DNA of 51,452 bases, taken from a virus. The stretch spans positions 1 through 51,452 of IMG/VR virus record IMGVR_UViG_3300045241_000033; one strand, given 5' to 3'. Shown here in pieces: positions 1 through 51,452 of this stretch (within the stretch, counting starts at the first letter, position 1; every line of letters starts with the position of its first letter). A model generated the notes under the pieces. That model made no database searches, was not told the origin of the DNA, and saw only the letters and a program-made list of their open reading frames with translations. Made by a program: the position numbers and the translations under genes.

Positions 1-307
1 CTTCGTCCATCGAGCCGAGCACGAAGATCGAGCTGACGGAGAGGTTGTTGTACGTGACCGGCTCGCCTGCCTTGTTCGTGCCGTCGTTGCGGTCGAACTT
101 ACCCTTCAGGACGACGATGTCGTTCTTCGCGACCTTGACGTGCTCGTGCGAGTCCCAGAGCGTTGCGCTCACCTTGATCGCGCTGCGGCCGAATCCGGCC
201 TGGCTCACGACGATGTTGCGGATGTCCTGCCCGGACTTGGTCGTGTTCTCGTTGGGCTCGAACTCCACGACGCCGACGACAGTGCGGTACGTTGCTTCAG
301 ATGCCAA
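1..307 (-). CDS. ssb: Single-stranded DNA-binding protein, C-terminus cut by contig end
   Basis: This is the N-terminal ~102 codons of an SSB whose complete copy lies at 49722-50102. The protein would coat ssDNA during phage replication and recombination through an OB fold. It starts with TTG (305-307), preceded by an AGAGGAGA ribosome binding site. The acidic tail seen in the complete copy lies beyond the contig end. It differs from the right-hand copy by a few, mostly silent, substitutions. It sits directly after the PD-(D/E)XK nuclease gene in the leftward DNA-metabolism operon. Confidence 0.85.
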   Translation of the reverse strand, partial: MASEATYRTVVGVVEFEPNENTTKSGQDIRNIVVSQAGFGRSAIKVSATLWDSHEHVKVAKNDIVVLKGKFDRNDGTNKAGEPVTYNNLSVSSIFVLGSMDE

Positions 308-319
308 GTGTTGTCTCCT

Positions 320-718
320 CTAAGTGGATTGGTAGGCGGGGACGTACGCCTCGCGATAGAGCCGTACGAAGTGACCCCAGGACATGCGAACGATTTCTTC
401 CGTGTAGTGATCCACGAATCTCCGACCGGCCAGGTCACCGAGCGCGAGATAGTCGCGCACGAACATCTGGACGCAGTCGCGCCCGTTGCGCTTCGCTTCC
501 TTCACTGCGAGCACGGGGGGAAGCCCGGCCTTCGCTGCGTTCTCGACGGCCTGCTCCCAGTACGAGGTCAGGAAGGTGTACTTCTTGACGTACTTGATCT
601 CCAGGCCGACGCGGAGGCCTACGCAGTCGGGCGTGTCCGTGCCGGTCGGGCCGGATCGTTCCCCGCCCAGCTCACGGCACTTCTCCCTCTCAACTCTCTT
701 CCAGGGTTTATCCGCCAT
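320..718 (-). CDS. PD-(D/E)XK-type nuclease, left variant
   Basis: Small nuclease of about 132 residues. The visible active-site pattern is PD at residues 30-31 followed by LEIKY with E40 and K42, the hallmark of the PD-(D/E)XK fold. The size and the position between the primase-helicase and SSB genes suggest a Holliday-junction-resolvase-like or replication-linked endonuclease, but the substrate is inferred. The chosen ATG (716-718) overlaps the stop of the upstream gene by 11 bases; an in-frame GTG-type start 10 codons upstream is possible. The C-terminal third (near 345-460) differs completely from the copy at 50115-50504, including three extra codons here, while the catalytic region is nearly identical. 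Confidence 0.7.
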   Translation of the reverse strand: MADKPWKRVEREKCRELGGERSGPTGTDTPDCVGLRVGLEIKYVKKYTFLTSYWEQAVENAAKAGLPPVLAVKEAKRNGRDCVQMFVRDYLALGDLAGRRFVDHYTEEIVRMSWGHFVRLYREAYVPAYQST

Positions 719-899
719 AGCGACCGCGCCGCTCGAACTCACGCGCATACTTCTCGTCGTCCTTCAGACCGTCCACCTCGCGCGCAAGCAGCTCGAAGAA
801 CGTAAGAACTCTCCGCTGACGAAGCCAGAGCCAGCGCCAATCACGTTTAGTGTGGGAGACGCTAGCCAAGTAGCTCGGCCAGCCCTTCGTCGGTAACAC
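708..899 (-). CDS. Small hypothetical protein
   Basis: 63-residue basic protein with a tryptophan-rich N-terminal half (two WLW-like clusters) and a charged C-terminal half ending in an arginine/glycine stretch. Function not recognised. It starts with GTG, overlaps the preceding zinc-ribbon gene by 38 bases and the nuclease gene by 11 bases, and has no strong ribosome binding site, so a shorter form is possible. An identical copy exists at 50494-50685, so the reading frame is intact in both contig ends. Confidence 0.5.
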   Translation of the reverse strand: MLPTKGWPSYLASVSHTKRDWRWLWLRQRRVLTFFELLAREVDGLKDDEKYAREFERRGRYGG

Positions 900-1299
900 C
901 GAGCGGCTGGATCAGGTACTCACGTCGTGTGTACGAGTAGCCGATGATCTCGAACAGCTGGTGGCCGACACGGACAACGTCGGGGAAGCTGAGCTTGTGC
1001 CGTACATCGCTCCGCACAACGTCGCGCGAGTCGATGAAGTAGAAGTCCTCCCGAACCTTGACGCTCGTGTCCTTGAGGTCGATGACGCTCTCGGGCAACT
1101 CGTCCACCGCGGCGGACGACTGCTCCTCCAGGAACATCGTCACCTTCTCGGGCCAGTCTTCATCGACCGAGCCGGTGGGGATCCAGAAGGTACGCATGTC
1201 GCAGACGAGGCACCTCTCGAACTGCTTGTTGTGCGGGTAGTTGACGTTGTGAATCGAGCAGCGGCGTGCCCCGTCTCCGGGATCGCTTCGGTCGAACAT
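862..1299 (-). CDS. Zinc-ribbon-containing hypothetical protein
   Basis: 145-residue protein. Near the N-terminus (about residues 14-33) it has a CSIH ... CLVC arrangement, consistent with a one-zinc ribbon using three cysteines and a histidine. The rest is a mixed alpha/beta region with no motif I recognise. The ATG is coupled to the primase-helicase stop by a TGATG overlap, so it is probably co-translated with it and may act in replication. Identical in both contig ends (second copy 50648-51085). Confidence 0.7.
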   Translation of the reverse strand: MFDRSDPGDGARRCSIHNVNYPHNKQFERCLVCDMRTFWIPTGSVDEDWPEKVTMFLEEQSSAAVDELPESVIDLKDTSVKVREDFYFIDSRDVVRSDVRHKLSFPDVVRVGHQLFEIIGYSYTRREYLIQPLGVTDEGLAELLG

Positions 1300-2630
1300 C
1301 AGTAGGGTGGCTCCTCCTCTTCGACTCGCTCCACCCGCGCCCAGCCGTCGTTCTCGATGTCGCCCACGATCTCCGCTTGGAGAGTGGACATGAGACGACG
1401 AGGCTTCGAGGGGAAGATGTTTAGCTTGCCGGTCTTGACGCCGCCCTTACCTTCGGCGGCGACCACTGAGATGACTTGGTCTGCGGAGTTGCGAATGGCA
1501 GACGCGCCGCGGGGGCCGCTGCCTTGTTTGTCGGTGTGGTGGACGAGCAGTACGGCTGCGCCGGTATCGCGTGCGATGGGGATGACGCCGCCCCGCATGA
1601 GTCTCGTCATGTCGGGGTTCGAGTTCTCCTCTGCGCCGAGCGTGACGCGACTCAGTGAGTCGATCACGACGAGCACGGGCTCGACCTCTAGCGTTTCCTC
1701 CAGCAGCTTCTCCGGCTCGTTCAGCAGGTCAACGCCCGCGTACCAGATGTACTCCAGGTTCTTCGCGTGCTTGTCCTTGTCGTACCCGAGCGCGTTCAGG
1801 CGCTGGAGCACGAGGCCTTCGGAGTTCTCCTCGTCCACGTAGACGACCGGGCCGTGGTGCATGAGCTTCCGGCCGAGGAACGTCTCGTCCCCGCCAGCGA
1901 CCGCGAGCGCGAGGGCCATCGTGATGAACGACTTCCCCACGCCGCCGTCTCCGGCGAGCACAGCTGCCTCGCTCCGGACGATCATGTCCTCGACCAACCA
2001 GTCGGTGTCGGGCACCGGCCGGTTCAGGTCGAGGCGGCGGTAGTGCCGCTTCGGCTCGTCGGCCTTCTTGAGCAGGACGCGGAACGCGTTCCAGTCGTAC
2101 GTGCGGAAGAACTCAGCGACGTCCTCGATCCCTTGCGGGAGCTGGACGCGCCGGGCTCTGCGCCCGAGGCACTTCTGGATCTTCGCCCAGGCCTCGTCGC
2201 CCTGCTTCTTCGCGGGGCCGTACGGGTCGTCGTTGTCGAAGACCACGAAGACCTTCTTCGCTTCTCCGAACAGCTCGGTGGCGTAGTGGTCCTTCCACGC
2301 GTTCAGTCCAGAGAGGCCGACGATGCTCGTCTTCCATGAGTCGGTCGCGGCCTGCCAGGCGGCCATCGTGTCGGTCTCGCCTTCGAGCAGGAGCATGTGC
2401 TTGCCCGGCTCGAAGCCGGGCGGCAGGAACGGAACCTGTCCGGCCTGCGTCGGCGGATCCCACCAGAAGCGGCGGTCTTCCTTGTCCCAGCCCTTGCGGT
2501 ACTTCGTCGCGTCCCCGTAGGGGAACTTGACGGTGTCAGGGCCGTCTGTTTCGACGCCGAATGCTTCGAGCGTGTCGGGGGTGATACCCCGTCGCGACTC
2601 GAACCACCGGGCCGCGTCGGGATGTATCAC
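1299..2630 (-). CDS. TOPRIM primase-helicase / RepA-like replicative ATPase
   Basis: 443-residue replication protein. Residues 83-87 (EGETD) and the FDND stretch at about 131-134 mark a TOPRIM domain. Residues 226-234 (AGDGGVGKS) are a Walker A motif, 321-324 (VVID) Walker B, and a histidine pair at 364-365 fits the RecA/RepA-like (AAA_25) ATPase fold. It should unwind DNA at the phage fork, with the TOPRIM part giving primase-type activity. No N-terminal zinc-binding primase domain is visible, so priming may need a partner; the zinc-ribbon protein encoded next is a speculative candidate. It starts with GTG directly after the upstream stop. The C-terminal 122 codons recur at the right contig end. 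Confidence 0.85.
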   Translation of the reverse strand: MIHPDAARWFESRRGITPDTLEAFGVETDGPDTVKFPYGDATKYRKGWDKEDRRFWWDPPTQAGQVPFLPPGFEPGKHMLLLEGETDTMAAWQAATDSWKTSIVGLSGLNAWKDHYATELFGEAKKVFVVFDNDDPYGPAKKQGDEAWAKIQKCLGRRARRVQLPQGIEDVAEFFRTYDWNAFRVLLKKADEPKRHYRRLDLNRPVPDTDWLVEDMIVRSEAAVLAGDGGVGKSFITMALALAVAGGDETFLGRKLMHHGPVVYVDEENSEGLVLQRLNALGYDKDKHAKNLEYIWYAGVDLLNEPEKLLEETLEVEPVLVVIDSLSRVTLGAEENSNPDMTRLMRGGVIPIARDTGAAVLLVHHTDKQGSGPRGASAIRNSADQVISVVAAEGKGGVKTGKLNIFPSKPRRLMSTLQAEIVGDIENDGWARVERVEEEEPPY

Positions 2631-2849
2631 CTACCCTTGCGACTGCGGAGCGGGGACTGTGGTCAGCTCTAGGAGTGCCGCTGTGACGGCCGTGTTCGGG
2701 TTCGACGCGATGTCGCGCAGCAGCACGAAGAACGTCTGCTCCAGCCGCTCAACGCGGAGGCGCAGGGCTTCGCTCTGCATTTCGAGCACGGCGATGATCT
2801 CTTCGTGACCTTGCGCTGCGGGGATCGGGGTCTGCTCTTCGATGGTCAG
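2631..2849 (-). CDS. Small coiled-coil protein with probable CTG start
   Basis: 72-residue protein with a predicted amphipathic helix in the middle (about residues 18-45, heptad-like leucines and charged residues) and a hydrophobic helix afterward. The upstream gene ends in TGA that overlaps a CTG as CTGA. An AGGAGG ribosome binding site lies 7 bases before that CTG, and no ATG, GTG or TTG fits as well. The CTG start is therefore my choice, read from the sequence alone. Function unknown; it lies between the HAD phosphatase and primase-helicase genes and may be an accessory replication factor. Confidence 0.6.
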   Translation of the reverse strand: MTIEEQTPIPAAQGHEEIIAVLEMQSEALRLRVERLEQTFFVLLRDIASNPNTAVTAALLELTTVPAPQSQG

Positions 2850-3286
2850 TTCGTTTCCTCCTGTCGGAACGCCGGGAACACGGCCGCCTCTTTGCCGAGG
2901 CGCGTGAGCACCTTCTCGGTGACTTTGTCCCAGCACTTGTCGCACTGGTTGTAACGCTCGGCCTTGTCATCTATGTAGACGCTGCCGGAGGGCTTCCCCC
3001 GCTTCGTCCAGATGTCGATGAACGTCAGGCCCGCGTTGTCGAGCGTGTCGCGGATGTACTGCACCTCGGCCTGAACCGAGATCGGGTCTTCGCACTGCCC
3101 CGTCCAGGGGTTGTGCGGGTTCGTGCGCGCCGATGAGATCATCAGCGTGAGGCCTGCGCGGTGCATCCGGCGCATGTTCTCCACGAAGCGCGGCATGAAC
3201 GTGGTCGGCCGCTCGGGCCACATAGCCGGGACGGCCGTGCCGTCCCAGTCCACGATGACCGTGTGGACAAGCTTAGACGGGGTCAC
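2846..3286 (-). CDS. HAD-superfamily phosphatase-like protein
   Basis: 146 residues. The N-terminal DWDGT (residues 13-17) is the HAD motif I with the nucleophile aspartate. A serine-rich SSAR segment near residue 51 fits motif II, a lysine in the KRGKP stretch fits motif III, and YIDDKAE near residue 104 fits motif IV. Phage HAD proteins of this kind are usually polynucleotide kinase 3'-phosphatase-like or nucleotidase-like; the substrate cannot be told here. GTG start, overlapping the upstream nucleotide hydrolase gene by 14 bases, which supports a role in nucleotide metabolism. Confidence 0.75.
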   Translation of the reverse strand: MTPSKLVHTVIVDWDGTAVPAMWPERPTTFMPRFVENMRRMHRAGLTLMISSARTNPHNPWTGQCEDPISVQAEVQYIRDTLDNAGLTFIDIWTKRGKPSGSVYIDDKAERYNQCDKCWDKVTEKVLTRLGKEAAVFPAFRQEETN

Positions 3287-3794
3287 ACCAGGGCTCCGTG
3301 AAGGCGGGCGCTTCGTGCAGGCCCTCGTGTCCCTTGGGAATCTCGCAGTACCACTTCCGATCCGGGGACATGATCGGGCAGATGTTGTCGAAGGCGTCGT
3401 CCTGCAGGTCTAGTACCCCAGGTCGGGCACAGGGTGCCGCCGTCTCCAGTTTCGCCTTGACGTACTCCGCGCCGTTGACGTTGAAGAAGATGCCAGCGGC
3501 GTGATCCTCGTCGGTCTCGCCTTCGAGCCACAGCTCGAAGTGGCGTGCGGCTGACTCCTGGAACCGCTCGTACTCGGCCATGCCCTCAGCGAGCTGCCAG
3601 TTGCGGGGCTCGCCGGGCTTGCGTGTGTTGTCGTATTTCGCGGCGGCCTTCGACAGGTGCTCGGCCCAGCGGCGGAACATCGGGCCCGGACGGATCAGGA
3701 GGAAATTGATCTTCCCCTCCGTCGTGTCGCGCACCATGCCGGAGTCGAACTGCTGCCGGTTGCCGGAGTCCTTGACCTCGAACTCGTTGCTCAA
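3273..3794 (-). CDS. dATP/dGTP diphosphohydrolase-like protein
   Basis: 173 residues. The N-terminal part has the RDTTEGKINFLLI, KYD...NW and RHFELW...ETDEDHAAG pattern that I associate with the phage dATP/dGTP diphosphohydrolase N-terminal family (formerly DUF5664), with the EDH motif near residues 116-118. Such enzymes remove dATP or dGTP and shape the nucleotide pool. The C-terminal ~60 residues carry four cysteines that may bind zinc. TTG start coupled by a TTGA overlap to the upstream gene. No PurZ-like gene was found, so a modified-base pathway is not supported. Confidence 0.6.
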   Translation of the reverse strand: MSNEFEVKDSGNRQQFDSGMVRDTTEGKINFLLIRPGPMFRRWAEHLSKAAAKYDNTRKPGEPRNWQLAEGMAEYERFQESAARHFELWLEGETDEDHAAGIFFNVNGAEYVKAKLETAAPCARPGVLDLQDDAFDNICPIMSPDRKWYCEIPKGHEGLHEAPAFTEPWCDPV

Positions 3795-4012
3795 GTGAGG
3801 TCGCGCCTCTCCGACTTGGGGACGCCCGCGGCTTTCAGCTTGTCATCCAGCAGGCTCCACACGGCGAACGTGTCGCGGCCCGGCTTGGAGAAGTTTCCGC
3901 CTAGAACCTTCGCGACGGCAAGCGCCTCTGTCCGGTCGAGAACGAGAGTGACGGTCTCGATGGGCGGCTCTACCGGCACGGGCTTACGTTGCTGCACTGT
4001 TACGGTTGCCAA
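3791..4012 (-). CDS. Small hypothetical protein after the polymerase gene
   Basis: 73-residue protein, function not recognised. It has a valine/proline-rich N-terminus, then a helix with a conserved-looking LVLDRTEALAVAKVL segment. The TTG start (4010-4012) lies 29 bases inside the end of the polymerase C-terminal gene, and the stop overlaps the next TTG as TTGA, so it is embedded in the operon on both sides. It probably has a small accessory role in replication or nucleotide metabolism; this is inference from position only. Confidence 0.6.
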   Translation of the reverse strand: MATVTVQQRKPVPVEPPIETVTLVLDRTEALAVAKVLGGNFSKPGRDTFAVWSLLDDKLKAAGVPKSERRDLT

Positions 4013-4775
4013 CTGATTTGCTCCATTCGTCGTAGTCGATTTTGTCGGCCCATGACGTCAGTGCGATCTCGTGATCGACGTCGATGGGGACGATCTCGTG
4101 TACATGCTCGAAGCCCCGGCGCATGAACACCGGCATCAGCCGGTTCAGCACGGGCAGCTCGCCCGTGGGGCCGTCGAGGATGATCTCGTCGTGTACGACC
4201 GAGACCATCTTCGTCTTCCAGTCTGCGGCCGTCGCGTGCTCGTGGACGTTCAGCAGTGCACGCTTCATGATCCCGGCGGCGCTGCCCTGGATGAGCTTGT
4301 TGAGCATCTTGTGCTCACCGAACTCCTCCATGTGCAGGTGCCGTCCGTCGATGCCGCGCAGGTATCCGCGCTTGGCGGTGACGCGCTTAACGTCGTCCTG
4401 CAGGATCGACACGAACGGGAAGTTCTTGTGGAACGTGCGGATCATCGCCTTAGCGTCGGCGGCGGTGCCGCCGAACTGCAGCTGGATCGTCTTCATGCCC
4501 CCGCCGTACATCAGCGAGAGGAACATGATCTTCCACTTCGTGCGCTCTTCCTTCGAAACGTCGGTCTGTCCGGTGACAAGCTGGGCGACCGCGGTGTACG
4601 GGTCGTAGCCCGCGCGGATGCGCGCAGCGAACTCGTCGTGCCCGAGCTTCGAGGCGAAGTACGCCGCGAGGCGGGGCTCGATGGATGCGTAGTCGAAGAA
4701 GGAAAAGGCCCCCCGCTTCGGCACGACCGCACGCTTCACGGTCGTGTCGTCGCGGGGGATGTTCTGCCAGTTCAT
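3984..4775 (-). CDS. DNA polymerase I-type, C-terminal half (palm/fingers)
   Basis: 263-residue gene product containing only the catalytic core end of a family A polymerase. It begins MNWQNIPR, which is the second half of the TGRxSSS...QNIP motif. Motif A is FDYASIEPR with D28; motif B is the O-helix R78-x-K80 ... F...MYGG to residue 92; motif C is VVHDEI with H195, D196 and E197. All catalytic carboxylates are present. The partner half with exonuclease and thumb is encoded at 6160-7275, four genes upstream. The ATG is coupled to the preceding stop by a TAATG overlap. The two polypeptides presumably associate into one polymerase that replicates phage DNA. Confidence 0.88.
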   Translation of the reverse strand: MNWQNIPRDDTTVKRAVVPKRGAFSFFDYASIEPRLAAYFASKLGHDEFAARIRAGYDPYTAVAQLVTGQTDVSKEERTKWKIMFLSLMYGGGMKTIQLQFGGTAADAKAMIRTFHKNFPFVSILQDDVKRVTAKRGYLRGIDGRHLHMEEFGEHKMLNKLIQGSAAGIMKRALLNVHEHATAADWKTKMVSVVHDEIILDGPTGELPVLNRLMPVFMRRGFEHVHEIVPIDVDHEIALTSWADKIDYDEWSKSVGNRNSAAT

Positions 4776-5086
4776 TAGCCGGTCACGATCTTGATGACTG
4801 GCTTAGATGCTTTCTCCGCCTGGAGCAGCTTCAGGAAGGTGTGCTCCTCGTTCAGTTGCTCGATGAGGATCGGATCCATGACGTAGCGCCAGACGCCCGT
4901 GCCCGCGTAGCGCGCGGTCGTCCCGCAGGTGCAGCCGTACTCCGGGAAGTTGAAGTCCTCCTCGTAGCCGTAGTCGTCGTACGAGTCAGGCGTGACGTCG
5001 TAGTCGTGCAGCCTGCACGACCACTCCCGGTCTTCGCGGTACTTCAGCCGGTAGCTGCCATAGCGCACCCCCGGTACGGGGTGCAT
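4775..5086 (-). CDS. Hypothetical protein inserted between polymerase halves (1)
   Basis: 103 residues, tyrosine- and aspartate-rich. Cysteines occur at about residue 24 and in a CTC pair near residue 52, with acidic YDDYGYEED between; a metal site is possible but not demonstrable. The C-terminal ~40 residues look helical. It starts at an ATG fused to the upstream stop (TGATG) and its own stop is fused to the polymerase C-half start (TAATG), so all three are translationally coupled. Not recognised as any homing endonuclease. It may be a subunit or linker factor of the split polymerase, which is inference. Confidence 0.65.
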   Translation of the reverse strand: MHPVPGVRYGSYRLKYREDREWSCRLHDYDVTPDSYDDYGYEEDFNFPEYGCTCGTTARYAGTGVWRYVMDPILIEQLNEEHTFLKLLQAEKASKPVIKIVTG

Positions 5087-5292
5087 CAGTCGATCCAGAC
5101 GACGATAGTCTTACCGCCGTGTCCGTGTATCGCGAGCAGGTCGTCCATGGAGGCGTAGATCGCCGTCGAGCTGTGCTTCGTGCGCCAACGCAGGACGGCG
5201 GTTCCGTCGGAGAACTCGACGCCGTCGGCGATGACACCCGTGCCGGAGATTCCGGTCTCGTCTTCGAGCCGGTTCAGGGCGAAGCGGAGCAT
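5086..5292 (-). CDS. Small conserved actinophage protein between polymerase halves (2)
   Basis: 68 residues. The pattern GTGVIADGVEFSDGT, a central RW, and the C-terminal IHGHGGKTIVVWID strongly resemble a family of small proteins found beside replication genes in many actinobacteriophages; I recognise the pattern but know no function. It is compact and probably a beta-barrel-like fold. ATG start 2 bases after the upstream TAG; the stop overlaps the next ATG as TGATG. Confidence 0.75.
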   Translation of the reverse strand: MLRFALNRLEDETGISGTGVIADGVEFSDGTAVLRWRTKHSSTAIYASMDDLLAIHGHGGKTIVVWID

Positions 5293-5294
5293 CG

Positions 5295-5981
5295 CTAGTC
5301 GAGCCCGGAGTCGTCAGAACTCAGCGTGATGCCGAGTGCTTCGGCACTGCCGGGCATGCTGATCTTCACCTTCGGCGTGTCGAGGGCGTCACGCGCGTCC
5401 TGCGCGTGGCCGATCAGCTCGGCATCCTCATACGCCTGACGGAACGCTTCGGACGCGTCATCGTCCGGCCCTGCGACCGGCACGATCATCGACTGCGGGA
5501 CGTTGTCGATGAGGACGTTGCCCATGATGTCCGTGACGGTGAACTTCGCCTCGGACTCGATCTGCGCCATACGCTCGTCCTGGATCTCCTGCAGCTCTGC
5601 AAGCTCGGCCTCCGCGATGGTGCGGGCCTCGTTGTACGCGGCAGCCTGCTCGCGGTTCTCGATGCGCCGCGCCTTGGACGTGCGCGTACGACGCTCCTGG
5701 CGCTCCTTGCGCCGGTTCTTGCGGCTCGTCGGCTGGGCCGGGCCCTTGATCTTGCGGGCCTGCTTCTTCAGCTTCGCGGCCATGCGGCCGACCACGGGGA
5801 ATGCTTCGGGATGTAGCGCGACCTGGCCCATGAAGACCGCGAGCTGTTCGTAGGACGCTTTCTCCTCGTCCGTCAGTACGACCAGCGTCTCGGCCTCATG
5901 GGCGCGGACGGTCACGTCTGCTGAGGCCCCGAGCAGGGCGGCCTGCTCGGGCGTCAACAGGATCTGTACTAGCTGGGTCAC
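5295..5981 (-). CDS. Basic-middle hypothetical protein between polymerase halves (3)
   Basis: 228 residues. An acidic/helical N-terminal region is followed by a strongly basic segment (about residues 70-105, dense in lysine and arginine), a long alanine/glutamate helix, and an acidic C-terminus. The basic block suggests nucleic acid binding. The GTG start (5979-5981) overlaps the upstream stop as GTGA; a longer frame with an upstream ATG would cut through the neighbouring gene and was not chosen. No endonuclease motif of the HNH, GIY-YIG or LAGLIDADG type is visible. Function unknown. Confidence 0.65.
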   Translation of the reverse strand: MTQLVQILLTPEQAALLGASADVTVRAHEAETLVVLTDEEKASYEQLAVFMGQVALHPEAFPVVGRMAAKLKKQARKIKGPAQPTSRKNRRKERQERRTRTSKARRIENREQAAAYNEARTIAEAELAELQEIQDERMAQIESEAKFTVTDIMGNVLIDNVPQSMIVPVAGPDDDASEAFRQAYEDAELIGHAQDARDALDTPKVKISMPGSAEALGITLSSDDSGLD

Positions 5982-6151
5982 ACGACCTCGTTCTCGAAGG
6001 CCGCGAAGATCGCTGCGCGCATCGTCTTGGTCTCGGGAAGAGCGGAATTGTCGGTGGCGCGCAGGTAGTGCCGCGCGTCCTCGATGGAGAGGCGCAGCAC
6101 GACCTCTTTCTCGACCGGCTCGACGGTTCGAAGCTCGGAGAGAATCTTCAA
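5978..6151 (-). CDS. Small hypothetical protein between polymerase halves (4)
   Basis: 57-residue protein that starts with TTG (6149-6151) eight bases after the stop of the polymerase N-terminal gene. A GGAGG ribosome binding site overlaps that stop region, and the gene ends in a GTGA overlap with the next gene. Composition is ordinary, with an N-terminal VEKEVVLRL strand and a C-terminal helix. Not recognised. The clean ribosome binding site and coupling argue that it is real despite its size. Confidence 0.6.
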   Translation of the reverse strand: MKILSELRTVEPVEKEVVLRLSIEDARHYLRATDNSALPETKTMRAAIFAAFENEVV

Positions 6152-6159
6152 GGTGCCTC

Positions 6160-7275
6160 CTAGTTGTTGGATGCGGCGCTGGAGGACATGCGTCCTGTGC
6201 GCGCTGCGTCATCGTTGAAGTTGGGATGGACGTATCCATCGCGCTGCTCTTTCTTCAGCGTGACGAGGTACGTCGTGTGGATCTTCTTGTCGGAGCGGTA
6301 CTGCAGCAACGCCGCAGCCAGCTCGTCGTCGATGTCCCGCAGGACGTCAACGGCGGTGGATTCCAGCTTCACGCCGCGCTTTGCGAACGCTTCCGTGATC
6401 TGGACGGGCGACTGCGGGTTCAGGTCTGGGTTGCCGGTGAGCTTGACGATCTTCTCCCAGCCCTCCATGACCTTGACGCCGTACTCCGACGTGATGCAGT
6501 CGAGGTACGGGATGTCGAGCTTGAAGCTGTCGGCCTCCATGTCGAGTAGGACGAGCTTGAGCTGCATGAACTCGCGGTACAAGTCCTGGAGCCGGGCGTC
6601 CTGCAACTGCAGCTCCGGCAGGAGTTTCTCGTACAGCATGAGCGTGAAATCGGTGTCCTTGAGCGCGTACGGGACGAGCGCCTCCCGCGGGAGCAGGTGA
6701 TACCCGTCGTCCTTCTTGAGCTTCAGCTTGCGGCGTACGGCGCTGAGGTGGTGCTCCTCTTTCGGGACGCGCTTGAACGTGCCCTTGTTCGGGCCGGTCT
6801 TGATCTCGACCTCGATGGTGTCGTCCACCTTGAGCACGGTCGCAGCCAGGTGCTTCAGGCCCTTGCGTCCGTTCTCATCGAGCAGGACGTAGATCGTCTG
6901 CGTGTCGTGGATCTCTTTCTGCTGGATGTCCGCCAGCGTGAAGACGCCCGCGAGGATCAGCTTCTGCAGGTCGAATTTCGCGTTGTGGAAGACCCAGCGC
7001 GTGGCGAGCTGCATCAGGATGAGGCGCAGCTCCTGCACGCGCGTAGCGCGGCCGGGAACCTCGGGGTCGAGGTCGAAGTAGGCGTTGCGGAGGGAGCCGT
7101 CGAGACCACGCCAGGACAGCGTGGCCGCGAACGCGGAATCGTAGAACCCTACGCCCGATGTCTCCGTGTCAACCGCAACGGTCATGCTCTCCGGTGACAC
7201 ATCTGCGTCTGCGCGGAAACGCTTGTACCCCCACTCGGCCCAGGCGTTCCAGCGGTACTCCTTAAACCGCGGCAA
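6160..7275 (-). CDS. DNA polymerase I-type, N-terminal half (3'-5' exonuclease, thumb)
   Basis: 371 residues. Proofreading exonuclease motifs are complete: DTE at 36-38, HNAKFD at 97-102, and YALKDTDF at about 203-210. The thumb and the start of the palm follow, and the protein stops after TGRMSSSAASNN, in the middle of the motif that normally continues to QNIP. The continuation is the separate gene at 3984-4775. No intein or clear group I intron junction is visible. The TTG start overlaps the HNH gene by 14 bases and has no good ribosome binding site, so the exact N-terminus is uncertain. Confidence 0.88.
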   Translation of the reverse strand: MPRFKEYRWNAWAEWGYKRFRADADVSPESMTVAVDTETSGVGFYDSAFAATLSWRGLDGSLRNAYFDLDPEVPGRATRVQELRLILMQLATRWVFHNAKFDLQKLILAGVFTLADIQQKEIHDTQTIYVLLDENGRKGLKHLAATVLKVDDTIEVEIKTGPNKGTFKRVPKEEHHLSAVRRKLKLKKDDGYHLLPREALVPYALKDTDFTLMLYEKLLPELQLQDARLQDLYREFMQLKLVLLDMEADSFKLDIPYLDCITSEYGVKVMEGWEKIVKLTGNPDLNPQSPVQITEAFAKRGVKLESTAVDVLRDIDDELAAALLQYRSDKKIHTTYLVTLKKEQRDGYVHPNFNDDAARTGRMSSSAASNN

Positions 7276-7582
7276 GTTCGTACCGCAGGTGCTCGCCGTT
7301 GGAGGCGAACACCATCAGGTTGTCGGGATCGTTGTTCGCTCGGTCAGCGTCGATGTGATGCACGACCTCGCCGGGCCGCAGAGTGCGGCCGAGCTTCTGC
7401 TCCATGACGAGGCGGTGCTCGTAGACGCGTTTGCCGTCCCGGCCGCACTTCACCTCGACGTAGCCGGTCACTGGGTTGACGTAGCGCCCGCCTTCCCAGC
7501 TCGGGTGCCGGTCTCCAGAGTTAGCTTCAGAGTTCTTACGTCGATGCTCTGCGGACTGCGGGCGGCCTTTCGGCCAAGGCAC
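7262..7582 (-). CDS. HNH endonuclease
   Basis: 106 residues. The pattern YEHRLVMEQKLGR, EVVHHIDADRANNDPDNL is the H-N-H core of the HNH_3-type phage and homing endonucleases; an N-terminal NUMOD-like basic segment precedes it. It lies directly upstream of the split polymerase N-half, with a 14-base overlap. Free-standing HNH genes often sit beside the gene they target, here plausibly the polymerase. GTG start immediately after the ERF gene. It could also be a remnant of the event that split the polymerase, which is inference. Confidence 0.85.
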   Translation of the reverse strand: MPWPKGRPQSAEHRRKNSEANSGDRHPSWEGGRYVNPVTGYVEVKCGRDGKRVYEHRLVMEQKLGRTLRPGEVVHHIDADRANNDPDNLMVFASNGEHLRYELAAV

Positions 7583-7583
7583 G

Positions 7584-8165
7584 TTAGGCCGCGCCGTGCT
7601 CTTCGAGCAGGCGCTGCAGCGTGGCCTTGTCGGACAGCTCGCTCGCCTGGATGCCGAAGAACTTCGCTACCTCGGCTGCGGTCGGCTTGGCCTTGTCGAG
7701 CCCGACCTTCGCGATGTCGAACGTCTTCTTCTTCAGCTCGGACTCGGTCGGATCCTTCTTCGGGCCCCGGCTGCTCGCGGAGTTGCCGTCGTCATCGGTC
7801 TCCGTGATGAGGCCGAGGATCGCGCCGATGGCGTAGCGGCGCGCGTACGTGATCGCGCTGCCCTGCCCCTGCGGCGTGGCCTTGTCGAGCGTGAGGAGCA
7901 TGACGGAAGCCTCTGCCTCGCCGGTCGGTACGTGCGTGAGGCGCGTGACCAACGTCGCCACCGGGCCCTCGCTGGAGTCCACGAAGCTCGGCTCCTGTGA
8001 CAGCAGGACGTCGTTCGCCTGCAGCACCGGCAGGGCTGTGCTGAGTAGGGCGTCGAGCGTGACGTAGTCGTTCTTGAAGTGCGGGTTCTGCTTGTCCTTC
8101 TCCAGCTTCGGCACAGCCTGCTGCACTGCGAGCAGTGCTTCGGCCAGCGTCTTTGCAGCTGCCAA
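7584..8165 (-). CDS. erf: ERF-family single-strand annealing protein
   Basis: 193 residues. The N-terminal half has the KLEKDKQNPHFKNDYVTLDAL pattern and the later GQGSAITYARRYAI segment, both typical of the ERF (essential recombination function) annealing family. It would pair complementary ssDNA in phage recombination, probably with the exonuclease encoded at 8310-9176. The TTG start (8163-8165) has an AGGAGG six bases upstream. The frame could open further upstream but those codons lack a ribosome binding site. The C-terminal ~45 residues look like a separate helical SAP-like or DNA-binding tail. Confidence 0.8.
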   Translation of the reverse strand: MAAAKTLAEALLAVQQAVPKLEKDKQNPHFKNDYVTLDALLSTALPVLQANDVLLSQEPSFVDSSEGPVATLVTRLTHVPTGEAEASVMLLTLDKATPQGQGSAITYARRYAIGAILGLITETDDDGNSASSRGPKKDPTESELKKKTFDIAKVGLDKAKPTAAEVAKFFGIQASELSDKATLQRLLEEHGAA

Positions 8166-8193
8166 GTGAGTCCTCCTGTAGTTGAAAGATTTG

Positions 8194-8208
8194 TCGGGCG
8201 ACGCCCGA
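8194..8208. other. Short perfect inverted repeat in ERF leader
   Basis: TCGGGC and GCCCGA separated by three bases, between the exonuclease and ERF genes. It may be an operator or an attenuating hairpin. The 8166-8309 gap holds no ORF with a ribosome binding site. Confidence 0.4.
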
Positions 8209-8297
8209 TGAGCCGGGTCGTTCACGCCGTCGCGCTATCCGGGGGCCCAGTTCGCGGCGATCAGTCCGCTACTACAGAGCCCTGCACTCGGTCGCCC

Positions 8298-8322
8298 CTT
8301 CCCGCCTATTTATGACGGGAAG
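8298..8322 (-). terminator. Hairpin at end of exonuclease gene
   Basis: CTTCCCG and CGGGAAG (7 bp, perfect) flank an AT-rich 11-base loop that contains the stop codon of the 8310-9176 gene. There is no long T tract, so this may be a weak terminator or RNA-stabilising hairpin. The loop contains CTATTTATGAC, which occurs again at 46417-46427. Confidence 0.35.
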
Positions 8323-9176
8323 ACTTCGGGCTCGATGTCTTCGTAACCCTTGCGGGCGAAGTACGTCGTGCCGTCAACGTCGTACATTCCAATCTTCTCC
8401 GTCCCGTGCGCGCTGCAGTCACACAGCTCGTCGGGGAACGGGCAGTACGCGGCCGACCAGTGCGGGACGAGCTTGACGTCCCAGGTCTCGGTCGCGCGGT
8501 CGTAGAACAACTTCTGCAGGCGGTCCTGCACGGGCTCAAGCTCGGAGGTGATCCAGTTCTCGCACTCCTCGTACTTGTAGCCGCCGAGCGTTTCGATGTA
8601 CTCGTCCACGCGCCGCTTGCGGAACGCGGCCTCAGCGTACAACGTGCGCCACGGCAACGGGGCGAACTCGACCCGCGTCGGCTCCAATCCTTTCACGCCG
8701 ACGTCGTTCTTCGGCAAGTACCAGACGCCGATCTTGCGCGACATCTCCAGGCCCATCGACTGCAGCGCCCACCAATACAGGGAGGCTTGGGCGATGTGGT
8801 CTTCCTTCGCTCCGTCCTGCTCGATGTACCGCAGACTTTCGCCCTTCGTGGACTTGTAGTCCTCCAGCGTCCAGCCTTTCGTGTACGGGTCGTACTCGAC
8901 GGAGTCGGCGGTGCCTCCCCAGCCGTCGGGCATCCACGGGGTCAGATCGACCTCCGACATGCGCGGCCTCCCGCGCAGGGCGCGGTTAACGAGGTCGTGT
9001 AGCGCCTGTCCGAGGTAGAGCGGTATCTCCTGTGCGAACGGACGCTCGACTTGCGGCGCGCCCGCTACCTCCAGCTGAACGTGCCGGAGCGAGCCGGTGA
9101 AGTGCGACGACGCGTGCAGCAGGCCGTCGTTCGGCCTGCGGTCTTTACGAAGCTCGCGCTCCAGTAGCTCTATCAT
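8310..9176 (-). CDS. RecB/Cas4-like PD-(D/E)XK exonuclease
   Basis: 288 residues. Visible nuclease signature: H60 in QALHDLV, D91 in GTADSVEYD, E105 and K108 in LEDYKST, then Q130 and Y134 in a QxSLYxxAL helix. This is the RecB-family arrangement also used by Cas4-type phage exonucleases. Cysteines in AYCPFPDELCDC near the C-terminus could help hold an Fe-S cluster, but the full four-cysteine set is not certain. ATG (9174-9176) with AAGGAGA upstream. With the ERF gene downstream it forms a plausible exonuclease/annealing pair for phage recombination. Confidence 0.75.
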   Translation of the reverse strand: MIELLERELRKDRRPNDGLLHASSHFTGSLRHVQLEVAGAPQVERPFAQEIPLYLGQALHDLVNRALRGRPRMSEVDLTPWMPDGWGGTADSVEYDPYTKGWTLEDYKSTKGESLRYIEQDGAKEDHIAQASLYWWALQSMGLEMSRKIGVWYLPKNDVGVKGLEPTRVEFAPLPWRTLYAEAAFRKRRVDEYIETLGGYKYEECENWITSELEPVQDRLQKLFYDRATETWDVKLVPHWSAAYCPFPDELCDCSAHGTEKIGMYDVDGTTYFARKGYEDIEPEVFPS

Positions 9177-9210
9177 GTCTCTCCTTCTGGTGGTGTCCCA
9201 CCCACAACAA

Positions 9211-9450
9211 TCAACGCTCCCACTGAGAGTCGTAGAGGCCGCGCACGATCCGCTCGTCCCGAACGTGCTGGCGTAGATCAGCGGCAAGCTCAGGATTCCC
9301 CGCCTCACAGGAGTCGGCGTAAGCAAGCAGAGCAACCTCGCCGTGTGGGTCGTCTTCACAGATCACGAAGTACCAGCCCTCCACCTCGGAGCCGTCGCGG
9401 GTTCGGCGCAGGCCGTGGTACTTGCCGTGCAGTCCAAGCGTTTCGCTCAC
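9211..9450 (-). CDS. Small hypothetical protein
   Basis: 79 residues, acidic, with a short beta-rich N-terminal half (GWYFVIC) and a helical C-terminal half. Not recognised. GTG start coupled by GTGA overlap to the previous gene, with an AGAGGAG ribosome binding site that lies next to the repeated 23-base element at 9463-9485. First small gene upstream of the exonuclease in the leftward operon. Confidence 0.6.
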   Translation of the reverse strand: MSETLGLHGKYHGLRRTRDGSEVEGWYFVICEDDPHGEVALLAYADSCEAGNPELAADLRQHVRDERIVRGLYDSQWER

Positions 9451-9713
9451 GTCTGCTCCTCTGGTGGTGGTGTCCCAGAAACCACGTATTGCGTCACAGC
9501 GGCGAGCAGTTGGAAATGAGCGTCCTCGATCACGGCAGGGGTGCCGTCCTTCTCAGCCTCCAAGAAACGCCCTGCGGCAACGACAACGGGAGCGGCTAAC
9601 TCCCAGGCTCGCCGCCATTCTTCTCCGCTCAGCGCAGAGGCAGTTGTGGCCCGGACGATCTTTCCGGTGTAGTAGTAGCCCTTATCGTAAGGTGCATTAT
9701 CTTCGGTCGTCAT
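9447..9713 (-). CDS. Small hypothetical protein with VVSGTPP tail
   Basis: 88 residues, alanine-rich helical protein ending in VVSGTPPPEEQT. The tail is encoded by one copy of a repeated element also found in the next two upstream genes. ATG start coupled as ATGA to the upstream stop, GTGA overlap downstream. An aromatic N-terminus (DKGYYYTG) is followed by a long helix. No function recognised; the alanine-rich helix and shared tail suggest it is related to its two neighbours in origin. Confidence 0.6.
   Translation of the reverse strand: MTTEDNAPYDKGYYYTGKIVRATTASALSGEEWRRAWELAAPVVVAAGRFLEAEKDGTPAVIEDAHFQLLAAVTQYVVSGTPPPEEQT
9463..9485 (-). repeat. VVSGTPP-coding repeat, copy 1
   Basis: On the minus strand this contains GTGGTTTCTGGGACACC followed by ACCACC. 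It codes the C-terminal VVSGTPP of the 9447-9713 product and sits just before the next gene's ribosome binding site. An identical 23-base copy lies at 9807-9829 and a shorter one at 10055-10072; a decayed version (9187-9200) precedes the exonuclease gene. Confidence 0.8.
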
Positions 9714-10042
9714 CGTGGCCCCTCTCCTTCAAGCTCAACACCACTGGGATCATCGGAAGGAATGTTGCGGTTTGGGTAGGTGGTCGGATCGGTAAGAGGC
9801 ACGCCGGGTGGTGGTGTCCCAGAAACCACAGCCCCACCGGCCAGGGTCTTGAGCGCCAAGCCGATGTAGCCGATACTCGAAGCCCGCCGCTGAACGTTGT
9901 CCTCGAAGACAGGATCTACCGGTGACGGGGACGGGAGGTTCTGCATACCCCGGAGCACGTCCCGCGCTTGGGTCAAGAGGTCGCGTGCGATCCTGCCCCG
10001 CTCGTCTCCCAGGCCGTCGTCTTTGTAGCCATCGTCTCTCAC
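9710..10042 (-). CDS. Hypothetical protein with internal VVSGTPP segment
   Basis: 110 residues. The helical N-terminal ~70 residues end in AVVSGTPPPG, after which there is a proline-rich, acidic extension of about 30 residues. The same VVSGTPP coding repeat ends the neighbouring genes, so this one looks extended by fusion past the repeat. GTG start (10040-10042) coupled by GTGA to the upstream stop; the stop overlaps the next ATG. No family recognised. Confidence 0.55.
   Translation of the reverse strand: MRDDGYKDDGLGDERGRIARDLLTQARDVLRGMQNLPSPSPVDPVFEDNVQRRASSIGYIGLALKTLAGGAVVSGTPPPGVPLTDPTTYPNRNIPSDDPSGVELEGEGPR
9807..9829 (-). repeat. VVSGTPP-coding repeat, copy 2
   Basis: Identical over 23 bases to 9463-9485, but here inside a gene rather than at its end. 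This suggests a gene-end duplication followed by read-on fusion. Confidence 0.8.
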
Positions 10043-10326
10043 GGCTTCGCCCCCGGTGTCCCAGAAACCACAGCAGCCGCGATCTCGGCAGCCTCTAGAG
10101 CGTCGTCCTCCGACCATGTGTGCTGGTCTTTGATCGCCGCGATTCGACGCAGCGCCTTGTCCTGTGCGGCTACTACGTCTCTCTGAGCCAGAATCGTGTC
10201 GAGCGCAGCGGAATAACCCCAGGCCAGTTCCTCGACCATGAGGTCGTCGTAGTTCCCCGCCGCGACATCCTCAGCAAGTCTTCGCTGCCGCGCTTCTTCT
10301 TCTGTGGGTTGACGAGAACCACTCAT
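10039..10326 (-). CDS. Small helical hypothetical protein with VVSGTP tail
   Basis: 95 residues, almost wholly helical, charged N-terminus (EEEARQRR), a tryptophan in the middle, and the tail AAAVVSGTPGAKP encoded by the third repeat copy (10055-10072). ATG start overlaps the stop of the secreted zincin-like gene as ATGA. Resembles in layout the genes at 9447 and 9710, so the three may be a small paralogous set, though sequence similarity outside the tail is weak. Function unknown. Confidence 0.6.
   Translation of the reverse strand: MSGSRQPTEEEARQRRLAEDVAAGNYDDLMVEELAWGYSAALDTILAQRDVVAAQDKALRRIAAIKDQHTWSEDDALEAAEIAAAVVSGTPGAKP
10055..10072 (-). repeat. VVSGTPP-coding repeat, copy 3 (shorter)
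   Basis: 18 bases shared with the two longer copies (GTGGTTTCTGGGACACC core), at the end of the 10039-10326 gene. Confidence 0.75.
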
Positions 10327-11015
10327 GGCAGTGTCGTCCAGGATCCGTTGCGGTAGATGATCTGGTAGCCCTGCGGCAGGATCTCCAGCGCGCGGGTCGT
10401 GTGCTTCTTGAAGTCCCACGGCCCGGTGATGTTCGACGGGTCGAACCACGCAGGCAGGACGAAGTCGCTGATACGGACGGTCTTGCCGGTGGCGGACTTG
10501 CGTGTGTAGCTGTAGGCGGTGGCCTCGACCGGGTCGCCGGTCTCGACCGCGTACCACGTCGTGCCGACGAGCTGCGCGCGGATACCGCTGCCGTCATCGC
10601 GGGGATACGGGTCGGCCTCCATCTCGAACAGCTCGTGCGTGAACGTGACCTGCCAGTTGCCGAACGCCTTCCCGGTACCAACTACTGCGCTCGGCGCGAT
10701 GCCGTCGTACGAGTGGTATCCGGCGCAGTTGAGGCACTGCGGTGTGGTCACGAGGTTGATGACCCACGCCTTGCTCGGCGCGGCACTGCGTCCGATGTAG
10801 ACGAGCTTGGCGTCGGCGTCCCAGATCGGCGCGAAGTCCTTGTCGAGCGCAGCCTGGAACTCGGGGAGTGCGTCACGCACGGTCTGTGCGGACAGCGACG
10901 AGGTGTTTCGGATGTAGATGACGCGGCGGTTGTCCGTCGAGCCAGCCCCCACAGCGACGATGCCGCTGAGGGCGAAAGCCAGGGCCGTGGCGGCCCCGGC
11001 CAGGTAGCGGCGCAA
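10323..11015 (-). CDS. Secreted zincin-like protein with signal peptide
   Basis: 230 residues. Residues 1-25 form a Sec-type signal peptide: two arginines, a hydrophobic AGAATALAFALSG core and a small-residue cleavage region (AVGAG). In the middle is VTFTHELFEMEADPYP; HExxE...DP is the zinc-binding pattern of a family of secreted bacterial zincins and EXORDIUM-like proteins. It would be exported from the host and may act on the envelope or on a competitor or receptor protein. That is unusual for a gene inside a DNA-metabolism operon. The predicted TTG start follows the upstream TAA by two bases. Protease activity is inferred from the motif only. Confidence 0.65.
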   Translation of the reverse strand: MRRYLAGAATALAFALSGIVAVGAGSTDNRRVIYIRNTSSLSAQTVRDALPEFQAALDKDFAPIWDADAKLVYIGRSAAPSKAWVINLVTTPQCLNCAGYHSYDGIAPSAVVGTGKAFGNWQVTFTHELFEMEADPYPRDDGSGIRAQLVGTTWYAVETGDPVEATAYSYTRKSATGKTVRISDFVLPAWFDPSNITGPWDFKKHTTRALEILPQGYQIIYRNGSWTTLP

Positions 11016-11017
11016 GG

Positions 11018-11170
11018 TTAGACCTTGATGCCTTCGATGATCTCGACCGAGATGTCGTCCGTGTCGAAGTTAGCTAGCTCGCGCCTCTCTTGCGCGACGG
11101 CTTTTGCCTCCCGCTTGTCGTCCGCCTCGACCTCGTAGGTCTCGGTGAAGGTGATGAGGTAGCGGCTCAT
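11018..11170 (-). CDS. Small acidic hypothetical protein
   Basis: 50 residues beginning MSRYLITFTETYEVEADD; it looks like a short beta-alpha-beta peptide with a charged helix (KREAKAVAQERREL). ATG (11168-11170) coupled as ATGA to the upstream gene; ends just before the zincin-like TTG. Not recognised, but coding is supported by the coupling on both sides. Confidence 0.6.
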   Translation of the reverse strand: MSRYLITFTETYEVEADDKREAKAVAQERRELANFDTDDISVEIIEGIKV

Positions 11171-11493
11171 GGGAGGAGCACCGCGTCCAGCTCGCGTAGG
11201 AGCTGATACGCCTTCTCGACGGTGATGACGAGCGGGGCGTTGTAGTCCTTGTTGAGCGGCTTCAGGTCGATGGAGACCTTCGGCTCGGTGTGGATCATCG
11301 AGACGAGCGGCGCGACCAGCTCCAGCTCGGACGGCTTGAACGGGATCGGGTCGATGTCATCCTGGAGCATGACCGAGACCGCGTACTTCCCCGTGCGGTC
11401 TATCCCGACCACGCGTCCGGCCGCGCCGACAAGCGCAGGGTCAGGTGCGAACTCCGTAACGCGTACCGGGTCGCCCAGTTTGAAGGTGCTCAA
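11167..11493 (-). CDS. Small SH3/KOW-like hypothetical protein
   Basis: 108 residues. The N-terminal half reads GDPVRVTEF...GAAGRVVGIDRTGKYAVSVML, a pattern typical of small SH3-like or KOW-like barrels. The C-terminal half contains a strand-helix segment. TTG start overlaps the sigma factor stop as TTGA, with AGGAG upstream, so it is co-translated with the sigma factor and may regulate it or RNA polymerase. That role is inferred from position only. Confidence 0.6.
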   Translation of the reverse strand: MSTFKLGDPVRVTEFAPDPALVGAAGRVVGIDRTGKYAVSVMLQDDIDPIPFKPSELELVAPLVSMIHTEPKVSIDLKPLNKDYNAPLVITVEKAYQLLRELDAVLLP

Positions 11494-12029
11494 CAGATCT
11501 CCTCTCGTACAGTGAGCCGCGCGCTTTCGGCGCGGCGATGAATGGTCATGTGTGACGTGTCGAGCACGCCAGCGGCCTCCCGTGAGGTAAGGCCGCGTAG
11601 GTCTGTGAGGATGAAGGCGTCCCGCTCGTCCTCTGGCAGCGCGCGTAGCGCGCCATCGAAGGCCTCGGTGAACTCCTCCCGCTCAGCGGTGTAGGCCTGC
11701 ACGAGCGCCAGCTCGTGCTCGCGGCCCGCCGCAAGCTCATCCTCTATCTCGGCTAGGTCGTACGCCAACCCCGCGGGCTCCTCGACGCCACTGCGCCGCT
11801 CTGCTCGCCGGTAGGCGTCAATGCCTCGACTGCCGACCATCGTCTGGAGCAGGCCCTGGGGGTTCTCGATGTGATCCCCTCTCATGAGCATGGCCCAGAA
11901 GGCGGCGAACGCCTCCTGGACGATGTCGTGGGCCTGGCTCGTGCCGCTCGCCTTGAATCGGTGGGCGTAGCGGACTAGGTCTCGGTACTCGGAGCGGTAA
12001 AGCTCCTCGAAGATTGCGAAGGTGTCTAT
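11490..12029 (-). CDS. ECF-type RNA polymerase sigma factor (start unclear)
   Basis: About 179 residues. Region 2 is clear (FEELYRSEYRDLVRYAHRFK, then HDIVQEAFAAFW), as is region 4 (LPEDERDAFILTDLRGLTSREAAGVL and the following helix), the two-domain plan of extracytoplasmic-function sigma factors. It should redirect host RNA polymerase to a set of phage promoters. Region 2 extends upstream of any ATG, GTG or TTG. An ATA (12027-12029) lies at good distance from GGGAGGG and is used here as the start; a CTG 27 bases further upstream is an alternative. An internal ATG at 11891 would remove region 2. Confidence 0.75.
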   Translation of the reverse strand: MDTFAIFEELYRSEYRDLVRYAHRFKASGTSQAHDIVQEAFAAFWAMLMRGDHIENPQGLLQTMVGSRGIDAYRRAERRSGVEEPAGLAYDLAEIEDELAAGREHELALVQAYTAEREEFTEAFDGALRALPEDERDAFILTDLRGLTSREAAGVLDTSHMTIHRRAESARLTVREEIC

Positions 12030-12075
12030 GTGTCCCTCCCTAGGTACGACGTCTCTGGACAGGATTTGTAACAGC

Positions 12076-12087
12076 GCCTGTACAGGC
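12076..12087. promoter_or_regulatory. CTGTACAG palindrome upstream of sigma gene
   Basis: A 12-base perfect palindrome containing CTGTACAG, 47 bases before the presumed sigma start. The same 8-base core lies in the leftward promoter region (19365-19372) and on the integrase -10 box (45460-45467). Candidate operator. Confidence 0.45.
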
Positions 12088-12162
12088 CGAGGCCAGACGA
12101 AGACGGCCCCGCGCCAGCGGAGGGCCGTGTCCTGGCTCGCCCCCCGCTCTACAGACGGCTAA

Positions 12163-12192
12163 GAGCCCTTTCGACCTTGTCGAAAGAGGCTC
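12163..12192. terminator. Strong hairpin in sigma-gene leader
   Basis: GAGCC plus CTTTCGAC pair with GTCGAAAG plus GGCTC around a CTT loop, 13 bp with one bulged base. It lies between the 12262 gene and the sigma gene. No long T run follows, so it may be a factor-dependent terminator, processing site or operator. Confidence 0.45.
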
Positions 12193-12206
12193 AGTTGGTC
12201 ATATCC

Positions 12207-12236
12207 GAGGGGAGGTAAAGTCCTCTACCTTCCCTC
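12207..12236. other. Second hairpin in sigma-gene leader
   Basis: GAGGGGAGGTA pairs with TACCTTCCCTC (one mismatch) across an eight-base loop, 15 bases from the preceding hairpin. Two adjacent stems of this strength suggest an RNA control element between the 12262 gene and the sigma gene. Confidence 0.4.
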
Positions 12237-12261
12237 TTCTATGTACAAAGGTTTACCGGGC

Positions 12262-12654
12262 CTAGCTGTATGCGCCTGGATCACTGAGGTCTCCCTCACG
12301 CCCATCCGCGACCCAGTCCTGGAAGCGTTGCCAGCGTGACGGCCTCGGCTTCGTGACGTTCCAGACGGCCTCGACCGCTGTCGAGAGCGCGTCCATGCGT
12401 TTGGTCGAGTAGACGATGTACTCGTCGAAGGCGTCGATCAGCCGCGCCTGAATGCTCTGGAGCGCGGTGATGTTCGCCTCGTTCAGCATGACGGCCTCGT
12501 GCGCCTCCTGCGTGAACGTGATGAGGTCGGCCAGCGCCTCGTGGAACTGACCAGCCAGGTCGGAGCGTGCCTCTGCCTCACCCTGTACGCGATCCTCCAG
12601 CGTGCGGTGAGCGCTCAGCGGGGGCGGCGGCCCAGCGCGGTAGTAGTCAGTCAT
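12262..12654 (-). CDS. Helical hypothetical protein
   Basis: 130 residues. After a proline-rich N-terminus (AGPPPPLSAH) the protein is a long helical, probably coiled-coil, chain of about 90 residues ending in a tryptophan-containing basic segment (SRWQRFQDW). ATG (12652-12654) chosen because a GGAAGGA ribosome binding site within a CCCCGCCA start-associated sequence precedes it. Not recognised. It follows the ClpP-like gene and precedes the two leader hairpins, so it may end a transcription unit. Confidence 0.6.
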   Translation of the reverse strand: MTDYYRAGPPPPLSAHRTLEDRVQGEAEARSDLAGQFHEALADLITFTQEAHEAVMLNEANITALQSIQARLIDAFDEYIVYSTKRMDALSTAVEAVWNVTKPRPSRWQRFQDWVADGREGDLSDPGAYS

Positions 12655-12658
12655 CGGT

Positions 12659-12677
12659 TCCTTCCTAGTTGGCGGGG
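12659..12677 (-). promoter_or_regulatory. Start-associated sequence 1
   Basis: Minus strand CCCCGCCAACTAGGAAGGA just before the ATG of the 12262-12654 gene; the first bases overlap the ClpP-like stop codon. Degenerate member of the CCCCGCCAGAAAGGA series. Confidence 0.6.
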
Positions 12678-13313
12678 TCATACGACTTCATCCACGAGGC
12701 CGTGGTGCAAGGCCTCCCCGGCGTTCAGGTACCAGTCCCGGTGCTTGGTGTACTCGTCCAGCTCGCGCTCCGTTAGGTTGGAGCGGGAGGCCAGGATGCG
12801 GATCGTCTGCTTACTCCAGGCCATGGTTACCTCGGCCTCCAGCATGGCGTTGTCGGCCCCCATCCATGGCAGGGACTGGCCAGACTTGTGGATCATCAGG
12901 TGCGCCTCGCGGTCGATCCTGCGGGTCTTGGCGGCCTGGAGAATGACCGTGGCCATGGAGGCCGCCCAGCCGCGAACGTGGATGGTGAGCTTCGGGATAT
13001 CGGCCAGGAAGGCGTACAGGTGCAGTCCTGCCGTGTTGAGGCCCCCGTCCGAGTTGAGGTAGAGCGTGATCGGCTTGCGCGGTGCGTACCGGCGGAACTC
13101 GCTGATCTCCAGCATCAGCTCCTTGACCGAGGCGTTGTCCACGTCGGACGTGAAGTAGAAGACGCCGTTCCACCAGTCGCTCGACTCGGAGAGTCGCTCC
13201 TCGCGGGTGGCGTCCTCGGCCAGCACATGCGAGACGATCAGGTCGGCCTCCAGGCGTGCGATCTCCAGCTCCATCTTCCGCCGCTTCAGGGCTTTCAGGT
13301 CAGGGCCGGTCAT
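12678..13313 (-). CDS. ClpP-like serine protease
   Basis: 211 residues. ClpP/crotonase-fold signatures: SDGG at about 88-91, nucleophile S119 in GWAASMAT, H142 in LMIHKSG and D208 in GLVDEV, giving a complete Ser-His-Asp triad. In most phages such proteases lie in the head operon and trim the capsid. Here the gene is far from the capsid genes and in the opposite, early-type operon, so it may act on host or regulatory proteins instead. An N-terminal ~45-residue charged helix is an addition to the fold. ATG coupled as ATGA to the gene before it. Confidence 0.8.
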   Translation of the reverse strand: MTGPDLKALKRRKMELEIARLEADLIVSHVLAEDATREERLSESSDWWNGVFYFTSDVDNASVKELMLEISEFRRYAPRKPITLYLNSDGGLNTAGLHLYAFLADIPKLTIHVRGWAASMATVILQAAKTRRIDREAHLMIHKSGQSLPWMGADNAMLEAEVTMAWSKQTIRILASRSNLTERELDEYTKHRDWYLNAGEALHHGLVDEVV

Positions 13314-13486
13314 CGACTAGACCTCGGGACGCGGCAGGCGACCTCCTCGCGGACGGCTTCCAGCTTGTCGCGGAGCTTCGTGTCCTCCGGCAAGGCGGGG
13401 CCGCTATCGGCAGCAGCGGCGCGGTACCACTCGTCCAGTAGCTCCAGCTCGTTGTCGGTGAGCCAGACCAGCGTGCCGCCGCTCAT
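13310..13486 (-). CDS. Small hypothetical protein
   Basis: 58 residues. Begins MSGGTLVWLTDNELELLDEW; mainly helical with a basic C-terminus. The N-terminal LTDNELELL looks like a short HTH-like or sigma-interacting helix, but no family is recognised. ATG coupled to the upstream gene as ATGA and its stop overlaps the ClpP-like ATG, so it may be an accessory of that protease. Confidence 0.6.
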   Translation of the reverse strand: MSGGTLVWLTDNELELLDEWYRAAAADSGPALPEDTKLRDKLEAVREEVACRVPRSSR

Positions 13487-13608
13487 GCCTTGACCCAGAA
13501 GTCGAGGTCGATGTCAGCCTCCCCGGCCCACGACTCAGCGACGTCCTCGGGGTAGGGCGTGCTCGGGTAGTCCGACGAGCCGAGCAGGTAGTCCTCGGCC
13601 CAGTTCAT
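13483..13608 (-). CDS. Tiny acidic hypothetical protein
   Basis: 41 residues, rich in aspartate, glutamate and tryptophan (ends DIDLDFWVKA). Coupled by ATGA on both sides, which is the main reason to believe it. Acidic peptides of this kind can be inhibitors, but nothing specific can be shown. Confidence 0.55.
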   Translation of the reverse strand: MNWAEDYLLGSSDYPSTPYPEDVAESWAGEADIDLDFWVKA

Positions 13609-13802
13609 GAGGACACCGGCTTCCGGCCGCGAGGCCTCCGGCCCTTCGCCGGACGGGTCGTCCGGGCGAGCGCGTCTAGCAGCGCGCCGTAGCCGCGCAG
13701 CCCCACCTTGCCGACGATCTGATTCTTGACGGTGAAGCCTCCGCTGCCGACGATTTCTCGCGGTCGACGGTTGCGGTTACCTCCTGTACTTGGCTTATCC
13801 AT
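13605..13802 (-). CDS. Small basic hypothetical protein
   Basis: 65 residues, very basic, with NRNRRPREIVG near the N-terminus, a GGFTVKNQIVGKVG core and a C-terminal RPAKGRRPRGRK stretch. Probably binds nucleic acid. It starts at ATG (13800-13802) after a CCCCGCCAGACGAAGGAG start-associated sequence and is the first of a run of four coupled genes ending in the ClpP-like protease gene. Confidence 0.6.
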   Translation of the reverse strand: MDKPSTGGNRNRRPREIVGSGGFTVKNQIVGKVGLRGYGALLDALARTTRPAKGRRPRGRKPVSS

Positions 13803-13811
13803 GCGGTTTAT

Positions 13812-13829
13812 CTCCTTCGTCTGGCGGGG
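13812..13829 (-). promoter_or_regulatory. Start-associated sequence 2
   Basis: Minus strand CCCCGCCAGACGAAGGAG ahead of the ATG at 13802; the AAGGAG part is the ribosome binding site. An inverted repeat (13844-13867) lies just upstream. Confidence 0.65.
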
Positions 13830-13843
13830 ATACAGGACTCCGT

Positions 13844-13867
13844 CCGACGAATCTGATAACTCGTCGG
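13844..13867. promoter_or_regulatory. Inverted repeat between divergent small genes
   Basis: CCGACGA and TCGTCGG, perfect 7 bp arms around ten AT-rich bases, in the gap between a leftward gene (13605-13802) and a rightward pair (13945 onward). A good shape for a protein-binding operator or a hairpin. A TATACA box lies at 13888-13893 on the plus strand. Confidence 0.45.
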
Positions 13868-13944
13868 CTGGATGTTGGAATATCTGCTATACATCGGGCG
13901 TTCTACGAGCTAACCCGCCGCGTAGATGCAACACACGGAGGTCG

Positions 13945-14154
13945 ATGGAAATGCCAGTTAGAACGGTTCGGACTTCGAGCCTGTCCGGGGAGCTGATTCC
14001 GGACGGCACGGGGGCCCGCGTGAGGATCATGTGGACAGACCCTCAGCGGCTCGATATGCGGATGGACTTGTCGGACGAGGAAGCTCTCGCGCTCGCCAGG
14101 GAGTACCGGGCGGACGAGGTCGATCCTCGGCCTGAGCGAAGGGCACGACGATGA
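13945..14154 (+). CDS. Small rightward hypothetical protein
   Basis: 69 residues from the first ATG (MEMPVRTV...), or 67 from the second ATG, which is better spaced from the GGAGG. It has a strand-rich first half (GARVRIMWTD), then an acidic helix with DEEALALAREY. It is one of only two rightward genes inside the long leftward block, and its stop overlaps the next gene as ATGA. The coupling and ribosome binding site support coding. It might be a small antagonist of the leftward operon; no family recognised. Confidence 0.55.
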   Translation: MEMPVRTVRTSSLSGELIPDGTGARVRIMWTDPQRLDMRMDLSDEEALALAREYRADEVDPRPERRARR

Positions 14155-14222
14155 GAGGCGACCTGTGGACCGCGGTCATCATCTTCGTCGCGGTCGCGTG
14201 GTGGATCGGGAGTAAGGTCTAG
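14151..14222 (+). CDS. Tiny membrane peptide
   Basis: 23 residues with one transmembrane helix (TAVIIFVAVAWWIG) after an MRGDLW start. ATG overlaps the preceding stop as ATGA. Its stop overlaps tail-to-tail with the stop of the leftward gene at 14219. Could be a small toxin-like or membrane-anchoring peptide. Short, but the coupling and hydrophobic pattern favour it being real. Confidence 0.5.
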   Translation: MRGDLWTAVIIFVAVAWWIGSKV

Positions 14223-14371
14223 GCCTCGCCCTCGACCTCCTCGCGGACGGCCTGCTGCTCGCGTGCGCTGAGCGGTCGCTCGTTCATGATGTGCTGGCGG
14301 TTCTCGCGTACGTCCGCGGCCTCCAGGGTGACGACGCGCAGGACGCGGCCGTCGATGATGCGGTGTTCCAC
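14219..14371 (-). CDS. Small hypothetical protein behind terminator
   Basis: 50 residues (MEHRIIDGRVLRVVTLEAAD..., then a charged helix). GTG start with GAGGAG in a CCCCGCCAGACGAGAGGAG start-associated sequence, directly downstream of the intrinsic terminator at 14410-14449. It must therefore be expressed by read-through or from a promoter within about 40 bases. Converges with the 14151-14222 gene. Not recognised. Confidence 0.55.
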   Translation of the reverse strand: MEHRIIDGRVLRVVTLEAADVRENRQHIMNERPLSAREQQAVREEVEGEA

Positions 14372-14376
14372 TGTGC

Positions 14377-14394
14377 TCCTCTCGTCTGGCGGGG
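14377..14394 (-). promoter_or_regulatory. Start-associated sequence 3
   Basis: Minus strand CCCCGCCAGACGAGAGGA leading to the GTG at 14371, placed right after a terminator T run. Confidence 0.65.
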
Positions 14395-14409
14395 AATGGC
14401 CGAGGGCAC

Positions 14410-14449
14410 AAAAAAAAAGCGCCCCCAGGCCGTGAGAGGCCCAGGGGCG
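14410..14449 (-). terminator. Intrinsic terminator, leftward
   Basis: On the minus strand a stem of CGCCCC...GGCC / GGCC...GGGGCG is followed by nine T. This is the strongest terminator in the leftward block. It should stop transcripts from the 14.7-19 kb genes. The 14450-14682 stretch beside it contains no ORF I would support. Confidence 0.85.
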
Positions 14450-14682
14450 AAAATGAAAGCGCGCGCAAGCGCGGCGTCACTCACACTCCAAGGCCGAGTA
14501 CGAACGTCGGCTCTAGCTTCCGAGGCACGCGCGCAGGACTTGGGTTCGTCCTTCGCCCTTCGTGTTCGGGTGAATCAGGCCCCGGCCGAGCGGGGACATC
14601 GCCGCAAGCGATGCATGGCCCACCTCGACCTCTCAGTCACGCGGCCCCTCAGCCGCGAGCGCGTACGGTGCGCTAGTCCTTT

Positions 14683-14859
14683 TTACCAGAAGACCGGCTT
14701 CGATTCGATGACCGTCACCTTGCGATGCCACAGGCCTTCGAGCCAGCGCCGGTAGTCCTCGGTGCGGACGAACCGCTCACTCGTGCCGAGCCGTTCCCCA
14801 CACAGGCCCTCGATGCGAACACGCATAAAGAGGCCGGAGCGTCCCTGCTTCTTTGGCAT
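14683..14859 (-). CDS. Small basic hypothetical protein
   Basis: 58 residues, begins MPKKQGRSGLFMRVRIEG and contains a tryptophan-rich second half (RRWLEGLWHRK). Basic; may bind RNA or DNA. The ATG directly abuts the upstream TAG, and the region after its stop leads to the 14410 terminator, so it is the last gene of its transcript. No family recognised. Confidence 0.55.
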   Translation of the reverse strand: MPKKQGRSGLFMRVRIEGLCGERLGTSERFVRTEDYRRWLEGLWHRKVTVIESKPVFW

Positions 14860-15147
14860 CTAGTCCTCCTCGCTGATGATGTGCGTCAAGACTACGCCGC
14901 ACTTGTCCCGCACGATGCGGGTCAGTAGGGACGGAGGTCCGAACACGGCCTGCGAGCAGATGACCAGCTCGCGCGGCGCGTCGGACAGCTCCGCGATGCG
15001 TTGCGCCCGGAACAGCGCGAACGTGTGCGAACCGCGCACGTCCAGCTCGGTGCCGGTCGAATCGAGCACGCGGTAAGCGACCTTGCCCACCGCGCGCTCG
15101 GACTTCACGGTGCGCCCAAGTCGGGCGCGCTGCTTCGCCTTAGCCAT
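14860..15147 (-). CDS. Hypothetical protein
   Basis: 95 residues, basic N-terminus (MAKAKQRARLGRTVK) followed by an alpha/beta region (VAYRVLDSTGTELDVRG, then RELVICSQAVFG). Could be a small nucleic-acid-binding domain, not assignable. ATG lies inside the end of a 26-residue membrane peptide gene (15140-15220), an 8-base overlap. Confidence 0.6.
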   Translation of the reverse strand: MAKAKQRARLGRTVKSERAVGKVAYRVLDSTGTELDVRGSHTFALFRAQRIAELSDAPRELVICSQAVFGPPSLLTRIVRDKCGVVLTHIISEED

Positions 15148-15220
15148 AATGCTGCACCGCTACGAGCGTCCAGATGACGATGAACAGCACTAGCTGCAGC
15201 GTCAGAAGGACGCCCCTCAC
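15140..15220 (-). CDS. Tiny membrane peptide
   Basis: 26 residues that are nearly all one transmembrane helix (VLLTLQLVLFIVIWTLVAV) with a short C-terminal QHYG. GTG start overlaps the upstream stop as GTGA and the end overlaps the next gene, so it is embedded in the operon. Possible membrane-acting early protein. Confidence 0.5.
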   Translation of the reverse strand: MRGVLLTLQLVLFIVIWTLVAVQHYG

Positions 15221-15456
15221 GAGGTCGCACCGTCGAGGCACGCGAGCCACTCGAACGTCGAGGTCGTGTGCTCACGGCACGCCGCGTACACGCGCTCACG
15301 CTCAGCCCTGTCGAGCCGCATGAGGTCGTCCTCGATCAGCGCGAGCCAGTCCCTGTCCTCGCGTTCCAGCCGCTTACGGTGCTGCTGGTCAGCACGAAGC
15401 ACGCGCTTGAACGCGTCGCGGTTGGCGATGGTCTGCTTGCCGTCGGTCTGGATCAT
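15217..15456 (-). CDS. Helical hypothetical protein
   Basis: 79 residues, highly charged and helical (DRDWLALIEDDLMRLDRAERERVY), probably a coiled coil, with two cysteines. ATG coupled as ATGA to the upstream gene; the stop is coupled to the membrane peptide. No function recognised. Confidence 0.6.
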   Translation of the reverse strand: MIQTDGKQTIANRDAFKRVLRADQQHRKRLEREDRDWLALIEDDLMRLDRAERERVYAACREHTTSTFEWLACLDGATS

Positions 15457-15599
15457 GACGCGATCTCCTTGACGAGCACCTCTTTGATGTGGATGTCAGG
15501 GAGCGCCTCGTCCCAACGATGCGGGGCAGGGACGCCCAACGCTTCCCACCACTCGCGGTCGTCGTCCGTCGTCACTTCAAGGATGACGAGCGTGGTCAT
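15453..15599 (-). CDS. Small acidic hypothetical protein
   Basis: 48 residues: a beta strand start (MTTLVILEVTTDDD), a WWEALGVP segment and an amphipathic end. ATG overlaps the HNH gene stop as ATGA and is preceded by a CCCCGCCAGAGAGGAG start-associated sequence that lies inside the HNH coding end. That suggests the HNH gene arrived later and now reads through this leader. Confidence 0.55.
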   Translation of the reverse strand: MTTLVILEVTTDDDREWWEALGVPAPHRWDEALPDIHIKEVLVKEIAS

Positions 15600-16042
15600 A
15601 CGGGTGTCTCCTCTCTGGCGGGGGTGTCATTCACGTCGAGCCCCGGAAGGAACTCGCGCTTTCGTCTTAGCTCGTTATGCCTGTGCCGGTGCTCAGACGC
15701 AGACATCAGCTCTAGGTTCTCGATGCGATTGTCGAGCCGGTCACAGTTCTTGTGGTGAACGTGCTCGTCTGTGCGGAGGGGGCGCTTGAGATGCCGCGCC
15801 ATCACCGCACGGTGCTCCAAGATGTACCGGCGGGTGACCGCCATCTCGGGGAACGGCTCTGCCGAGGCGAGCACAAACGCGTATCCTTGCGTTGCGCTGA
15901 TGTAGCGTCCGCCGCGCCAGTTCTTCCGATTGTGTCCTGCGATGAAGCGCACGGGCCGACCTTTCTTCCAGCCAGCCCGTTTGTCGGTCTTAGTGGCGAT
16001 GGGTGCGGGTAGACCGCACCCGCACTCACAACACTTCGACAC
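15596..16042 (-). CDS. HNH endonuclease with zinc-binding N-terminus
   Basis: 148 residues. N-terminal CCECGCG suggests a zinc-binding or AP2/NUMOD-like lead segment; the core is EHRAVMARHLKRPL, EHVHHKNCDRLDNRIENL, a clear HNH_3 motif. Probable free-standing homing endonuclease. GTG start 17 bases inside the flavoprotein gene. The last ten codons are the start-associated leader of the following gene, which fits insertion of the endonuclease between two older genes. Confidence 0.85.
   Translation of the reverse strand: MSKCCECGCGLPAPIATKTDKRAGWKKGRPVRFIAGHNRKNWRGGRYISATQGYAFVLASAEPFPEMAVTRRYILEHRAVMARHLKRPLRTDEHVHHKNCDRLDNRIENLELMSASEHRHRHNELRRKREFLPGLDVNDTPAREETPV
15607..15623 (-). promoter_or_regulatory. 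Start-associated sequence 4 (inside HNH coding end)
   Basis: Minus strand CCCCGCCAGAGAGGAGA; serves the ATG at 15599 while being translated as the C-terminus of the HNH protein. Confidence 0.6.
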
Positions 16043-17069
16043 GATCCTTCTCCGTCGTCGTGTCGGTCAGACCCGGCAGGTACTCCCGCCGGATCCACTG
16101 GAACGCCTGCGTGCCCTCACCGAACGCAACGGTGATGCCGCCGGTCGCACCGGCCCGTACGTCACCCGCGACGAAGACGCCCGGAATGGACGACTCCTGT
16201 GGGTACGGCGAACGCTCCAGGTACGTGATGCCGTCGTCGCCCGTGTGGTAAAGCGGCCAGTCCTCACGCGGCACGTCGTAGCCTGTGAGGATGTAGCCCT
16301 CGGCGGTCTTGGCCCCGCTGAACCAGCCGGTAGCCGGTACGCCGCCGATGAACACGTAGGTGTGGTCGGGTCGCAGTCCGACCTTGCCCTCGTGCACCGC
16401 GATGGACACGCGGGACAGAGTCTCGTCGCCGTGCGCCGTCGTGATCTCGCCCTGCACCACGGTGATCCACGGCGTCTGATGGCGGGAGCCACGTTCGGCC
16501 GCGAGTCGTTGCCGCAGGTACATGCTTGTGGTCTCGGCGAGCGGGGAACGCGTCAGGATCGTCACTCGACGTGCGCCCTTGTCGGCCAGTGCGAGCGCCA
16601 GCTGCGCGCAGGAGTTTCCTCCTCCGACCAGCATGACGTGCTGACCCGCGTGCTCGTGCAGCGTCGTGGCATCGCACGCGTACTCGACGCCCCGCCCCTC
16701 GTACGGTCGGAGCGCGTCGAGCTTCGGGGTTGTCTCGCCCACAGCGATGATGACGCTGCGTGCGTACAGGTTCCGATCGGCTGTGGCCACCCACAGCTTG
16801 TCACCCATTCGCATGAGCGCGGTGACACGCTGGTCTGTCCACAACTCGGCCCCGAACTTACGAGCCTGCGCCGCGAGACCATCGAACAGCGCAGGCCCAC
16901 TGATGCCCTCGGGGAATCCGGGCACGTTCTCGATGAGCGGGGACTGATACGCCCTACCGCCGAGCGTGCCGGATGCTTCCAGCACGACGACGGACAGGCC
17001 CTCAGATCCCGCCTTGACTGCAGCGGTCAGGCCCGCAGGCCCGCCGCCGATTATGGCGAGGTCGTACAC
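16026..17069 (-). CDS. Thioredoxin-reductase-like FAD/NAD(P) oxidoreductase, CxxC lost
   Basis: 347 residues. FAD-binding GGGPAG at residues 9-14, a central NAD(P) site with VGGGNSCAQLALALAD, and the C-terminal FAD motif VFVAGDVRAGATGG match the two-dinucleotide-domain fold of thioredoxin reductases. The place where the redox CxxC should be reads GVEYACDATT with a single cysteine, so classical disulfide exchange is unlikely; it may reduce a ferredoxin, flavodoxin or quinone-like partner instead. GTG start directly after the upstream gene; HNH gene follows. Unusual cargo for a phage of this size. Fold certain, role uncertain. Confidence 0.8.
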   Translation of the reverse strand: MYDLAIIGGGPAGLTAAVKAGSEGLSVVVLEASGTLGGRAYQSPLIENVPGFPEGISGPALFDGLAAQARKFGAELWTDQRVTALMRMGDKLWVATADRNLYARSVIIAVGETTPKLDALRPYEGRGVEYACDATTLHEHAGQHVMLVGGGNSCAQLALALADKGARRVTILTRSPLAETTSMYLRQRLAAERGSRHQTPWITVVQGEITTAHGDETLSRVSIAVHEGKVGLRPDHTYVFIGGVPATGWFSGAKTAEGYILTGYDVPREDWPLYHTGDDGITYLERSPYPQESSIPGVFVAGDVRAGATGGITVAFGEGTQAFQWIRREYLPGLTDTTTEKDRVEVL

Positions 17070-17071
17070 GG

Positions 17072-17260
17072 TCAGTCCTCGCTCGCGGTTTCCGTGACGA
17101 ATGAGTCGATACCGTCAGGCTCGAAGAGCCACTGGATACTCGTCTCGAAGTTGTTCGCCTTGAGGGTCTTAGCGCCGCCCTCGGCGGCTTCCAGGGACGC
17201 GAAGGGCCCGACTACGTCAGGCCACTCGCTGTCCTGCCACTGTGCAAGCACGACGTACAT
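17072..17260 (-). CDS. Small hypothetical protein
   Basis: 62 residues, MYVVLAQWQDSEWPDVVGPF..., an alpha/beta peptide resembling small actinophage proteins of the 'YVVxxW...GPF' kind. ATG (17258-17260) follows a canonical CCCCGCCAGAAAGGAAGGA start-associated sequence. Ends two bases before the flavoprotein GTG. Function unknown. Confidence 0.6.
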   Translation of the reverse strand: MYVVLAQWQDSEWPDVVGPFASLEAAEGGAKTLKANNFETSIQWLFEPDGIDSFVTETASED

Positions 17261-17263
17261 GTG

Positions 17264-17282
17264 TCCTTCCTTTCTGGCGGGG
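17264..17282 (-). promoter_or_regulatory. Start-associated sequence 5
   Basis: Minus strand CCCCGCCAGAAAGGAAGGA, 3 bases before ATG at 17260. Preceded by a large hairpin at 17297-17344. Confidence 0.7.
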
Positions 17283-17296
17283 ATATGGGTGTAGCA

Positions 17297-17344
17297 GGTT
17301 CTCCCGCGCCCTACCCGCCGCATGGAGTAGGGCACGGCAGAACC
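17297..17344 (-). other. Nested hairpin before start-associated sequence 5
   Basis: GGTTCT pairs with AGAACC and, inside it, GCCCTAC pairs with GTAGGGC. This GC-rich structure fills the gap between the genes at 17380 and 17072. It may terminate, attenuate or protect mRNA ends. Confidence 0.55.
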
Positions 17345-17379
17345 CGCCAGGATTTCTGCCGGTTGCGCGCCGGAGCGCG

Positions 17380-17523
17380 CTACGTCTTGATACCGCCGCG
17401 CCTTGCGATCTCGGCCCAAATCGTCCGCTGGCGCGGACACCATAGGATCGCTCGGTCGTCGGTGAACTTCACGAGCTGTAGCAGCTCGCCGGTCGTGTAC
17501 GCGTCTAGCTCGGCGCGCGTCAT
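17380..17523 (-). CDS. Small hypothetical protein
   Basis: 47 residues, MTRAELDAYTTGELLQLVKF... with two short helices and a WCPRQRTIW segment. ATG coupled as ATGA to the gene before it; followed by the 17297-17344 hairpin, so it ends a coupled trio. Not recognised. Confidence 0.55.
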   Translation of the reverse strand: MTRAELDAYTTGELLQLVKFTDDRAILWCPRQRTIWAEIARRGGIKT

Positions 17524-17645
17524 GACTCGCACTCCACGAAGTCCCAAAACTCAGGCATGTCGGGCGTGATGCGCGGTGGCCCGTCGTAATCGCCGCCGCC
17601 CGGACGTGTGTCCACGTCCTCGGGAAGCTCTACCCAACTAGCCAC
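17520..17645 (-). CDS. Tiny acidic hypothetical protein
   Basis: 41 residues with a proline/glycine-rich centre (RPGGGDYDGPP) and an acidic aromatic end (EFWDFVECES). GTG start overlaps the upstream gene end by 8 bases and its stop is coupled to the next ATG. Probably real because of this coupling; no function. Confidence 0.5.
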   Translation of the reverse strand: MASWVELPEDVDTRPGGGDYDGPPRITPDMPEFWDFVECES

Positions 17646-18060
17646 GGTCGATCACTTCCAGCGCGGATATGTCGCAGAGCGCCGCGTCGATATCGTCGGG
17701 CGTGAACCCAACCGCGAGCAGGTCGTCGCGAAGGTACTCGTCCTCATCCCCCGCGATCTCACGGGGGTAGTCGTCGCCCGAGTCGGACTCGACGCCCCAG
17801 ATTCCGGGCGTGCTTAGGTGGAATACCTCGTCCACGCGGCCGGGCCGCGTAAGTGTGATCTCGGCCGCGAGCCTGATACCGCGCATGTGCCAGTCGCCGC
17901 GCTCGTATGCGTCCAGCCGCTCGGCGTCCTGCGCGCGGTACTTCGCGGCTTCCTCCGGCGGGATGCTCGGCTCGTTGTAGTCCTGGGTCAACCAAGACAA
18001 GTCGGGCGACTCGTCACAGATAGACTCGATGAACACGCGAAGGGATCGCGTCGTAGGCAT
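17638..18060 (-). CDS. Acidic hypothetical protein
   Basis: 140 residues, strongly acidic, especially the C-terminal third (DSGDDYPREIAGDEDEYLRDD). Looks like a small alpha/beta domain. The acidic surface recalls DNA mimics or antirestriction proteins, but that is only a compositional hint. ATG follows CCCCGCCAGAAAGGA and heads a coupled trio of genes. Confidence 0.6.
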   Translation of the reverse strand: MPTTRSLRVFIESICDESPDLSWLTQDYNEPSIPPEEAAKYRAQDAERLDAYERGDWHMRGIRLAAEITLTRPGRVDEVFHLSTPGIWGVESDSGDDYPREIAGDEDEYLRDDLLAVGFTPDDIDAALCDISALEVIDRG

Positions 18061-18065
18061 GGTGT

Positions 18066-18080
18066 TCCTTTCTGGCGGGG
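18066..18080 (-). promoter_or_regulatory. Start-associated sequence 6
   Basis: Minus strand CCCCGCCAGAAAGGA, five bases before the ATG at 18060. Hairpins at 18084-18100 and 18136-18165 lie just upstream. Confidence 0.7.
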
Positions 18081-18083
18081 TTT

Positions 18084-18100
18084 ACCGGCGCTTCGCCGGT
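18084..18100 (-). other. Hairpin before start-associated sequence 6
   Basis: ACCGGCG and CGCCGGT, 7 bp perfect arms around a three-base loop, four bases from the start-associated sequence. Confidence 0.55.
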
Positions 18101-18135
18101 CTGTGATCGTGACACGTTGTCGAGCCAAGGCGGGA

Positions 18136-18165
18136 GAGTGCAGGGCAGATTTTTGCCCCGCACTC
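18136..18165 (-). terminator. Hairpin after 18186 gene
   Basis: GAGTGC / GCACTC with inner GGGCA / TGCCC. On the minus strand the loop is A-rich, and no T run follows, so termination strength is uncertain. Confidence 0.45.
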
Positions 18166-18185
18166 GATGCAACCTTTGGGCGCTT

Positions 18186-18521
18186 TCATTGACCGATGAC
18201 GGCCGCCGACGGCTGGTCGTCCACCGGCCGCTTGCCTTCGGCTTTGAGAATGGCGTCACGCAGTGCGCGCGACGGCTTGAAGATGAGCGACCCGTTAGGG
18301 CCCTGCTCAACCTCACCGAGAAGCTCTCGACCGTAGCCTGCGCTGCCGCGCGTGGCGTGAATACGTACGCTGTCGCTATCGTCTTCGCGCCAGTTGGCGA
18401 CCATCTGAACCTCTGCGCCAACGTGCCAGCCGCGAATGTGCCCGTGTATCCCGGAGCCTATATCGCCCATGCGGGAAGTACCGCCACGGTTGCCCTGAAT
18501 CTCTGCGTAGAAACGTGCCAT
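18186..18521 (-). CDS. MARFY-type conserved actinobacterial/actinophage protein
   Basis: 111 residues. The opening MARFYAEIQGNRGGTSRMGD and the following IHGHIRGWHVG pattern belong to a small protein family I recognise from actinophages and actinobacterial plasmids and integrative elements; its function is not known to me. The domain looks like a compact beta barrel of about 70 residues, followed by a basic tail. ATG follows a CCCCGCCAGAAAGGA sequence with an added CA repeat spacer. Confidence 0.75.
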   Translation of the reverse strand: MARFYAEIQGNRGGTSRMGDIGSGIHGHIRGWHVGAEVQMVANWREDDSDSVRIHATRGSAGYGRELLGEVEQGPNGSLIFKPSRALRDAILKAEGKRPVDDQPSAAVIGQ

Positions 18522-18533
18522 GGTGTGTGTGTG

Positions 18534-18548
18534 TCCTTTCTGGCGGGG
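18534..18548 (-). promoter_or_regulatory. Start-associated sequence 7
   Basis: Minus strand CCCCGCCAGAAAGGA, then a longer CA-rich spacer to the ATG at 18521. Confidence 0.7.
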
Positions 18549-18574
18549 TAGAGCGTTAGGAGCCGCTCCGGGAT

Positions 18575-18604
18575 GCTCCGGTCTGAGCCGGAGTCACCCG
18601 CAAC
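18575..18604 (-). repeat. Intergenic hairpin repeat A
   Basis: Contains CTCCGG...CCGGAG and an outer GAGCGTT...AACGCTC pairing. Closely similar to repeat B at 18800-18828, so both look copied from one hairpin unit that precedes start-associated sequences. Confidence 0.65.
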
Positions 18605-18619
18605 GCTCACCGCGCTTCG

Positions 18620-18724
18620 TTAGAGGATTGCCGCAGCGCGCAGGATTAGCTGGGCGATATCAGCGGCTAGCGCGAACGCCACGCAAGCGACCGCGAGCAG
18701 GAATAGTCCGAAGGTGCCGGTCAT
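18620..18724 (-). CDS. Tiny membrane peptide
   Basis: 34 residues, almost entirely hydrophobic (TFGLFLLAVACVAFALAA, then LILRAAAIL), with one transmembrane helix. ATG (18722-18724) follows a canonical CCCCGCCAGAAAGGA start-associated sequence. That it owns a full hairpin-plus-leader cassette is the best evidence that it is expressed. Confidence 0.6.
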   Translation of the reverse strand: MTGTFGLFLLAVACVAFALAADIAQLILRAAAIL

Positions 18725-18730
18725 GGTGTG

Positions 18731-18745
18731 TCCTTTCTGGCGGGG
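18731..18745 (-). promoter_or_regulatory. Start-associated sequence 8
   Basis: Minus strand CCCCGCCAGAAAGGA before the ATG of the 34-residue membrane peptide. Confidence 0.7.
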
Positions 18746-18799
18746 AACAGGTGGAGCGGCCTACTTGGACTTAGGCGTCCCTTTCAACCGCTCCGCGCC

Positions 18800-18828
18800 G
18801 CTCCGGTCAGGCCGGAGTCGGGCGCAAC
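18800..18828 (-). repeat. Intergenic hairpin repeat B
   Basis: CTCCGG...CCGGAG hairpin with flanks matching repeat A (18575-18604), between the genes at 18832 and 18620. Confidence 0.65.
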
Positions 18829-18831
18829 GGT

Positions 18832-19014
18832 CTAGCTACCTGCGAGCAGGACGCACAGGACGCGCGTCCGGTCGATGTCCTCGGCTACTTGCCAAACCTC
18901 GTAGCCTTCGCTCGGCCCAGCGTTCGCCTCGATGTAGTCGAGGGCGTCGTCATAGCTGCGATGCAGAGGGCTGCGCTCGTCGCGCGGATCAGCGGTGAAA
19001 ACGACTTCGTACAT
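18832..19014 (-). CDS. Small hypothetical protein, first gene of leftward block
   Basis: 60 residues, MYEVVFTADPRDERSPLHRS..., alternating strands and a helix (DDALDYIEAN) with a YEVWQV strand. Small alpha/beta protein, not recognised. First gene downstream of the leftward promoter candidate at 19355-19382, after a structured leader of about 330 bases; ATG follows a start-associated sequence with GGAGG. Confidence 0.6.
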   Translation of the reverse strand: MYEVVFTADPRDERSPLHRSYDDALDYIEANAGPSEGYEVWQVAEDIDRTRVLCVLLAGS

Positions 19015-19020
19015 GGTGCC

Positions 19021-19035
19021 TCCATTCTGGCGGGT
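19021..19035 (-). promoter_or_regulatory. Start-associated sequence 9
   Basis: Minus strand ACCCGCCAGAATGGA before the ATG at 19014; slightly diverged member of the series. Confidence 0.6.
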
Positions 19036-19044
19036 GAAGTGACC

Positions 19045-19173
19045 TTAGAGCGGCCGGGGTTTCGTACGGGGGAGGATCGCTCCAGGCAGCGCAGGCATAG
19101 CGCAACAGAGCGTTACCTATGGCGTACCCTCGGCAGGATCCGTATCCCTCGGGAACGTCCCTAGCCGCTCTAA
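19045..19173 (-). other. Leader closed by long-range inverted repeat
   Basis: TTAGAGCGGC (19045-19054) is the exact reverse complement of GCCGCTCTAA (19164-19173). If transcribed leftward from 19.35 kb, the leader would form a closed domain of about 129 bases just before the first gene. Candidate attenuator or regulatory leader. Confidence 0.4.
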
Positions 19174-19354
19174 TCTCACTTCGTCGTATCTCGGGCATCG
19201 TCCCCTAGTTTCCTCTTGCCGCACGCTTCTCTCGTGCCGGGCTATGAGTCGGCCGGACTACTTAGTTTCCCTCATCCCGTCCGCTTCGCTCCTGCTGTAC
19301 CGACCTACCATCTCTGGCGGACTCGGCCTCGGCCTCTGCATTCGGTATGGCCTC

Positions 19355-19382
19355 AATCTAGCAGCTGTACAGCCGCCGTCAA
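19355..19382 (-). promoter_or_regulatory. Leftward promoter candidate
   Basis: Minus strand TTGACG, 16-base spacer, TAGATT: close to a vegetative sigma-70 promoter. It faces the leftward operon. The spacer contains the CTGTACAG palindrome. Confidence 0.6.
19364..19373. promoter_or_regulatory. CTGTACAG operator candidate in leftward promoter
   Basis: GCTGTACAGC, a 10-base palindrome between the -35 and -10 boxes. Same core as at 12078-12085 and 45460-45467. Confidence 0.45.
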
Positions 19383-19388
19383 GGGGTC

Positions 19389-19417
19389 TGGACAGTTCCG
19401 TACAGACTCTTTACATC
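19389..19417 (+). promoter_or_regulatory. Weak rightward promoter candidate
   Basis: TGGACA, 17 bases, TACATC on the plus strand, back to back with the leftward promoter. Confidence 0.35.
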
Positions 19418-19941
19418 TGCCTGTCTAGGCCTGTATCCATGCGGGCCAGGTCTGGCCGGATGCTGGACAGTCCGGTGCATGCTGGACGTTCTGCAAGTGG
19501 ACACGTAGCAGGCTATCGTCCGCCACGGCCTCGATGCGGGGGCTGGTCATGCGTTCGTACAGCGGGGCTTGACCGTGGGATGACAGGCAATCACGACCGT
19601 GTCCGTGCCCAACCTCTCGACGTCCTACTACACCAGTGGCAACGATGACCCACTACCGCAGTAGTGCACGGCTGACCCCGTGGCTAGCCGTTGTGAGACC
19701 GTGGCAGGCATCGACGGCTGGGGCTCGGCGTACCATGAAACGGCCGATCCTGGCCCCCCTTACCTCCCGCGCGCGTACTTTGGAATGCCCGTGTACGGAT
19801 TCAGGAGCCCTGCACGGAATCGATCGATCGATCCCCCGGATCCCTGCATCCATACGGAAAATGCGGTGCGGTGCGCTCTATACAGTGGACCAATAGTTCC
19901 TCCTCCTCCCTTTCGGTCGGAGGATTGGGAAGAAGAGGTCT
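19418..19941. other. Control region without convincing genes
   Basis: Several frames of 60-90 codons are open on both strands but none has a ribosome binding site or protein-like composition. Visible elements: ATGCTGGAC twice, 19 bases apart (19460-19468 and 19479-19487), a CACTAC/GTAGTG hairpin at 19651-19666, and a GATC-rich palindrome near 19820. Likely regulatory DNA. Confidence 0.5.
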
Positions 19942-19970
19942 TTGGAAAACCATGGTAAGAGCTATATAGG
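19942..19970 (+). promoter_or_regulatory. Promoter candidate for structured RNA
   Basis: TTGGAA, 17 bases, TATAGG, within a TATATAGGTATATAGG tract that is strikingly AT-rich for this genome. Predicted start near 19977. Confidence 0.5.
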
Positions 19971-19976
19971 TATATA

Positions 19977-20866
19977 GGGGCCCACCCAGCCTCCCCGAGG
20001 ACTCCCTGCTGTTGCCTTCCCCAGCATCGCCGAGGGAGGCCGCACGTCGCTCAATCGGTCGAAAACGGGGGCTCTACGTGGGGCGCGACGAGCGCGGTGA
20101 CCGTTCCCCGACGGCTTGAACAAGCGACGATGTCGGAGCCCCGGCCGCCCGCCAGGGCACGGCCGGTACCAGATAGGCTCCTGGGCATCCTCCCGGTGGG
20201 GGAGAGGCTCATCTTCCCTGGAAGAGGATCCGCAGAAGCTCTTTCACCGGGAGGGTTGTAGAAACCACCCTGATTCTCGTTTAAAGGGTGCCAGGGCATC
20301 TTTTCGGCGGACGGTGGAGATCGCCCTGGCACTCTTTGACCGTGGCTGGATAGGAAGCACGGGGGTTCGATCCCCCTACACGGTCACAGTCCGCAAGCAG
20401 ACCTCGCTAGGTAGACCGGGGCACTTCGGTGTCACGGGCAAGGGTTCGAGTCCCGCTGAGGTCATAGGGATAGGTCAGTCGGATGTCGTGCGCGCTTGCC
20501 CACGGCTCGGCTGAAGGGTCTACGACGCATATGCGTTGCGCTTCAACGCAGGTGGCTCGGGTGCAGTCCTTGCATCCGCTGTCGGAGGTGAAGGGGATCC
20601 GTGGTCTTTTTGGGGCTGCGGTGATCTGGAGCTGATGGCGGTGGGTGGGCGGTGCCCGTGGTCGAACTGAAACGGAGTGCGCGCGGCGTAACGGGGCTCG
20701 ATGTGTCGCAGGGCGTCTTGGAGCTGCAACTCCTCGGTACCGAGCGGCCGTGATCTTAGTCGGGTCGGTTCGTGCTTGTGAGCCGATCGATTACTGACCT
20801 GTCCCTTCCCTTTGCCCCTCGACCGAATCGGATTAGAACACGGGCCGGTCGAGGGGCATTTCTTTG
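19977..20866 (+). ncRNA. Candidate large structured non-coding RNA
   Basis: About 890 bases with no supported protein gene but dense pairing: GCCTCCC 19989-19995 with GGGAGGC 20034-20040; CTCCCGGTG 20190-20198 with CACCGGGAG 20245-20253; GTGCCAGGGC plus ATCT 20288-20301 with AGAT and GCCCTGGCAC 20318-20332; GACCGTG 20338-20344 with CACGGTC 20379-20385 enclosing a GGGGG-TTCGAT-CCCCC T-loop-like arm; GACCTCG 20400-20406 with TGAGGTC 20457-20463; TGCGTTG 20532-20538 with CAACGCA 20544-20550. A promoter-like sequence precedes it and an intrinsic terminator ends it. Size, phage setting and tRNA-like arms recall giant ornate RNAs such as GOLLD or ROOL, but no consensus match can be claimed by eye. 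Boundaries and strand are inferred. Confidence 0.55.
20813..20865 (+). terminator. Strong intrinsic terminator before late genes
   Basis: TGCCCCTCGACC pairs perfectly with GGTCGAGGGGCA, followed by TTTCTTT. It would end the upstream RNA 33 bases before the first late gene. Late transcription must therefore start very close by, read through, or use antitermination. Confidence 0.9.
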
Positions 20867-20898
20867 TAAACACACCTAGGCGAGGAGAGAAACTCACT

Positions 20899-21582
20899 AT
20901 GGATGATCGCATTTGGCTTCCGGACGGTACGACCGTCCTGCCTAACGTGCTCGACGACGAGTTCGAGAAGTCGAACGTCGCGAACGTGCCGTGGAGCCTC
21001 ACGCTCGCAAACGCCGCTACGCTGGCCCTGACCTCCGCCGCCGCCGAGTTCATCACAGGCGGCCAGGCGATGAAGTTCACGTCCGGCACCGCGGCCAGCT
21101 CTGAGATCCACAAGTACCTCCCGATCCCGCAGCGGGCTATGGGCCCGCGCGGCGGTGGAGAGGTCGGCGTGGAGTGGATCTTCTCCGTCATGGACGAGAA
21201 CCCCTCGAACCTCGCCTTCTACGTGTCCTACCGCGATCAGGCGAACTGGATCCGAGCAAAGCTGCTCCATGTCTTCACCACGAACGTCTGGAGCTACCAG
21301 GACTCGGCCGGAGTGCAGCAGGCGCTGATGACGCGTGACACGTCCGAGAACACGGCTGTCCCACGGTGGCACCGTGTCGTCATGAGTATCGACGTCATCA
21401 AGAACACCTGGAAGCAGCTGACGATTGACGAGATGGACTTCTCGTCTGTGGTCAGTCTCCTACCGCTCCGCAACACCGCAGATGCCACGGCCCCGTCCTT
21501 GCTCGACTTCGCCGTCGAGTTCACGAACACGGCCACGCCCGGCGTGCTCAACATCGACAGCGTCCGTAGCTGGTACCGCTAA
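20899..21582 (+). CDS. Putative virion-associated protein (beta-rich)
   Basis: 227 residues. ATG at 20899 with GAGGAGA upstream. The predicted structure is almost all beta, with repeats of aromatic-containing strands (GEVGVEWIFSVMD, LAFYVSYRDQANWIRAKLL) like phage jelly-roll or LamG-like virion proteins. First gene of the rightward late block, before the terminase. No family recognised with certainty; a head decoration or tail-appendage protein is plausible. Confidence 0.6.
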   Translation: MDDRIWLPDGTTVLPNVLDDEFEKSNVANVPWSLTLANAATLALTSAAAEFITGGQAMKFTSGTAASSEIHKYLPIPQRAMGPRGGGEVGVEWIFSVMDENPSNLAFYVSYRDQANWIRAKLLHVFTTNVWSYQDSAGVQQALMTRDTSENTAVPRWHRVVMSIDVIKNTWKQLTIDEMDFSSVVSLLPLRNTADATAPSLLDFAVEFTNTATPGVLNIDSVRSWYR

Positions 21583-22017
21583 ATGGCTCGTAAAGCCGTC
21601 GGCGTCAAGACGTCAAGCGACCCAGCCGCGGGAGCCGAGCTGACCTACGTGGCCGACGAGGACATGGTCGTCATGTCGGCGCGCATCACGTTCGTGACTT
21701 CCGGAGTGGTGGCCAACAGGTTCCCGGCCTTCGTCGCTGACGACGGTAACGCGGCCAACGAGTTCTTCCGTGTGGCGGACGCAACGGGTCGCGCAGCCAG
21801 CACCACCACCCAGTACGCGCTGTTCGCGGGCGCACCGACCTCCGGACTCAGCGCCGGGTTCGGCCTCCCCGCCATGGGGCTGAAGCTCCGCAAGGGAGAT
21901 CGCCTCCGAACCATCACGTCAGCCCTTGACGTCGGCGATAACTACTCCGCGATGGTGCTCCAGGTCGAGCGCATGCCGGAAGCGTTTCGTCAGAGCCAGG
22001 ACTTCCTGGACGCATAA
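21583..22017 (+). CDS. Hypothetical late protein
   Basis: 144 residues starting immediately after the upstream stop. Composition is small-residue-rich and strand-forming (GAELTYVADEDMVVMSARI), typical of small virion proteins; a helical tail closes it. Possibly partners with the preceding gene product. No family recognised. Confidence 0.6.
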   Translation: MARKAVGVKTSSDPAAGAELTYVADEDMVVMSARITFVTSGVVANRFPAFVADDGNAANEFFRVADATGRAASTTTQYALFAGAPTSGLSAGFGLPAMGLKLRKGDRLRTITSALDVGDNYSAMVLQVERMPEAFRQSQDFLDA

Positions 22018-22050
22018 CCCCCAACCGTCCGCCAACTTTTAGGAGACAGC

Positions 22051-22194
22051 ATGACCTTCGCTGCAAACTGCAAGGACTGTACCAACGCCGGGATCCGCAA
22101 GGTCAAGGCGCTCGCCTTCTGGACGTGCGACGTCTGCGGTGAGAAGACCGACAAGTACGCCTGCCCGAACATCTGCGGCACGAGGCGACCTTGA
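22051..22194 (+). CDS. Small double zinc-knuckle protein
   Basis: 47 residues with three cysteine pairs, CKDC, CDVC and CPNIC, enough for one or two zinc sites. ATG with TAGGAGA upstream. Lies just before the membrane protein and the terminase large subunit; might help packaging or be a regulatory zinc ribbon. Function unknown. Confidence 0.65.
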   Translation: MTFAANCKDCTNAGIRKVKALAFWTCDVCGEKTDKYACPNICGTRRP

Positions 22195-22391
22195 GCAACG
22201 GGGGCGGCTTCAAGTGGGCGTTCGGTATCGACGGTGAAGGCACGAAGTGGGAGCGGTTCAAGCGCTCGCTCGGGCCTATGTCGGAGGAGCAGACCGAGGC
22301 ATGGAAGCCGATCTCCTACGCCATGAAGTTCGTCGGCGGACTCTACATCGCCGGATTCATCATCGCCGTAATCTACACGCACGTCGGTTAG
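22191..22391 (+). CDS. Small membrane protein before terminase
   Basis: 66 residues. Soluble N-terminal ~40 residues, then one transmembrane helix (FVGGLYIAGFIIAVIYTHV) at the C-terminus. TTG start coupled as TTGA to the zinc-knuckle gene. Too far from the lysis genes for a confident holin call. Confidence 0.6.
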   Translation: MSNGGGFKWAFGIDGEGTKWERFKRSLGPMSEEQTEAWKPISYAMKFVGGLYIAGFIIAVIYTHVG

Positions 22392-22394
22392 ACG

Positions 22395-23933
22395 GTGGAC
22401 TACCGCTCGCTGACCGCGGGCGGGACACATCGAGCAGAAGACCTGACCCGCGAGCTGCTTCCGGGCATGCTCGAAGCCCACGCGGTCAAGTACCTCTGGT
22501 TCCTGCAGAAGGGTTATCGCCCGCACATCTGGCAGATGCTCTTCCACTCCGCACGTAACGGGGGTGGCCTCGCGCGTTTCCGCCACCTCGTGGCCGGACG
22601 ACGCGGAGGCAAGACTCTGAGCGCAGCGTGGGAGGCACTCTTCTATGCGCTCCACCCGCGCGAGTTCCATCGAGACCGTCACGGTGTCGAGTCGGATCGC
22701 CCGCTGTGGATCTGGGGCCTGGCGAAAGATCATAAGCTCGGAGGCCCGAGCCTCGTCACGTTCATGGACGTGATCCGGCAGGCCGGGCTCGTCAAGAACA
22801 CCGACTACACGTACAACAAGACGGAGAAGGTCTTCGAGTTCTTCGGCCCCGGCGAACAACTGCTCGCGCGCGTCGAGTTCAAGACCGCCGTCGATCCGCA
22901 GTCACTGCGCGGTGCAGGCCTCGACATCCTCTGGATTGACGAGTCCGCCTTCATCACGACGCAGGAGGCGTGGAACGTCGTCTTCCCGGCGCTCGCCGAC
23001 AAGGAAGGCATGGTCATCACGACCACGACGCCGAACGGCAAGAACTGGTTCCACAAGCTCTTCTGGAGCGACCGTGCGCGACTCGACCTGAATCAGTTCC
23101 GCGTCGAGTACACGAGCATCGACAACCCCTACTTCAAGCGATCGGAGTGGGACTATGCCCTTGAGCACTACCACCCGTGGATGTTCCGGCAAGAGTTCAT
23201 GGCGTCCTTCGATGCGATGGCAGGTATCGCCCTCCCCGGAGACTGGCTCAAGTTCTGGGTGCGGGGAAACCCCGACATCCAGACGGACGACATTGGTCTG
23301 CCGATGGACGACAGCGGACAGCGGTACGACCTGCGGCTCTTCATCGGGGTAGATCCGGCGATCAGCCTCGCGGACACCGCCGACCACTTCGCCATGGCGC
23401 TCATCGGGATCACCCGACAGGGCGACCAGGCGTTCCTGATCGATTACTTCGTTGACAGGATCCAGTTCCCGGATCAGCTCGACAAGGTTCGCGAGTGGTT
23501 CCTGAAGTGGCGGCCGGAGAACATCGGCATCGAGTCGAACGCGTATCAGCGCGCGCTCATGCAGATGACGGCGCGCATGCAGGGTCTTCCACCCGTAACG
23601 GCAGTGATGTCGAAGGGGAAGAAGGAAGACCGCATCCTCGGGCTGGGGCCGCTCTTCAAGATCGGCACCGTCCGGATCAACAAGGAGCACCGCGAGTTCA
23701 TCGACCAGTGGGTGTCGTACGACCCCGAGAAGAAGAACGGGGACGACGACCTCCTGGACGCCGTTGAGATCGCGCTCGGCTCCGCGGGAGTTCTGCTCCC
23801 GATGATGCCGCACGTAGACCTCTTCCCCGGTGATGCCGAAGGCGGCTCGCTGGAGGAGCAGGCCTGGTTGCAGATCCAGAACAGCAAGGACAAGAACCGA
23901 TCCTACGATCCCGAGACGGGCTCGGAGGGCTAA
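22395..23933 (+). CDS. terL: Terminase large subunit
   Basis: 512 residues, full length for TerL. ATPase: Walker A VAGRRGGKT at about 66-74, Walker B ILWIDE at about 178-183. Nuclease: GVDPAIS at about 318, a central IESN near residue 378, and DDLLDA near residue 451, giving the RNase H-like acidic triad. It pumps and cuts phage DNA at the portal. GTG start four bases after the membrane protein stop, with only a weak ribosome binding site, so translation is probably coupled. Confidence 0.93.
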   Translation: MDYRSLTAGGTHRAEDLTRELLPGMLEAHAVKYLWFLQKGYRPHIWQMLFHSARNGGGLARFRHLVAGRRGGKTLSAAWEALFYALHPREFHRDRHGVESDRPLWIWGLAKDHKLGGPSLVTFMDVIRQAGLVKNTDYTYNKTEKVFEFFGPGEQLLARVEFKTAVDPQSLRGAGLDILWIDESAFITTQEAWNVVFPALADKEGMVITTTTPNGKNWFHKLFWSDRARLDLNQFRVEYTSIDNPYFKRSEWDYALEHYHPWMFRQEFMASFDAMAGIALPGDWLKFWVRGNPDIQTDDIGLPMDDSGQRYDLRLFIGVDPAISLADTADHFAMALIGITRQGDQAFLIDYFVDRIQFPDQLDKVREWFLKWRPENIGIESNAYQRALMQMTARMQGLPPVTAVMSKGKKEDRILGLGPLFKIGTVRINKEHREFIDQWVSYDPEKKNGDDDLLDAVEIALGSAGVLLPMMPHVDLFPGDAEGGSLEEQAWLQIQNSKDKNRSYDPETGSEG

Positions 23934-23951
23934 GCACACGAGAGGAAGGGC

Positions 23952-24413
23952 ATGGCCATCAACTCGCACATCCAAGACCATCTCGACAAGCGTTCGGGTG
24001 GCCTTACGTACGTCGCCTCCGGCGAGGTGGCGCATATCACCTCCGTATCCGTTTCCGCGCAGCGCATCGCTGAACTGGAGCGGGTAGCCGACGTAACGGG
24101 ACACGAACTACAACTCGTCGGGCAGGTTCTCACGCTCGTACCTAAGGGCTCGGTTCAGGTCGGGCAGTTCACCGTCACCATCGCCTCACCGGGCGTATTC
24201 ACGCTGACCGCGCACGGCCTGTCCGTGGGGAGCGCCATCAAGCTCACCACGACCAGCGCGCTCCCGACCGGCCTCTCGGCCGGAGTCGTGTACTACGTCA
24301 TCGCAGCGGGCTTCGGAGCTAACAGCTTCCAGGTGTCGCTCACTCCCGGAGGCGCGGCCGTTAACACGTCGGTCTCGCAGTCCGGCACGCACACGGCCTG
24401 GAAAGCGGTCTAA
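23952..24413 (+). CDS. Virion protein with shared beta module
   Basis: 153 residues. After a helical N-terminus of ~60 residues there is a ~75-residue beta module (FTLTAHGLSVGSAIKL, ALPTGLSAGVVYYVIAAGF, GGAAVNTS...SGTHTA). The same module occurs in the tail hub protein at 32093 (about residues 598-683). Such modules decorate many phage virion proteins. ATG with GAGAGGAAG upstream; the gene ends in a TAATG junction. Probably a minor head or tail protein. Confidence 0.65.
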   Translation: MAINSHIQDHLDKRSGGLTYVASGEVAHITSVSVSAQRIAELERVADVTGHELQLVGQVLTLVPKGSVQVGQFTVTIASPGVFTLTAHGLSVGSAIKLTTTSALPTGLSAGVVYYVIAAGFGANSFQVSLTPGGAAVNTSVSQSGTHTAWKAV

Positions 24414-24751
24414 TGTTTGGCCTCGTCCGCACGAGTACCGTTGAGCGTCTCCTTCGGGAGACGCTCGCAGAGCGCGAGCGCATGGTGCAGGTCCTGATCG
24501 AGCAGATCGAGTACCTGCGCGCACAGGTAGGCATGGCGACGACAACCGTCGGCATGGCCGCAGACCTGCAGCCGCGTTACACGCCCTACGCCGTAGGCAC
24601 TGACACTCCCGAGATGGAGTTGGGCAACTTCCTCAGCGATGAGGAGGAGCAGATCGAAGCCATGCGCCAGTCGGGAATGATCTCCGAGTTCGAGTTCCAA
24701 GCGGCCAAGGAAAAACTCAAGGCCGCGCCCGAGCGCGACATCATCGAGTAG
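24413..24751 (+). CDS. Coiled-coil hypothetical virion protein
   Basis: 112 residues. N-terminal helix (VERLLRETLAERERMVQVL) looks like a coiled coil; the acidic C-terminal half has another helix. TAATG overlap with the upstream gene, portal gene follows after 15 bases. A small head-completion or portal-associated factor is possible; no family recognised. Confidence 0.6.
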   Translation: MFGLVRTSTVERLLRETLAERERMVQVLIEQIEYLRAQVGMATTTVGMAADLQPRYTPYAVGTDTPEMELGNFLSDEEEQIEAMRQSGMISEFEFQAAKEKLKAAPERDIIE

Positions 24752-24766
24752 CGAAGGAGGTGACAG

Positions 24767-27307
24767 TTGGCTGACACCCCGAATCCCCAGTACCGCGGCG
24801 TACGCGACCTGCGAGAGGCAAAAGACCTCGCAGAGAAGCGGCGCGAGCTGGATAACCTCCGGCATCGCGACAAGATCGACTGGGTCTTGAACCGCGAGTT
24901 CTATAAGGGGAACCAGTATTCGTACTGGAACAAAGCGTACGGCAGCGGCGGCCGACTGGAGACCGAGGCGACCGACGAGGGCGACAAGCCCCACTACAAG
25001 GTGCGCCTCACGAACAACCAGATCCTTCCGGGCGTCAACCACTACGTCGCCCAGCTCACGAAGAACCGCCCGATCATCGCGGCAACGCCGGACTCAGGCA
25101 GCGACAGCGATCTGAAGTCCGCCCAGATGGGTACTGCCCTCTGGGACTACTGGTGGGGCACCATGTACCTGACGAGCAAGCTGCAGAGCGCGCTCAACAA
25201 CGCTGCGCTCTCGCAGGGGTACTGGTTCATCCAGTGGGACGCGCTCGCCGGGAAGTCCATGACGTACATGGTCGGCCCCGACGGTCAAGCGCTCGTCGGC
25301 CCGATGTGGTCGGACGACAACCTCGACATCTACCGCGACTCGCTGCGCGAAGCCGCGCAGCAGCAAGGCCACGATCCCGACGAAGTCGTCAAGCAGTTCA
25401 CGAAGACGGTTTCGGTCGGAGACATCTCCATCAAGGTGCTACCCGGTGAGAACGTACTGCTCGACCCGGCCGCTCCGACGTTCGAGGACGCGAAGTACGC
25501 GTTCGTCATCGAGAACATGTCGCCGGAGGAGGCTGCCGCACGGTGGCCGAAGGCGAAGGATATCGGGCCGGATGCGATCCCCGGCGATGAGTCCCTGAAT
25601 CTCTCAGGCCTCTCGCAGGAGAACGACCGCTCGAAGTCCGTTCGGCGCGTCTTCCACGGCTTCTTCGCGAAGAGCCCCGTGCTCCCGAAGGGCCGGTACG
25701 TCTGCTGGGTCGAGGGGCCGGACATCATCCTCTCGGACACAGCGTGGCCGTTCCCGTTTGACGAGCTTCCCATCGTGAAGTTCCCCGGTTTGGAGAGGCC
25801 GAACAGTCCGCTTGACATCCCTGTGACGACCGCGACGCGGCCGATCCAGAAGGACATCAACCGGACGATCTCCCAGGTCATGGAGCACAAGAACCTTACG
25901 ATGCGGCCGCAGCTGCTTGCCCCGACGGGCAGCATCTCGGAGCGCATCACGAGTGAGCCTGGCCGCACGTTCTACTTCAACCCGATCAACGGGGCAGTCC
26001 CCGAATGGCGCAAGATCCCGGATCTGCCGGGCTACGTCTTCGAGCATCTGCAGGAGCAGGAGCGGCGGCTCGACCGCTACTTCAACCGGATGCCGAACCA
26101 GCGTGACCAGCTCCCGGCCCGCATCGACAACGCGGACGGGATCGACATCATTCAGGAGTCGGTAGCCGACCAGCTCAGTCCCACCGTGCAGCGCCTCGAA
26201 AGCGCGCTCGTGCGCGCGGGGATGATAATGGCCAAGCTGGCGCAGCAGTATTACGTCGAGGAGCGCCTGCTCAAGATCAAGGGCTCCAACGGCGCGGTGC
26301 AGGTCAAGAAGTTCCGCAACGCTGACCTCGCGGGCGGCTTCTCGTTCCAGGCAGAGGCGGGCTCCGGCCTACCACGCACGCGGGCGGGCAAGCAGTCACG
26401 CATCGGCTTCATGCTGGAGAACCGCTTGATCGACCAGCGCACGGCGATGCGGTACATGGACACCGCCGACCTGACGGGCCTCACGGCCAAGGCTCAGGCC
26501 GCGGAGGAGCAAGCGTACCGCACCATCGAGAAGCTCAAGAAGGGCACGCCCCTCAATCCTCTCGCGCTCGAACAGGCGAAGGCGCAGGCGATGCAGGCGA
26601 TGCAGGATCCGAACGCAGACCTCAATGGCGACGGACAGCCTGAAGACCTGCAGACGAAGATGGGACTGATCCAGCAGATGCTGGAGCAGGCGTCACTTCA
26701 GCCGATGCCGCACGAGGATCCGGGCGTCCACCTCGACGTCCTGACGCAGTTCATGGACTCCGTCGAGTTCGAGAACCTCGACCCCGCTACTCAGAACCGA
26801 TTCAGCCAGCGCTTCACGGCGATGATGCAGATGAACATGCAGATCGCTCAGGCGTCTGCTCAGATGGGTGCGCCCGTCGAGCGGCCGAAGGTCACGCTCC
26901 AGATGAAGGCCACGTCAAGTGCGCCGGTCGCTGGGGAGATCCTTCGCGAGGCTGGGGTTCAGGTCTCTGACGAAGCGGTGGCACAGCCGCCGCTGGAGAC
27001 GTGGGTCACTGACAGCATCGACAAGGCGGACGCGGATGACGCGGGCAACGACCCGTTCACCGACGCCGAGAAGATGCAGACCCTGGTTCATAACCAGGAG
27101 CAGCATGCGAAGACGATGTCGAAGGCGGCCCACGAGGTCTCCCTCGCAGAGTCGAAGACGCACGGGGCTCAGCAAGACGCCTCCGGTCACGCCGACGCGC
27201 GTGCCGAGGCCGAGCACCAGCAGCGCATGAGGCACGCCGAGGAGATGCACCAGGCCAAGCTGGCCGCGGCGAAGCGTCCCCCGGCGAAGCCGAGCGGAGG
27301 CAAGTAA
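24767..27307 (+). CDS. Portal protein (podovirus type)
   Basis: 846 residues, long as in P22-like portals. Evidence: N-terminal WVLNREFYKGNQY, middle TATRPIQKDINRTISQVMEHK, and the NADGIDIIQESVADQLSPTVQRLE... helix typical of the stem/clip region. It forms the dodecameric gate through which DNA enters. TTG start (24767) preceded by a perfect AAGGAGGTGA ribosome binding site. Odd features: an exact DLNGDGQPED calcium-loop motif starting at D618, and a long glutamine/histidine/alanine-rich helical tail as in P22 barrel domains. Confidence 0.85.
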   Translation: MADTPNPQYRGVRDLREAKDLAEKRRELDNLRHRDKIDWVLNREFYKGNQYSYWNKAYGSGGRLETEATDEGDKPHYKVRLTNNQILPGVNHYVAQLTKNRPIIAATPDSGSDSDLKSAQMGTALWDYWWGTMYLTSKLQSALNNAALSQGYWFIQWDALAGKSMTYMVGPDGQALVGPMWSDDNLDIYRDSLREAAQQQGHDPDEVVKQFTKTVSVGDISIKVLPGENVLLDPAAPTFEDAKYAFVIENMSPEEAAARWPKAKDIGPDAIPGDESLNLSGLSQENDRSKSVRRVFHGFFAKSPVLPKGRYVCWVEGPDIILSDTAWPFPFDELPIVKFPGLERPNSPLDIPVTTATRPIQKDINRTISQVMEHKNLTMRPQLLAPTGSISERITSEPGRTFYFNPINGAVPEWRKIPDLPGYVFEHLQEQERRLDRYFNRMPNQRDQLPARIDNADGIDIIQESVADQLSPTVQRLESALVRAGMIMAKLAQQYYVEERLLKIKGSNGAVQVKKFRNADLAGGFSFQAEAGSGLPRTRAGKQSRIGFMLENRLIDQRTAMRYMDTADLTGLTAKAQAAEEQAYRTIEKLKKGTPLNPLALEQAKAQAMQAMQDPNADLNGDGQPEDLQTKMGLIQQMLEQASLQPMPHEDPGVHLDVLTQFMDSVEFENLDPATQNRFSQRFTAMMQMNMQIAQASAQMGAPVERPKVTLQMKATSSAPVAGEILREAGVQVSDEAVAQPPLETWVTDSIDKADADDAGNDPFTDAEKMQTLVHNQEQHAKTMSKAAHEVSLAESKTHGAQQDASGHADARAEAEHQQRMRHAEEMHQAKLAAAKRPPAKPSGGK

Positions 27308-27804
27308 TGGCGGGGGTGAGCAAGTACACGGAAGCCGACAGGGCGGCCGTGTACTTCTCCCTCCAGATCACGGGCGGCAACATCAAGCGCACAGCCCGTG
27401 AGGCCGGGTACCCGGAGTCCACCGTTCGCGGGTGGAAGAAGGACTTCGCGGAGAACGGCCCGCCGTCGGCGGAGGCAATCGAGGAGGTCTCGTCCGACTT
27501 CATCAAGGACGGGGAGCGCATCCGGAACAAGGCACTCGACAGGATCGAGCAGGTCTTGGATGACCCTCTCTCGAAGCCGAAGCTGGCTGAGTTGAACACG
27601 ACGGTCGGTGTACTCACCGACAAGCTGAACACCGCTCGCGGCTTGGACGTCAAGCGCGTCGAGCACCAGCACCACCTCCCGGACGCCGAAGAGGCGCGGG
27701 AGCTAATGCGCGGGTTCGCATCGGAACTAATCGCGATGTCGGCCTCACGCGACGGCGAGATCATCGACGCCGAAATCGTAGAGACCAAGTCTCTAACGCC
27801 CTAA
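27307..27804 (+). CDS. HTH protein, possible terminase small subunit
   Basis: 165 residues. N-terminal homeodomain-like HTH (GGNIKRTAREAGYPESTVRGWKK) followed by helices. This layout fits small terminase subunits, which recognise the packaging site. Position is unusual: after the portal rather than before terL. TAATG overlap with the portal gene. A transcription-regulator role is the alternative. Confidence 0.55.
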   Translation: MAGVSKYTEADRAAVYFSLQITGGNIKRTAREAGYPESTVRGWKKDFAENGPPSAEAIEEVSSDFIKDGERIRNKALDRIEQVLDDPLSKPKLAELNTTVGVLTDKLNTARGLDVKRVEHQHHLPDAEEARELMRGFASELIAMSASRDGEIIDAEIVETKSLTP

Positions 27805-27857
27805 ACCGTCCACTAACAGAGCAGCCCGTAAGGGACTCTGAGAGGAGAGAAACCACT

Positions 27858-28910
27858 TTGTCCGAAGCAGCATCAGAGATGTCGTTCGCGGAAGCGGAGG
27901 CAGCACTCGGAAACGCAATCGAGGCGGAAAACGCCCCGGCGGTTCCCGAGCAGGCTACCCCGACTCCGGCGACTCCCGAGGGAACGGCCACCGAGGCCGG
28001 AGTACAACCGCACCACGCAGCGTCACAGCTCCGAGATCCCGCGTCAGGAAAGTTCATCCTGCCGGACGGATCGCTGTCTGACGCGCCTGCCCCGGCTGCG
28101 GACACTCCGTTGTTCGATGGATCGGTCAATCCCGACCAGCTGATCGCCGAGCACCCGGAGCTTGCTCCATTCGTCAAGCAACTGCAGGGCGAATGGACAC
28201 GCAAGACTCAGGCGCTCGCCGAACAGCGCAAGCAGTTCGACGGCCTCGACCCGCAGGTTGCGCGTCAGGCGACCGAGCTGTACCAGGCTCTACAGGATCC
28301 GAAGTACCTTCAGGAGTTCCACGCGGAACTCTCAACGCACCTCCAGGCGCAGGGACTTACGTCCGCTCAGGCGAATACGGAAGCAGCCAAGCGCATCGAG
28401 ACCGAGGTCGCAGGCGCGCAGGGGGAAGCCCCCGCGCTTGACCTAACCGCGTTGAGGTCGGATCCGGAGCTTGCGCCAATCGCGGCGGCCCTCGAAGCCC
28501 AACAGTCTCGTCTCGACTCGTTCGAGCAGCAGGCTCAGGCGCGCGAGGAAGCCGAAGCGATGGCGAACTGGCAGATGGCAGTCGCTGGTGAACTCCAGCG
28601 GCAGGAGATGTCGATCCTGCAGGCTAACCCGCACTACACGGAAGCCGACATGGATGGCATTCACGAGCTAGCTGCCTACTTCGATGGCAACCTGCTCCAG
28701 GCGCAGACACGGTACGAACAGATCGGCCAGCAACTGGTTGATCGGTGGCTCGCGCAGAAGCAGGCACACACCGAAGTAACGCCCGGTTCAGTGTCGGGCA
28801 CCGGCATCAGTGAGGTACCCGAGTCACTTGGCGAAGATCTGGACGCAGGTCTCAAAGCCGCACTCGGAGCACTCGCTGAGCAGGGCATCGACACGTTGGA
28901 CGGGTTTTAA
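27858..28910 (+). CDS. Scaffolding protein
   Basis: 350 residues, acidic and mostly helical, rich in alanine, glutamate and glutamine, with a proline-rich linker near residues 30-50 and a long coiled-coil-like middle. These are usual traits of phage scaffolds, and it lies immediately before the major capsid gene. It would guide procapsid assembly and leave or be degraded. TTG start with AGGAGAG upstream. Confidence 0.75.
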   Translation: MSEAASEMSFAEAEAALGNAIEAENAPAVPEQATPTPATPEGTATEAGVQPHHAASQLRDPASGKFILPDGSLSDAPAPAADTPLFDGSVNPDQLIAEHPELAPFVKQLQGEWTRKTQALAEQRKQFDGLDPQVARQATELYQALQDPKYLQEFHAELSTHLQAQGLTSAQANTEAAKRIETEVAGAQGEAPALDLTALRSDPELAPIAAALEAQQSRLDSFEQQAQAREEAEAMANWQMAVAGELQRQEMSILQANPHYTEADMDGIHELAAYFDGNLLQAQTRYEQIGQQLVDRWLAQKQAHTEVTPGSVSGTGISEVPESLGEDLDAGLKAALGALAEQGIDTLDGF

Positions 28911-28974
28911 CTCTCGCTTATCCGCCGGGGCGTGAGATCCGCATCCTCACAACCCAAGGGAGTTCGACCGAACA

Positions 28975-30219
28975 ATGGCTGGTGCAACACTCACCACCCT
29001 GTCGAACATCATGAAGAACTTCTATCTGGGCCCCGTCCAGAGCCAGCTGAACAACGAGATCCTCGTTCAACAGCTGTTGGGAACTTCTTCTGAGAACCTG
29101 GAAGGCCTCGCAGCCAAGCTGCCTCTCCACAACCTTCGCTCAAGCGGCGTCGGTGCTCGTGGTGAGCTTGAGACCCTCCCGGTGGCAGGAGCACAGGGCT
29201 ATGCCCAGGCCTCGTTTGACCTCGCGTACCATTACGGTCGCGCGCAGGTCTCAGGCCAGTCGATTCACAAGACGCGCAGCTCTGCTGGCGCGTTCCTAAC
29301 CGCGATGAAGTCAGAGCTGGACGGCCTTCGGGACGACCTCGCCCTCGACTTCGCGCGGCAGATCTACGGCCCCGGTAACGGTGCCGTCGCTACCACGGCA
29401 GCCAACGGCGCTGGCGTTGTCCTGACCCTGCAGAGTGCAGAGGCGATCTCAAAGGGATTCCTCTACATCAACATGGTCATCGACTCCGGCCCCGTCGCTG
29501 GTAACCCGCAGGCCAACTTCACGAACCGCACGATCACGGACATCAACCTGGCGACGCCTTCGATCACCATCTCTGGTGCGAACGTGACGACCAACGCTGG
29601 TGACGCGATCTACAGGTTCGGTAACGCTGGCCCCTCGACCTCGTACGCGCTTCGCGAGATGGACGCTGGTCTGCAGAAGATCCTGCCGACCGCTGCGAAC
29701 ACCCTCGGCGGCATCAACGCCGCCTCCGCGGGTAACTCGTACTGGGACAACCTGCGTAACACCACGGGCGGCACGATCTCGCTGTCCACGCTGATGCAGG
29801 AGTGGAACCGCTCCGCTTCAGCTGGTGCCAAGCCGGGCGAGGTTGTCGCGATCACGACTCCGGGCATCGTCCGGCGTCTGTTCGAGACCGGGGACTTCAA
29901 GGCACTCGTCCAGTTCGTTAACACGAACGACTTCGCGGGCGGGTTCTCTGAGGTCAGCTTCGCTGCCAACGGTGTGCCGATCAAGCTCTACCCCGACCGG
30001 CTCGCGCCGTGGGGCCAGGTGCTGATCCCGCACAAGAAGCACATTCGCATGTTCTCTCCGGCCGACTGGGACTTCCTCTCGAAGGACGGTCTCACGGTGC
30101 GCTGGGTGAACGACATCGACGCATTCCAGACGGCGCTCTTCAAGTACGCCAACCTGGGCGCTGACCGGCGCAACACGTCGAACGTCATCACCGGCATCAC
30201 GGACACGAACGGCGTCTAA
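28975..30219 (+). CDS. Major capsid protein
   Basis: 414 residues, the right size for an HK97-fold or P22-like shell protein. N-terminal LSNIMKNFYLGPVQSQLNNE helix, a charged E-loop-like region, and the terminal domain with VVAITTPGIVRRLFE and GVPIKLYPDRL. Placement after a scaffold gene and before a terminator fits high-level expression. ATG chosen; codon use is strongly biased to GC-ending codons, consistent with an abundant protein. Confidence 0.82.
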   Translation: MAGATLTTLSNIMKNFYLGPVQSQLNNEILVQQLLGTSSENLEGLAAKLPLHNLRSSGVGARGELETLPVAGAQGYAQASFDLAYHYGRAQVSGQSIHKTRSSAGAFLTAMKSELDGLRDDLALDFARQIYGPGNGAVATTAANGAGVVLTLQSAEAISKGFLYINMVIDSGPVAGNPQANFTNRTITDINLATPSITISGANVTTNAGDAIYRFGNAGPSTSYALREMDAGLQKILPTAANTLGGINAASAGNSYWDNLRNTTGGTISLSTLMQEWNRSASAGAKPGEVVAITTPGIVRRLFETGDFKALVQFVNTNDFAGGFSEVSFAANGVPIKLYPDRLAPWGQVLIPHKKHIRMFSPADWDFLSKDGLTVRWVNDIDAFQTALFKYANLGADRRNTSNVITGITDTNGV

Positions 30220-30263
30220 GCACCATCGTTCCTACTCGTCGTCCCACTGGGACTGACGAGCTT

Positions 30264-30312
30264 CCCCGGCTGGGCCGCGCCCTCGTGGCCTGGCCTGGCC
30301 GGGGTTCTTTTT
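30264..30312 (+). terminator. Terminator after capsid gene
   Basis: CCCCGGC pairs with GCCGGGG around a GC-rich loop, then TTCTTTTT. A common place for a partial terminator that sets the capsid to tail protein ratio. Confidence 0.75.
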
Positions 30313-30337
30313 ACGTCCGCAACCGCCAAGGAGGATC

Positions 30338-30781
30338 ATGAACGTCACAGACCTGACTGCTTCGCAGCTTTGGCTGCCGGGGCAGGGCCTCGTCCCGGCG
30401 CACATGCGTACGGCGCTCAAGACCGTCGAGGAGTACGACGACGACCTCACCATCGGTCGGCACGAGCAGACGGGCGAGTGGGTCGTCCTCCTGAAGCGCG
30501 GCCCCGAGGGCCGACCATTCCCGGTGTTCGGGCTCGGTATCGAGCTGCCTGCTCCGGAGCAGATCAAGAAGCGCCTCTACGAATCTGACGTGCGCCGCAA
30601 CGGCGCGGAGATCGTGAGGCAGATCACCCGCAAGACGGAGCTGGCTCAGGCGGAAGGTCGCCGAGTAGCCAGCGAAGCCTCCGGTCACGCAGCCGAAGCG
30701 CTGGAGTGGGGTCACCGCAAGATGGGTGCACACCCCAGCCCGCGCATTTTCGTACCTAGCCCGAAGGGAGAAACACCGTAA
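30338..30781 (+). CDS. Hypothetical virion protein
   Basis: 147 residues. First half is a small alpha/beta domain (TGEWVVLLKRGPEGRPFPVFG), second half a helical KTELAQAEGRRVASEASGHA region. ATG with AAGGAGG upstream. Similar small proteins between capsid and adaptor genes are common in podoviruses; I cannot assign this one. Confidence 0.6.
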   Translation: MNVTDLTASQLWLPGQGLVPAHMRTALKTVEEYDDDLTIGRHEQTGEWVVLLKRGPEGRPFPVFGLGIELPAPEQIKKRLYESDVRRNGAEIVRQITRKTELAQAEGRRVASEASGHAAEALEWGHRKMGAHPSPRIFVPSPKGETP

Positions 30782-31434
30782 TGTCACTTTTCGCACCACA
30801 GGATCCACGAGGGCCTGACCAGCGGCGCAAGCAGCTGATGGCGAAGCTCGCCATGCAGGGCCGTCGCAACGTCCCGATGCCACAATCGGCCGGGCACAAC
30901 GCGCTCGCAAGCGGCGATGCAGGCCGCACATTCCGCGGGGCCACCACCTTCCGACCGCCTTCAACGCACGGCGGGAACGTCCTCAGCTCGATCCTCGCGC
31001 GCCTGGGCATCGGCGGCCAGCCGGGACAGGGCGAGTTCAGCGGCGGGCCTGGCGCTCCTATCGGCCATCCCGGCATGGGTGGCGGCGTAGGCGCAGATCC
31101 GTTCTCGCGCACACCGCAGGCGATCACGGGCGGAACGCCTATCGCTCCGAATGACCCGACCATGCCCGGCGTGGGCGCTCCGGCCATGCCTGCTCAAGCG
31201 CAAGGAACGCCGCCGCCCGGCTATGGCGACAGCACCTTCACGCCTCCGGCCACGCCCGGAGGTCTCCCTCAGCTGAACGAGGGCAGGCTCCCGAGCCTAG
31301 TCCAGGACGCAGGGAGCAACGGGCTCGTCGATCTCGGTAACGGCATGTTCTACAACCCCGCCACCGACCAAGTCACGCACGGCGGTGCGGCCCCGAACGC
31401 CGCTACTGGCGCGCGCGGGCTCTACAGGGAATAA
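30781..31434 (+). CDS. Glycine/proline-rich virion protein
   Basis: 217 residues, low-complexity. After a short basic N-terminus the chain is dominated by glycine, proline and alanine, probably disordered, with a more regular C-terminal ~40 residues (NGLVDLGNGMFYNPATDQV). TAATG overlap with the upstream gene. Likely a minor structural or linker protein; no family recognised. Confidence 0.55.
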   Translation: MSLFAPQDPRGPDQRRKQLMAKLAMQGRRNVPMPQSAGHNALASGDAGRTFRGATTFRPPSTHGGNVLSSILARLGIGGQPGQGEFSGGPGAPIGHPGMGGGVGADPFSRTPQAITGGTPIAPNDPTMPGVGAPAMPAQAQGTPPPGYGDSTFTPPATPGGLPQLNEGRLPSLVQDAGSNGLVDLGNGMFYNPATDQVTHGGAAPNAATGARGLYRE

Positions 31435-31439
31435 GGCAC

Positions 31440-32081
31440 ATGGACGCGCCTGCACTCATCGCGATCCTGAACGCCTACGGGTTCACGGACACCGACACAA
31501 CGACGAAGGTGAACGCGATGCAGGCGGCTCTCCGAAGCATCCTGCAGCGGAAGCCGTGGCCGTTTCTAGAAACCACGAAGTCGCTCGCGTTCAACGGGTC
31601 GAGCGCAGTACCTACGACGAGCCTCTCCGACCTGCGGGCCGTGATGAAGATCATGGACAACAGCGCAACCCAGCCGCGGCGGATTCGCTTCAAGCGAACC
31701 GACGACATGGAGGAGCAGTTCGACCTCACCGAGACCGGGACGCCGCTCTACTACTACTTCGTCGGCACGCAGCTGAACCTCTGGCCGATACCGAGTTCTA
31801 CGCAGACGCTGCGTCTTCGGTACCTGCGTACGGCCCCGGTCATCAACGAGAACTCGACCGAGGCTCAGATCCTGCTCCCGCCGGACTTCCACGAGGCGTG
31901 GGAGTTCCGCACAGTGGCCAACCTGGCCGACCTGGACGATGACAACGACGTCGCCGCGCGCTTCGAGGCCAAAGCCGAGAACGGTATCGCGCAGATGACG
32001 GAGGCGCTCATCGCCCTGCAGCATGACGAGGCCGACTACGTCCACGTCATCGACATCGACGATTACGGCTACGACGACTAA
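31440..32081 (+). CDS. Head-to-tail adaptor-like protein
   Basis: 213 residues. The layout (helical ALIAILNAYGF... start, aromatic YYYFVGTQLNLWPIPSS region, then YLRTAPVI and PPDFHEAWEF) matches gatekeeper/adaptor proteins such as P22 gp4-type and tail tubular A-type proteins. It ends in a very acidic DIDDYGYDD tail. It should join the portal to the tail hub encoded next. Confidence 0.65.
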   Translation: MDAPALIAILNAYGFTDTDTTTKVNAMQAALRSILQRKPWPFLETTKSLAFNGSSAVPTTSLSDLRAVMKIMDNSATQPRRIRFKRTDDMEEQFDLTETGTPLYYYFVGTQLNLWPIPSSTQTLRLRYLRTAPVINENSTEAQILLPPDFHEAWEFRTVANLADLDDDNDVAARFEAKAENGIAQMTEALIALQHDEADYVHVIDIDDYGYDD

Positions 32082-32092
32082 GGAGGTGGGCG

Positions 32093-34549
32093 ATGTCCGT
32101 ATTGACGGAGACGTTTGAAGGATCTCCGGGCGGAATGAACCTCGCCCTTCCGGCATCGGAGCTTGACGACACTGAGGCGCAGTACATTCAGGACGGGCTG
32201 GTTGACTACCCCGGCCTGACGCGCCGTCGCGGCCCGCTGCGGAAGGTCACGGGCATCGCCAATCTCACACGCAAGGGCTCCGGGCTCGCCATGACCCTGA
32301 ACCCGCAGGGCATCGACAAGTACGGGGTGCTGAACGGCGACAACTCGAACGGCTACTTCAGCGTTCTGAGCGACGACGTCACGGCTGTGCAGGCCGACCT
32401 GGCCTGGCCGCACCCGCTCCCGACCACTCCCCTGACGCCGGGACAGCAGTACCGCAATGTGGACATCAAGCCCTCGCTCAACGGCGGGGCCTGGATTGGC
32501 GTCTCCAGCTCCTATGACGCGAACAGCCCGAACCAGGGCCTCGCGCTCTGGATGGGCGCGAACCGCGCGAACTACAGCGCGGGCTCAGTCACGGTTGCGC
32601 GCGGCTCCGCGGCGCTCACTGCGCCGAGCGGCTTCACCGCCAACGTGGTCGCCGGTATGTGGCTCTTCGCGAACACCGACGAGCCGTACACGAACGCCCT
32701 CATCGGCCTCGTGCGCTCGGTCAACTCCGACACGAGCATCACGCTCGACTCTGTCAGCCCCTACAACGTCACCGCGAAGGCCGCGACGTTCCAGGCGCTG
32801 AGGGGCTTCGCCCCGAAGGTCGGCGTCGGCTACATCACGGTGGACACGTCAAGCGCCACGGTCACGGGCGGCAAGACCAAGTTCTCGTCCGACGGGCTCA
32901 GCACGGGCACCTGGCAGATCTACCGCGCGCGAGACATGGCGTTTGTCGGCAAGGTCTTGTCGGTCACGACTGAGATCAGCCTGACGCTCGCCGCCAACGC
33001 GGCGGTAGCGATGGCTGAGGACAAGTACATCGCGATCCGCGCGGATGCGGACTTCAGCATCAGCACTACCGCGAGCACTCAGAAGGTCGGCTTCCTCAAC
33101 GCGACCTACGCGGGGCGTCAGTGGTTCGCAAACAACGGGGCCGTGCTTGACAAGACGACGCGGCTCTGGTTCAGCGACATCAACGACCCCGAGATCACCG
33201 ACCTCGCGGACTTCGACGGGGACTGGGACGACGTGACCAGTTCGTCCACGGTCAACGAGCCCATCCGGGCCATCGCCTCGGCGAACTCCGGCCTCGTGAT
33301 CCTCAAGGAGAACGAGACCTACCTCGTCACCGGGAACAGCCCGGCGTCCTTCTCGCCGAGGAAGCTCGAAGACGACGGCACGCTGAGCGGCATGTCCGTG
33401 CAGCAGTACGGCGGGGGCGTCATCTGGGCCGGTCGCGAAGGGATCCACTTCTTCGACGGCCAGACCGCACAGAACCTGACGTCGGATCCGGTACGCCCGA
33501 AGCTGGGCGACTACTGGAAGAACTCGATCCGCACGTTCGACCCGGCCACGTACCGCATGTACTCGATGATTAACCGCGACCACTACTTCCTCTTCGTCGA
33601 GAAGATCAGCCCGACCGTTCCGGTCATCAAGGGCGTCGTCTCGCACACCCCCACGCAGATGACCTTCGTCATAAACATGGTCACGCGCGCGGTCACGGTG
33701 ATGACGAACACGAACATCCGCGGCGCTGTGACACTGCCGTCGAGTGCGGGCAAGCACTCCTGGTTCCTCGTGAACGGCCGTATCGACGGAGAGGCCACAG
33801 ACCACGCCTTCATCGCCGAAGGCGAGGCCCTCTTCAATGAGGAAGGCACCGACCCGATCTCCTCGGATACGGAGGTGTCGATAGGTGCCACCACTATAAC
33901 CAACGCATCCCCCGCGGTCTTCACGAAGGTCGCGCACGGGCTGAAGGTCGGGGATCCAGTCACCTTCACAACGACCGGCGCACTACCGACAGGCCTCGTG
34001 GTGGGGACGACCTACTACGTGATCGCTGCCGGGTTCACGGTGGACGCCTTCGAGGTGTCTCTCACACTTGGCGGAGCGGCGGTCAACACGTCCAGCGCAG
34101 GCTCGGGTACGCACACGACGTACCGAGCTTGGCAGATTGTGGGCCCCGACTTCTTCTACGAGTCGAAGAAGTTCTCCGAGGGGGACAGCACGCGGCTGAA
34201 GAAGTTCAAGCAGCTGATGATGCACTACCTCGCGCAGGGCGGCGACATCAAGGTGGACACGGTCATCGGCCTGAACGACTTCGGGCAGGTACTCAGCTCT
34301 ACGTTCCCCGCGTCGGTGCTCACCTGGGACACGCTGAAGAACGCGGTCGCCAACTGGGACGCGGTCAACGCGCAGTTCGCCACCTGGGCCTTCCTCGTGC
34401 AGGGCGTCTTCAAGCCGAAGCGCGTGAAGTTCCAGCGCGCATCGACGCACCTGAGCTTCCGGCTCTACCAATCCACGCCAGCCATGACGCGGCTGCAGAT
34501 CGGGCCGTTCGCTATCGGCTACAAGCTGAAGCGGCCAGGAAGGATCTAA
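32093..34549 (+). CDS. Tail hub / tail needle-base protein (beta-propeller-like)
   Basis: 818 residues. N-terminal SPGGMNLALPASELDDTEAQ followed by propeller-like strand repeats resembles the P22 gp10 and T7 gp12 type of short-tail hub proteins. Near residues 598-683 it has the beta module also found in the 23952-24413 product. Contains GLVILKENETYLVTG and GGVIWAGREGIHFFDG, typical propeller blade sequences. ATG with AAGGAGG upstream. Core of the short tail; its size supports a podovirus. Confidence 0.75.
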   Translation: MSVLTETFEGSPGGMNLALPASELDDTEAQYIQDGLVDYPGLTRRRGPLRKVTGIANLTRKGSGLAMTLNPQGIDKYGVLNGDNSNGYFSVLSDDVTAVQADLAWPHPLPTTPLTPGQQYRNVDIKPSLNGGAWIGVSSSYDANSPNQGLALWMGANRANYSAGSVTVARGSAALTAPSGFTANVVAGMWLFANTDEPYTNALIGLVRSVNSDTSITLDSVSPYNVTAKAATFQALRGFAPKVGVGYITVDTSSATVTGGKTKFSSDGLSTGTWQIYRARDMAFVGKVLSVTTEISLTLAANAAVAMAEDKYIAIRADADFSISTTASTQKVGFLNATYAGRQWFANNGAVLDKTTRLWFSDINDPEITDLADFDGDWDDVTSSSTVNEPIRAIASANSGLVILKENETYLVTGNSPASFSPRKLEDDGTLSGMSVQQYGGGVIWAGREGIHFFDGQTAQNLTSDPVRPKLGDYWKNSIRTFDPATYRMYSMINRDHYFLFVEKISPTVPVIKGVVSHTPTQMTFVINMVTRAVTVMTNTNIRGAVTLPSSAGKHSWFLVNGRIDGEATDHAFIAEGEALFNEEGTDPISSDTEVSIGATTITNASPAVFTKVAHGLKVGDPVTFTTTGALPTGLVVGTTYYVIAAGFTVDAFEVSLTLGGAAVNTSSAGSGTHTTYRAWQIVGPDFFYESKKFSEGDSTRLKKFKQLMMHYLAQGGDIKVDTVIGLNDFGQVLSSTFPASVLTWDTLKNAVANWDAVNAQFATWAFLVQGVFKPKRVKFQRASTHLSFRLYQSTPAMTRLQIGPFAIGYKLKRPGRI

Positions 34550-34550
34550 C

Positions 34551-35042
34551 GTGGCAGATCAGTCGCTGGGTGAGCTGACCGTAGGTTGGCTCACCCGGTA
34601 TCTACGCGACCTACAGGAGCGCTACCCGACGAGCTTCCTCCCGCAGTTGACGGTCGAGGAGCTGGTCGTCTCGAAGAAGATCACGATTGGCGACCAGGTG
34701 GACTTCCTCGCGTTCGCGACCCCCAAGGTCATCGCGACGGTCGGTCAGCCCGCGTTCGCTAACAGCTGGGCCCACTACGGTGCGCCCTACTCGAACGCCT
34801 CGTACATCAAGCGGCCGGGCGGCTGGGTCGAACTCATCGGCGTCATCAAGAGCGGCACCGTGGGGAGCGCAGCGTTCACGCTGCCGCCGGGCTACCGGCC
34901 GATTTCCACGAAGTCGCTACTCACGCTCTCGAACGGAACCACTGGGCGCGTGGACATCGGATCTGACGGCACCGTCACCCCTATAGCGCCGTCGAACAAC
35001 ACCTCGGTCGTCCTCGACGGCCTTCACTTCAAGATCGCCTAA
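34551..35042 (+). CDS. Tail-fibre-like protein
   Basis: 163 residues. The C-terminal half (GGWVELIGVIKSGTVGSAAFTLPPGYRP, ending VVLDGLHFKI) is the small beta-sandwich seen at the end of many phage tail fibres and receptor-binding proteins. N-terminal helix may anchor it to the tail hub. GTG start one base after the hub stop codon. Probable adsorption protein. Confidence 0.65.
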   Translation: MADQSLGELTVGWLTRYLRDLQERYPTSFLPQLTVEELVVSKKITIGDQVDFLAFATPKVIATVGQPAFANSWAHYGAPYSNASYIKRPGGWVELIGVIKSGTVGSAAFTLPPGYRPISTKSLLTLSNGTTGRVDIGSDGTVTPIAPSNNTSVVLDGLHFKIA

Positions 35043-35054
35043 AGGAGGCGCTAC

Positions 35055-36116
35055 ATGGCAACAGACGCTACTGGTGCGCCTACTACTCTAGGCATCCCGA
35101 AGTTCAACACGTCCGCTGACGCCCCGTCAGGGCTCGGCAGCAACGCGCAGATGGACGCTATCGACGCGCTGCTTGCAGCGCGCGTGGTCAAGCCCCCAGG
35201 GATCAGTGCTGGTGAGGCCACGGTCTGGAACGGCGCAAGCTGGGATCGTTCCAGTGTCACGAAGATCACCGCTAATGGCGTGTCCGGTGTTAACGCTCAA
35301 GTCACTGGCGTCGTGGTCTCAGGCGCGAACACTGACCTCGCGTGGCCGGGTGGAGATGCTACGACCACGATGGTTGACGTAGGCACCACGGGCGGAACCC
35401 TTCGTACTCTAGCGGCCGCCAATAAGGGTGTGGGATCGCGGGTCATCTTCCGTAACAGCGGCGCGGGAACCCTGACCATTAAGAACCAGCTTGCGGGCGG
35501 TACCGGGTTTCAGTTCCTTATGCGAGGCTCAGCCCCCGCGGATCTAGTCCTCCAGATCGGGGACGTCGCGGAGTTTGTGCAGTACGGCTCGCTGTGGGTA
35601 GAGGTCTCCAAAGACCAGGCCCCCGTCGCTGGGGTTATTGCGCCGACGCACCTACCCAGCCAGGCCATGCTCGCCATGAGTTCGAAGGTCCTAGTTGCGA
35701 ACACGGTGTACCTAGTCCCCATCCCGAACGTCACCGTACCGACCTCCATCAGCCGTATCGACTGGGGAATCAATACGTTGGTGGCGGGTAACTATGACGT
35801 TGGCATCTACTACTCGGATGACGACGCCACCTTCACGTTGCTGGGTAGTAAGGGATCTACGGCGCAGCCTGGCGCGGTCGCGATCACGACTACGATTGCA
35901 TCTCAGACGATCACTCCGGTGGTCGGACGACGCTGGTACTACGCCCTCGCCCTCAGTTCAGCTTCGACCGTCAACGCGACCGGAACGGGTGGTGGTTCCG
36001 GCGCACTCGTCCCGGGCTTCAACAAGGCCGCCTCATTCCCTCTCCCGGGGTCATTGACGGCGATGACTTCTGGCTTCGCGGACATACAGGTTCCAACCAT
36101 CAATGGCCGCGTCTAA
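35055..36116 (+). CDS. Tail-fibre / receptor-binding-like protein
   Basis: 353 residues: an alternating beta-rich chain with a short N-terminal tail-attachment-like segment, a middle with PTHLPSQAML, and a C-terminal SRIDWGINTLVAGNYDVGIYYSDDDATF beta sandwich. AAAGGAGG upstream of the ATG. By eye its codon use is more AT-tolerant than neighbouring genes (more CTA, GTA, TCT), which suggests relatively recent exchange, as expected for a host-range gene. Confidence 0.6.
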   Translation: MATDATGAPTTLGIPKFNTSADAPSGLGSNAQMDAIDALLAARVVKPPGISAGEATVWNGASWDRSSVTKITANGVSGVNAQVTGVVVSGANTDLAWPGGDATTTMVDVGTTGGTLRTLAAANKGVGSRVIFRNSGAGTLTIKNQLAGGTGFQFLMRGSAPADLVLQIGDVAEFVQYGSLWVEVSKDQAPVAGVIAPTHLPSQAMLAMSSKVLVANTVYLVPIPNVTVPTSISRIDWGINTLVAGNYDVGIYYSDDDATFTLLGSKGSTAQPGAVAITTTIASQTITPVVGRRWYYALALSSASTVNATGTGGGSGALVPGFNKAASFPLPGSLTAMTSGFADIQVPTINGRV

Positions 36117-36897
36117 GGTGTCTACCCCTTACGACGCACCAGTCCCTGGCGCAGTCGGCCAGATGAATGTCGCGCTGCTCGGGAAGACCGCGTACAACAA
36201 CACGTTGGCGCGGATCAACCGACAGCGGGGCTCGACCCTGCAGCAGTACGGCTACCTCGGCGATGTCGATCCGACCACGGGCGTTCTCGCGAACGTCCGC
36301 GTGGATCCGAACAACCGCTTCGGGGACTTCCAGTCGCTGCTGCGAAGCCACGCCGACCAAGCTCAACAGGCCGAGTTCAACTCACAGGAGCGCGGCCTAC
36401 ACGGCGGCATGGCGAACAAGGCGCAGAGCGATCTTCGCTACGGCTTCGGTCAGGACTCGGCGCATCTGGGGCAGAACTTCGCCAACCAGTTCACCGACTA
36501 CCAGGATCAGCAGTCGCAGGCTAAGTACGACTACGACAAGGCGCTCTACGAGCAGCAGCTGCAGGACGCTCAGAACGCCATCGCCAACGGGGACTTCAAC
36601 CCCGCGAACTATGGCGACAGTTCGTCCGACTCAACCGACTACGGCACTCCATACGACGGGGGCACGCTCTCCGCAGCGACCGACCCCTACACCGGGGCGG
36701 CGGCCGAGCACATCGCTGGCGGCTACGGCGGCTACGTCAACGCACCCGGCGGTGGGGCCTCGGCTACGGCCGCGGCGAACGCGGCCCTCAAGAAGGCGAA
36801 GGCCCCCGCGAAGCCGAGTGCGGCACGCGTAGCTAAGACGGTCGCCAAGGTTGTAGCGAAGAAGAAGCCCACATTCACCCAAGTCAAGAAGAAGTGA
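36103..36897 (+). CDS. Probable internal virion protein with basic tail
   Basis: 264 residues. Helical, glutamine-rich middle (YQDQQSQAKYDYDKALYEQQL), a glycine/serine/tyrosine linker, and a C-terminal stretch rich in lysine and alanine (AKAPAKPSAARVAKTV) like histone H1 tails. It may accompany DNA in the head. ATG lies 14 bases inside the previous gene without a clear ribosome binding site. Confidence 0.55.
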   Translation: MAASKVSTPYDAPVPGAVGQMNVALLGKTAYNNTLARINRQRGSTLQQYGYLGDVDPTTGVLANVRVDPNNRFGDFQSLLRSHADQAQQAEFNSQERGLHGGMANKAQSDLRYGFGQDSAHLGQNFANQFTDYQDQQSQAKYDYDKALYEQQLQDAQNAIANGDFNPANYGDSSSDSTDYGTPYDGGTLSAATDPYTGAAAEHIAGGYGGYVNAPGGGASATAAANAALKKAKAPAKPSAARVAKTVAKVVAKKKPTFTQVKKK

Positions 36898-36909
36898 GGG
36901 AGGTAGCGA

Positions 36910-38310
36910 ATGGCTAAGGCACCGCCCAAGGCTCCGCAGGATGAACTGTGGCAGCGGGCTGCAGGCTCCAAGCCGAAGACACCTCCCAAGGTAGTCAAGG
37001 ATCAGCTGTGGGAGCGCGGCCCCGGCACGAAGAACAACACGCCGAAGCCCAAGGTCAAGCAGACCGCGCCGAAGCAGCCGCCGAAGAGTCTCTTCGGCGC
37101 ACAGTCGTCCGTCAACCGGCAGGCGAACCTACACAGCCTTTCGGCCAAGCAGGTGCAGACGCTCCTGGCGGCCAAGGGCTACAAGGTTCCGACATCGGGA
37201 AAGATGGACGCGCAGACGAAGACGGCGATTGACGCCTACGTCTCGAACAAGCCCCCGAAGCAGTACAACACCTGGGCGGCCAAGGTCTACGCCCCGAAGG
37301 CTGCTCCTCCGCACAGTCTCTTCGGCGCACAGACCGGCAAGATGGCTCCGACTCCTGCGGCTCCCGCTGGGAAGAAGCAGACGGGGCCGAAGGGTGGGCT
37401 TGGCGTAGACCTCGCCAACCTCAATGACATCGGGACGAGCATCGGCGTTGACACACCGGAGTCGTTCGCGGACGTCATCGCCAACGGCACCGCGGGGCAG
37501 GCCGTCACTGACGCTCAGCGTCAGATCGACCGAGCCCCGGCGCAGAACGCGCAGAACACGCACGACATCGGGCACTGGTACGACCAAGTGCTCGCGTCGC
37601 AGGCCACCGCGGCCGGGCGCGATGCCGAGATCGGCGCTGCCGGTACGAACTCGATTCGTGACGCAGTGAAGTCGGTTGTCGCCTCTCTCGGGGGCGCGGC
37701 TAACGAGGGCTCCGGCATGGTCGCCGCTGAAGGTCAGCGTGGGGCCGACATGCTGCAGGCGCTCTCCGCGAACGAGGATCAGTACAACGCGGACGTCCGG
37801 CCTCTCATGCAGGCCGAGTCGGCTGGCGCGAACACGCGCGAGCTTACTCGACAGAGCAACGACATGAAGGATCTGCAGAACAAGCTCACTGACGCCAAGA
37901 CGGCTAAGGGTGCTGCGCGCATCGATGCGCTGATGAAGATCCGAAGCGACAACAACGCGCTCGCACAACAGCGGTTCACGAACCAGCTGAACCTGTCCAA
38001 TGCGAAAGAGGCCGCTCTCATGAACGGGCTCAAGATCGCGGGCGGTGGTGCTTCGGCCACGTCACCTAACACGCTTGCGAAGGCGTCCAACGGTGCGATG
38101 AATCAGTTCATCGCGTACGACGACCAAGGCAATCAGATGCCCGGCTACAGCACGAAGGGCAAGAACCCGCAGCAGGTCGTGCAGATGGTCAACAACGCTT
38201 ACCTCGGCATGGGACTCAACCTCAAGGATCCCCGTGTCGCTCAGTCAGCGATGGCCACGCTCCGCGGGCTCGGGATCCAGCCGGATCCCCATTGGTACGG
38301 CCAAGGCTAA
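36910..38310 (+). CDS. Internal virion protein with peptidoglycan-binding-like segment
   Basis: 466 residues. N-terminal basic, proline-rich repeats with two LW(Q/E)R motifs and two SLFGAQ motifs flank SAKQVQTLLAAKGYKVPTSG..., which resembles a PG_binding_1 repeat. The rest is long helices. This combination suits an ejected protein that meets the cell wall during infection. GGGAGG before ATG. Confidence 0.6.
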   Translation: MAKAPPKAPQDELWQRAAGSKPKTPPKVVKDQLWERGPGTKNNTPKPKVKQTAPKQPPKSLFGAQSSVNRQANLHSLSAKQVQTLLAAKGYKVPTSGKMDAQTKTAIDAYVSNKPPKQYNTWAAKVYAPKAAPPHSLFGAQTGKMAPTPAAPAGKKQTGPKGGLGVDLANLNDIGTSIGVDTPESFADVIANGTAGQAVTDAQRQIDRAPAQNAQNTHDIGHWYDQVLASQATAAGRDAEIGAAGTNSIRDAVKSVVASLGGAANEGSGMVAAEGQRGADMLQALSANEDQYNADVRPLMQAESAGANTRELTRQSNDMKDLQNKLTDAKTAKGAARIDALMKIRSDNNALAQQRFTNQLNLSNAKEAALMNGLKIAGGGASATSPNTLAKASNGAMNQFIAYDDQGNQMPGYSTKGKNPQQVVQMVNNAYLGMGLNLKDPRVAQSAMATLRGLGIQPDPHWYGQG

Positions 38311-38334
38311 GCCCACAAATGAGAGGAGGCCCTA

Positions 38335-40590
38335 ATGGGTATGTACTCCCCGCCGAAGAAGCTCTACAGGGCCCCCGCTAAGTCGTCGAAGTCCGGCGGC
38401 TTTCTACACGCGCTGGGTGCCCCTGCGAAGTTCGCGGGGCACCTGGCGGAAGACATCGGCCACACAGCGATGGGCCTCGGCCCTGGCCTCGTGCAGACGG
38501 TGTCGCATCCGATCCGCTCCATCGAGGAGATGGGCAAGTCGAGCTGGCAGGACTGGTCGCCGCTCTTCCACGGCCACGTAGGACAGTGGGCCCACAACTT
38601 CTACGCGCACCCGCTCGCGCCGATCCTCGACATCGCCGCGGTCGCCGGTATCGCAGCCGCGCCCTTCACGGGCGGGGCCTCCCTCGCGCTCGACACGGCG
38701 GATGCCGGATTCCGCGAGGCCTCGTTCATCGGCAAGCTCGGCAAGGCCGCGAAGGCGACCGAGATGAAGACGAAGACGTCAGAGGGTATCGCGGTCACGA
38801 AGCAGCTCCGGCGCGCCCCGCTCGCGAGCATGCGCCAGGTGGCGCTGCACGAGCTGGCGACCAAGACGGAGCAATACCTGCCGAACTGGCTCACGCCGAC
38901 GGCGAGGGCTGACCGGACTCTGGCGCGCCAGGTCATGCACAACCGGGTCGCGCTGCACAACCAGCTCGACAAGGAAGTTGCGTACCACGCGCAGGTCGCC
39001 GCGCTCGTTGCGGCCGGGGAGAAGCTGGGCTCCATCTCGGAGCGCACCGCGATCCTGCGCCACAACTACGAGCAGTTCAAGACGTACGCCCACACCTGGG
39101 ACGGCCCCAAGATCGCGGAGAACTGGAACGGCAAGGACATCAAGCCGCCACCCGGATTCGACTTCGTGCGGGCCACGCCTAAGGATCTGACGAGCCACGC
39201 TAAGACCGCCGCGGACTACCCCGGCGAACTGGAGCGCGCGCATCACCGGATGATGACGGACGTCGGCTCTGAGGCGGCGAAGAACGCCGAGGGCAAGTAC
39301 CTCGTCGTCCCTTCGCACACCGCGAAGAACATGATGCTGGAGGCGAGCCACGGCGCGTCCTCCCTGCTTCGGATCGTCACGACGCCTTGGAAGCTCATTC
39401 AGGTCGGCTGGGCTCCGCGCTCGCTGATGAACAACAGCGTCGGCAACGTCGCGATGACCATCGCCGAGCACCGGCCGGTCGCACTCGTGCACGGTCTACT
39501 CGACGCCTTCCGGCAGTCGGGGAACCGCAAGGCCGCGATGGGCCTCATCACGCACGGCACCGAGGCGCTTAACTGGCACGGGATCGAGCGTCACTTCCAC
39601 GACGTCATGGATTCGCCGAGCGCGTTCGACAACCCGCTCAGCGGGATGGGCTCAACGAAAGGCGTCAGGGGGAAGTTGAAGAGCGGCTTCTACCCGCTCA
39701 TCCACAAGCAGGAGCAGTTCCTTAAGCTCGTCTCGCTGAACGCGCATCTGCGCGGATCGGCCGAGGTCAAGGCTGCGATGAAGTCGGGGGCCTCGTACGA
39801 GGAGGCAGCCAACTCCGCGCTCGAAGCGAGCATGCCTCTGCGTAACGCTACGGCGAAGCGCGCGTTCGACACGATGGGCGACTACCGCACGTTCAACAAG
39901 GTCGAACGTGGGGCTCGCGAGATCATGCCGTTCTACTCCTGGAACAAGCACATCACGCTGCACACGGCGTCCATGCTCGATGAGCATCCCGTGCGTCTCG
40001 CGATGGCGGGCCAGATGGGTACGGAGGGCAAGGACACCGTCGAGAAGATCATCGGCAAGGTTCCTACGTACATGGAGGGCGTCGTCCCGCTCTCGATGCT
40101 CGGGCTCGGCAAGGGGAAGGTGCTCGGAACACACGGCATGAACCCCTACTCCACGGTCGGCGACATCGCCGGACTCGTGCGCGGCCTCACGGTCGGCGGG
40201 TCGGATCACGCCGGGTCAGACATCGCAAGCGGTGTCAACCCGTTCCTCGTGAGCGCCATGGAGCACATCACCGGCCACCGTGTCGGCACGGACGTCCCGA
40301 TCAGCACGAAGGGCGGGCTCGTTCCGTCCACGCTGGCGGACGTGCTGAGCAAGGTATCGGAGATGCGGCTGGCTACCACGCTGGTTACAGGCGAGCAGCA
40401 GCCTCACCCGAACGCACGCACTGGCAAGGTCACTCCGTTCCTGTACCGCAAGGACGCGAAGTCGCAGGCCCTCGGCCTGCTCGGCCTGCCGGTCAAGGAA
40501 GTCAACACCTCAAGGGCGCACGAGCTGGCTAACAAAGAGCAAGGCGTCAAGAAGCGCAAGAAGCGCAAAGTCCAACACGGTCTGTTCTAA
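38335..40590 (+). CDS. Large internal virion (ejection) protein candidate
   Basis: 751 residues. Hydrophobic stretches (ILDIAAVAGIAAAPFTGGASLAL) in an otherwise helical, basic protein, and a lysine-rich C-terminus. The length, position after the tail genes and lack of enzyme motifs fit podovirus ejection proteins that form a channel through the envelope. ATG with GAGAGGAGG. It is the largest gene after the portal and hub. No specific family recognised. Confidence 0.6.
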   Translation: MGMYSPPKKLYRAPAKSSKSGGFLHALGAPAKFAGHLAEDIGHTAMGLGPGLVQTVSHPIRSIEEMGKSSWQDWSPLFHGHVGQWAHNFYAHPLAPILDIAAVAGIAAAPFTGGASLALDTADAGFREASFIGKLGKAAKATEMKTKTSEGIAVTKQLRRAPLASMRQVALHELATKTEQYLPNWLTPTARADRTLARQVMHNRVALHNQLDKEVAYHAQVAALVAAGEKLGSISERTAILRHNYEQFKTYAHTWDGPKIAENWNGKDIKPPPGFDFVRATPKDLTSHAKTAADYPGELERAHHRMMTDVGSEAAKNAEGKYLVVPSHTAKNMMLEASHGASSLLRIVTTPWKLIQVGWAPRSLMNNSVGNVAMTIAEHRPVALVHGLLDAFRQSGNRKAAMGLITHGTEALNWHGIERHFHDVMDSPSAFDNPLSGMGSTKGVRGKLKSGFYPLIHKQEQFLKLVSLNAHLRGSAEVKAAMKSGASYEEAANSALEASMPLRNATAKRAFDTMGDYRTFNKVERGAREIMPFYSWNKHITLHTASMLDEHPVRLAMAGQMGTEGKDTVEKIIGKVPTYMEGVVPLSMLGLGKGKVLGTHGMNPYSTVGDIAGLVRGLTVGGSDHAGSDIASGVNPFLVSAMEHITGHRVGTDVPISTKGGLVPSTLADVLSKVSEMRLATTLVTGEQQPHPNARTGKVTPFLYRKDAKSQALGLLGLPVKEVNTSRAHELANKEQGVKKRKKRKVQHGLF

Positions 40591-40605
40591 GAGAGGGGGC
40601 TCCAC

Positions 40606-41571
40606 TTGGCAGCATTTCACGGCTGGGCCGTGGGGGTCTTGCATTCCATCGGGGCCCCCATCACCCCGCAGAACATGCGCGCGCTCCAGGCCTGGCAGCA
40701 GGCCGAGGGCGGATCCGCGAGCTTCAACCCGCTGAATACGACGCAGCCCTCAAGCGGGGCCGGTAACTACAACTCGGTCGGCGTCAAGGTCTACAAGAGC
40801 GCGCAGCAGGGCATCCACGCCACCGCGCAGACGCTGCTGAATGGGCACTACGGCTCCATCGTCGGGCTTCTCCGGTCGGGGAAGGCGACCGCGGAGCAGA
40901 TCGGGACGGCCGTCGCTCACTCCCCCTGGGGAACCGGCGGGGGCGTCCTACGCGTTCTAGGCTCGGGCCCAGTACAGGTGCCCGGCAGCCCTGCCGCACC
41001 GCCCGGAGGAGCACCTGGGGCGAGTGGTGCAGGAGGGGGCGCTGTACAGGCTCTGCAACAGCAGGCGCTCAAGGCCATGGCCACGGCCTCCCTTATGCAG
41101 CCTGGAGGGCCGAGCGGCAGCGACCTCCTCTCGATGGCCATCGCGCGCAAGCAGGCGGAGAAGGCGCAGCAGCAATTTCCCGGCGGGGCTCAGGGCCCTG
41201 TCGTACCGAAGAACGCCGCGGCCTACAAGGGCCAGATCCAGTACATCGGAAACACGGCAGGCGTCAAACCTGCCTTCCTCCGCAGTCTGGGTCAGGCGGC
41301 CATGTCGGTCGGCGGCACGAAGATTCGCGTCCGCTCGGGCTACCGCAGCCCGGAGCACAACGCTGCGGTCGGCGGTGTGGCCCGCTCGAACCACACGACC
41401 GGAGACGCGATGGACGGCGACGTCTTCATCCCGAACAAGGGATGGATCCCGCTCGGGGTCGCGCTCCAGTCCGCAGCATCCAAGTACGGCCTTCGCTCCG
41501 GCAACGTGCCGGGCTTCTACCGCGGCGGGCTCGACCCGCCGCACGTCGATGACGGCGCTAACCAGAGATAG
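40606..41571 (+). CDS. Virion-associated cell wall hydrolase, lysozyme-like plus M15 peptidase
   Basis: 321 residues, two domains. N-terminal (to about 120) has GGSASFNPLNTT and YKSAQQGIHATAQTLL, typical of phage tail lysozyme/transglycosylase-like domains. A glycine/proline linker follows. The C-terminal domain has GYRSPEHNA, SNHTTGDAMDGD and PPHVDD, the zinc and catalytic pattern of M15 D-Ala-D-Ala carboxypeptidase-like peptidases. Probably digests peptidoglycan at DNA entry. TTG start; gene follows the ejection protein. Confidence 0.78.
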   Translation: MAAFHGWAVGVLHSIGAPITPQNMRALQAWQQAEGGSASFNPLNTTQPSSGAGNYNSVGVKVYKSAQQGIHATAQTLLNGHYGSIVGLLRSGKATAEQIGTAVAHSPWGTGGGVLRVLGSGPVQVPGSPAAPPGGAPGASGAGGGAVQALQQQALKAMATASLMQPGGPSGSDLLSMAIARKQAEKAQQQFPGGAQGPVVPKNAAAYKGQIQYIGNTAGVKPAFLRSLGQAAMSVGGTKIRVRSGYRSPEHNAAVGGVARSNHTTGDAMDGDVFIPNKGWIPLGVALQSAASKYGLRSGNVPGFYRGGLDPPHVDDGANQR

Positions 41572-41579
41572 GAGGGTCG

Positions 41580-42932
41580 ATGGCTGACAATGTAATCTAC
41601 TCGCGCTCCACGGAGTCCGTACAGCCGGACTACAAGACCCTCGCCGCTAAGGGCGTAACGGTCGCGCTGAATGCGAACGATCCGCATCTCGCCGAGCAGG
41701 TTGCTCGCGCTCGCGAGAACGGCATGAACCCCGCCATCTGGATCCCCGCCGGAACCGGCGCAGATCCTGCGGCCTACGCCCAGAAGATGGCGGCCATCGT
41801 CCAGCAGTACAAGCCCAGCTCGATCATCCCGAACATCGAGCAGGACGGCAAGGGGTACGAGGGATCGAAGGGCTGGAATTGGTCGGCCCAGATGATGGCC
41901 GAGTACCAGAAGTACGTTCCGGCTGGCTCCGGCCCGCCGCTATCCGTGTCCGTGATGGGCGAGAAGGACTTCAACTACAAGCCCTACATCGACTACGGCG
42001 GGAACGTGCAGGCCGAGACGTTCGGTGCTAAGACGTCCGACCACAAGGACGTCGATGCCATGCGTCAGACGCTGCTCGACGCGGGCGTCCCGGAGAACCG
42101 GATCACGATGCTGCTCGCTCCGGGCCAGAGCGCCCAGAACTGGAAGGGCAGCACCGCCGGGTACACGCTCGACGACATGAGCCCGCAGCAGCTCTCGCAG
42201 ATGCAGAACAACGCCAGCTCCGCCGTGTCGGGTACGCAGAGCGGGACGCAAGTTGACGGCCCGAGCGTGTACACGAACGCAGGGTTTGCACAGTCCACGG
42301 ACGCGAAGGATCCACGCGCAGTCGCGTATGCGAAGCAGAGGCTCGCTCAGCTGCAGAAGCAGGGCTACTCCCCGAAGGACTTCGGCATCACCGGAGATCC
42401 GACGGCGCAGTGGCGCGCGATGTCCAGCATCATGGGGGCCGAGGCCGCGATCAACTCAGGCCACCCCGAGGCCTACCACGTCGGTGCAGACGTTCCGTCC
42501 TCAGTTGCGGACGTCGTCAACGGCCTGCTCAAGGGCGCAACCTCACGAAACGCAGGCCCAGGCTCTGACGCTCCGGCCTCCCTCGTGAACGCACCGGCTC
42601 CGGCCTACACACCGCCGACCGACCTGCAAGGGATCCCTGCCGGTACAGACACGTCGGGAATCGACTCGGTCATGAAGACCATCCTCGCCGCACAGCACGT
42701 TCGTCAGCTCGCCACGCCGGGTCAGGCTCCGCAGGCTCCGCGTCCCGTGACTCCGCAGGGCCCGGTCGCTCCGGCGGCACCTCGAACTGTTGCACAGCTT
42801 CAACCGCACCAGATGATCCCGCTCACGCCGGAAGCGAAGCGTGTCGGGCCTATGCAGCAGGCGATCCAGGTTGCCGCCGCACTCAAGACGCTCCGACAAC
42901 TCCGTCCCTCTACCCCCGTCAAGGTGGACTAA
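41580..42932 (+). CDS. TIM-barrel glycoside-hydrolase-like virion protein
   Basis: 450 residues. The first ~210 residues look like a TIM barrel (VIYSRSTES, GVTVALNANDP, SIIPNIEQDGKG, SVSVMGEKD, QAETFGAK) of the kind found in phage wall hydrolases. The rest is proline-rich and probably disordered, ending in helices. Similar barrel strands occur in the 44226-44882 product. Glycosidase activity is inferred from fold only. Confidence 0.55.
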   Translation: MADNVIYSRSTESVQPDYKTLAAKGVTVALNANDPHLAEQVARARENGMNPAIWIPAGTGADPAAYAQKMAAIVQQYKPSSIIPNIEQDGKGYEGSKGWNWSAQMMAEYQKYVPAGSGPPLSVSVMGEKDFNYKPYIDYGGNVQAETFGAKTSDHKDVDAMRQTLLDAGVPENRITMLLAPGQSAQNWKGSTAGYTLDDMSPQQLSQMQNNASSAVSGTQSGTQVDGPSVYTNAGFAQSTDAKDPRAVAYAKQRLAQLQKQGYSPKDFGITGDPTAQWRAMSSIMGAEAAINSGHPEAYHVGADVPSSVADVVNGLLKGATSRNAGPGSDAPASLVNAPAPAYTPPTDLQGIPAGTDTSGIDSVMKTILAAQHVRQLATPGQAPQAPRPVTPQGPVAPAAPRTVAQLQPHQMIPLTPEAKRVGPMQQAIQVAAALKTLRQLRPSTPVKVD

Positions 42933-43271
42933 TTGGACCACGAACTCAGTAACAAGGACGCCGAGATCACCGAGGCGAAGGTTACGTACACCACGAAGGA
43001 GCTGCTGCAGCGCATTGACGACCGCTTCGACCGACTGGAGCACATCGCCGAATCCGCCGCTAGCCGTACGGACATGGAGAAGGTCATCGTCCGGGTTGAC
43101 AAGCTAGAGCGAGATTCCGAAGGGACGAAGGCAGTCGCCAAAGCCCTTCTGCTCGACGGCAAGGATCGCTGGTCGAGGAACGAGAAGATCGCCGGTCTGC
43201 TTGTCGCGATCGTCGCTCTCGCGCCCAGCGTCACCACGCTCGTACACATCCTCGCACACACACAGAACTAA
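42933..43271 (+). CDS. XhlA-like membrane protein of lysis cassette
   Basis: 112 residues: coiled-coil (DDRFDRLEHIAESAASR) then one transmembrane helix (IAGLLVAIVALAPSVTTLV). This is the haemolysin XhlA-type layout often found just before holin and endolysin genes. TTG start directly after the upstream stop. Probable holin partner. Confidence 0.65.
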   Translation: MDHELSNKDAEITEAKVTYTTKELLQRIDDRFDRLEHIAESAASRTDMEKVIVRVDKLERDSEGTKAVAKALLLDGKDRWSRNEKIAGLLVAIVALAPSVTTLVHILAHTQN

Positions 43272-43281
43272 GGAGAATCAC

Positions 43282-43452
43282 ATGCCCGCAGTTGTTAAGC
43301 GCGTCGCGCGCGCCGTTGTGGCCGCCGTCGCATCCACCGACGCCGTCAAGGCCGAGCGCAGTCTCGCCGCCCTCATCGTCGTCCGCGTTCTTCTCTCCCT
43401 CGGCGCTAGCGTCGGGATCGTAGACATCGTCTCGAAGATCATCGGCGCGTAA
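43282..43452 (+). CDS. Holin candidate
   Basis: 56 residues: basic start (MPAVVKRVARAVVAAVAS), charged loop, then a hydrophobic helix (LAALIVVRVLLSLGASVGIV). One or two transmembrane segments. AAGGAGA before ATG. Lies between the XhlA-like protein and the amidase, the usual place for a holin. Confidence 0.6.
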   Translation: MPAVVKRVARAVVAAVASTDAVKAERSLAALIVVRVLLSLGASVGIVDIVSKIIGA

Positions 43453-43453
43453 G

Positions 43454-43546
43454 TTGGTCGGCAAACTCGCCAGCTGGCTACTCTTCTTGGTCGGTACGCT
43501 GGTCGAGAAGATCCTCGGCAAGACCATGTTCTTCCCGGACGAGTAA
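43454..43546 (+). CDS. Tiny membrane peptide in lysis cassette
   Basis: 30 residues with one transmembrane helix (LASWLLFLVGTLVEKIL). TTG start one base after the holin candidate stop; stop overlaps the amidase ATG as TAATG. Could tune lysis timing. Confidence 0.5.
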   Translation: MVGKLASWLLFLVGTLVEKILGKTMFFPDE

Positions 43547-44229
43547 TGACCTCCTCCGGCTGGCTCTGGGGAGCCGCCGGGCACAAGGTCGAGCACATGC
43601 CTATGCCTCACCCCGCCGAGCGCGTTGATATGCGCGTTCATCCGCAGGGCGTGATGCACACGATTGAGGGCTCACTCGAATCTGGCCTGGCGGTTTTCCG
43701 GCAGCACTACTCCCCGACCTTCACAGTCGGGCCTGGACGAATCATCCAGCACATCCCGCTCGGCTTCATCGCCGCTGCGCTCGAACACACCCGCAACCCG
43801 CCGACCAACGGCTGGGCGCGCGTGCAGATCGAGGTGGCCGGGCACAGTCGCACCACACGGTGGCTGCCGGACGCGAAGACGCTCAACAGTCTCGCGCACC
43901 TGCTCGCTACGCTCTCGCTCGCTCCCACGAATATCCCGCTGACGCGGCCGTTCGTGGACATCATGCCGCCGCAGCCGTGGGCTACGCCCACCTTCTCGCG
44001 TCGGCTGGCGGGGCACTGGGGCGAGACCGCGGGGTGGTACGGGCACGTCGAGATCCCCGAGAACTCGCACTGGGATCCGGGCGCGCTCAACTGGTCGCTC
44101 CTGCTTCGTCAAGCGGAGGTCATTCGCAAGATGACCACGAAGCCGAACAAGCCGCACGTCGTCCCTCGTCCTAAGCACATCCCCAAGGCGGTCTGGCACC
44201 GCGTACGCGGAAGGACGATGACACTGTGA
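43546..44229 (+). CDS. Endolysin, N-acetylmuramoyl-L-alanine amidase-like
   Basis: 227 residues. H38 in MHTIEGSLESGL and the later GHVEIPENSHWDPGAL, with the second histidine and DPG, fit the amidase_2 zinc site. Should cut the sugar-peptide bond of peptidoglycan at lysis. TAATG coupled to the membrane peptide and GTGA coupled to the next gene. Confidence 0.75.
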   Translation: MTSSGWLWGAAGHKVEHMPMPHPAERVDMRVHPQGVMHTIEGSLESGLAVFRQHYSPTFTVGPGRIIQHIPLGFIAAALEHTRNPPTNGWARVQIEVAGHSRTTRWLPDAKTLNSLAHLLATLSLAPTNIPLTRPFVDIMPPQPWATPTFSRRLAGHWGETAGWYGHVEIPENSHWDPGALNWSLLLRQAEVIRKMTTKPNKPHVVPRPKHIPKAVWHRVRGRTMTL

Positions 44230-44882
44230 GAGCTGCACTGATCCTCATGGGCGGCCCGAAGTGGCCGGACGGCACGAAGCTGAAGGCACACGGCGTCACG
44301 CGCCTCTATTACGAGGCCCGCGATTCGCAGTTCACCGCCGACGTCGCGAAGACGTTGCGCGGACTCGGCTACGAGGTCGGGCTCGACTACGACCCGAGCT
44401 GGGACGGCTGGCCGACGCCGGAGGCCGCGGTGCAGAAGGTGCTCAAGCACCTAGTGCGCCTCGGCTCGCTCAAGGCGAACACCGACGGCACGCTGACGCC
44501 GCTGGCACCGATGCCGGTCATGCTCGACATGGAGCACCATGACCCGGTGTACGCCGAGGCGTTCCTGCGCGAGTTCCGCCGACTGCAGCCCGGACGAAAC
44601 ATCGTCTGGACGCTGGAGTCGATGCAGGCGGGCTGGTTCGATGACAGCCTCGTCGAGCTGCTCAACGAGTACGCGCAGTTGCGTGTCGCTCCGCAGTTCT
44701 ACGGCGGCGACATGACGCCCTTCGCGGGCGATCAGGCCTTCAAGGATCTGATCGTGCACGGCGTCAACGCTGCACGGCTCGTGGGGTTCTACGGACTCCG
44801 CGATCAGCACGAGGCACCGCTGCCGATTCCCCTCTGGTGGGACGGCATCCTCTACGTCGAGCACATGTCGCAGCTCGTGTAG
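44226..44882 (+). CDS. TIM-barrel hydrolase-like protein
   Basis: 218 residues. Strands such as LILMGGPKW, YEVGLDYDPSWDGWP, MPVMLDMEHHDP, NIVWTLESMQAGW and VAPQFYGG suggest a glycoside-hydrolase-like TIM barrel with acidic residues at strand ends. Last gene of the late operon, GTG coupled to the amidase, terminator follows. May assist lysis or have another wall-related role. Confidence 0.6.
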   Translation: MRAALILMGGPKWPDGTKLKAHGVTRLYYEARDSQFTADVAKTLRGLGYEVGLDYDPSWDGWPTPEAAVQKVLKHLVRLGSLKANTDGTLTPLAPMPVMLDMEHHDPVYAEAFLREFRRLQPGRNIVWTLESMQAGWFDDSLVELLNEYAQLRVAPQFYGGDMTPFAGDQAFKDLIVHGVNAARLVGFYGLRDQHEAPLPIPLWWDGILYVEHMSQLV

Positions 44883-44892
44883 CACAAAAAGA

Positions 44893-44939
44893 GCCCCCTG
44901 GCTCTACCCTTTACGGGGTAGGCCCAGGGGGCGTTTTTT
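44893..44939 (+). terminator. Late-operon terminator
   Basis: GCCCCCTGG and TACCC pair with GGGTA and CCAGGGGGC, then six T. An A run on the other side may let it act both ways. Ends the rightward late block. Confidence 0.92.
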
Positions 44940-45034
44940 CGTGGCTAAAGATGGGCCGAACGGCCTATGGCGAGATGGCAACACCGGCCGATAGTTTGGC
45001 AACAACACCCACCACGGAAGAAGGGGAGCACGAA

Positions 45035-45145
45035 GTGAAAGCCATCATCGGTGATCTCATATACGCAGCCGCGGCCTGGTGCCCGACGTACACGTACCGG
45101 CTGTTTAGGCTCGTCGAGCAGGCGCTCGACAACGTAGGAATGTAG
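45035..45145 (+). CDS. Small rightward peptide before tRNA
   Basis: 36 residues: VKAIIGDLIYAAAAWCPTYTYRLFRLVEQ..., an amphipathic to hydrophobic helix. GTG start after AGGGGAG. Lies alone between the late terminator and the tRNA. Real but unassigned; possibly from the host end of the integration module. Confidence 0.45.
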   Translation: MKAIIGDLIYAAAAWCPTYTYRLFRLVEQALDNVGM

Positions 45146-45160
45146 GGGTCTTCGGCTGGA

Positions 45161-45191
45161 GGGCCGCCGGTTTCCTAGCGGCGGGCGGCCC
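45161..45191 (+). terminator. GC-rich hairpin between small ORF and tRNA
   Basis: GGGCCGCC pairs with GGCGGCCC. No T run. It ends four bases before the tRNA 3' end. Confidence 0.45.
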
Positions 45192-45194
45192 TGA

Positions 45195-45267
45195 AGCCGG
45201 AGAGCGGACTCGAACCGCTGACCCCGCCCTTACGAGGGGCGTGCTCTACCAACTGAGCTACTCCGGC
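45195..45267 (-). tRNA. tRNA-Thr (anticodon CGT)
   Basis: On the minus strand: 7-bp acceptor GCCGGAG / CTCCGGC, D arm with AGCTCAGTTGGTAGAGC, anticodon stem CGCCC / GGGCG with loop CTCGTAA, T arm GCGG-TTCGAGT-CCGC. Anticodon CGT reads ACG threonine codons. No CCA is encoded. Complete cloverleaf, 73 bases. It lies 231 bases before the integrase gene, so it may mark attP (integration at a host tRNA-Thr gene) or restore that gene after integration. Confidence 0.9.
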
Positions 45268-45440
45268 AGCCGTAGCACGTAGACCTTACCGCGCAGCTGC
45301 ACCGCCCAACGGCGCGGAAAGAGCATCCGCAGGACGGGAAGCCATCGCGACGTACGCAACGGAAAATCAAGCCATAGAGCATTACTCGTGTGCTTCAATG
45401 GGTCTCCAGTCGTAGAGGGGCCAGCAGGTTACGAGTGCAG

Positions 45441-45468
45441 TTGACAGATAGGCTGGCTCCTGTACAGT
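45441..45468 (+). promoter_or_regulatory. Integrase promoter
   Basis: TTGACA, 16 bases, TACAGT. The palindrome CTGTACAG (45460-45467) overlaps the -10 box, as expected for a repressor-blocked promoter. Confidence 0.7.
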
Positions 45469-45498
45469 GTCTAGGTAGAACACTTCATAGGAGGCAGC

Positions 45499-46326
45499 AT
45501 GTCCCTTGTTTTCGAGCAGTACACAGACCGTCTCAGGCGCAAACGCAAGAGCCCGCACAGCTTAGCGGGCTTCGCCACAGCGTCCACCCGGCTCGAACGC
45601 TGGCTCGCGGCCCAGGGCCTGACGGCCGAGACCGCTACGTACGTCCAGCTGGAGGACTACTTCGACAACCTGGCCGCCGAGCTGAAGCCGAGCACGGCCG
45701 AGACCCACCTCAAGTACGTGCGGGCCGCGTACAACTACGCGATCCTCCGGGGCACGATCCGGGCGAACCCGGCGCTCGACCTGGAGGTCGCGAAGGGCCC
45801 GGACGTCGAGCCCACGATCATCCCGAACGAGTGCCTGCGGACGGTACGCGACCGCATCACGCTGCAGCGGGACTGGATCTTCTTCCACCTCCTGGCGTAC
45901 ACCGGGATGCGGCGGGCCGAGATCGTCGGACTGCGCTGGGAGGAGAACGTGCTCCTGGACGACCAGACGATCCGCGTCGTCGGGAAGGGTGGGAAGCTGC
46001 GGCTGATCCCGATCCACCCCGCGCTCGGGGAGGTGCTCAGCAAGTGCGAGAACCTCGGGCCGTTCGTCGTCTACTCGACGGGGAAGCGCGGCATCGCGTC
46101 CGAGACGATCCAGGACATCACGAAGCGCCTCTCCCCCTTCTACACGCCGCACGACTACCGGCGGACGGTGGCCACGAGCCTCGCGCGGAACGGCGTGCAG
46201 GAGAACATCATCGACCGGATCATGGGCTGGTCGGCGCGGACGGTGCGTGACCGCTACTACGTCAACGTGGCTGTCGAGGAGCTGCACCGGGGGATCCTCA
46301 AGCTGTACGCGGACGACCCGGTATGA
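45499..46326 (+). CDS. int: Tyrosine integrase
   Basis: 275 residues. N-terminal SAM-like core-binding domain to about 95, then the catalytic domain: R138 in TGMRRAE, K around 163-166 (GKGGK), H218-x-x-R221 in PHDYRRT, W244 in place of the second histidine, and the tyrosine at 253 or 254 (DRYYVN). Catalyses site-specific integration and excision. Short: no extended arm-binding N-terminus is obvious. ATG with TAGGAGG upstream; promoter at 45441. Supports a temperate life style. Confidence 0.92.
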   Translation: MSLVFEQYTDRLRRKRKSPHSLAGFATASTRLERWLAAQGLTAETATYVQLEDYFDNLAAELKPSTAETHLKYVRAAYNYAILRGTIRANPALDLEVAKGPDVEPTIIPNECLRTVRDRITLQRDWIFFHLLAYTGMRRAEIVGLRWEENVLLDDQTIRVVGKGGKLRLIPIHPALGEVLSKCENLGPFVVYSTGKRGIASETIQDITKRLSPFYTPHDYRRTVATSLARNGVQENIIDRIMGWSARTVRDRYYVNVAVEELHRGILKLYADDPV

Positions 46327-46455
46327 CACAGACCCTAGCCCCCGCCCTACCTTGGTATGCGGCCGGGGTTACCCGACGTCCCCACCACGGACGAAGCCGG
46401 GCGCTCCGGCCGCTAGCTATTTATGACACACCGGACGGCCGCTAAACGAAGCAAA

Positions 46456-46485
46456 GGGCCCCCATCACTGGGGGCCCACTGTTTT
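46456..46485 (+). terminator. Terminator after integrase
   Basis: GGGCCCCC and GGGGGCCC pair perfectly around six bases, then ACTGTTTT. It also faces the end of the leftward block from the other side. The 46327-46455 gap before it has no gene. Confidence 0.8.
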
Positions 46486-46518
46486 CTTCCCCGCCAGGGA
46501 AAGAACACCTGACGGAGT

Positions 46519-46863
46519 CTAGAGGATCTCCTTGAGTTCACGGAGCGCATCGAGTACAGCCTCGGTGCGTTCCAGCTCGCGGAGCCTCTTCTTCAGATGC
46601 TGGTTCTCGCGGATCAGACCCTCCTGCGGGTGGATCCAGCGAGCCTCGTACTCGTTGAACCCCCGGACCCAGGTCAGCTCGTACTCCTCTTCGAGCATCG
46701 CTGTCAGCACGGGAGTAGTGCGGTCTGTCTCGGCGGTCATGATTGGGAAGGTCATCAGCGACGGGACGCGTAGACGCCGACCCATCAGCAGAGATTTCTC
46801 GATGTCTCGTGTCTCCCCGCCGAACGGTCCACCTTTGAAGTGGATGCGGAACGTGACGCTCAC
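46519..46863 (-). CDS. Hypothetical protein, last of leftward block
   Basis: 114 residues: N-terminal beta segment (VTFRIHFKGGPFGGETRDIE), a middle with FPIMTAETD, and a C-terminal coiled coil (RENQHLKKRLRELERTEAVL). GTG start coupled as GTGA. Unknown function. Confidence 0.6.
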   Translation of the reverse strand: MSVTFRIHFKGGPFGGETRDIEKSLLMGRRLRVPSLMTFPIMTAETDRTTPVLTAMLEEEYELTWVRGFNEYEARWIHPQEGLIRENQHLKKRLRELERTEAVLDALRELKEIL

Positions 46864-47069
46864 GGGAGGTGGAACTCCAGATGCGTGAACAGCAGGGCGA
46901 CGAGCGCCCCGACGGTAACGCGGACGGCCGTGCCGTACTTCCGGCTGGCCTCGTACATCCAGATTTTCGCACTGAGCGTCTGGCCGTAGCGGTAGCGCGT
47001 GACGTGCGCGACCAGCTCGGCCACCCAGAACAGGGCGAACAGGATCAGGATGATGATCGTGAGGATCAT
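46860..47069 (-). CDS. Small two-helix membrane protein
   Basis: 69 residues. Transmembrane helix at residues 2-18 (ILTIIILILFALFWVAEL), a basic loop, and a second one near the end (VTVGALVALLFTHL). ATG after CGGAGG. Early membrane protein, possibly superinfection exclusion or lysis-inhibition related, which is inference from topology only. Confidence 0.6.
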   Translation of the reverse strand: MILTIIILILFALFWVAELVAHVTRYRYGQTLSAKIWMYEASRKYGTAVRVTVGALVALLFTHLEFHLP

Positions 47070-47269
47070 CGGTACCTCCGACGGAGGATCCGGCTCGGCT
47101 GCCAGTGCTTCCAGAACAGCGGTGTGAACGTCCGCCACGAGAAGCGATGCAGCGCACGCGTCGGCAGGAAGCCCATCACGTACAGCCGGAACATCAGGCC
47201 GTGGTACGCCCACCGCCGCAGGGGGATGGGCGGCATGTCCGCGTAGTTGAGATCGCGGGGCCGCTTCAT
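47066..47269 (-). CDS. Small basic hypothetical protein
   Basis: 67 residues, arginine- and proline-rich, with an aromatic middle (WAYHGLMFRLYVMGFLP) that might be membrane-associated. Coupled by ATGA on both sides. Not recognised. Confidence 0.55.
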   Translation of the reverse strand: MKRPRDLNYADMPPIPLRRWAYHGLMFRLYVMGFLPTRALHRFSWRTFTPLFWKHWQPSRILRRRYR

Positions 47270-47580
47270 CGAAGCTGCCTCCACCAGATCCGAAGACGAC
47301 GCAGCCGGTACTTCCGGCCGTCGCCTTTGAACGTCTGCTTGGCGGCGTACTCGTCCAGCTCGTCCGCAGCCCGCCACAGCGTCCACCCGAGGTCGCGCAT
47401 CGCTGACGTTGTCGGATAGACCTCGGCCCGTGTCCGTGCGTAGGCTCGGAACATCAGCTCCGGCCTTCCCTTCGTGAGGTAGACCCCGTCGCGGCTCAGC
47501 AGGGTATCGAGCACAGCCTCCTCTACCCGCACGCGCGAGTAGAGGAAGTCGTGGGTGTCGGGGTGGATAGGTGTGCTCAC
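47266..47580 (-). CDS. Hypothetical protein
   Basis: 104 residues, helical and basic, ending YRLRRLRIWWRQLR. GTG start coupled as GTGA to the 27-residue ORF. No family recognised. Confidence 0.55.
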   Translation of the reverse strand: MSTPIHPDTHDFLYSRVRVEEAVLDTLLSRDGVYLTKGRPELMFRAYARTRAEVYPTTSAMRDLGWTLWRAADELDEYAAKQTFKGDGRKYRLRRLRIWWRQLR

Positions 47581-47660
47581 GCGCAGTACCAGGCCCGGTA
47601 GACCCGGAGACGTGTCTCCAGATCGAAGTAGTCCGGGTTGAGGTAGATGACGGCCCTCAA
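47577..47660 (-). CDS. Tiny ORF coupled on both sides
   Basis: 27 residues (LRAVIYLNPDYFDLETRLRVYRAWYCA). TTG start overlaps the upstream stop as TTGA and its own stop overlaps the next GTG as GTGA. The double coupling is the support. Confidence 0.45.
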   Translation of the reverse strand: MRAVIYLNPDYFDLETRLRVYRAWYCA

Positions 47661-47887
47661 GTGGCGCGCCTCTCCAACCACGTCAGCTCCCAGAGCGGGT
47701 AGACGACGCCGTCGTCGTGTTCGGTGTCGTCAGGCGTTATGAGGCCCGCAACACCCTCACGCGCATGTACTACGAGGATGTCGTCGGGTGCGACGACGTG
47801 CTCTTGCGGTTCCTGATTCGGGATCCGAAGCGTGGCGACCATCGGCCAGACCTTCGACGGGTTGTGGATCTTGCCGTAGACGTTCAC
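47657..47887 (-). CDS. Small hypothetical protein
   Basis: 76 residues, mostly beta (KVWPMVATLRIPNQEPQEHVV, then DDILVVHARE). GTG start coupled to the metallophosphoesterase stop as GTGA. Unknown. Confidence 0.6.
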   Translation of the reverse strand: MNVYGKIHNPSKVWPMVATLRIPNQEPQEHVVAPDDILVVHAREGVAGLITPDDTEHDDGVVYPLWELTWLERRAT

Positions 47888-48843
47888 GAGGCGCGCCTCC
47901 CCATCCGACTCGACCAGCCTTGGCCCTCGACGGTGAGGTAGCCCTCGCTGTCGATGAAGCCGTAGCCGTTCTGCCAGTTCGGGTAGTTCGTTGACCGCTG
48001 CAGGTACTGCGTCTTCTCTTTGTCGAAGAAGCCGCCGATCTCTGCGACCGTGAACTGCCCGCTCGGGTCATGCCCGATGGCGGTGTGGTGCGAGTGCCCG
48101 GTGATGACGTTCATGAGCTTCACCGATGCGAGGCGACGAGCCCCAGACAGCGGCACGCTCGTGTACGACTTCGGGTGCGCGACGAAGTAAGGGCCGCGCG
48201 GGGTCTCCACGATCTGGTGATCGAGGTTCGACAGGGTGATGCGATCCATGAGCTTCGGATCCAGCTCGTGGAACATCATCCGCATCGCCGTGGCGAACGG
48301 CACCTTGTACCCGAGCGAGCGATGCACGCGGGCGTCGTGGTTGCCCCAGCTGAAGTAGACCTTGTCGAAGGTCTCCAGCAGCTTCGACATCGTGCAGGTC
48401 GAGGCGTACAACTCGGCCGGTAGGCCGCCGCTCTCCTGCTTGAAGTCGAACACCGACAGTGCGTCCAGGTTGAAGAAGTCCCCGTCGATCAGGAGCCAGT
48501 TCGTGGCCTTGACCTCGCGGGCGTGCTCGATGAACGTGTTCACCAGCGGAAAATCCGTGAGCGGCAGATGCCAGTCGGCGGTCACCGCGCCGGGGCCGTC
48601 CTTCGCTACGTCGATGCGGATCGGCTTCTCCAGGGAGACAGCGACACGCTGCTGTGCGTAGGTCGGCACGAGGTACTGCGGCTCGATGAGCCCGGCCTGC
48701 TCGGCCTTGTGGAGACCGCGGCGGACGGCCGCTTCGCTGACGTCAAGAACGTCGGCGATCCTTACGTTGCTCAGGCCCTGCTCTTTCAACTCGACGTAGG
48801 CCTGTGGATCATGCTTGGGCTGGGACAGGTTAGGTGCCTCCAT
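47884..48843 (-). CDS. Metallophosphoesterase with N-terminal HTH
   Basis: 319 residues. An HTH (SNVRIADVLDVSEAAVRRGLHKAEQ, residues 25-49) precedes a calcineurin-like phosphoesterase: D90-x-H92, GD 121-122, GNHD 167-170, H223, and GHSHH at 249-253. It could be a nuclease, a nucleotidase or a signalling phosphoesterase; the HTH would bring it to DNA. ATG coupled to the sigma region-4 gene by a 14-base overlap. Confidence 0.8.
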   Translation of the reverse strand: MEAPNLSQPKHDPQAYVELKEQGLSNVRIADVLDVSEAAVRRGLHKAEQAGLIEPQYLVPTYAQQRVAVSLEKPIRIDVAKDGPGAVTADWHLPLTDFPLVNTFIEHAREVKATNWLLIDGDFFNLDALSVFDFKQESGGLPAELYASTCTMSKLLETFDKVYFSWGNHDARVHRSLGYKVPFATAMRMMFHELDPKLMDRITLSNLDHQIVETPRGPYFVAHPKSYTSVPLSGARRLASVKLMNVITGHSHHTAIGHDPSGQFTVAEIGGFFDKEKTQYLQRSTNYPNWQNGYGFIDSEGYLTVEGQGWSSRMGRRAS

Positions 48844-49129
48844 TGATGTAGAAGAGTGTGTCTTCGAGTCCTTTGCGGTAGCGCTTGCTTACCGCCTGCT
48901 GACTGACGTGAAGGAGCTGGGCCGTCCCCTCTTGCGGAACGCCGATGAGCCCGTGCAGGAGCACGACCTCCCAGTGCTTCTTCTCCAGCCGTGCTAGTGC
49001 TCGGTCAAGATCGGCTATCGAGATCAGAGCGCGCATACCGCGCGGTGATGTGTTCGCCTGCGCGCGGAGCACCTCGTACGTCTCGATCATCGCCCGTATT
49101 TCCTTCTCGCCGTACGGGCTACGAACCAT
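48830..49129 (-). CDS. Sigma-70 region 4-like HTH protein
   Basis: 99 residues. The C-terminal half (VLLHGLIGVPQEGTAQLLHVSQQAVSKRYRKG) is a sigma region-4-type helix-turn-helix. No region 2 is present. The overlapping upstream gene (49119-49493) carries region 2, so the two may form a split sigma factor. ATG overlaps that gene's end by 11 bases. Could otherwise be a stand-alone regulator. Confidence 0.65.
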   Translation of the reverse strand: MVRSPYGEKEIRAMIETYEVLRAQANTSPRGMRALISIADLDRALARLEKKHWEVVLLHGLIGVPQEGTAQLLHVSQQAVSKRYRKGLEDTLFYINGGT

Positions 49130-49493
49130 CCGCCGAGAGGGGCGGCGTACCGTGCAGGTTGCGGAATTCCGCGGGACGTCCCTGCACCTTTCCTTCAGCG
49201 CCGCGACTCGGCAGCTGCGCGAAGTAGTCGGGGTCGAAGTTCGACTCGCCGACCATGTCGATGGGCAGCATGGCCTCGTACGGGACTGCGGACTTCCGGT
49301 TCAGCCACCGGACGTAGTCCTTCATCCGGTTGTCGATCATTTCCGCAGAGGGGCAGATGCGCTTCTCCAGCGACTGCCACACGAAGATCAGACCCTCCTG
49401 TACGAGGTCGTCCTTCTCCGCTCCGCGCTTGCCGTCGTACCTCCGGGCAAGACTCTCGACGGTGCCCATGTATGCGGACACCGCCGAGTTCAT
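49119..49493 (-). CDS. Sigma-70 region 2-like protein
   Basis: 124 residues. LARRYDGKRGAEKDDLVQEGLIFVWQSLE and the following helix with MIDNRMKDYVRWLNRK match sigma region 2 (core RNA polymerase binding and -10 recognition). A flexible C-terminal tail follows. No region 4 within the gene; the next gene supplies it in another frame. ATG eight bases after the upstream stop. Confidence 0.6.
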   Translation of the reverse strand: MNSAVSAYMGTVESLARRYDGKRGAEKDDLVQEGLIFVWQSLEKRICPSAEMIDNRMKDYVRWLNRKSAVPYEAMLPIDMVGESNFDPDYFAQLPSRGAEGKVQGRPAEFRNLHGTPPLSADGS

Positions 49494-49501
49494 GTCAGTG
49501 G

Positions 49502-49720
49502 TCAGGGCTTCGTCTTCCGCTGCTTCGGCGGGTCGATCAGCCGGGCGTACGTGGTGAGGCCCTTCGCCAGTCGCCGTGCAACGGCGGCCGACATGTTCAC
49601 GGTCTCGCCATCGAGGACGACTCGGATGTACGGCTTCGTGCTGTAGTAGCCCCTGGAACCGAGCCCGTCGAGGCGCTGTGCTGCGCCGACGAAGATCAGC
49701 TCTTCGCGAATCAAGGCCAC
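49502..49720 (-). CDS. Small hypothetical protein after SSB
   Basis: 72 residues: beta N-terminal half (ELIFVGAAQRLD, IRVVLDGETVNMS) and a helix (AAVARRLAKGLTTYARL) with a basic tail. GTG start one base after the SSB stop. Possibly a small nucleic-acid-binding protein. Confidence 0.6.
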   Translation of the reverse strand: MALIREELIFVGAAQRLDGLGSRGYYSTKPYIRVVLDGETVNMSAAVARRLAKGLTTYARLIDPPKQRKTKP

Positions 49721-49721
49721 G

Positions 49722-50102
49722 CTAGTACGGGATGTCGTCGTCGTCTTCGACCGGAGTCGAAGTGCGGCGGCTGCTGCCCTCGTCGTCCCGGACGCCTTCG
49801 TCCATCGAGCCGAGCACGAAGATCGAGCTGACGGAGAGGTTGTTGTACGTGACCGGCTCGCCTGCCTTGTTCGTGCCGTCGTTGCGGTCGAACTTGCCCT
49901 TCAGCACGACGATGTCGTTCTTCGCGACCTTGACGTGCTCGTGCGAGTCCCAGAGCGTTGCGCTCACCTTGATAGCGCTGCGGCCGAATCCGGCCTGGCT
50001 CACGACGATGTTGCGGATGTCCTGCCCGGACTTGGTCGTGTTCTCGTTGGGCTCGAACTCCACGACGCCGACGACGGTGCGGTACGTTGCTTCAGATGCC
50101 AA
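49722..50102 (-). CDS. ssb: Single-stranded DNA-binding protein (complete copy)
   Basis: 126 residues. OB-fold-type core (TYRTVVGVVEFEP, SAIKVSATLWDSHEHV, IVVLKGKF, VTYNNLSVSSIFVLG) and an acidic tail ending DDDDIPY, the usual SSB tip for partner binding. TTG start with AGAGGAGA upstream, between the nuclease and a small basic protein. A slightly different, truncated copy begins the window. Confidence 0.9.
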   Translation of the reverse strand: MASEATYRTVVGVVEFEPNENTTKSGQDIRNIVVSQAGFGRSAIKVSATLWDSHEHVKVAKNDIVVLKGKFDRNDGTNKAGEPVTYNNLSVSSIFVLGSMDEGVRDDEGSSRRTSTPVEDDDDIPY

Positions 50103-50114
50103 GTGTTTTCTCCT

Positions 50115-50504
50115 CTAAGTGGATTGGTAGGCGGGGTCGTACGCTTTTCGGTACGCCCGCACGAAGTGGCCCCACGACATGCGAATCTCCGTTTCCTCCC
50201 ACCTCGGGGGAATAACGGCGTCGATCATGGCGTAGTAGTCGCGCGTGAACATCTGGACGCAGTCGCGTCCTCCGCGCTTCGCTTCCTTGATTGCGAGCAC
50301 GGGGGGAAGCCCGGCCTTCGCTGCGTTCTCGACGGCCTGCTCCCAGTACGAGGTCAGGAAGGTGTACTTCTTGACGTACTTGATCTCCAGACCGACGCGG
50401 AGGCCTACGCAGTCGGGCGTGTCCGTGCCGGTCGGGCCGGAGCGTTCCCCGCCCAGCACGCGGCACTTCTCCCTCTCAACCCTCTTCCAGGGTTTATCCG
50501 CCAT
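50115..50504 (-). CDS. PD-(D/E)XK-type nuclease, right variant
   Basis: 129 residues. Same catalytic part as the copy at 320-718 (PD...LEIKY) with a few substitutions, but a different segment near the C-terminus (MIDAVIPPRWEETEI instead of LGDLAGRRFVDHYTEE). Both forms are open and keep the terminal SWGHFVR...PAYQST. Two alleles of one gene in the population. Confidence 0.7.
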   Translation of the reverse strand: MADKPWKRVEREKCRVLGGERSGPTGTDTPDCVGLRVGLEIKYVKKYTFLTSYWEQAVENAAKAGLPPVLAIKEAKRGGRDCVQMFTRDYYAMIDAVIPPRWEETEIRMSWGHFVRAYRKAYDPAYQST

Positions 50505-50685
50505 AGCGACCGCGCCGCTCGAACTCACGCGCATACTTCTCGTCGTCCTTCAGACCGTCCACCTCGCGCGCAAGCAGCTCGAAGAACGTAAGAACTCTCC
50601 GCTGACGAAGCCAGAGCCAGCGCCAATCACGTTTAGTGTGGGAGACGCTAGCCAAGTAGCTCGGCCAGCCCTTCGTCGGTAACAC
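50494..50685 (-). CDS. Small hypothetical protein (duplicate copy)
   Basis: Identical to the 63-residue product at 708-899. Confidence 0.5.
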   Translation of the reverse strand: MLPTKGWPSYLASVSHTKRDWRWLWLRQRRVLTFFELLAREVDGLKDDEKYAREFERRGRYGG

Positions 50686-51085
50686 CGAGCGGCTGGATCA
50701 GGTACTCACGTCGTGTGTACGAGTAGCCGATGATCTCGAACAGCTGGTGGCCGACACGGACAACGTCGGGGAAGCTGAGCTTGTGCCGTACATCGCTCCG
50801 CACAACGTCGCGCGAGTCGATGAAGTAGAAGTCCTCCCGAACCTTGACGCTCGTGTCCTTGAGGTCGATGACGCTCTCGGGCAACTCGTCCACCGCGGCG
50901 GACGACTGCTCCTCCAGGAACATCGTCACCTTCTCGGGCCAGTCTTCATCGACCGAGCCGGTGGGGATCCAGAAGGTACGCATGTCGCAGACGAGGCACC
51001 TCTCGAACTGCTTGTTGTGCGGGTAGTTGACGTTGTGAATCGAGCAGCGGCGTGCCCCGTCTCCGGGATCGCTTCGGTCGAACAT
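50648..51085 (-). CDS. Zinc-ribbon hypothetical protein (duplicate copy)
   Basis: Identical to the 145-residue product at 862-1299. Confidence 0.7.
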   Translation of the reverse strand: MFDRSDPGDGARRCSIHNVNYPHNKQFERCLVCDMRTFWIPTGSVDEDWPEKVTMFLEEQSSAAVDELPESVIDLKDTSVKVREDFYFIDSRDVVRSDVRHKLSFPDVVRVGHQLFEIIGYSYTRREYLIQPLGVTDEGLAELLG

Positions 51086-51452
51086 CAGTAGGGTGGCTCC
51101 TCCTCTTCGACTCGCTCCACCCGCGCCCAGCCGTCGTTCTCGATGTCGCCCACGATCTCCGCTTGGAGAGTGGACATGAGACGACGAGGCTTCGAGGGGA
51201 AGATGTTTAGCTTGCCGGTCTTGACGCCGCCCTTACCTTCGGCGGCGACCACTGAGATGACTTGGTCTGCGGAGTTGCGAATGGCAGACGCGCCGCGGGG
51301 GCCGCTGCCTTGTTTGTCGGTGTGGTGGACGAGCAGTACGGCTGCGCCGGTATCGCGTGCGATGGGGATGACGCCGCCCCGCATGAGTCTCGTCATGTCG
51401 GGGTTCGAGTTCTCCTCTGCGCCGAGCGTGACGCGACTCAGTGAGTCGATCA
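51085..51452 (-). CDS. Primase-helicase, C-terminal part only (contig end)
   Basis: About the last 122 codons of the gene complete at 1299-2630; the N-terminal part lies beyond the contig end. Contains the histidine pair (VHHTDKQG) but not Walker A or the TOPRIM domain. Confidence 0.9.
   Translation of the reverse strand, partial: IDSLSRVTLGAEENSNPDMTRLMRGGVIPIARDTGAAVLLVHHTDKQGSGPRGASAIRNSADQVISVVAAEGKGGVKTGKLNIFPSKPRRLMSTLQAEIVGDIENDGWARVERVEEEEPPY

Follow-up and report, generated by a model that had tools for sequence, protein, structure and literature searches.

A family A DNA polymerase encoded as two genes, broken at a classical homing-intron site, in a clade of uncultured phages

The window, by which we mean the whole stretch of DNA analysed (51,452 nt, IMG/VR record IMGVR_UViG_3300045241_000033), carries on its minus strand, in this order, an ERF recombinase gene, an HNH_3/NUMOD3 endonuclease gene, a gene for the N-terminal half of a DNA polymerase (N-half), four small genes, a gene for the C-terminal half (C-half) and a gene of a dATP/dGTP diphosphohydrolase family. 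The features are as follows.

7584-8225 (-), ERF recombinase gene, upstream of the HNH_3/NUMOD3 gene
7262..7582 (-), HNH_3/NUMOD3 endonuclease gene (PF13392, 9.2e-12; NUMOD3, 0.0063), overlapping the start of the N-half
6160..7275 (-), polymerase N-half, TTG start, 371 aa: 3'-5' exonuclease, thumb and first part of the palm, ending in TGRMSSSAASNN-TAG
4773..6162 (-), interruption, from the N-half stop to the C-half start codon, at the boundary that corresponds to residues 674|675 of E. coli Pol I
5978..6151 (-), spacer gene 1, 57 aa, TTG start after AGGAGG, no family
5295..5981 (-), spacer gene 2, 228 aa, GTG start, a basic protein
5086..5292 (-), spacer gene 3, 68 aa, phrog_7499 (2e-25), a general phage family of unknown function
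4775..5086 (-), spacer gene 4, 103 aa, no family, its stop overlapping the C-half start (TAATG)
3984..4775 (-), polymerase C-half, ATG start, 263 aa: rest of the palm and the fingers, with motifs A, B and C
3273..3794 (-), gene of the dATP/dGTP diphosphohydrolase N-terminal family (PF18909, 8.8e-8), downstream of the C-half

A sequence-only reading of this DNA had proposed that a Pol I-type polymerase is split here, and both its coordinates and its reading of the motif were correct. The N-half matches PF01612 (8.7e-13) and PF00476 positions 8-124, and the C-half matches PF00476 positions 127-380 (1.9e-36), so that the two halves tile one domain. Catalytic motif 1 (TGRxSS) is in the N-half; QNIP and motifs A, B and C are in the C-half, which opens ATG-AAC-TGG-CAG-AAC (MNWQNIPR). 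The exonuclease and motifs 1, A, B and C of a family A DNA polymerase (PF00476 with PF01612) are therefore all present, spread over two chains. The residues on which activity depends are invariant throughout the clade described below, these being DTE (36-38), HNxKFD (97-102) and Y203/D207 for the exonuclease in the N-half and D28, R78, K82, Y90-G91 and H195-D196-E197 for the polymerase in the C-half, as expected from the earlier claim that one polymerase with both active sites intact is encoded as two proteins.

In Foldseek searches the N-half and the C-half aligned with different, complementary regions of Pol I large fragments and of family A polymerases from phages, the best match for the N-half being 7pbk, DpoZ of vibriophage phiVC8, and the C-half finding Pol I large fragments at 8e-15. 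AF2 models of each half as a single chain had pLDDT of 89 (N-half) and 87 (C-half), with low confidence mainly at N-half residues 358-371, at C-half residues 1-6 and 13-15, and at the outer termini. The low-confidence cut ends would fit a strand pair that forms only when the two chains meet. The 7pbk match and the PF18909 neighbour prompted us to consider a Z-genome DpoZ, which was ruled out by the absence of PurZ (PF00709) from all 14 clade contigs, several of them fragments, in scans with positive controls. ORFs resembling the PF18909 neighbour by eye are also found downstream of the C-half in three other clade members (L002, L003 and L004).

IMG/VR was scanned with profiles of both halves and every fetched locus was checked for the break, a search that the sequence-only reading had suggested. 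The same break was found in 13 further distinct contigs, and in one duplicate (L037), giving 14 members with the window. This recurrence excludes chance and sequencing error. The window comes from one metagenomic contig whose ends overlap imperfectly, which might suggest an assembly or sequencing artefact, but that explanation is refuted by 13 other contigs with different spacers and its probability is negligible. Nearly all of the other fetched polymerases are single open frames, a few fetched loci being truncated or matching one profile only; two are separated, L079 by an intron and MEP401 at a different break. In a scan of genome contigs for a host no relative exceeded 32% identity or lay near the clade, isolate phages gave none above 34%, and the only DNA-level match in phage records was an unrelated 106-nt stretch.

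The aligned halves of the clade members have 34-68% identity to those of the window. In a tree of 45 rows all 14 split polymerases fall together in a single clade (SH-aLRT 100), and when the split or unsplit label is scored over 43 polymerases one change is enough to explain it. On this phylogeny the split is old and inherited, having arisen once in the ancestor of the clade. The 11 contigs checked for an intact PolA copy, several of them fragments, had none, and each has exactly two PF00476 pieces, covering about 3-125 and 126-381; in these contigs two separate ORFs jointly cover one protein, as in other genes in pieces. In the four members for which dS was measurable (L033-L036) dN/dS is about 0.07-0.15 in both halves, and both are under purifying selection there. 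In the same four the QNIPR at the start of the C-half has synonymous variation with a constant protein, which indicates that the first C-half codons are translated.

The position of the break is exact to the codon. When aligned with the Klenow fragment (E. coli residue numbers being the Klenow chain position plus 323) the alignment of the N-half profile runs to residue 672 and that of the C-half opens at Asn675, and the break is at Pro674|Asn675. In all 14 members the C-half has a start codon, then Asn, then xQNIP. Site 674 is where the HNH-encoding group I introns of the phages SPO1, SP82, Bastille and Pf-WMP3 are inserted, as described in the I-PfoP3I paper (PMC3428280). In SPO1 gene 31 the junction is GAGCCT, an 882-nt intron, then AACGCTCAG, which on joining gives SSNEP-NAQQFP. 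A group I intron of 250 nt also occupies site 674 in L079 (6784-7033; RF00028, 81.6 bits; folding z -5.1), whose polymerase belongs to another lineage. Both junctions, CCT|intron|AAC in SPO1 and CCT|intron|AAT in L079, coincide exactly with the clade break. The clade polymerase is thus interrupted exactly between codons 674 and 675, at the codon boundary of a classical homing-intron site, a point that the sequence-only reading had missed. The L079 intron ends in ATG, and its exon 2 alone would open ATG-AAT.

It has to be asked whether the 1.4 kb, with its several genes, is a group I intron that still splices and so restores a continuous polymerase. The break is precisely at the SPO1-type site, an I-HmuI-like HNH_3/NUMOD3 gene adjoins the N-half in the window, and the last base before Asn675 is G in 11 of 14 members, including the window. 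However L004, L019 and L022 do not have this G, and the 5' splice U at the end of codon 674 is present in only two members, the other 12 being without it; codon 674 in the window is GCA, so that the window has A where group I splicing calls for a 5' exon U, together with the G at the intron end. Our first Rfam scans were weak negatives, because a scan of the whole locus also missed the L079 intron, which was found by the same kind of scan once a short stretch was supplied. With length matched, a 1,461-nt stretch of the window has no match to the RF00028 ribozyme core and an equal-length L079 stretch gives 7.6e-21; the L003 spacer likewise has no match, but at 175 nt it is shorter than the L079 intron (250 nt). 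In addition the 1,384-nt gap in the window is almost wholly coding, with four closely packed ORFs, and its contents turn over between members. We reject an active intron in the window on the RF00028 result with its length-matched control, in agreement with the sequence-only reading, and regard splicing as very unlikely.

The earlier claim that no intein is present is also borne out, as the blocks of a split intein are absent, the N-half continuing for five to six residues beyond SS and the C-half having a single start codon ahead of Asn675. Joining of the halves by some such route, be it a split intein, translational bypass or a frameshift fusion, has to be considered in relation to the start of the C-half. 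It had been claimed that each half has its own start signal, and this holds for start codons, both halves having one, but there is no purine-rich Shine-Dalgarno sequence before the C-half in the window. There the C-half ATG overlaps the preceding stop (TAATG), and with no Shine-Dalgarno sequence the C-half looks translationally coupled. The first C-half codons in the 14 members are ATG (5), GTG (4), ATC (2), TTG (1), CTG (1) and ATA (1), all within the table-11 initiator set and all followed by Asn675. In four members the start must be a near-cognate codon if QNIP is to be kept: CTG in L002 (11291), ATA in L004 (1615) and ATC in both L019 and L022 (6001 in each). L002 has no alternative usable start upstream of motif A. 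L004 (AAGGAGGT) and L022 (AAGGAG) have good Shine-Dalgarno sites, and in L022 an in-frame stop directly precedes the ATC. These near-cognate starts are unusual; an assembly error might account for any one of them, but they occur in four independent contigs.

The four members without an ordinary C-half start codon, and L022 in particular, give some encouragement to the idea of joining: an endonuclease-like ORF in L022 (5662-6003; phrog_5046, 4e-8; weak LAGLIDADG_3) is in the same frame as the C-half, with a single TAG between them, directly before the ATC. Nevertheless every first C-half codon is a recognised initiator, there is no room for inteins, as the halves end within five to six residues of the common motif, bypass would need to cross 175 to 2,198 nt of unrelated sequence, and, as the upstream ORF differs among members, frameshifting would fuse the C-half to unrelated proteins. 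We consider covalent joining by any of these routes to be highly improbable.

The spacers range from 175 to 2,198 nt across the clade and their contents are diverse. That of L022 has a metallophosphatase gene and the homing-endonuclease-like ORF, those of L033-L036 have a family 2 glycosyltransferase gene (4294-5061 in L033), and others have small ORFs without known function. In L033 and L034 the glycosyltransferase gene overlaps both flanks, with ATGA/GTGA-type overlaps. Homologues of spacer gene 2 are present in the spacers of L002, L018 and L019 (leave-one-out HMM E of 2e-34 to 8e-24), with L003 marginal at 0.032, and a wider scan with the single sequence gave no matches. The suggestion that the spacer genes are dedicated partners of the polymerase does not hold in general: contents differ between members, only the 5295-5981 protein is common, and that within a subgroup, and gene 3 belongs to a general family. 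The remark that an HNH gene abuts the N-half is accurate, the HNH_3/NUMOD3 gene in fact overlapping the N-half start, but such a gene adjoins the polymerase in the window only, among clade members, and we reject it as a conserved companion of the split. There is a second HNH_3 gene in the window (15596-16042), adjoining a gene for a thioredoxin-reductase-like flavoprotein (16026-17069; Pyr_redox_2, 7.9e-23).

Several phages replicate with a host polymerase, and the split polymerase could on that precedent be a decaying or accessory relic in phages that use the host replicase, the more so as the break falls inside a catalytic motif. Against this are the invariance of the catalytic residues over the clade, the low dN/dS in both halves, the persistence of the halves through deep divergence, and their location with AAA_25/Toprim ATPase and ERF recombinase genes. 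We think a relic unlikely.

The explanation that we favour, and think probably right, is that of a family A polymerase in two genes, the halves assembling non-covalently, derived from an old mobile-element insertion at site 674. Both halves would be made as separate proteins from a polycistronic mRNA, with translational coupling serving the second, and the two chains would come together non-covalently as the phage replicase. The break arose once, at codon 674|675 in the ancestor of this uncultured phage clade, and the likeliest route is insertion of an intron or homing endonuclease, with splicing lost once exon 2 had gained a start codon at the junction and the gap later colonised by unrelated genes. 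This origin is suggested by the position, by the endonuclease-like ORF before the C-half in L022 and by precedent, with most weight on position because no clade member keeps a detectable intron core; the endonuclease genes near the break (the window HNH gene and the L022 ORF) are not conserved in the clade. An unlikely variant is an obligate multi-subunit polymerase, in which the C-half is made limiting by its coupled or non-AUG starts and the spacer protein 5295-5981 is a third subunit, such as a DNA-binding or processivity factor.

With regard to known systems, the polymerases of SPO1, SP82, Bastille (with I-HmuI, I-HmuII and I-BasI) and Pf-WMP3 (with I-PfoP3I) resemble those of the clade in being family A enzymes interrupted codon-exactly at site 674. 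In the SPO1-type genes a self-splicing intron restores one chain, whereas the clade has no detectable ribozyme, lacks the 5' U in 12 of 14 members and has ordinary genes in the gap. A split at this motif of a Pol I-type enzyme had seemed new to the sequence-only reading, and in the open-access literature (subscription papers being outside the search) we found no report of this clade or of a 674|675 break as a two-gene polymerase. However a split PolA with another break has been published for the OM43 phages MEP401 and MEP402 and relatives, of the Zobellviridae (PMC10580990), the authors leaving open whether the interruption is an intron. There too a family A polymerase is in two ORFs with a small gene of unknown function between, but the break is about 20 residues later, after PNLQNF and before motif A, and the spacer is a single 78-codon gene, in contrast to the variable spacers of the clade. 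MEP401 does not group with the split clade in the tree, and we reject it as the same split, the break being between QNI and motif A in a different lineage. LUZ24-like phages have a family A polymerase over several ORFs (parts I, II and III), but the break between parts I and II sets the exonuclease apart from the polymerase and that between II and III is an intron at another place, and with break points that differ they too are rejected as the same split.

For function the best precedents are elsewhere. In the T4-like Aeromonas phages 25 and 44RR the replicative polymerase is in two polypeptides, gp43A and gp43B, that co-purify, with the split in phage 25 linked to a homing endonuclease (PMC2988022); these are family B and the clade polymerase is family A. 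NrdA of phage Aeh1 is split by insertion of mobE at a functionally critical place and is still fully functional (PMC2988022), although it is a ribonucleotide reductase rather than a polymerase and the endonuclease gene is still in place. By analogy with Aeh1 NrdA and phage 25 gp43A/B the two halves may be expected to work as a split enzyme.

If this is correct, the whole of a diverse phage clade has a family A replicative polymerase permanently divided into two proteins, with the cut in the catalytic palm at a codon targeted by homing introns. It would bring together polymerase architecture, genes in pieces and the homing sites of introns, which are usually studied apart, and it makes testable whether a mobile intron can turn into a lasting boundary between genes for an essential enzyme. 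The 674|675 boundary would offer a natural split point for conditional or split-reporter polymerases, and the near-cognate C-half starts are a further oddity open to test.

Two minor observations may be added. The ends of the window (1-749 and 49796-50535) overlap at 96-99% identity with a 9-nt offset change, which suggests that the genome is about 49.8 kb long and either circular or terminally redundant. The position of E. coli Phe762 influences nucleotide discrimination, and its equivalent, placed by spacing from the motif B Lys at C-half residue 86 (window 4518-4520), is occupied by Leu in the window group, with Phe in L023 and L033-L036.
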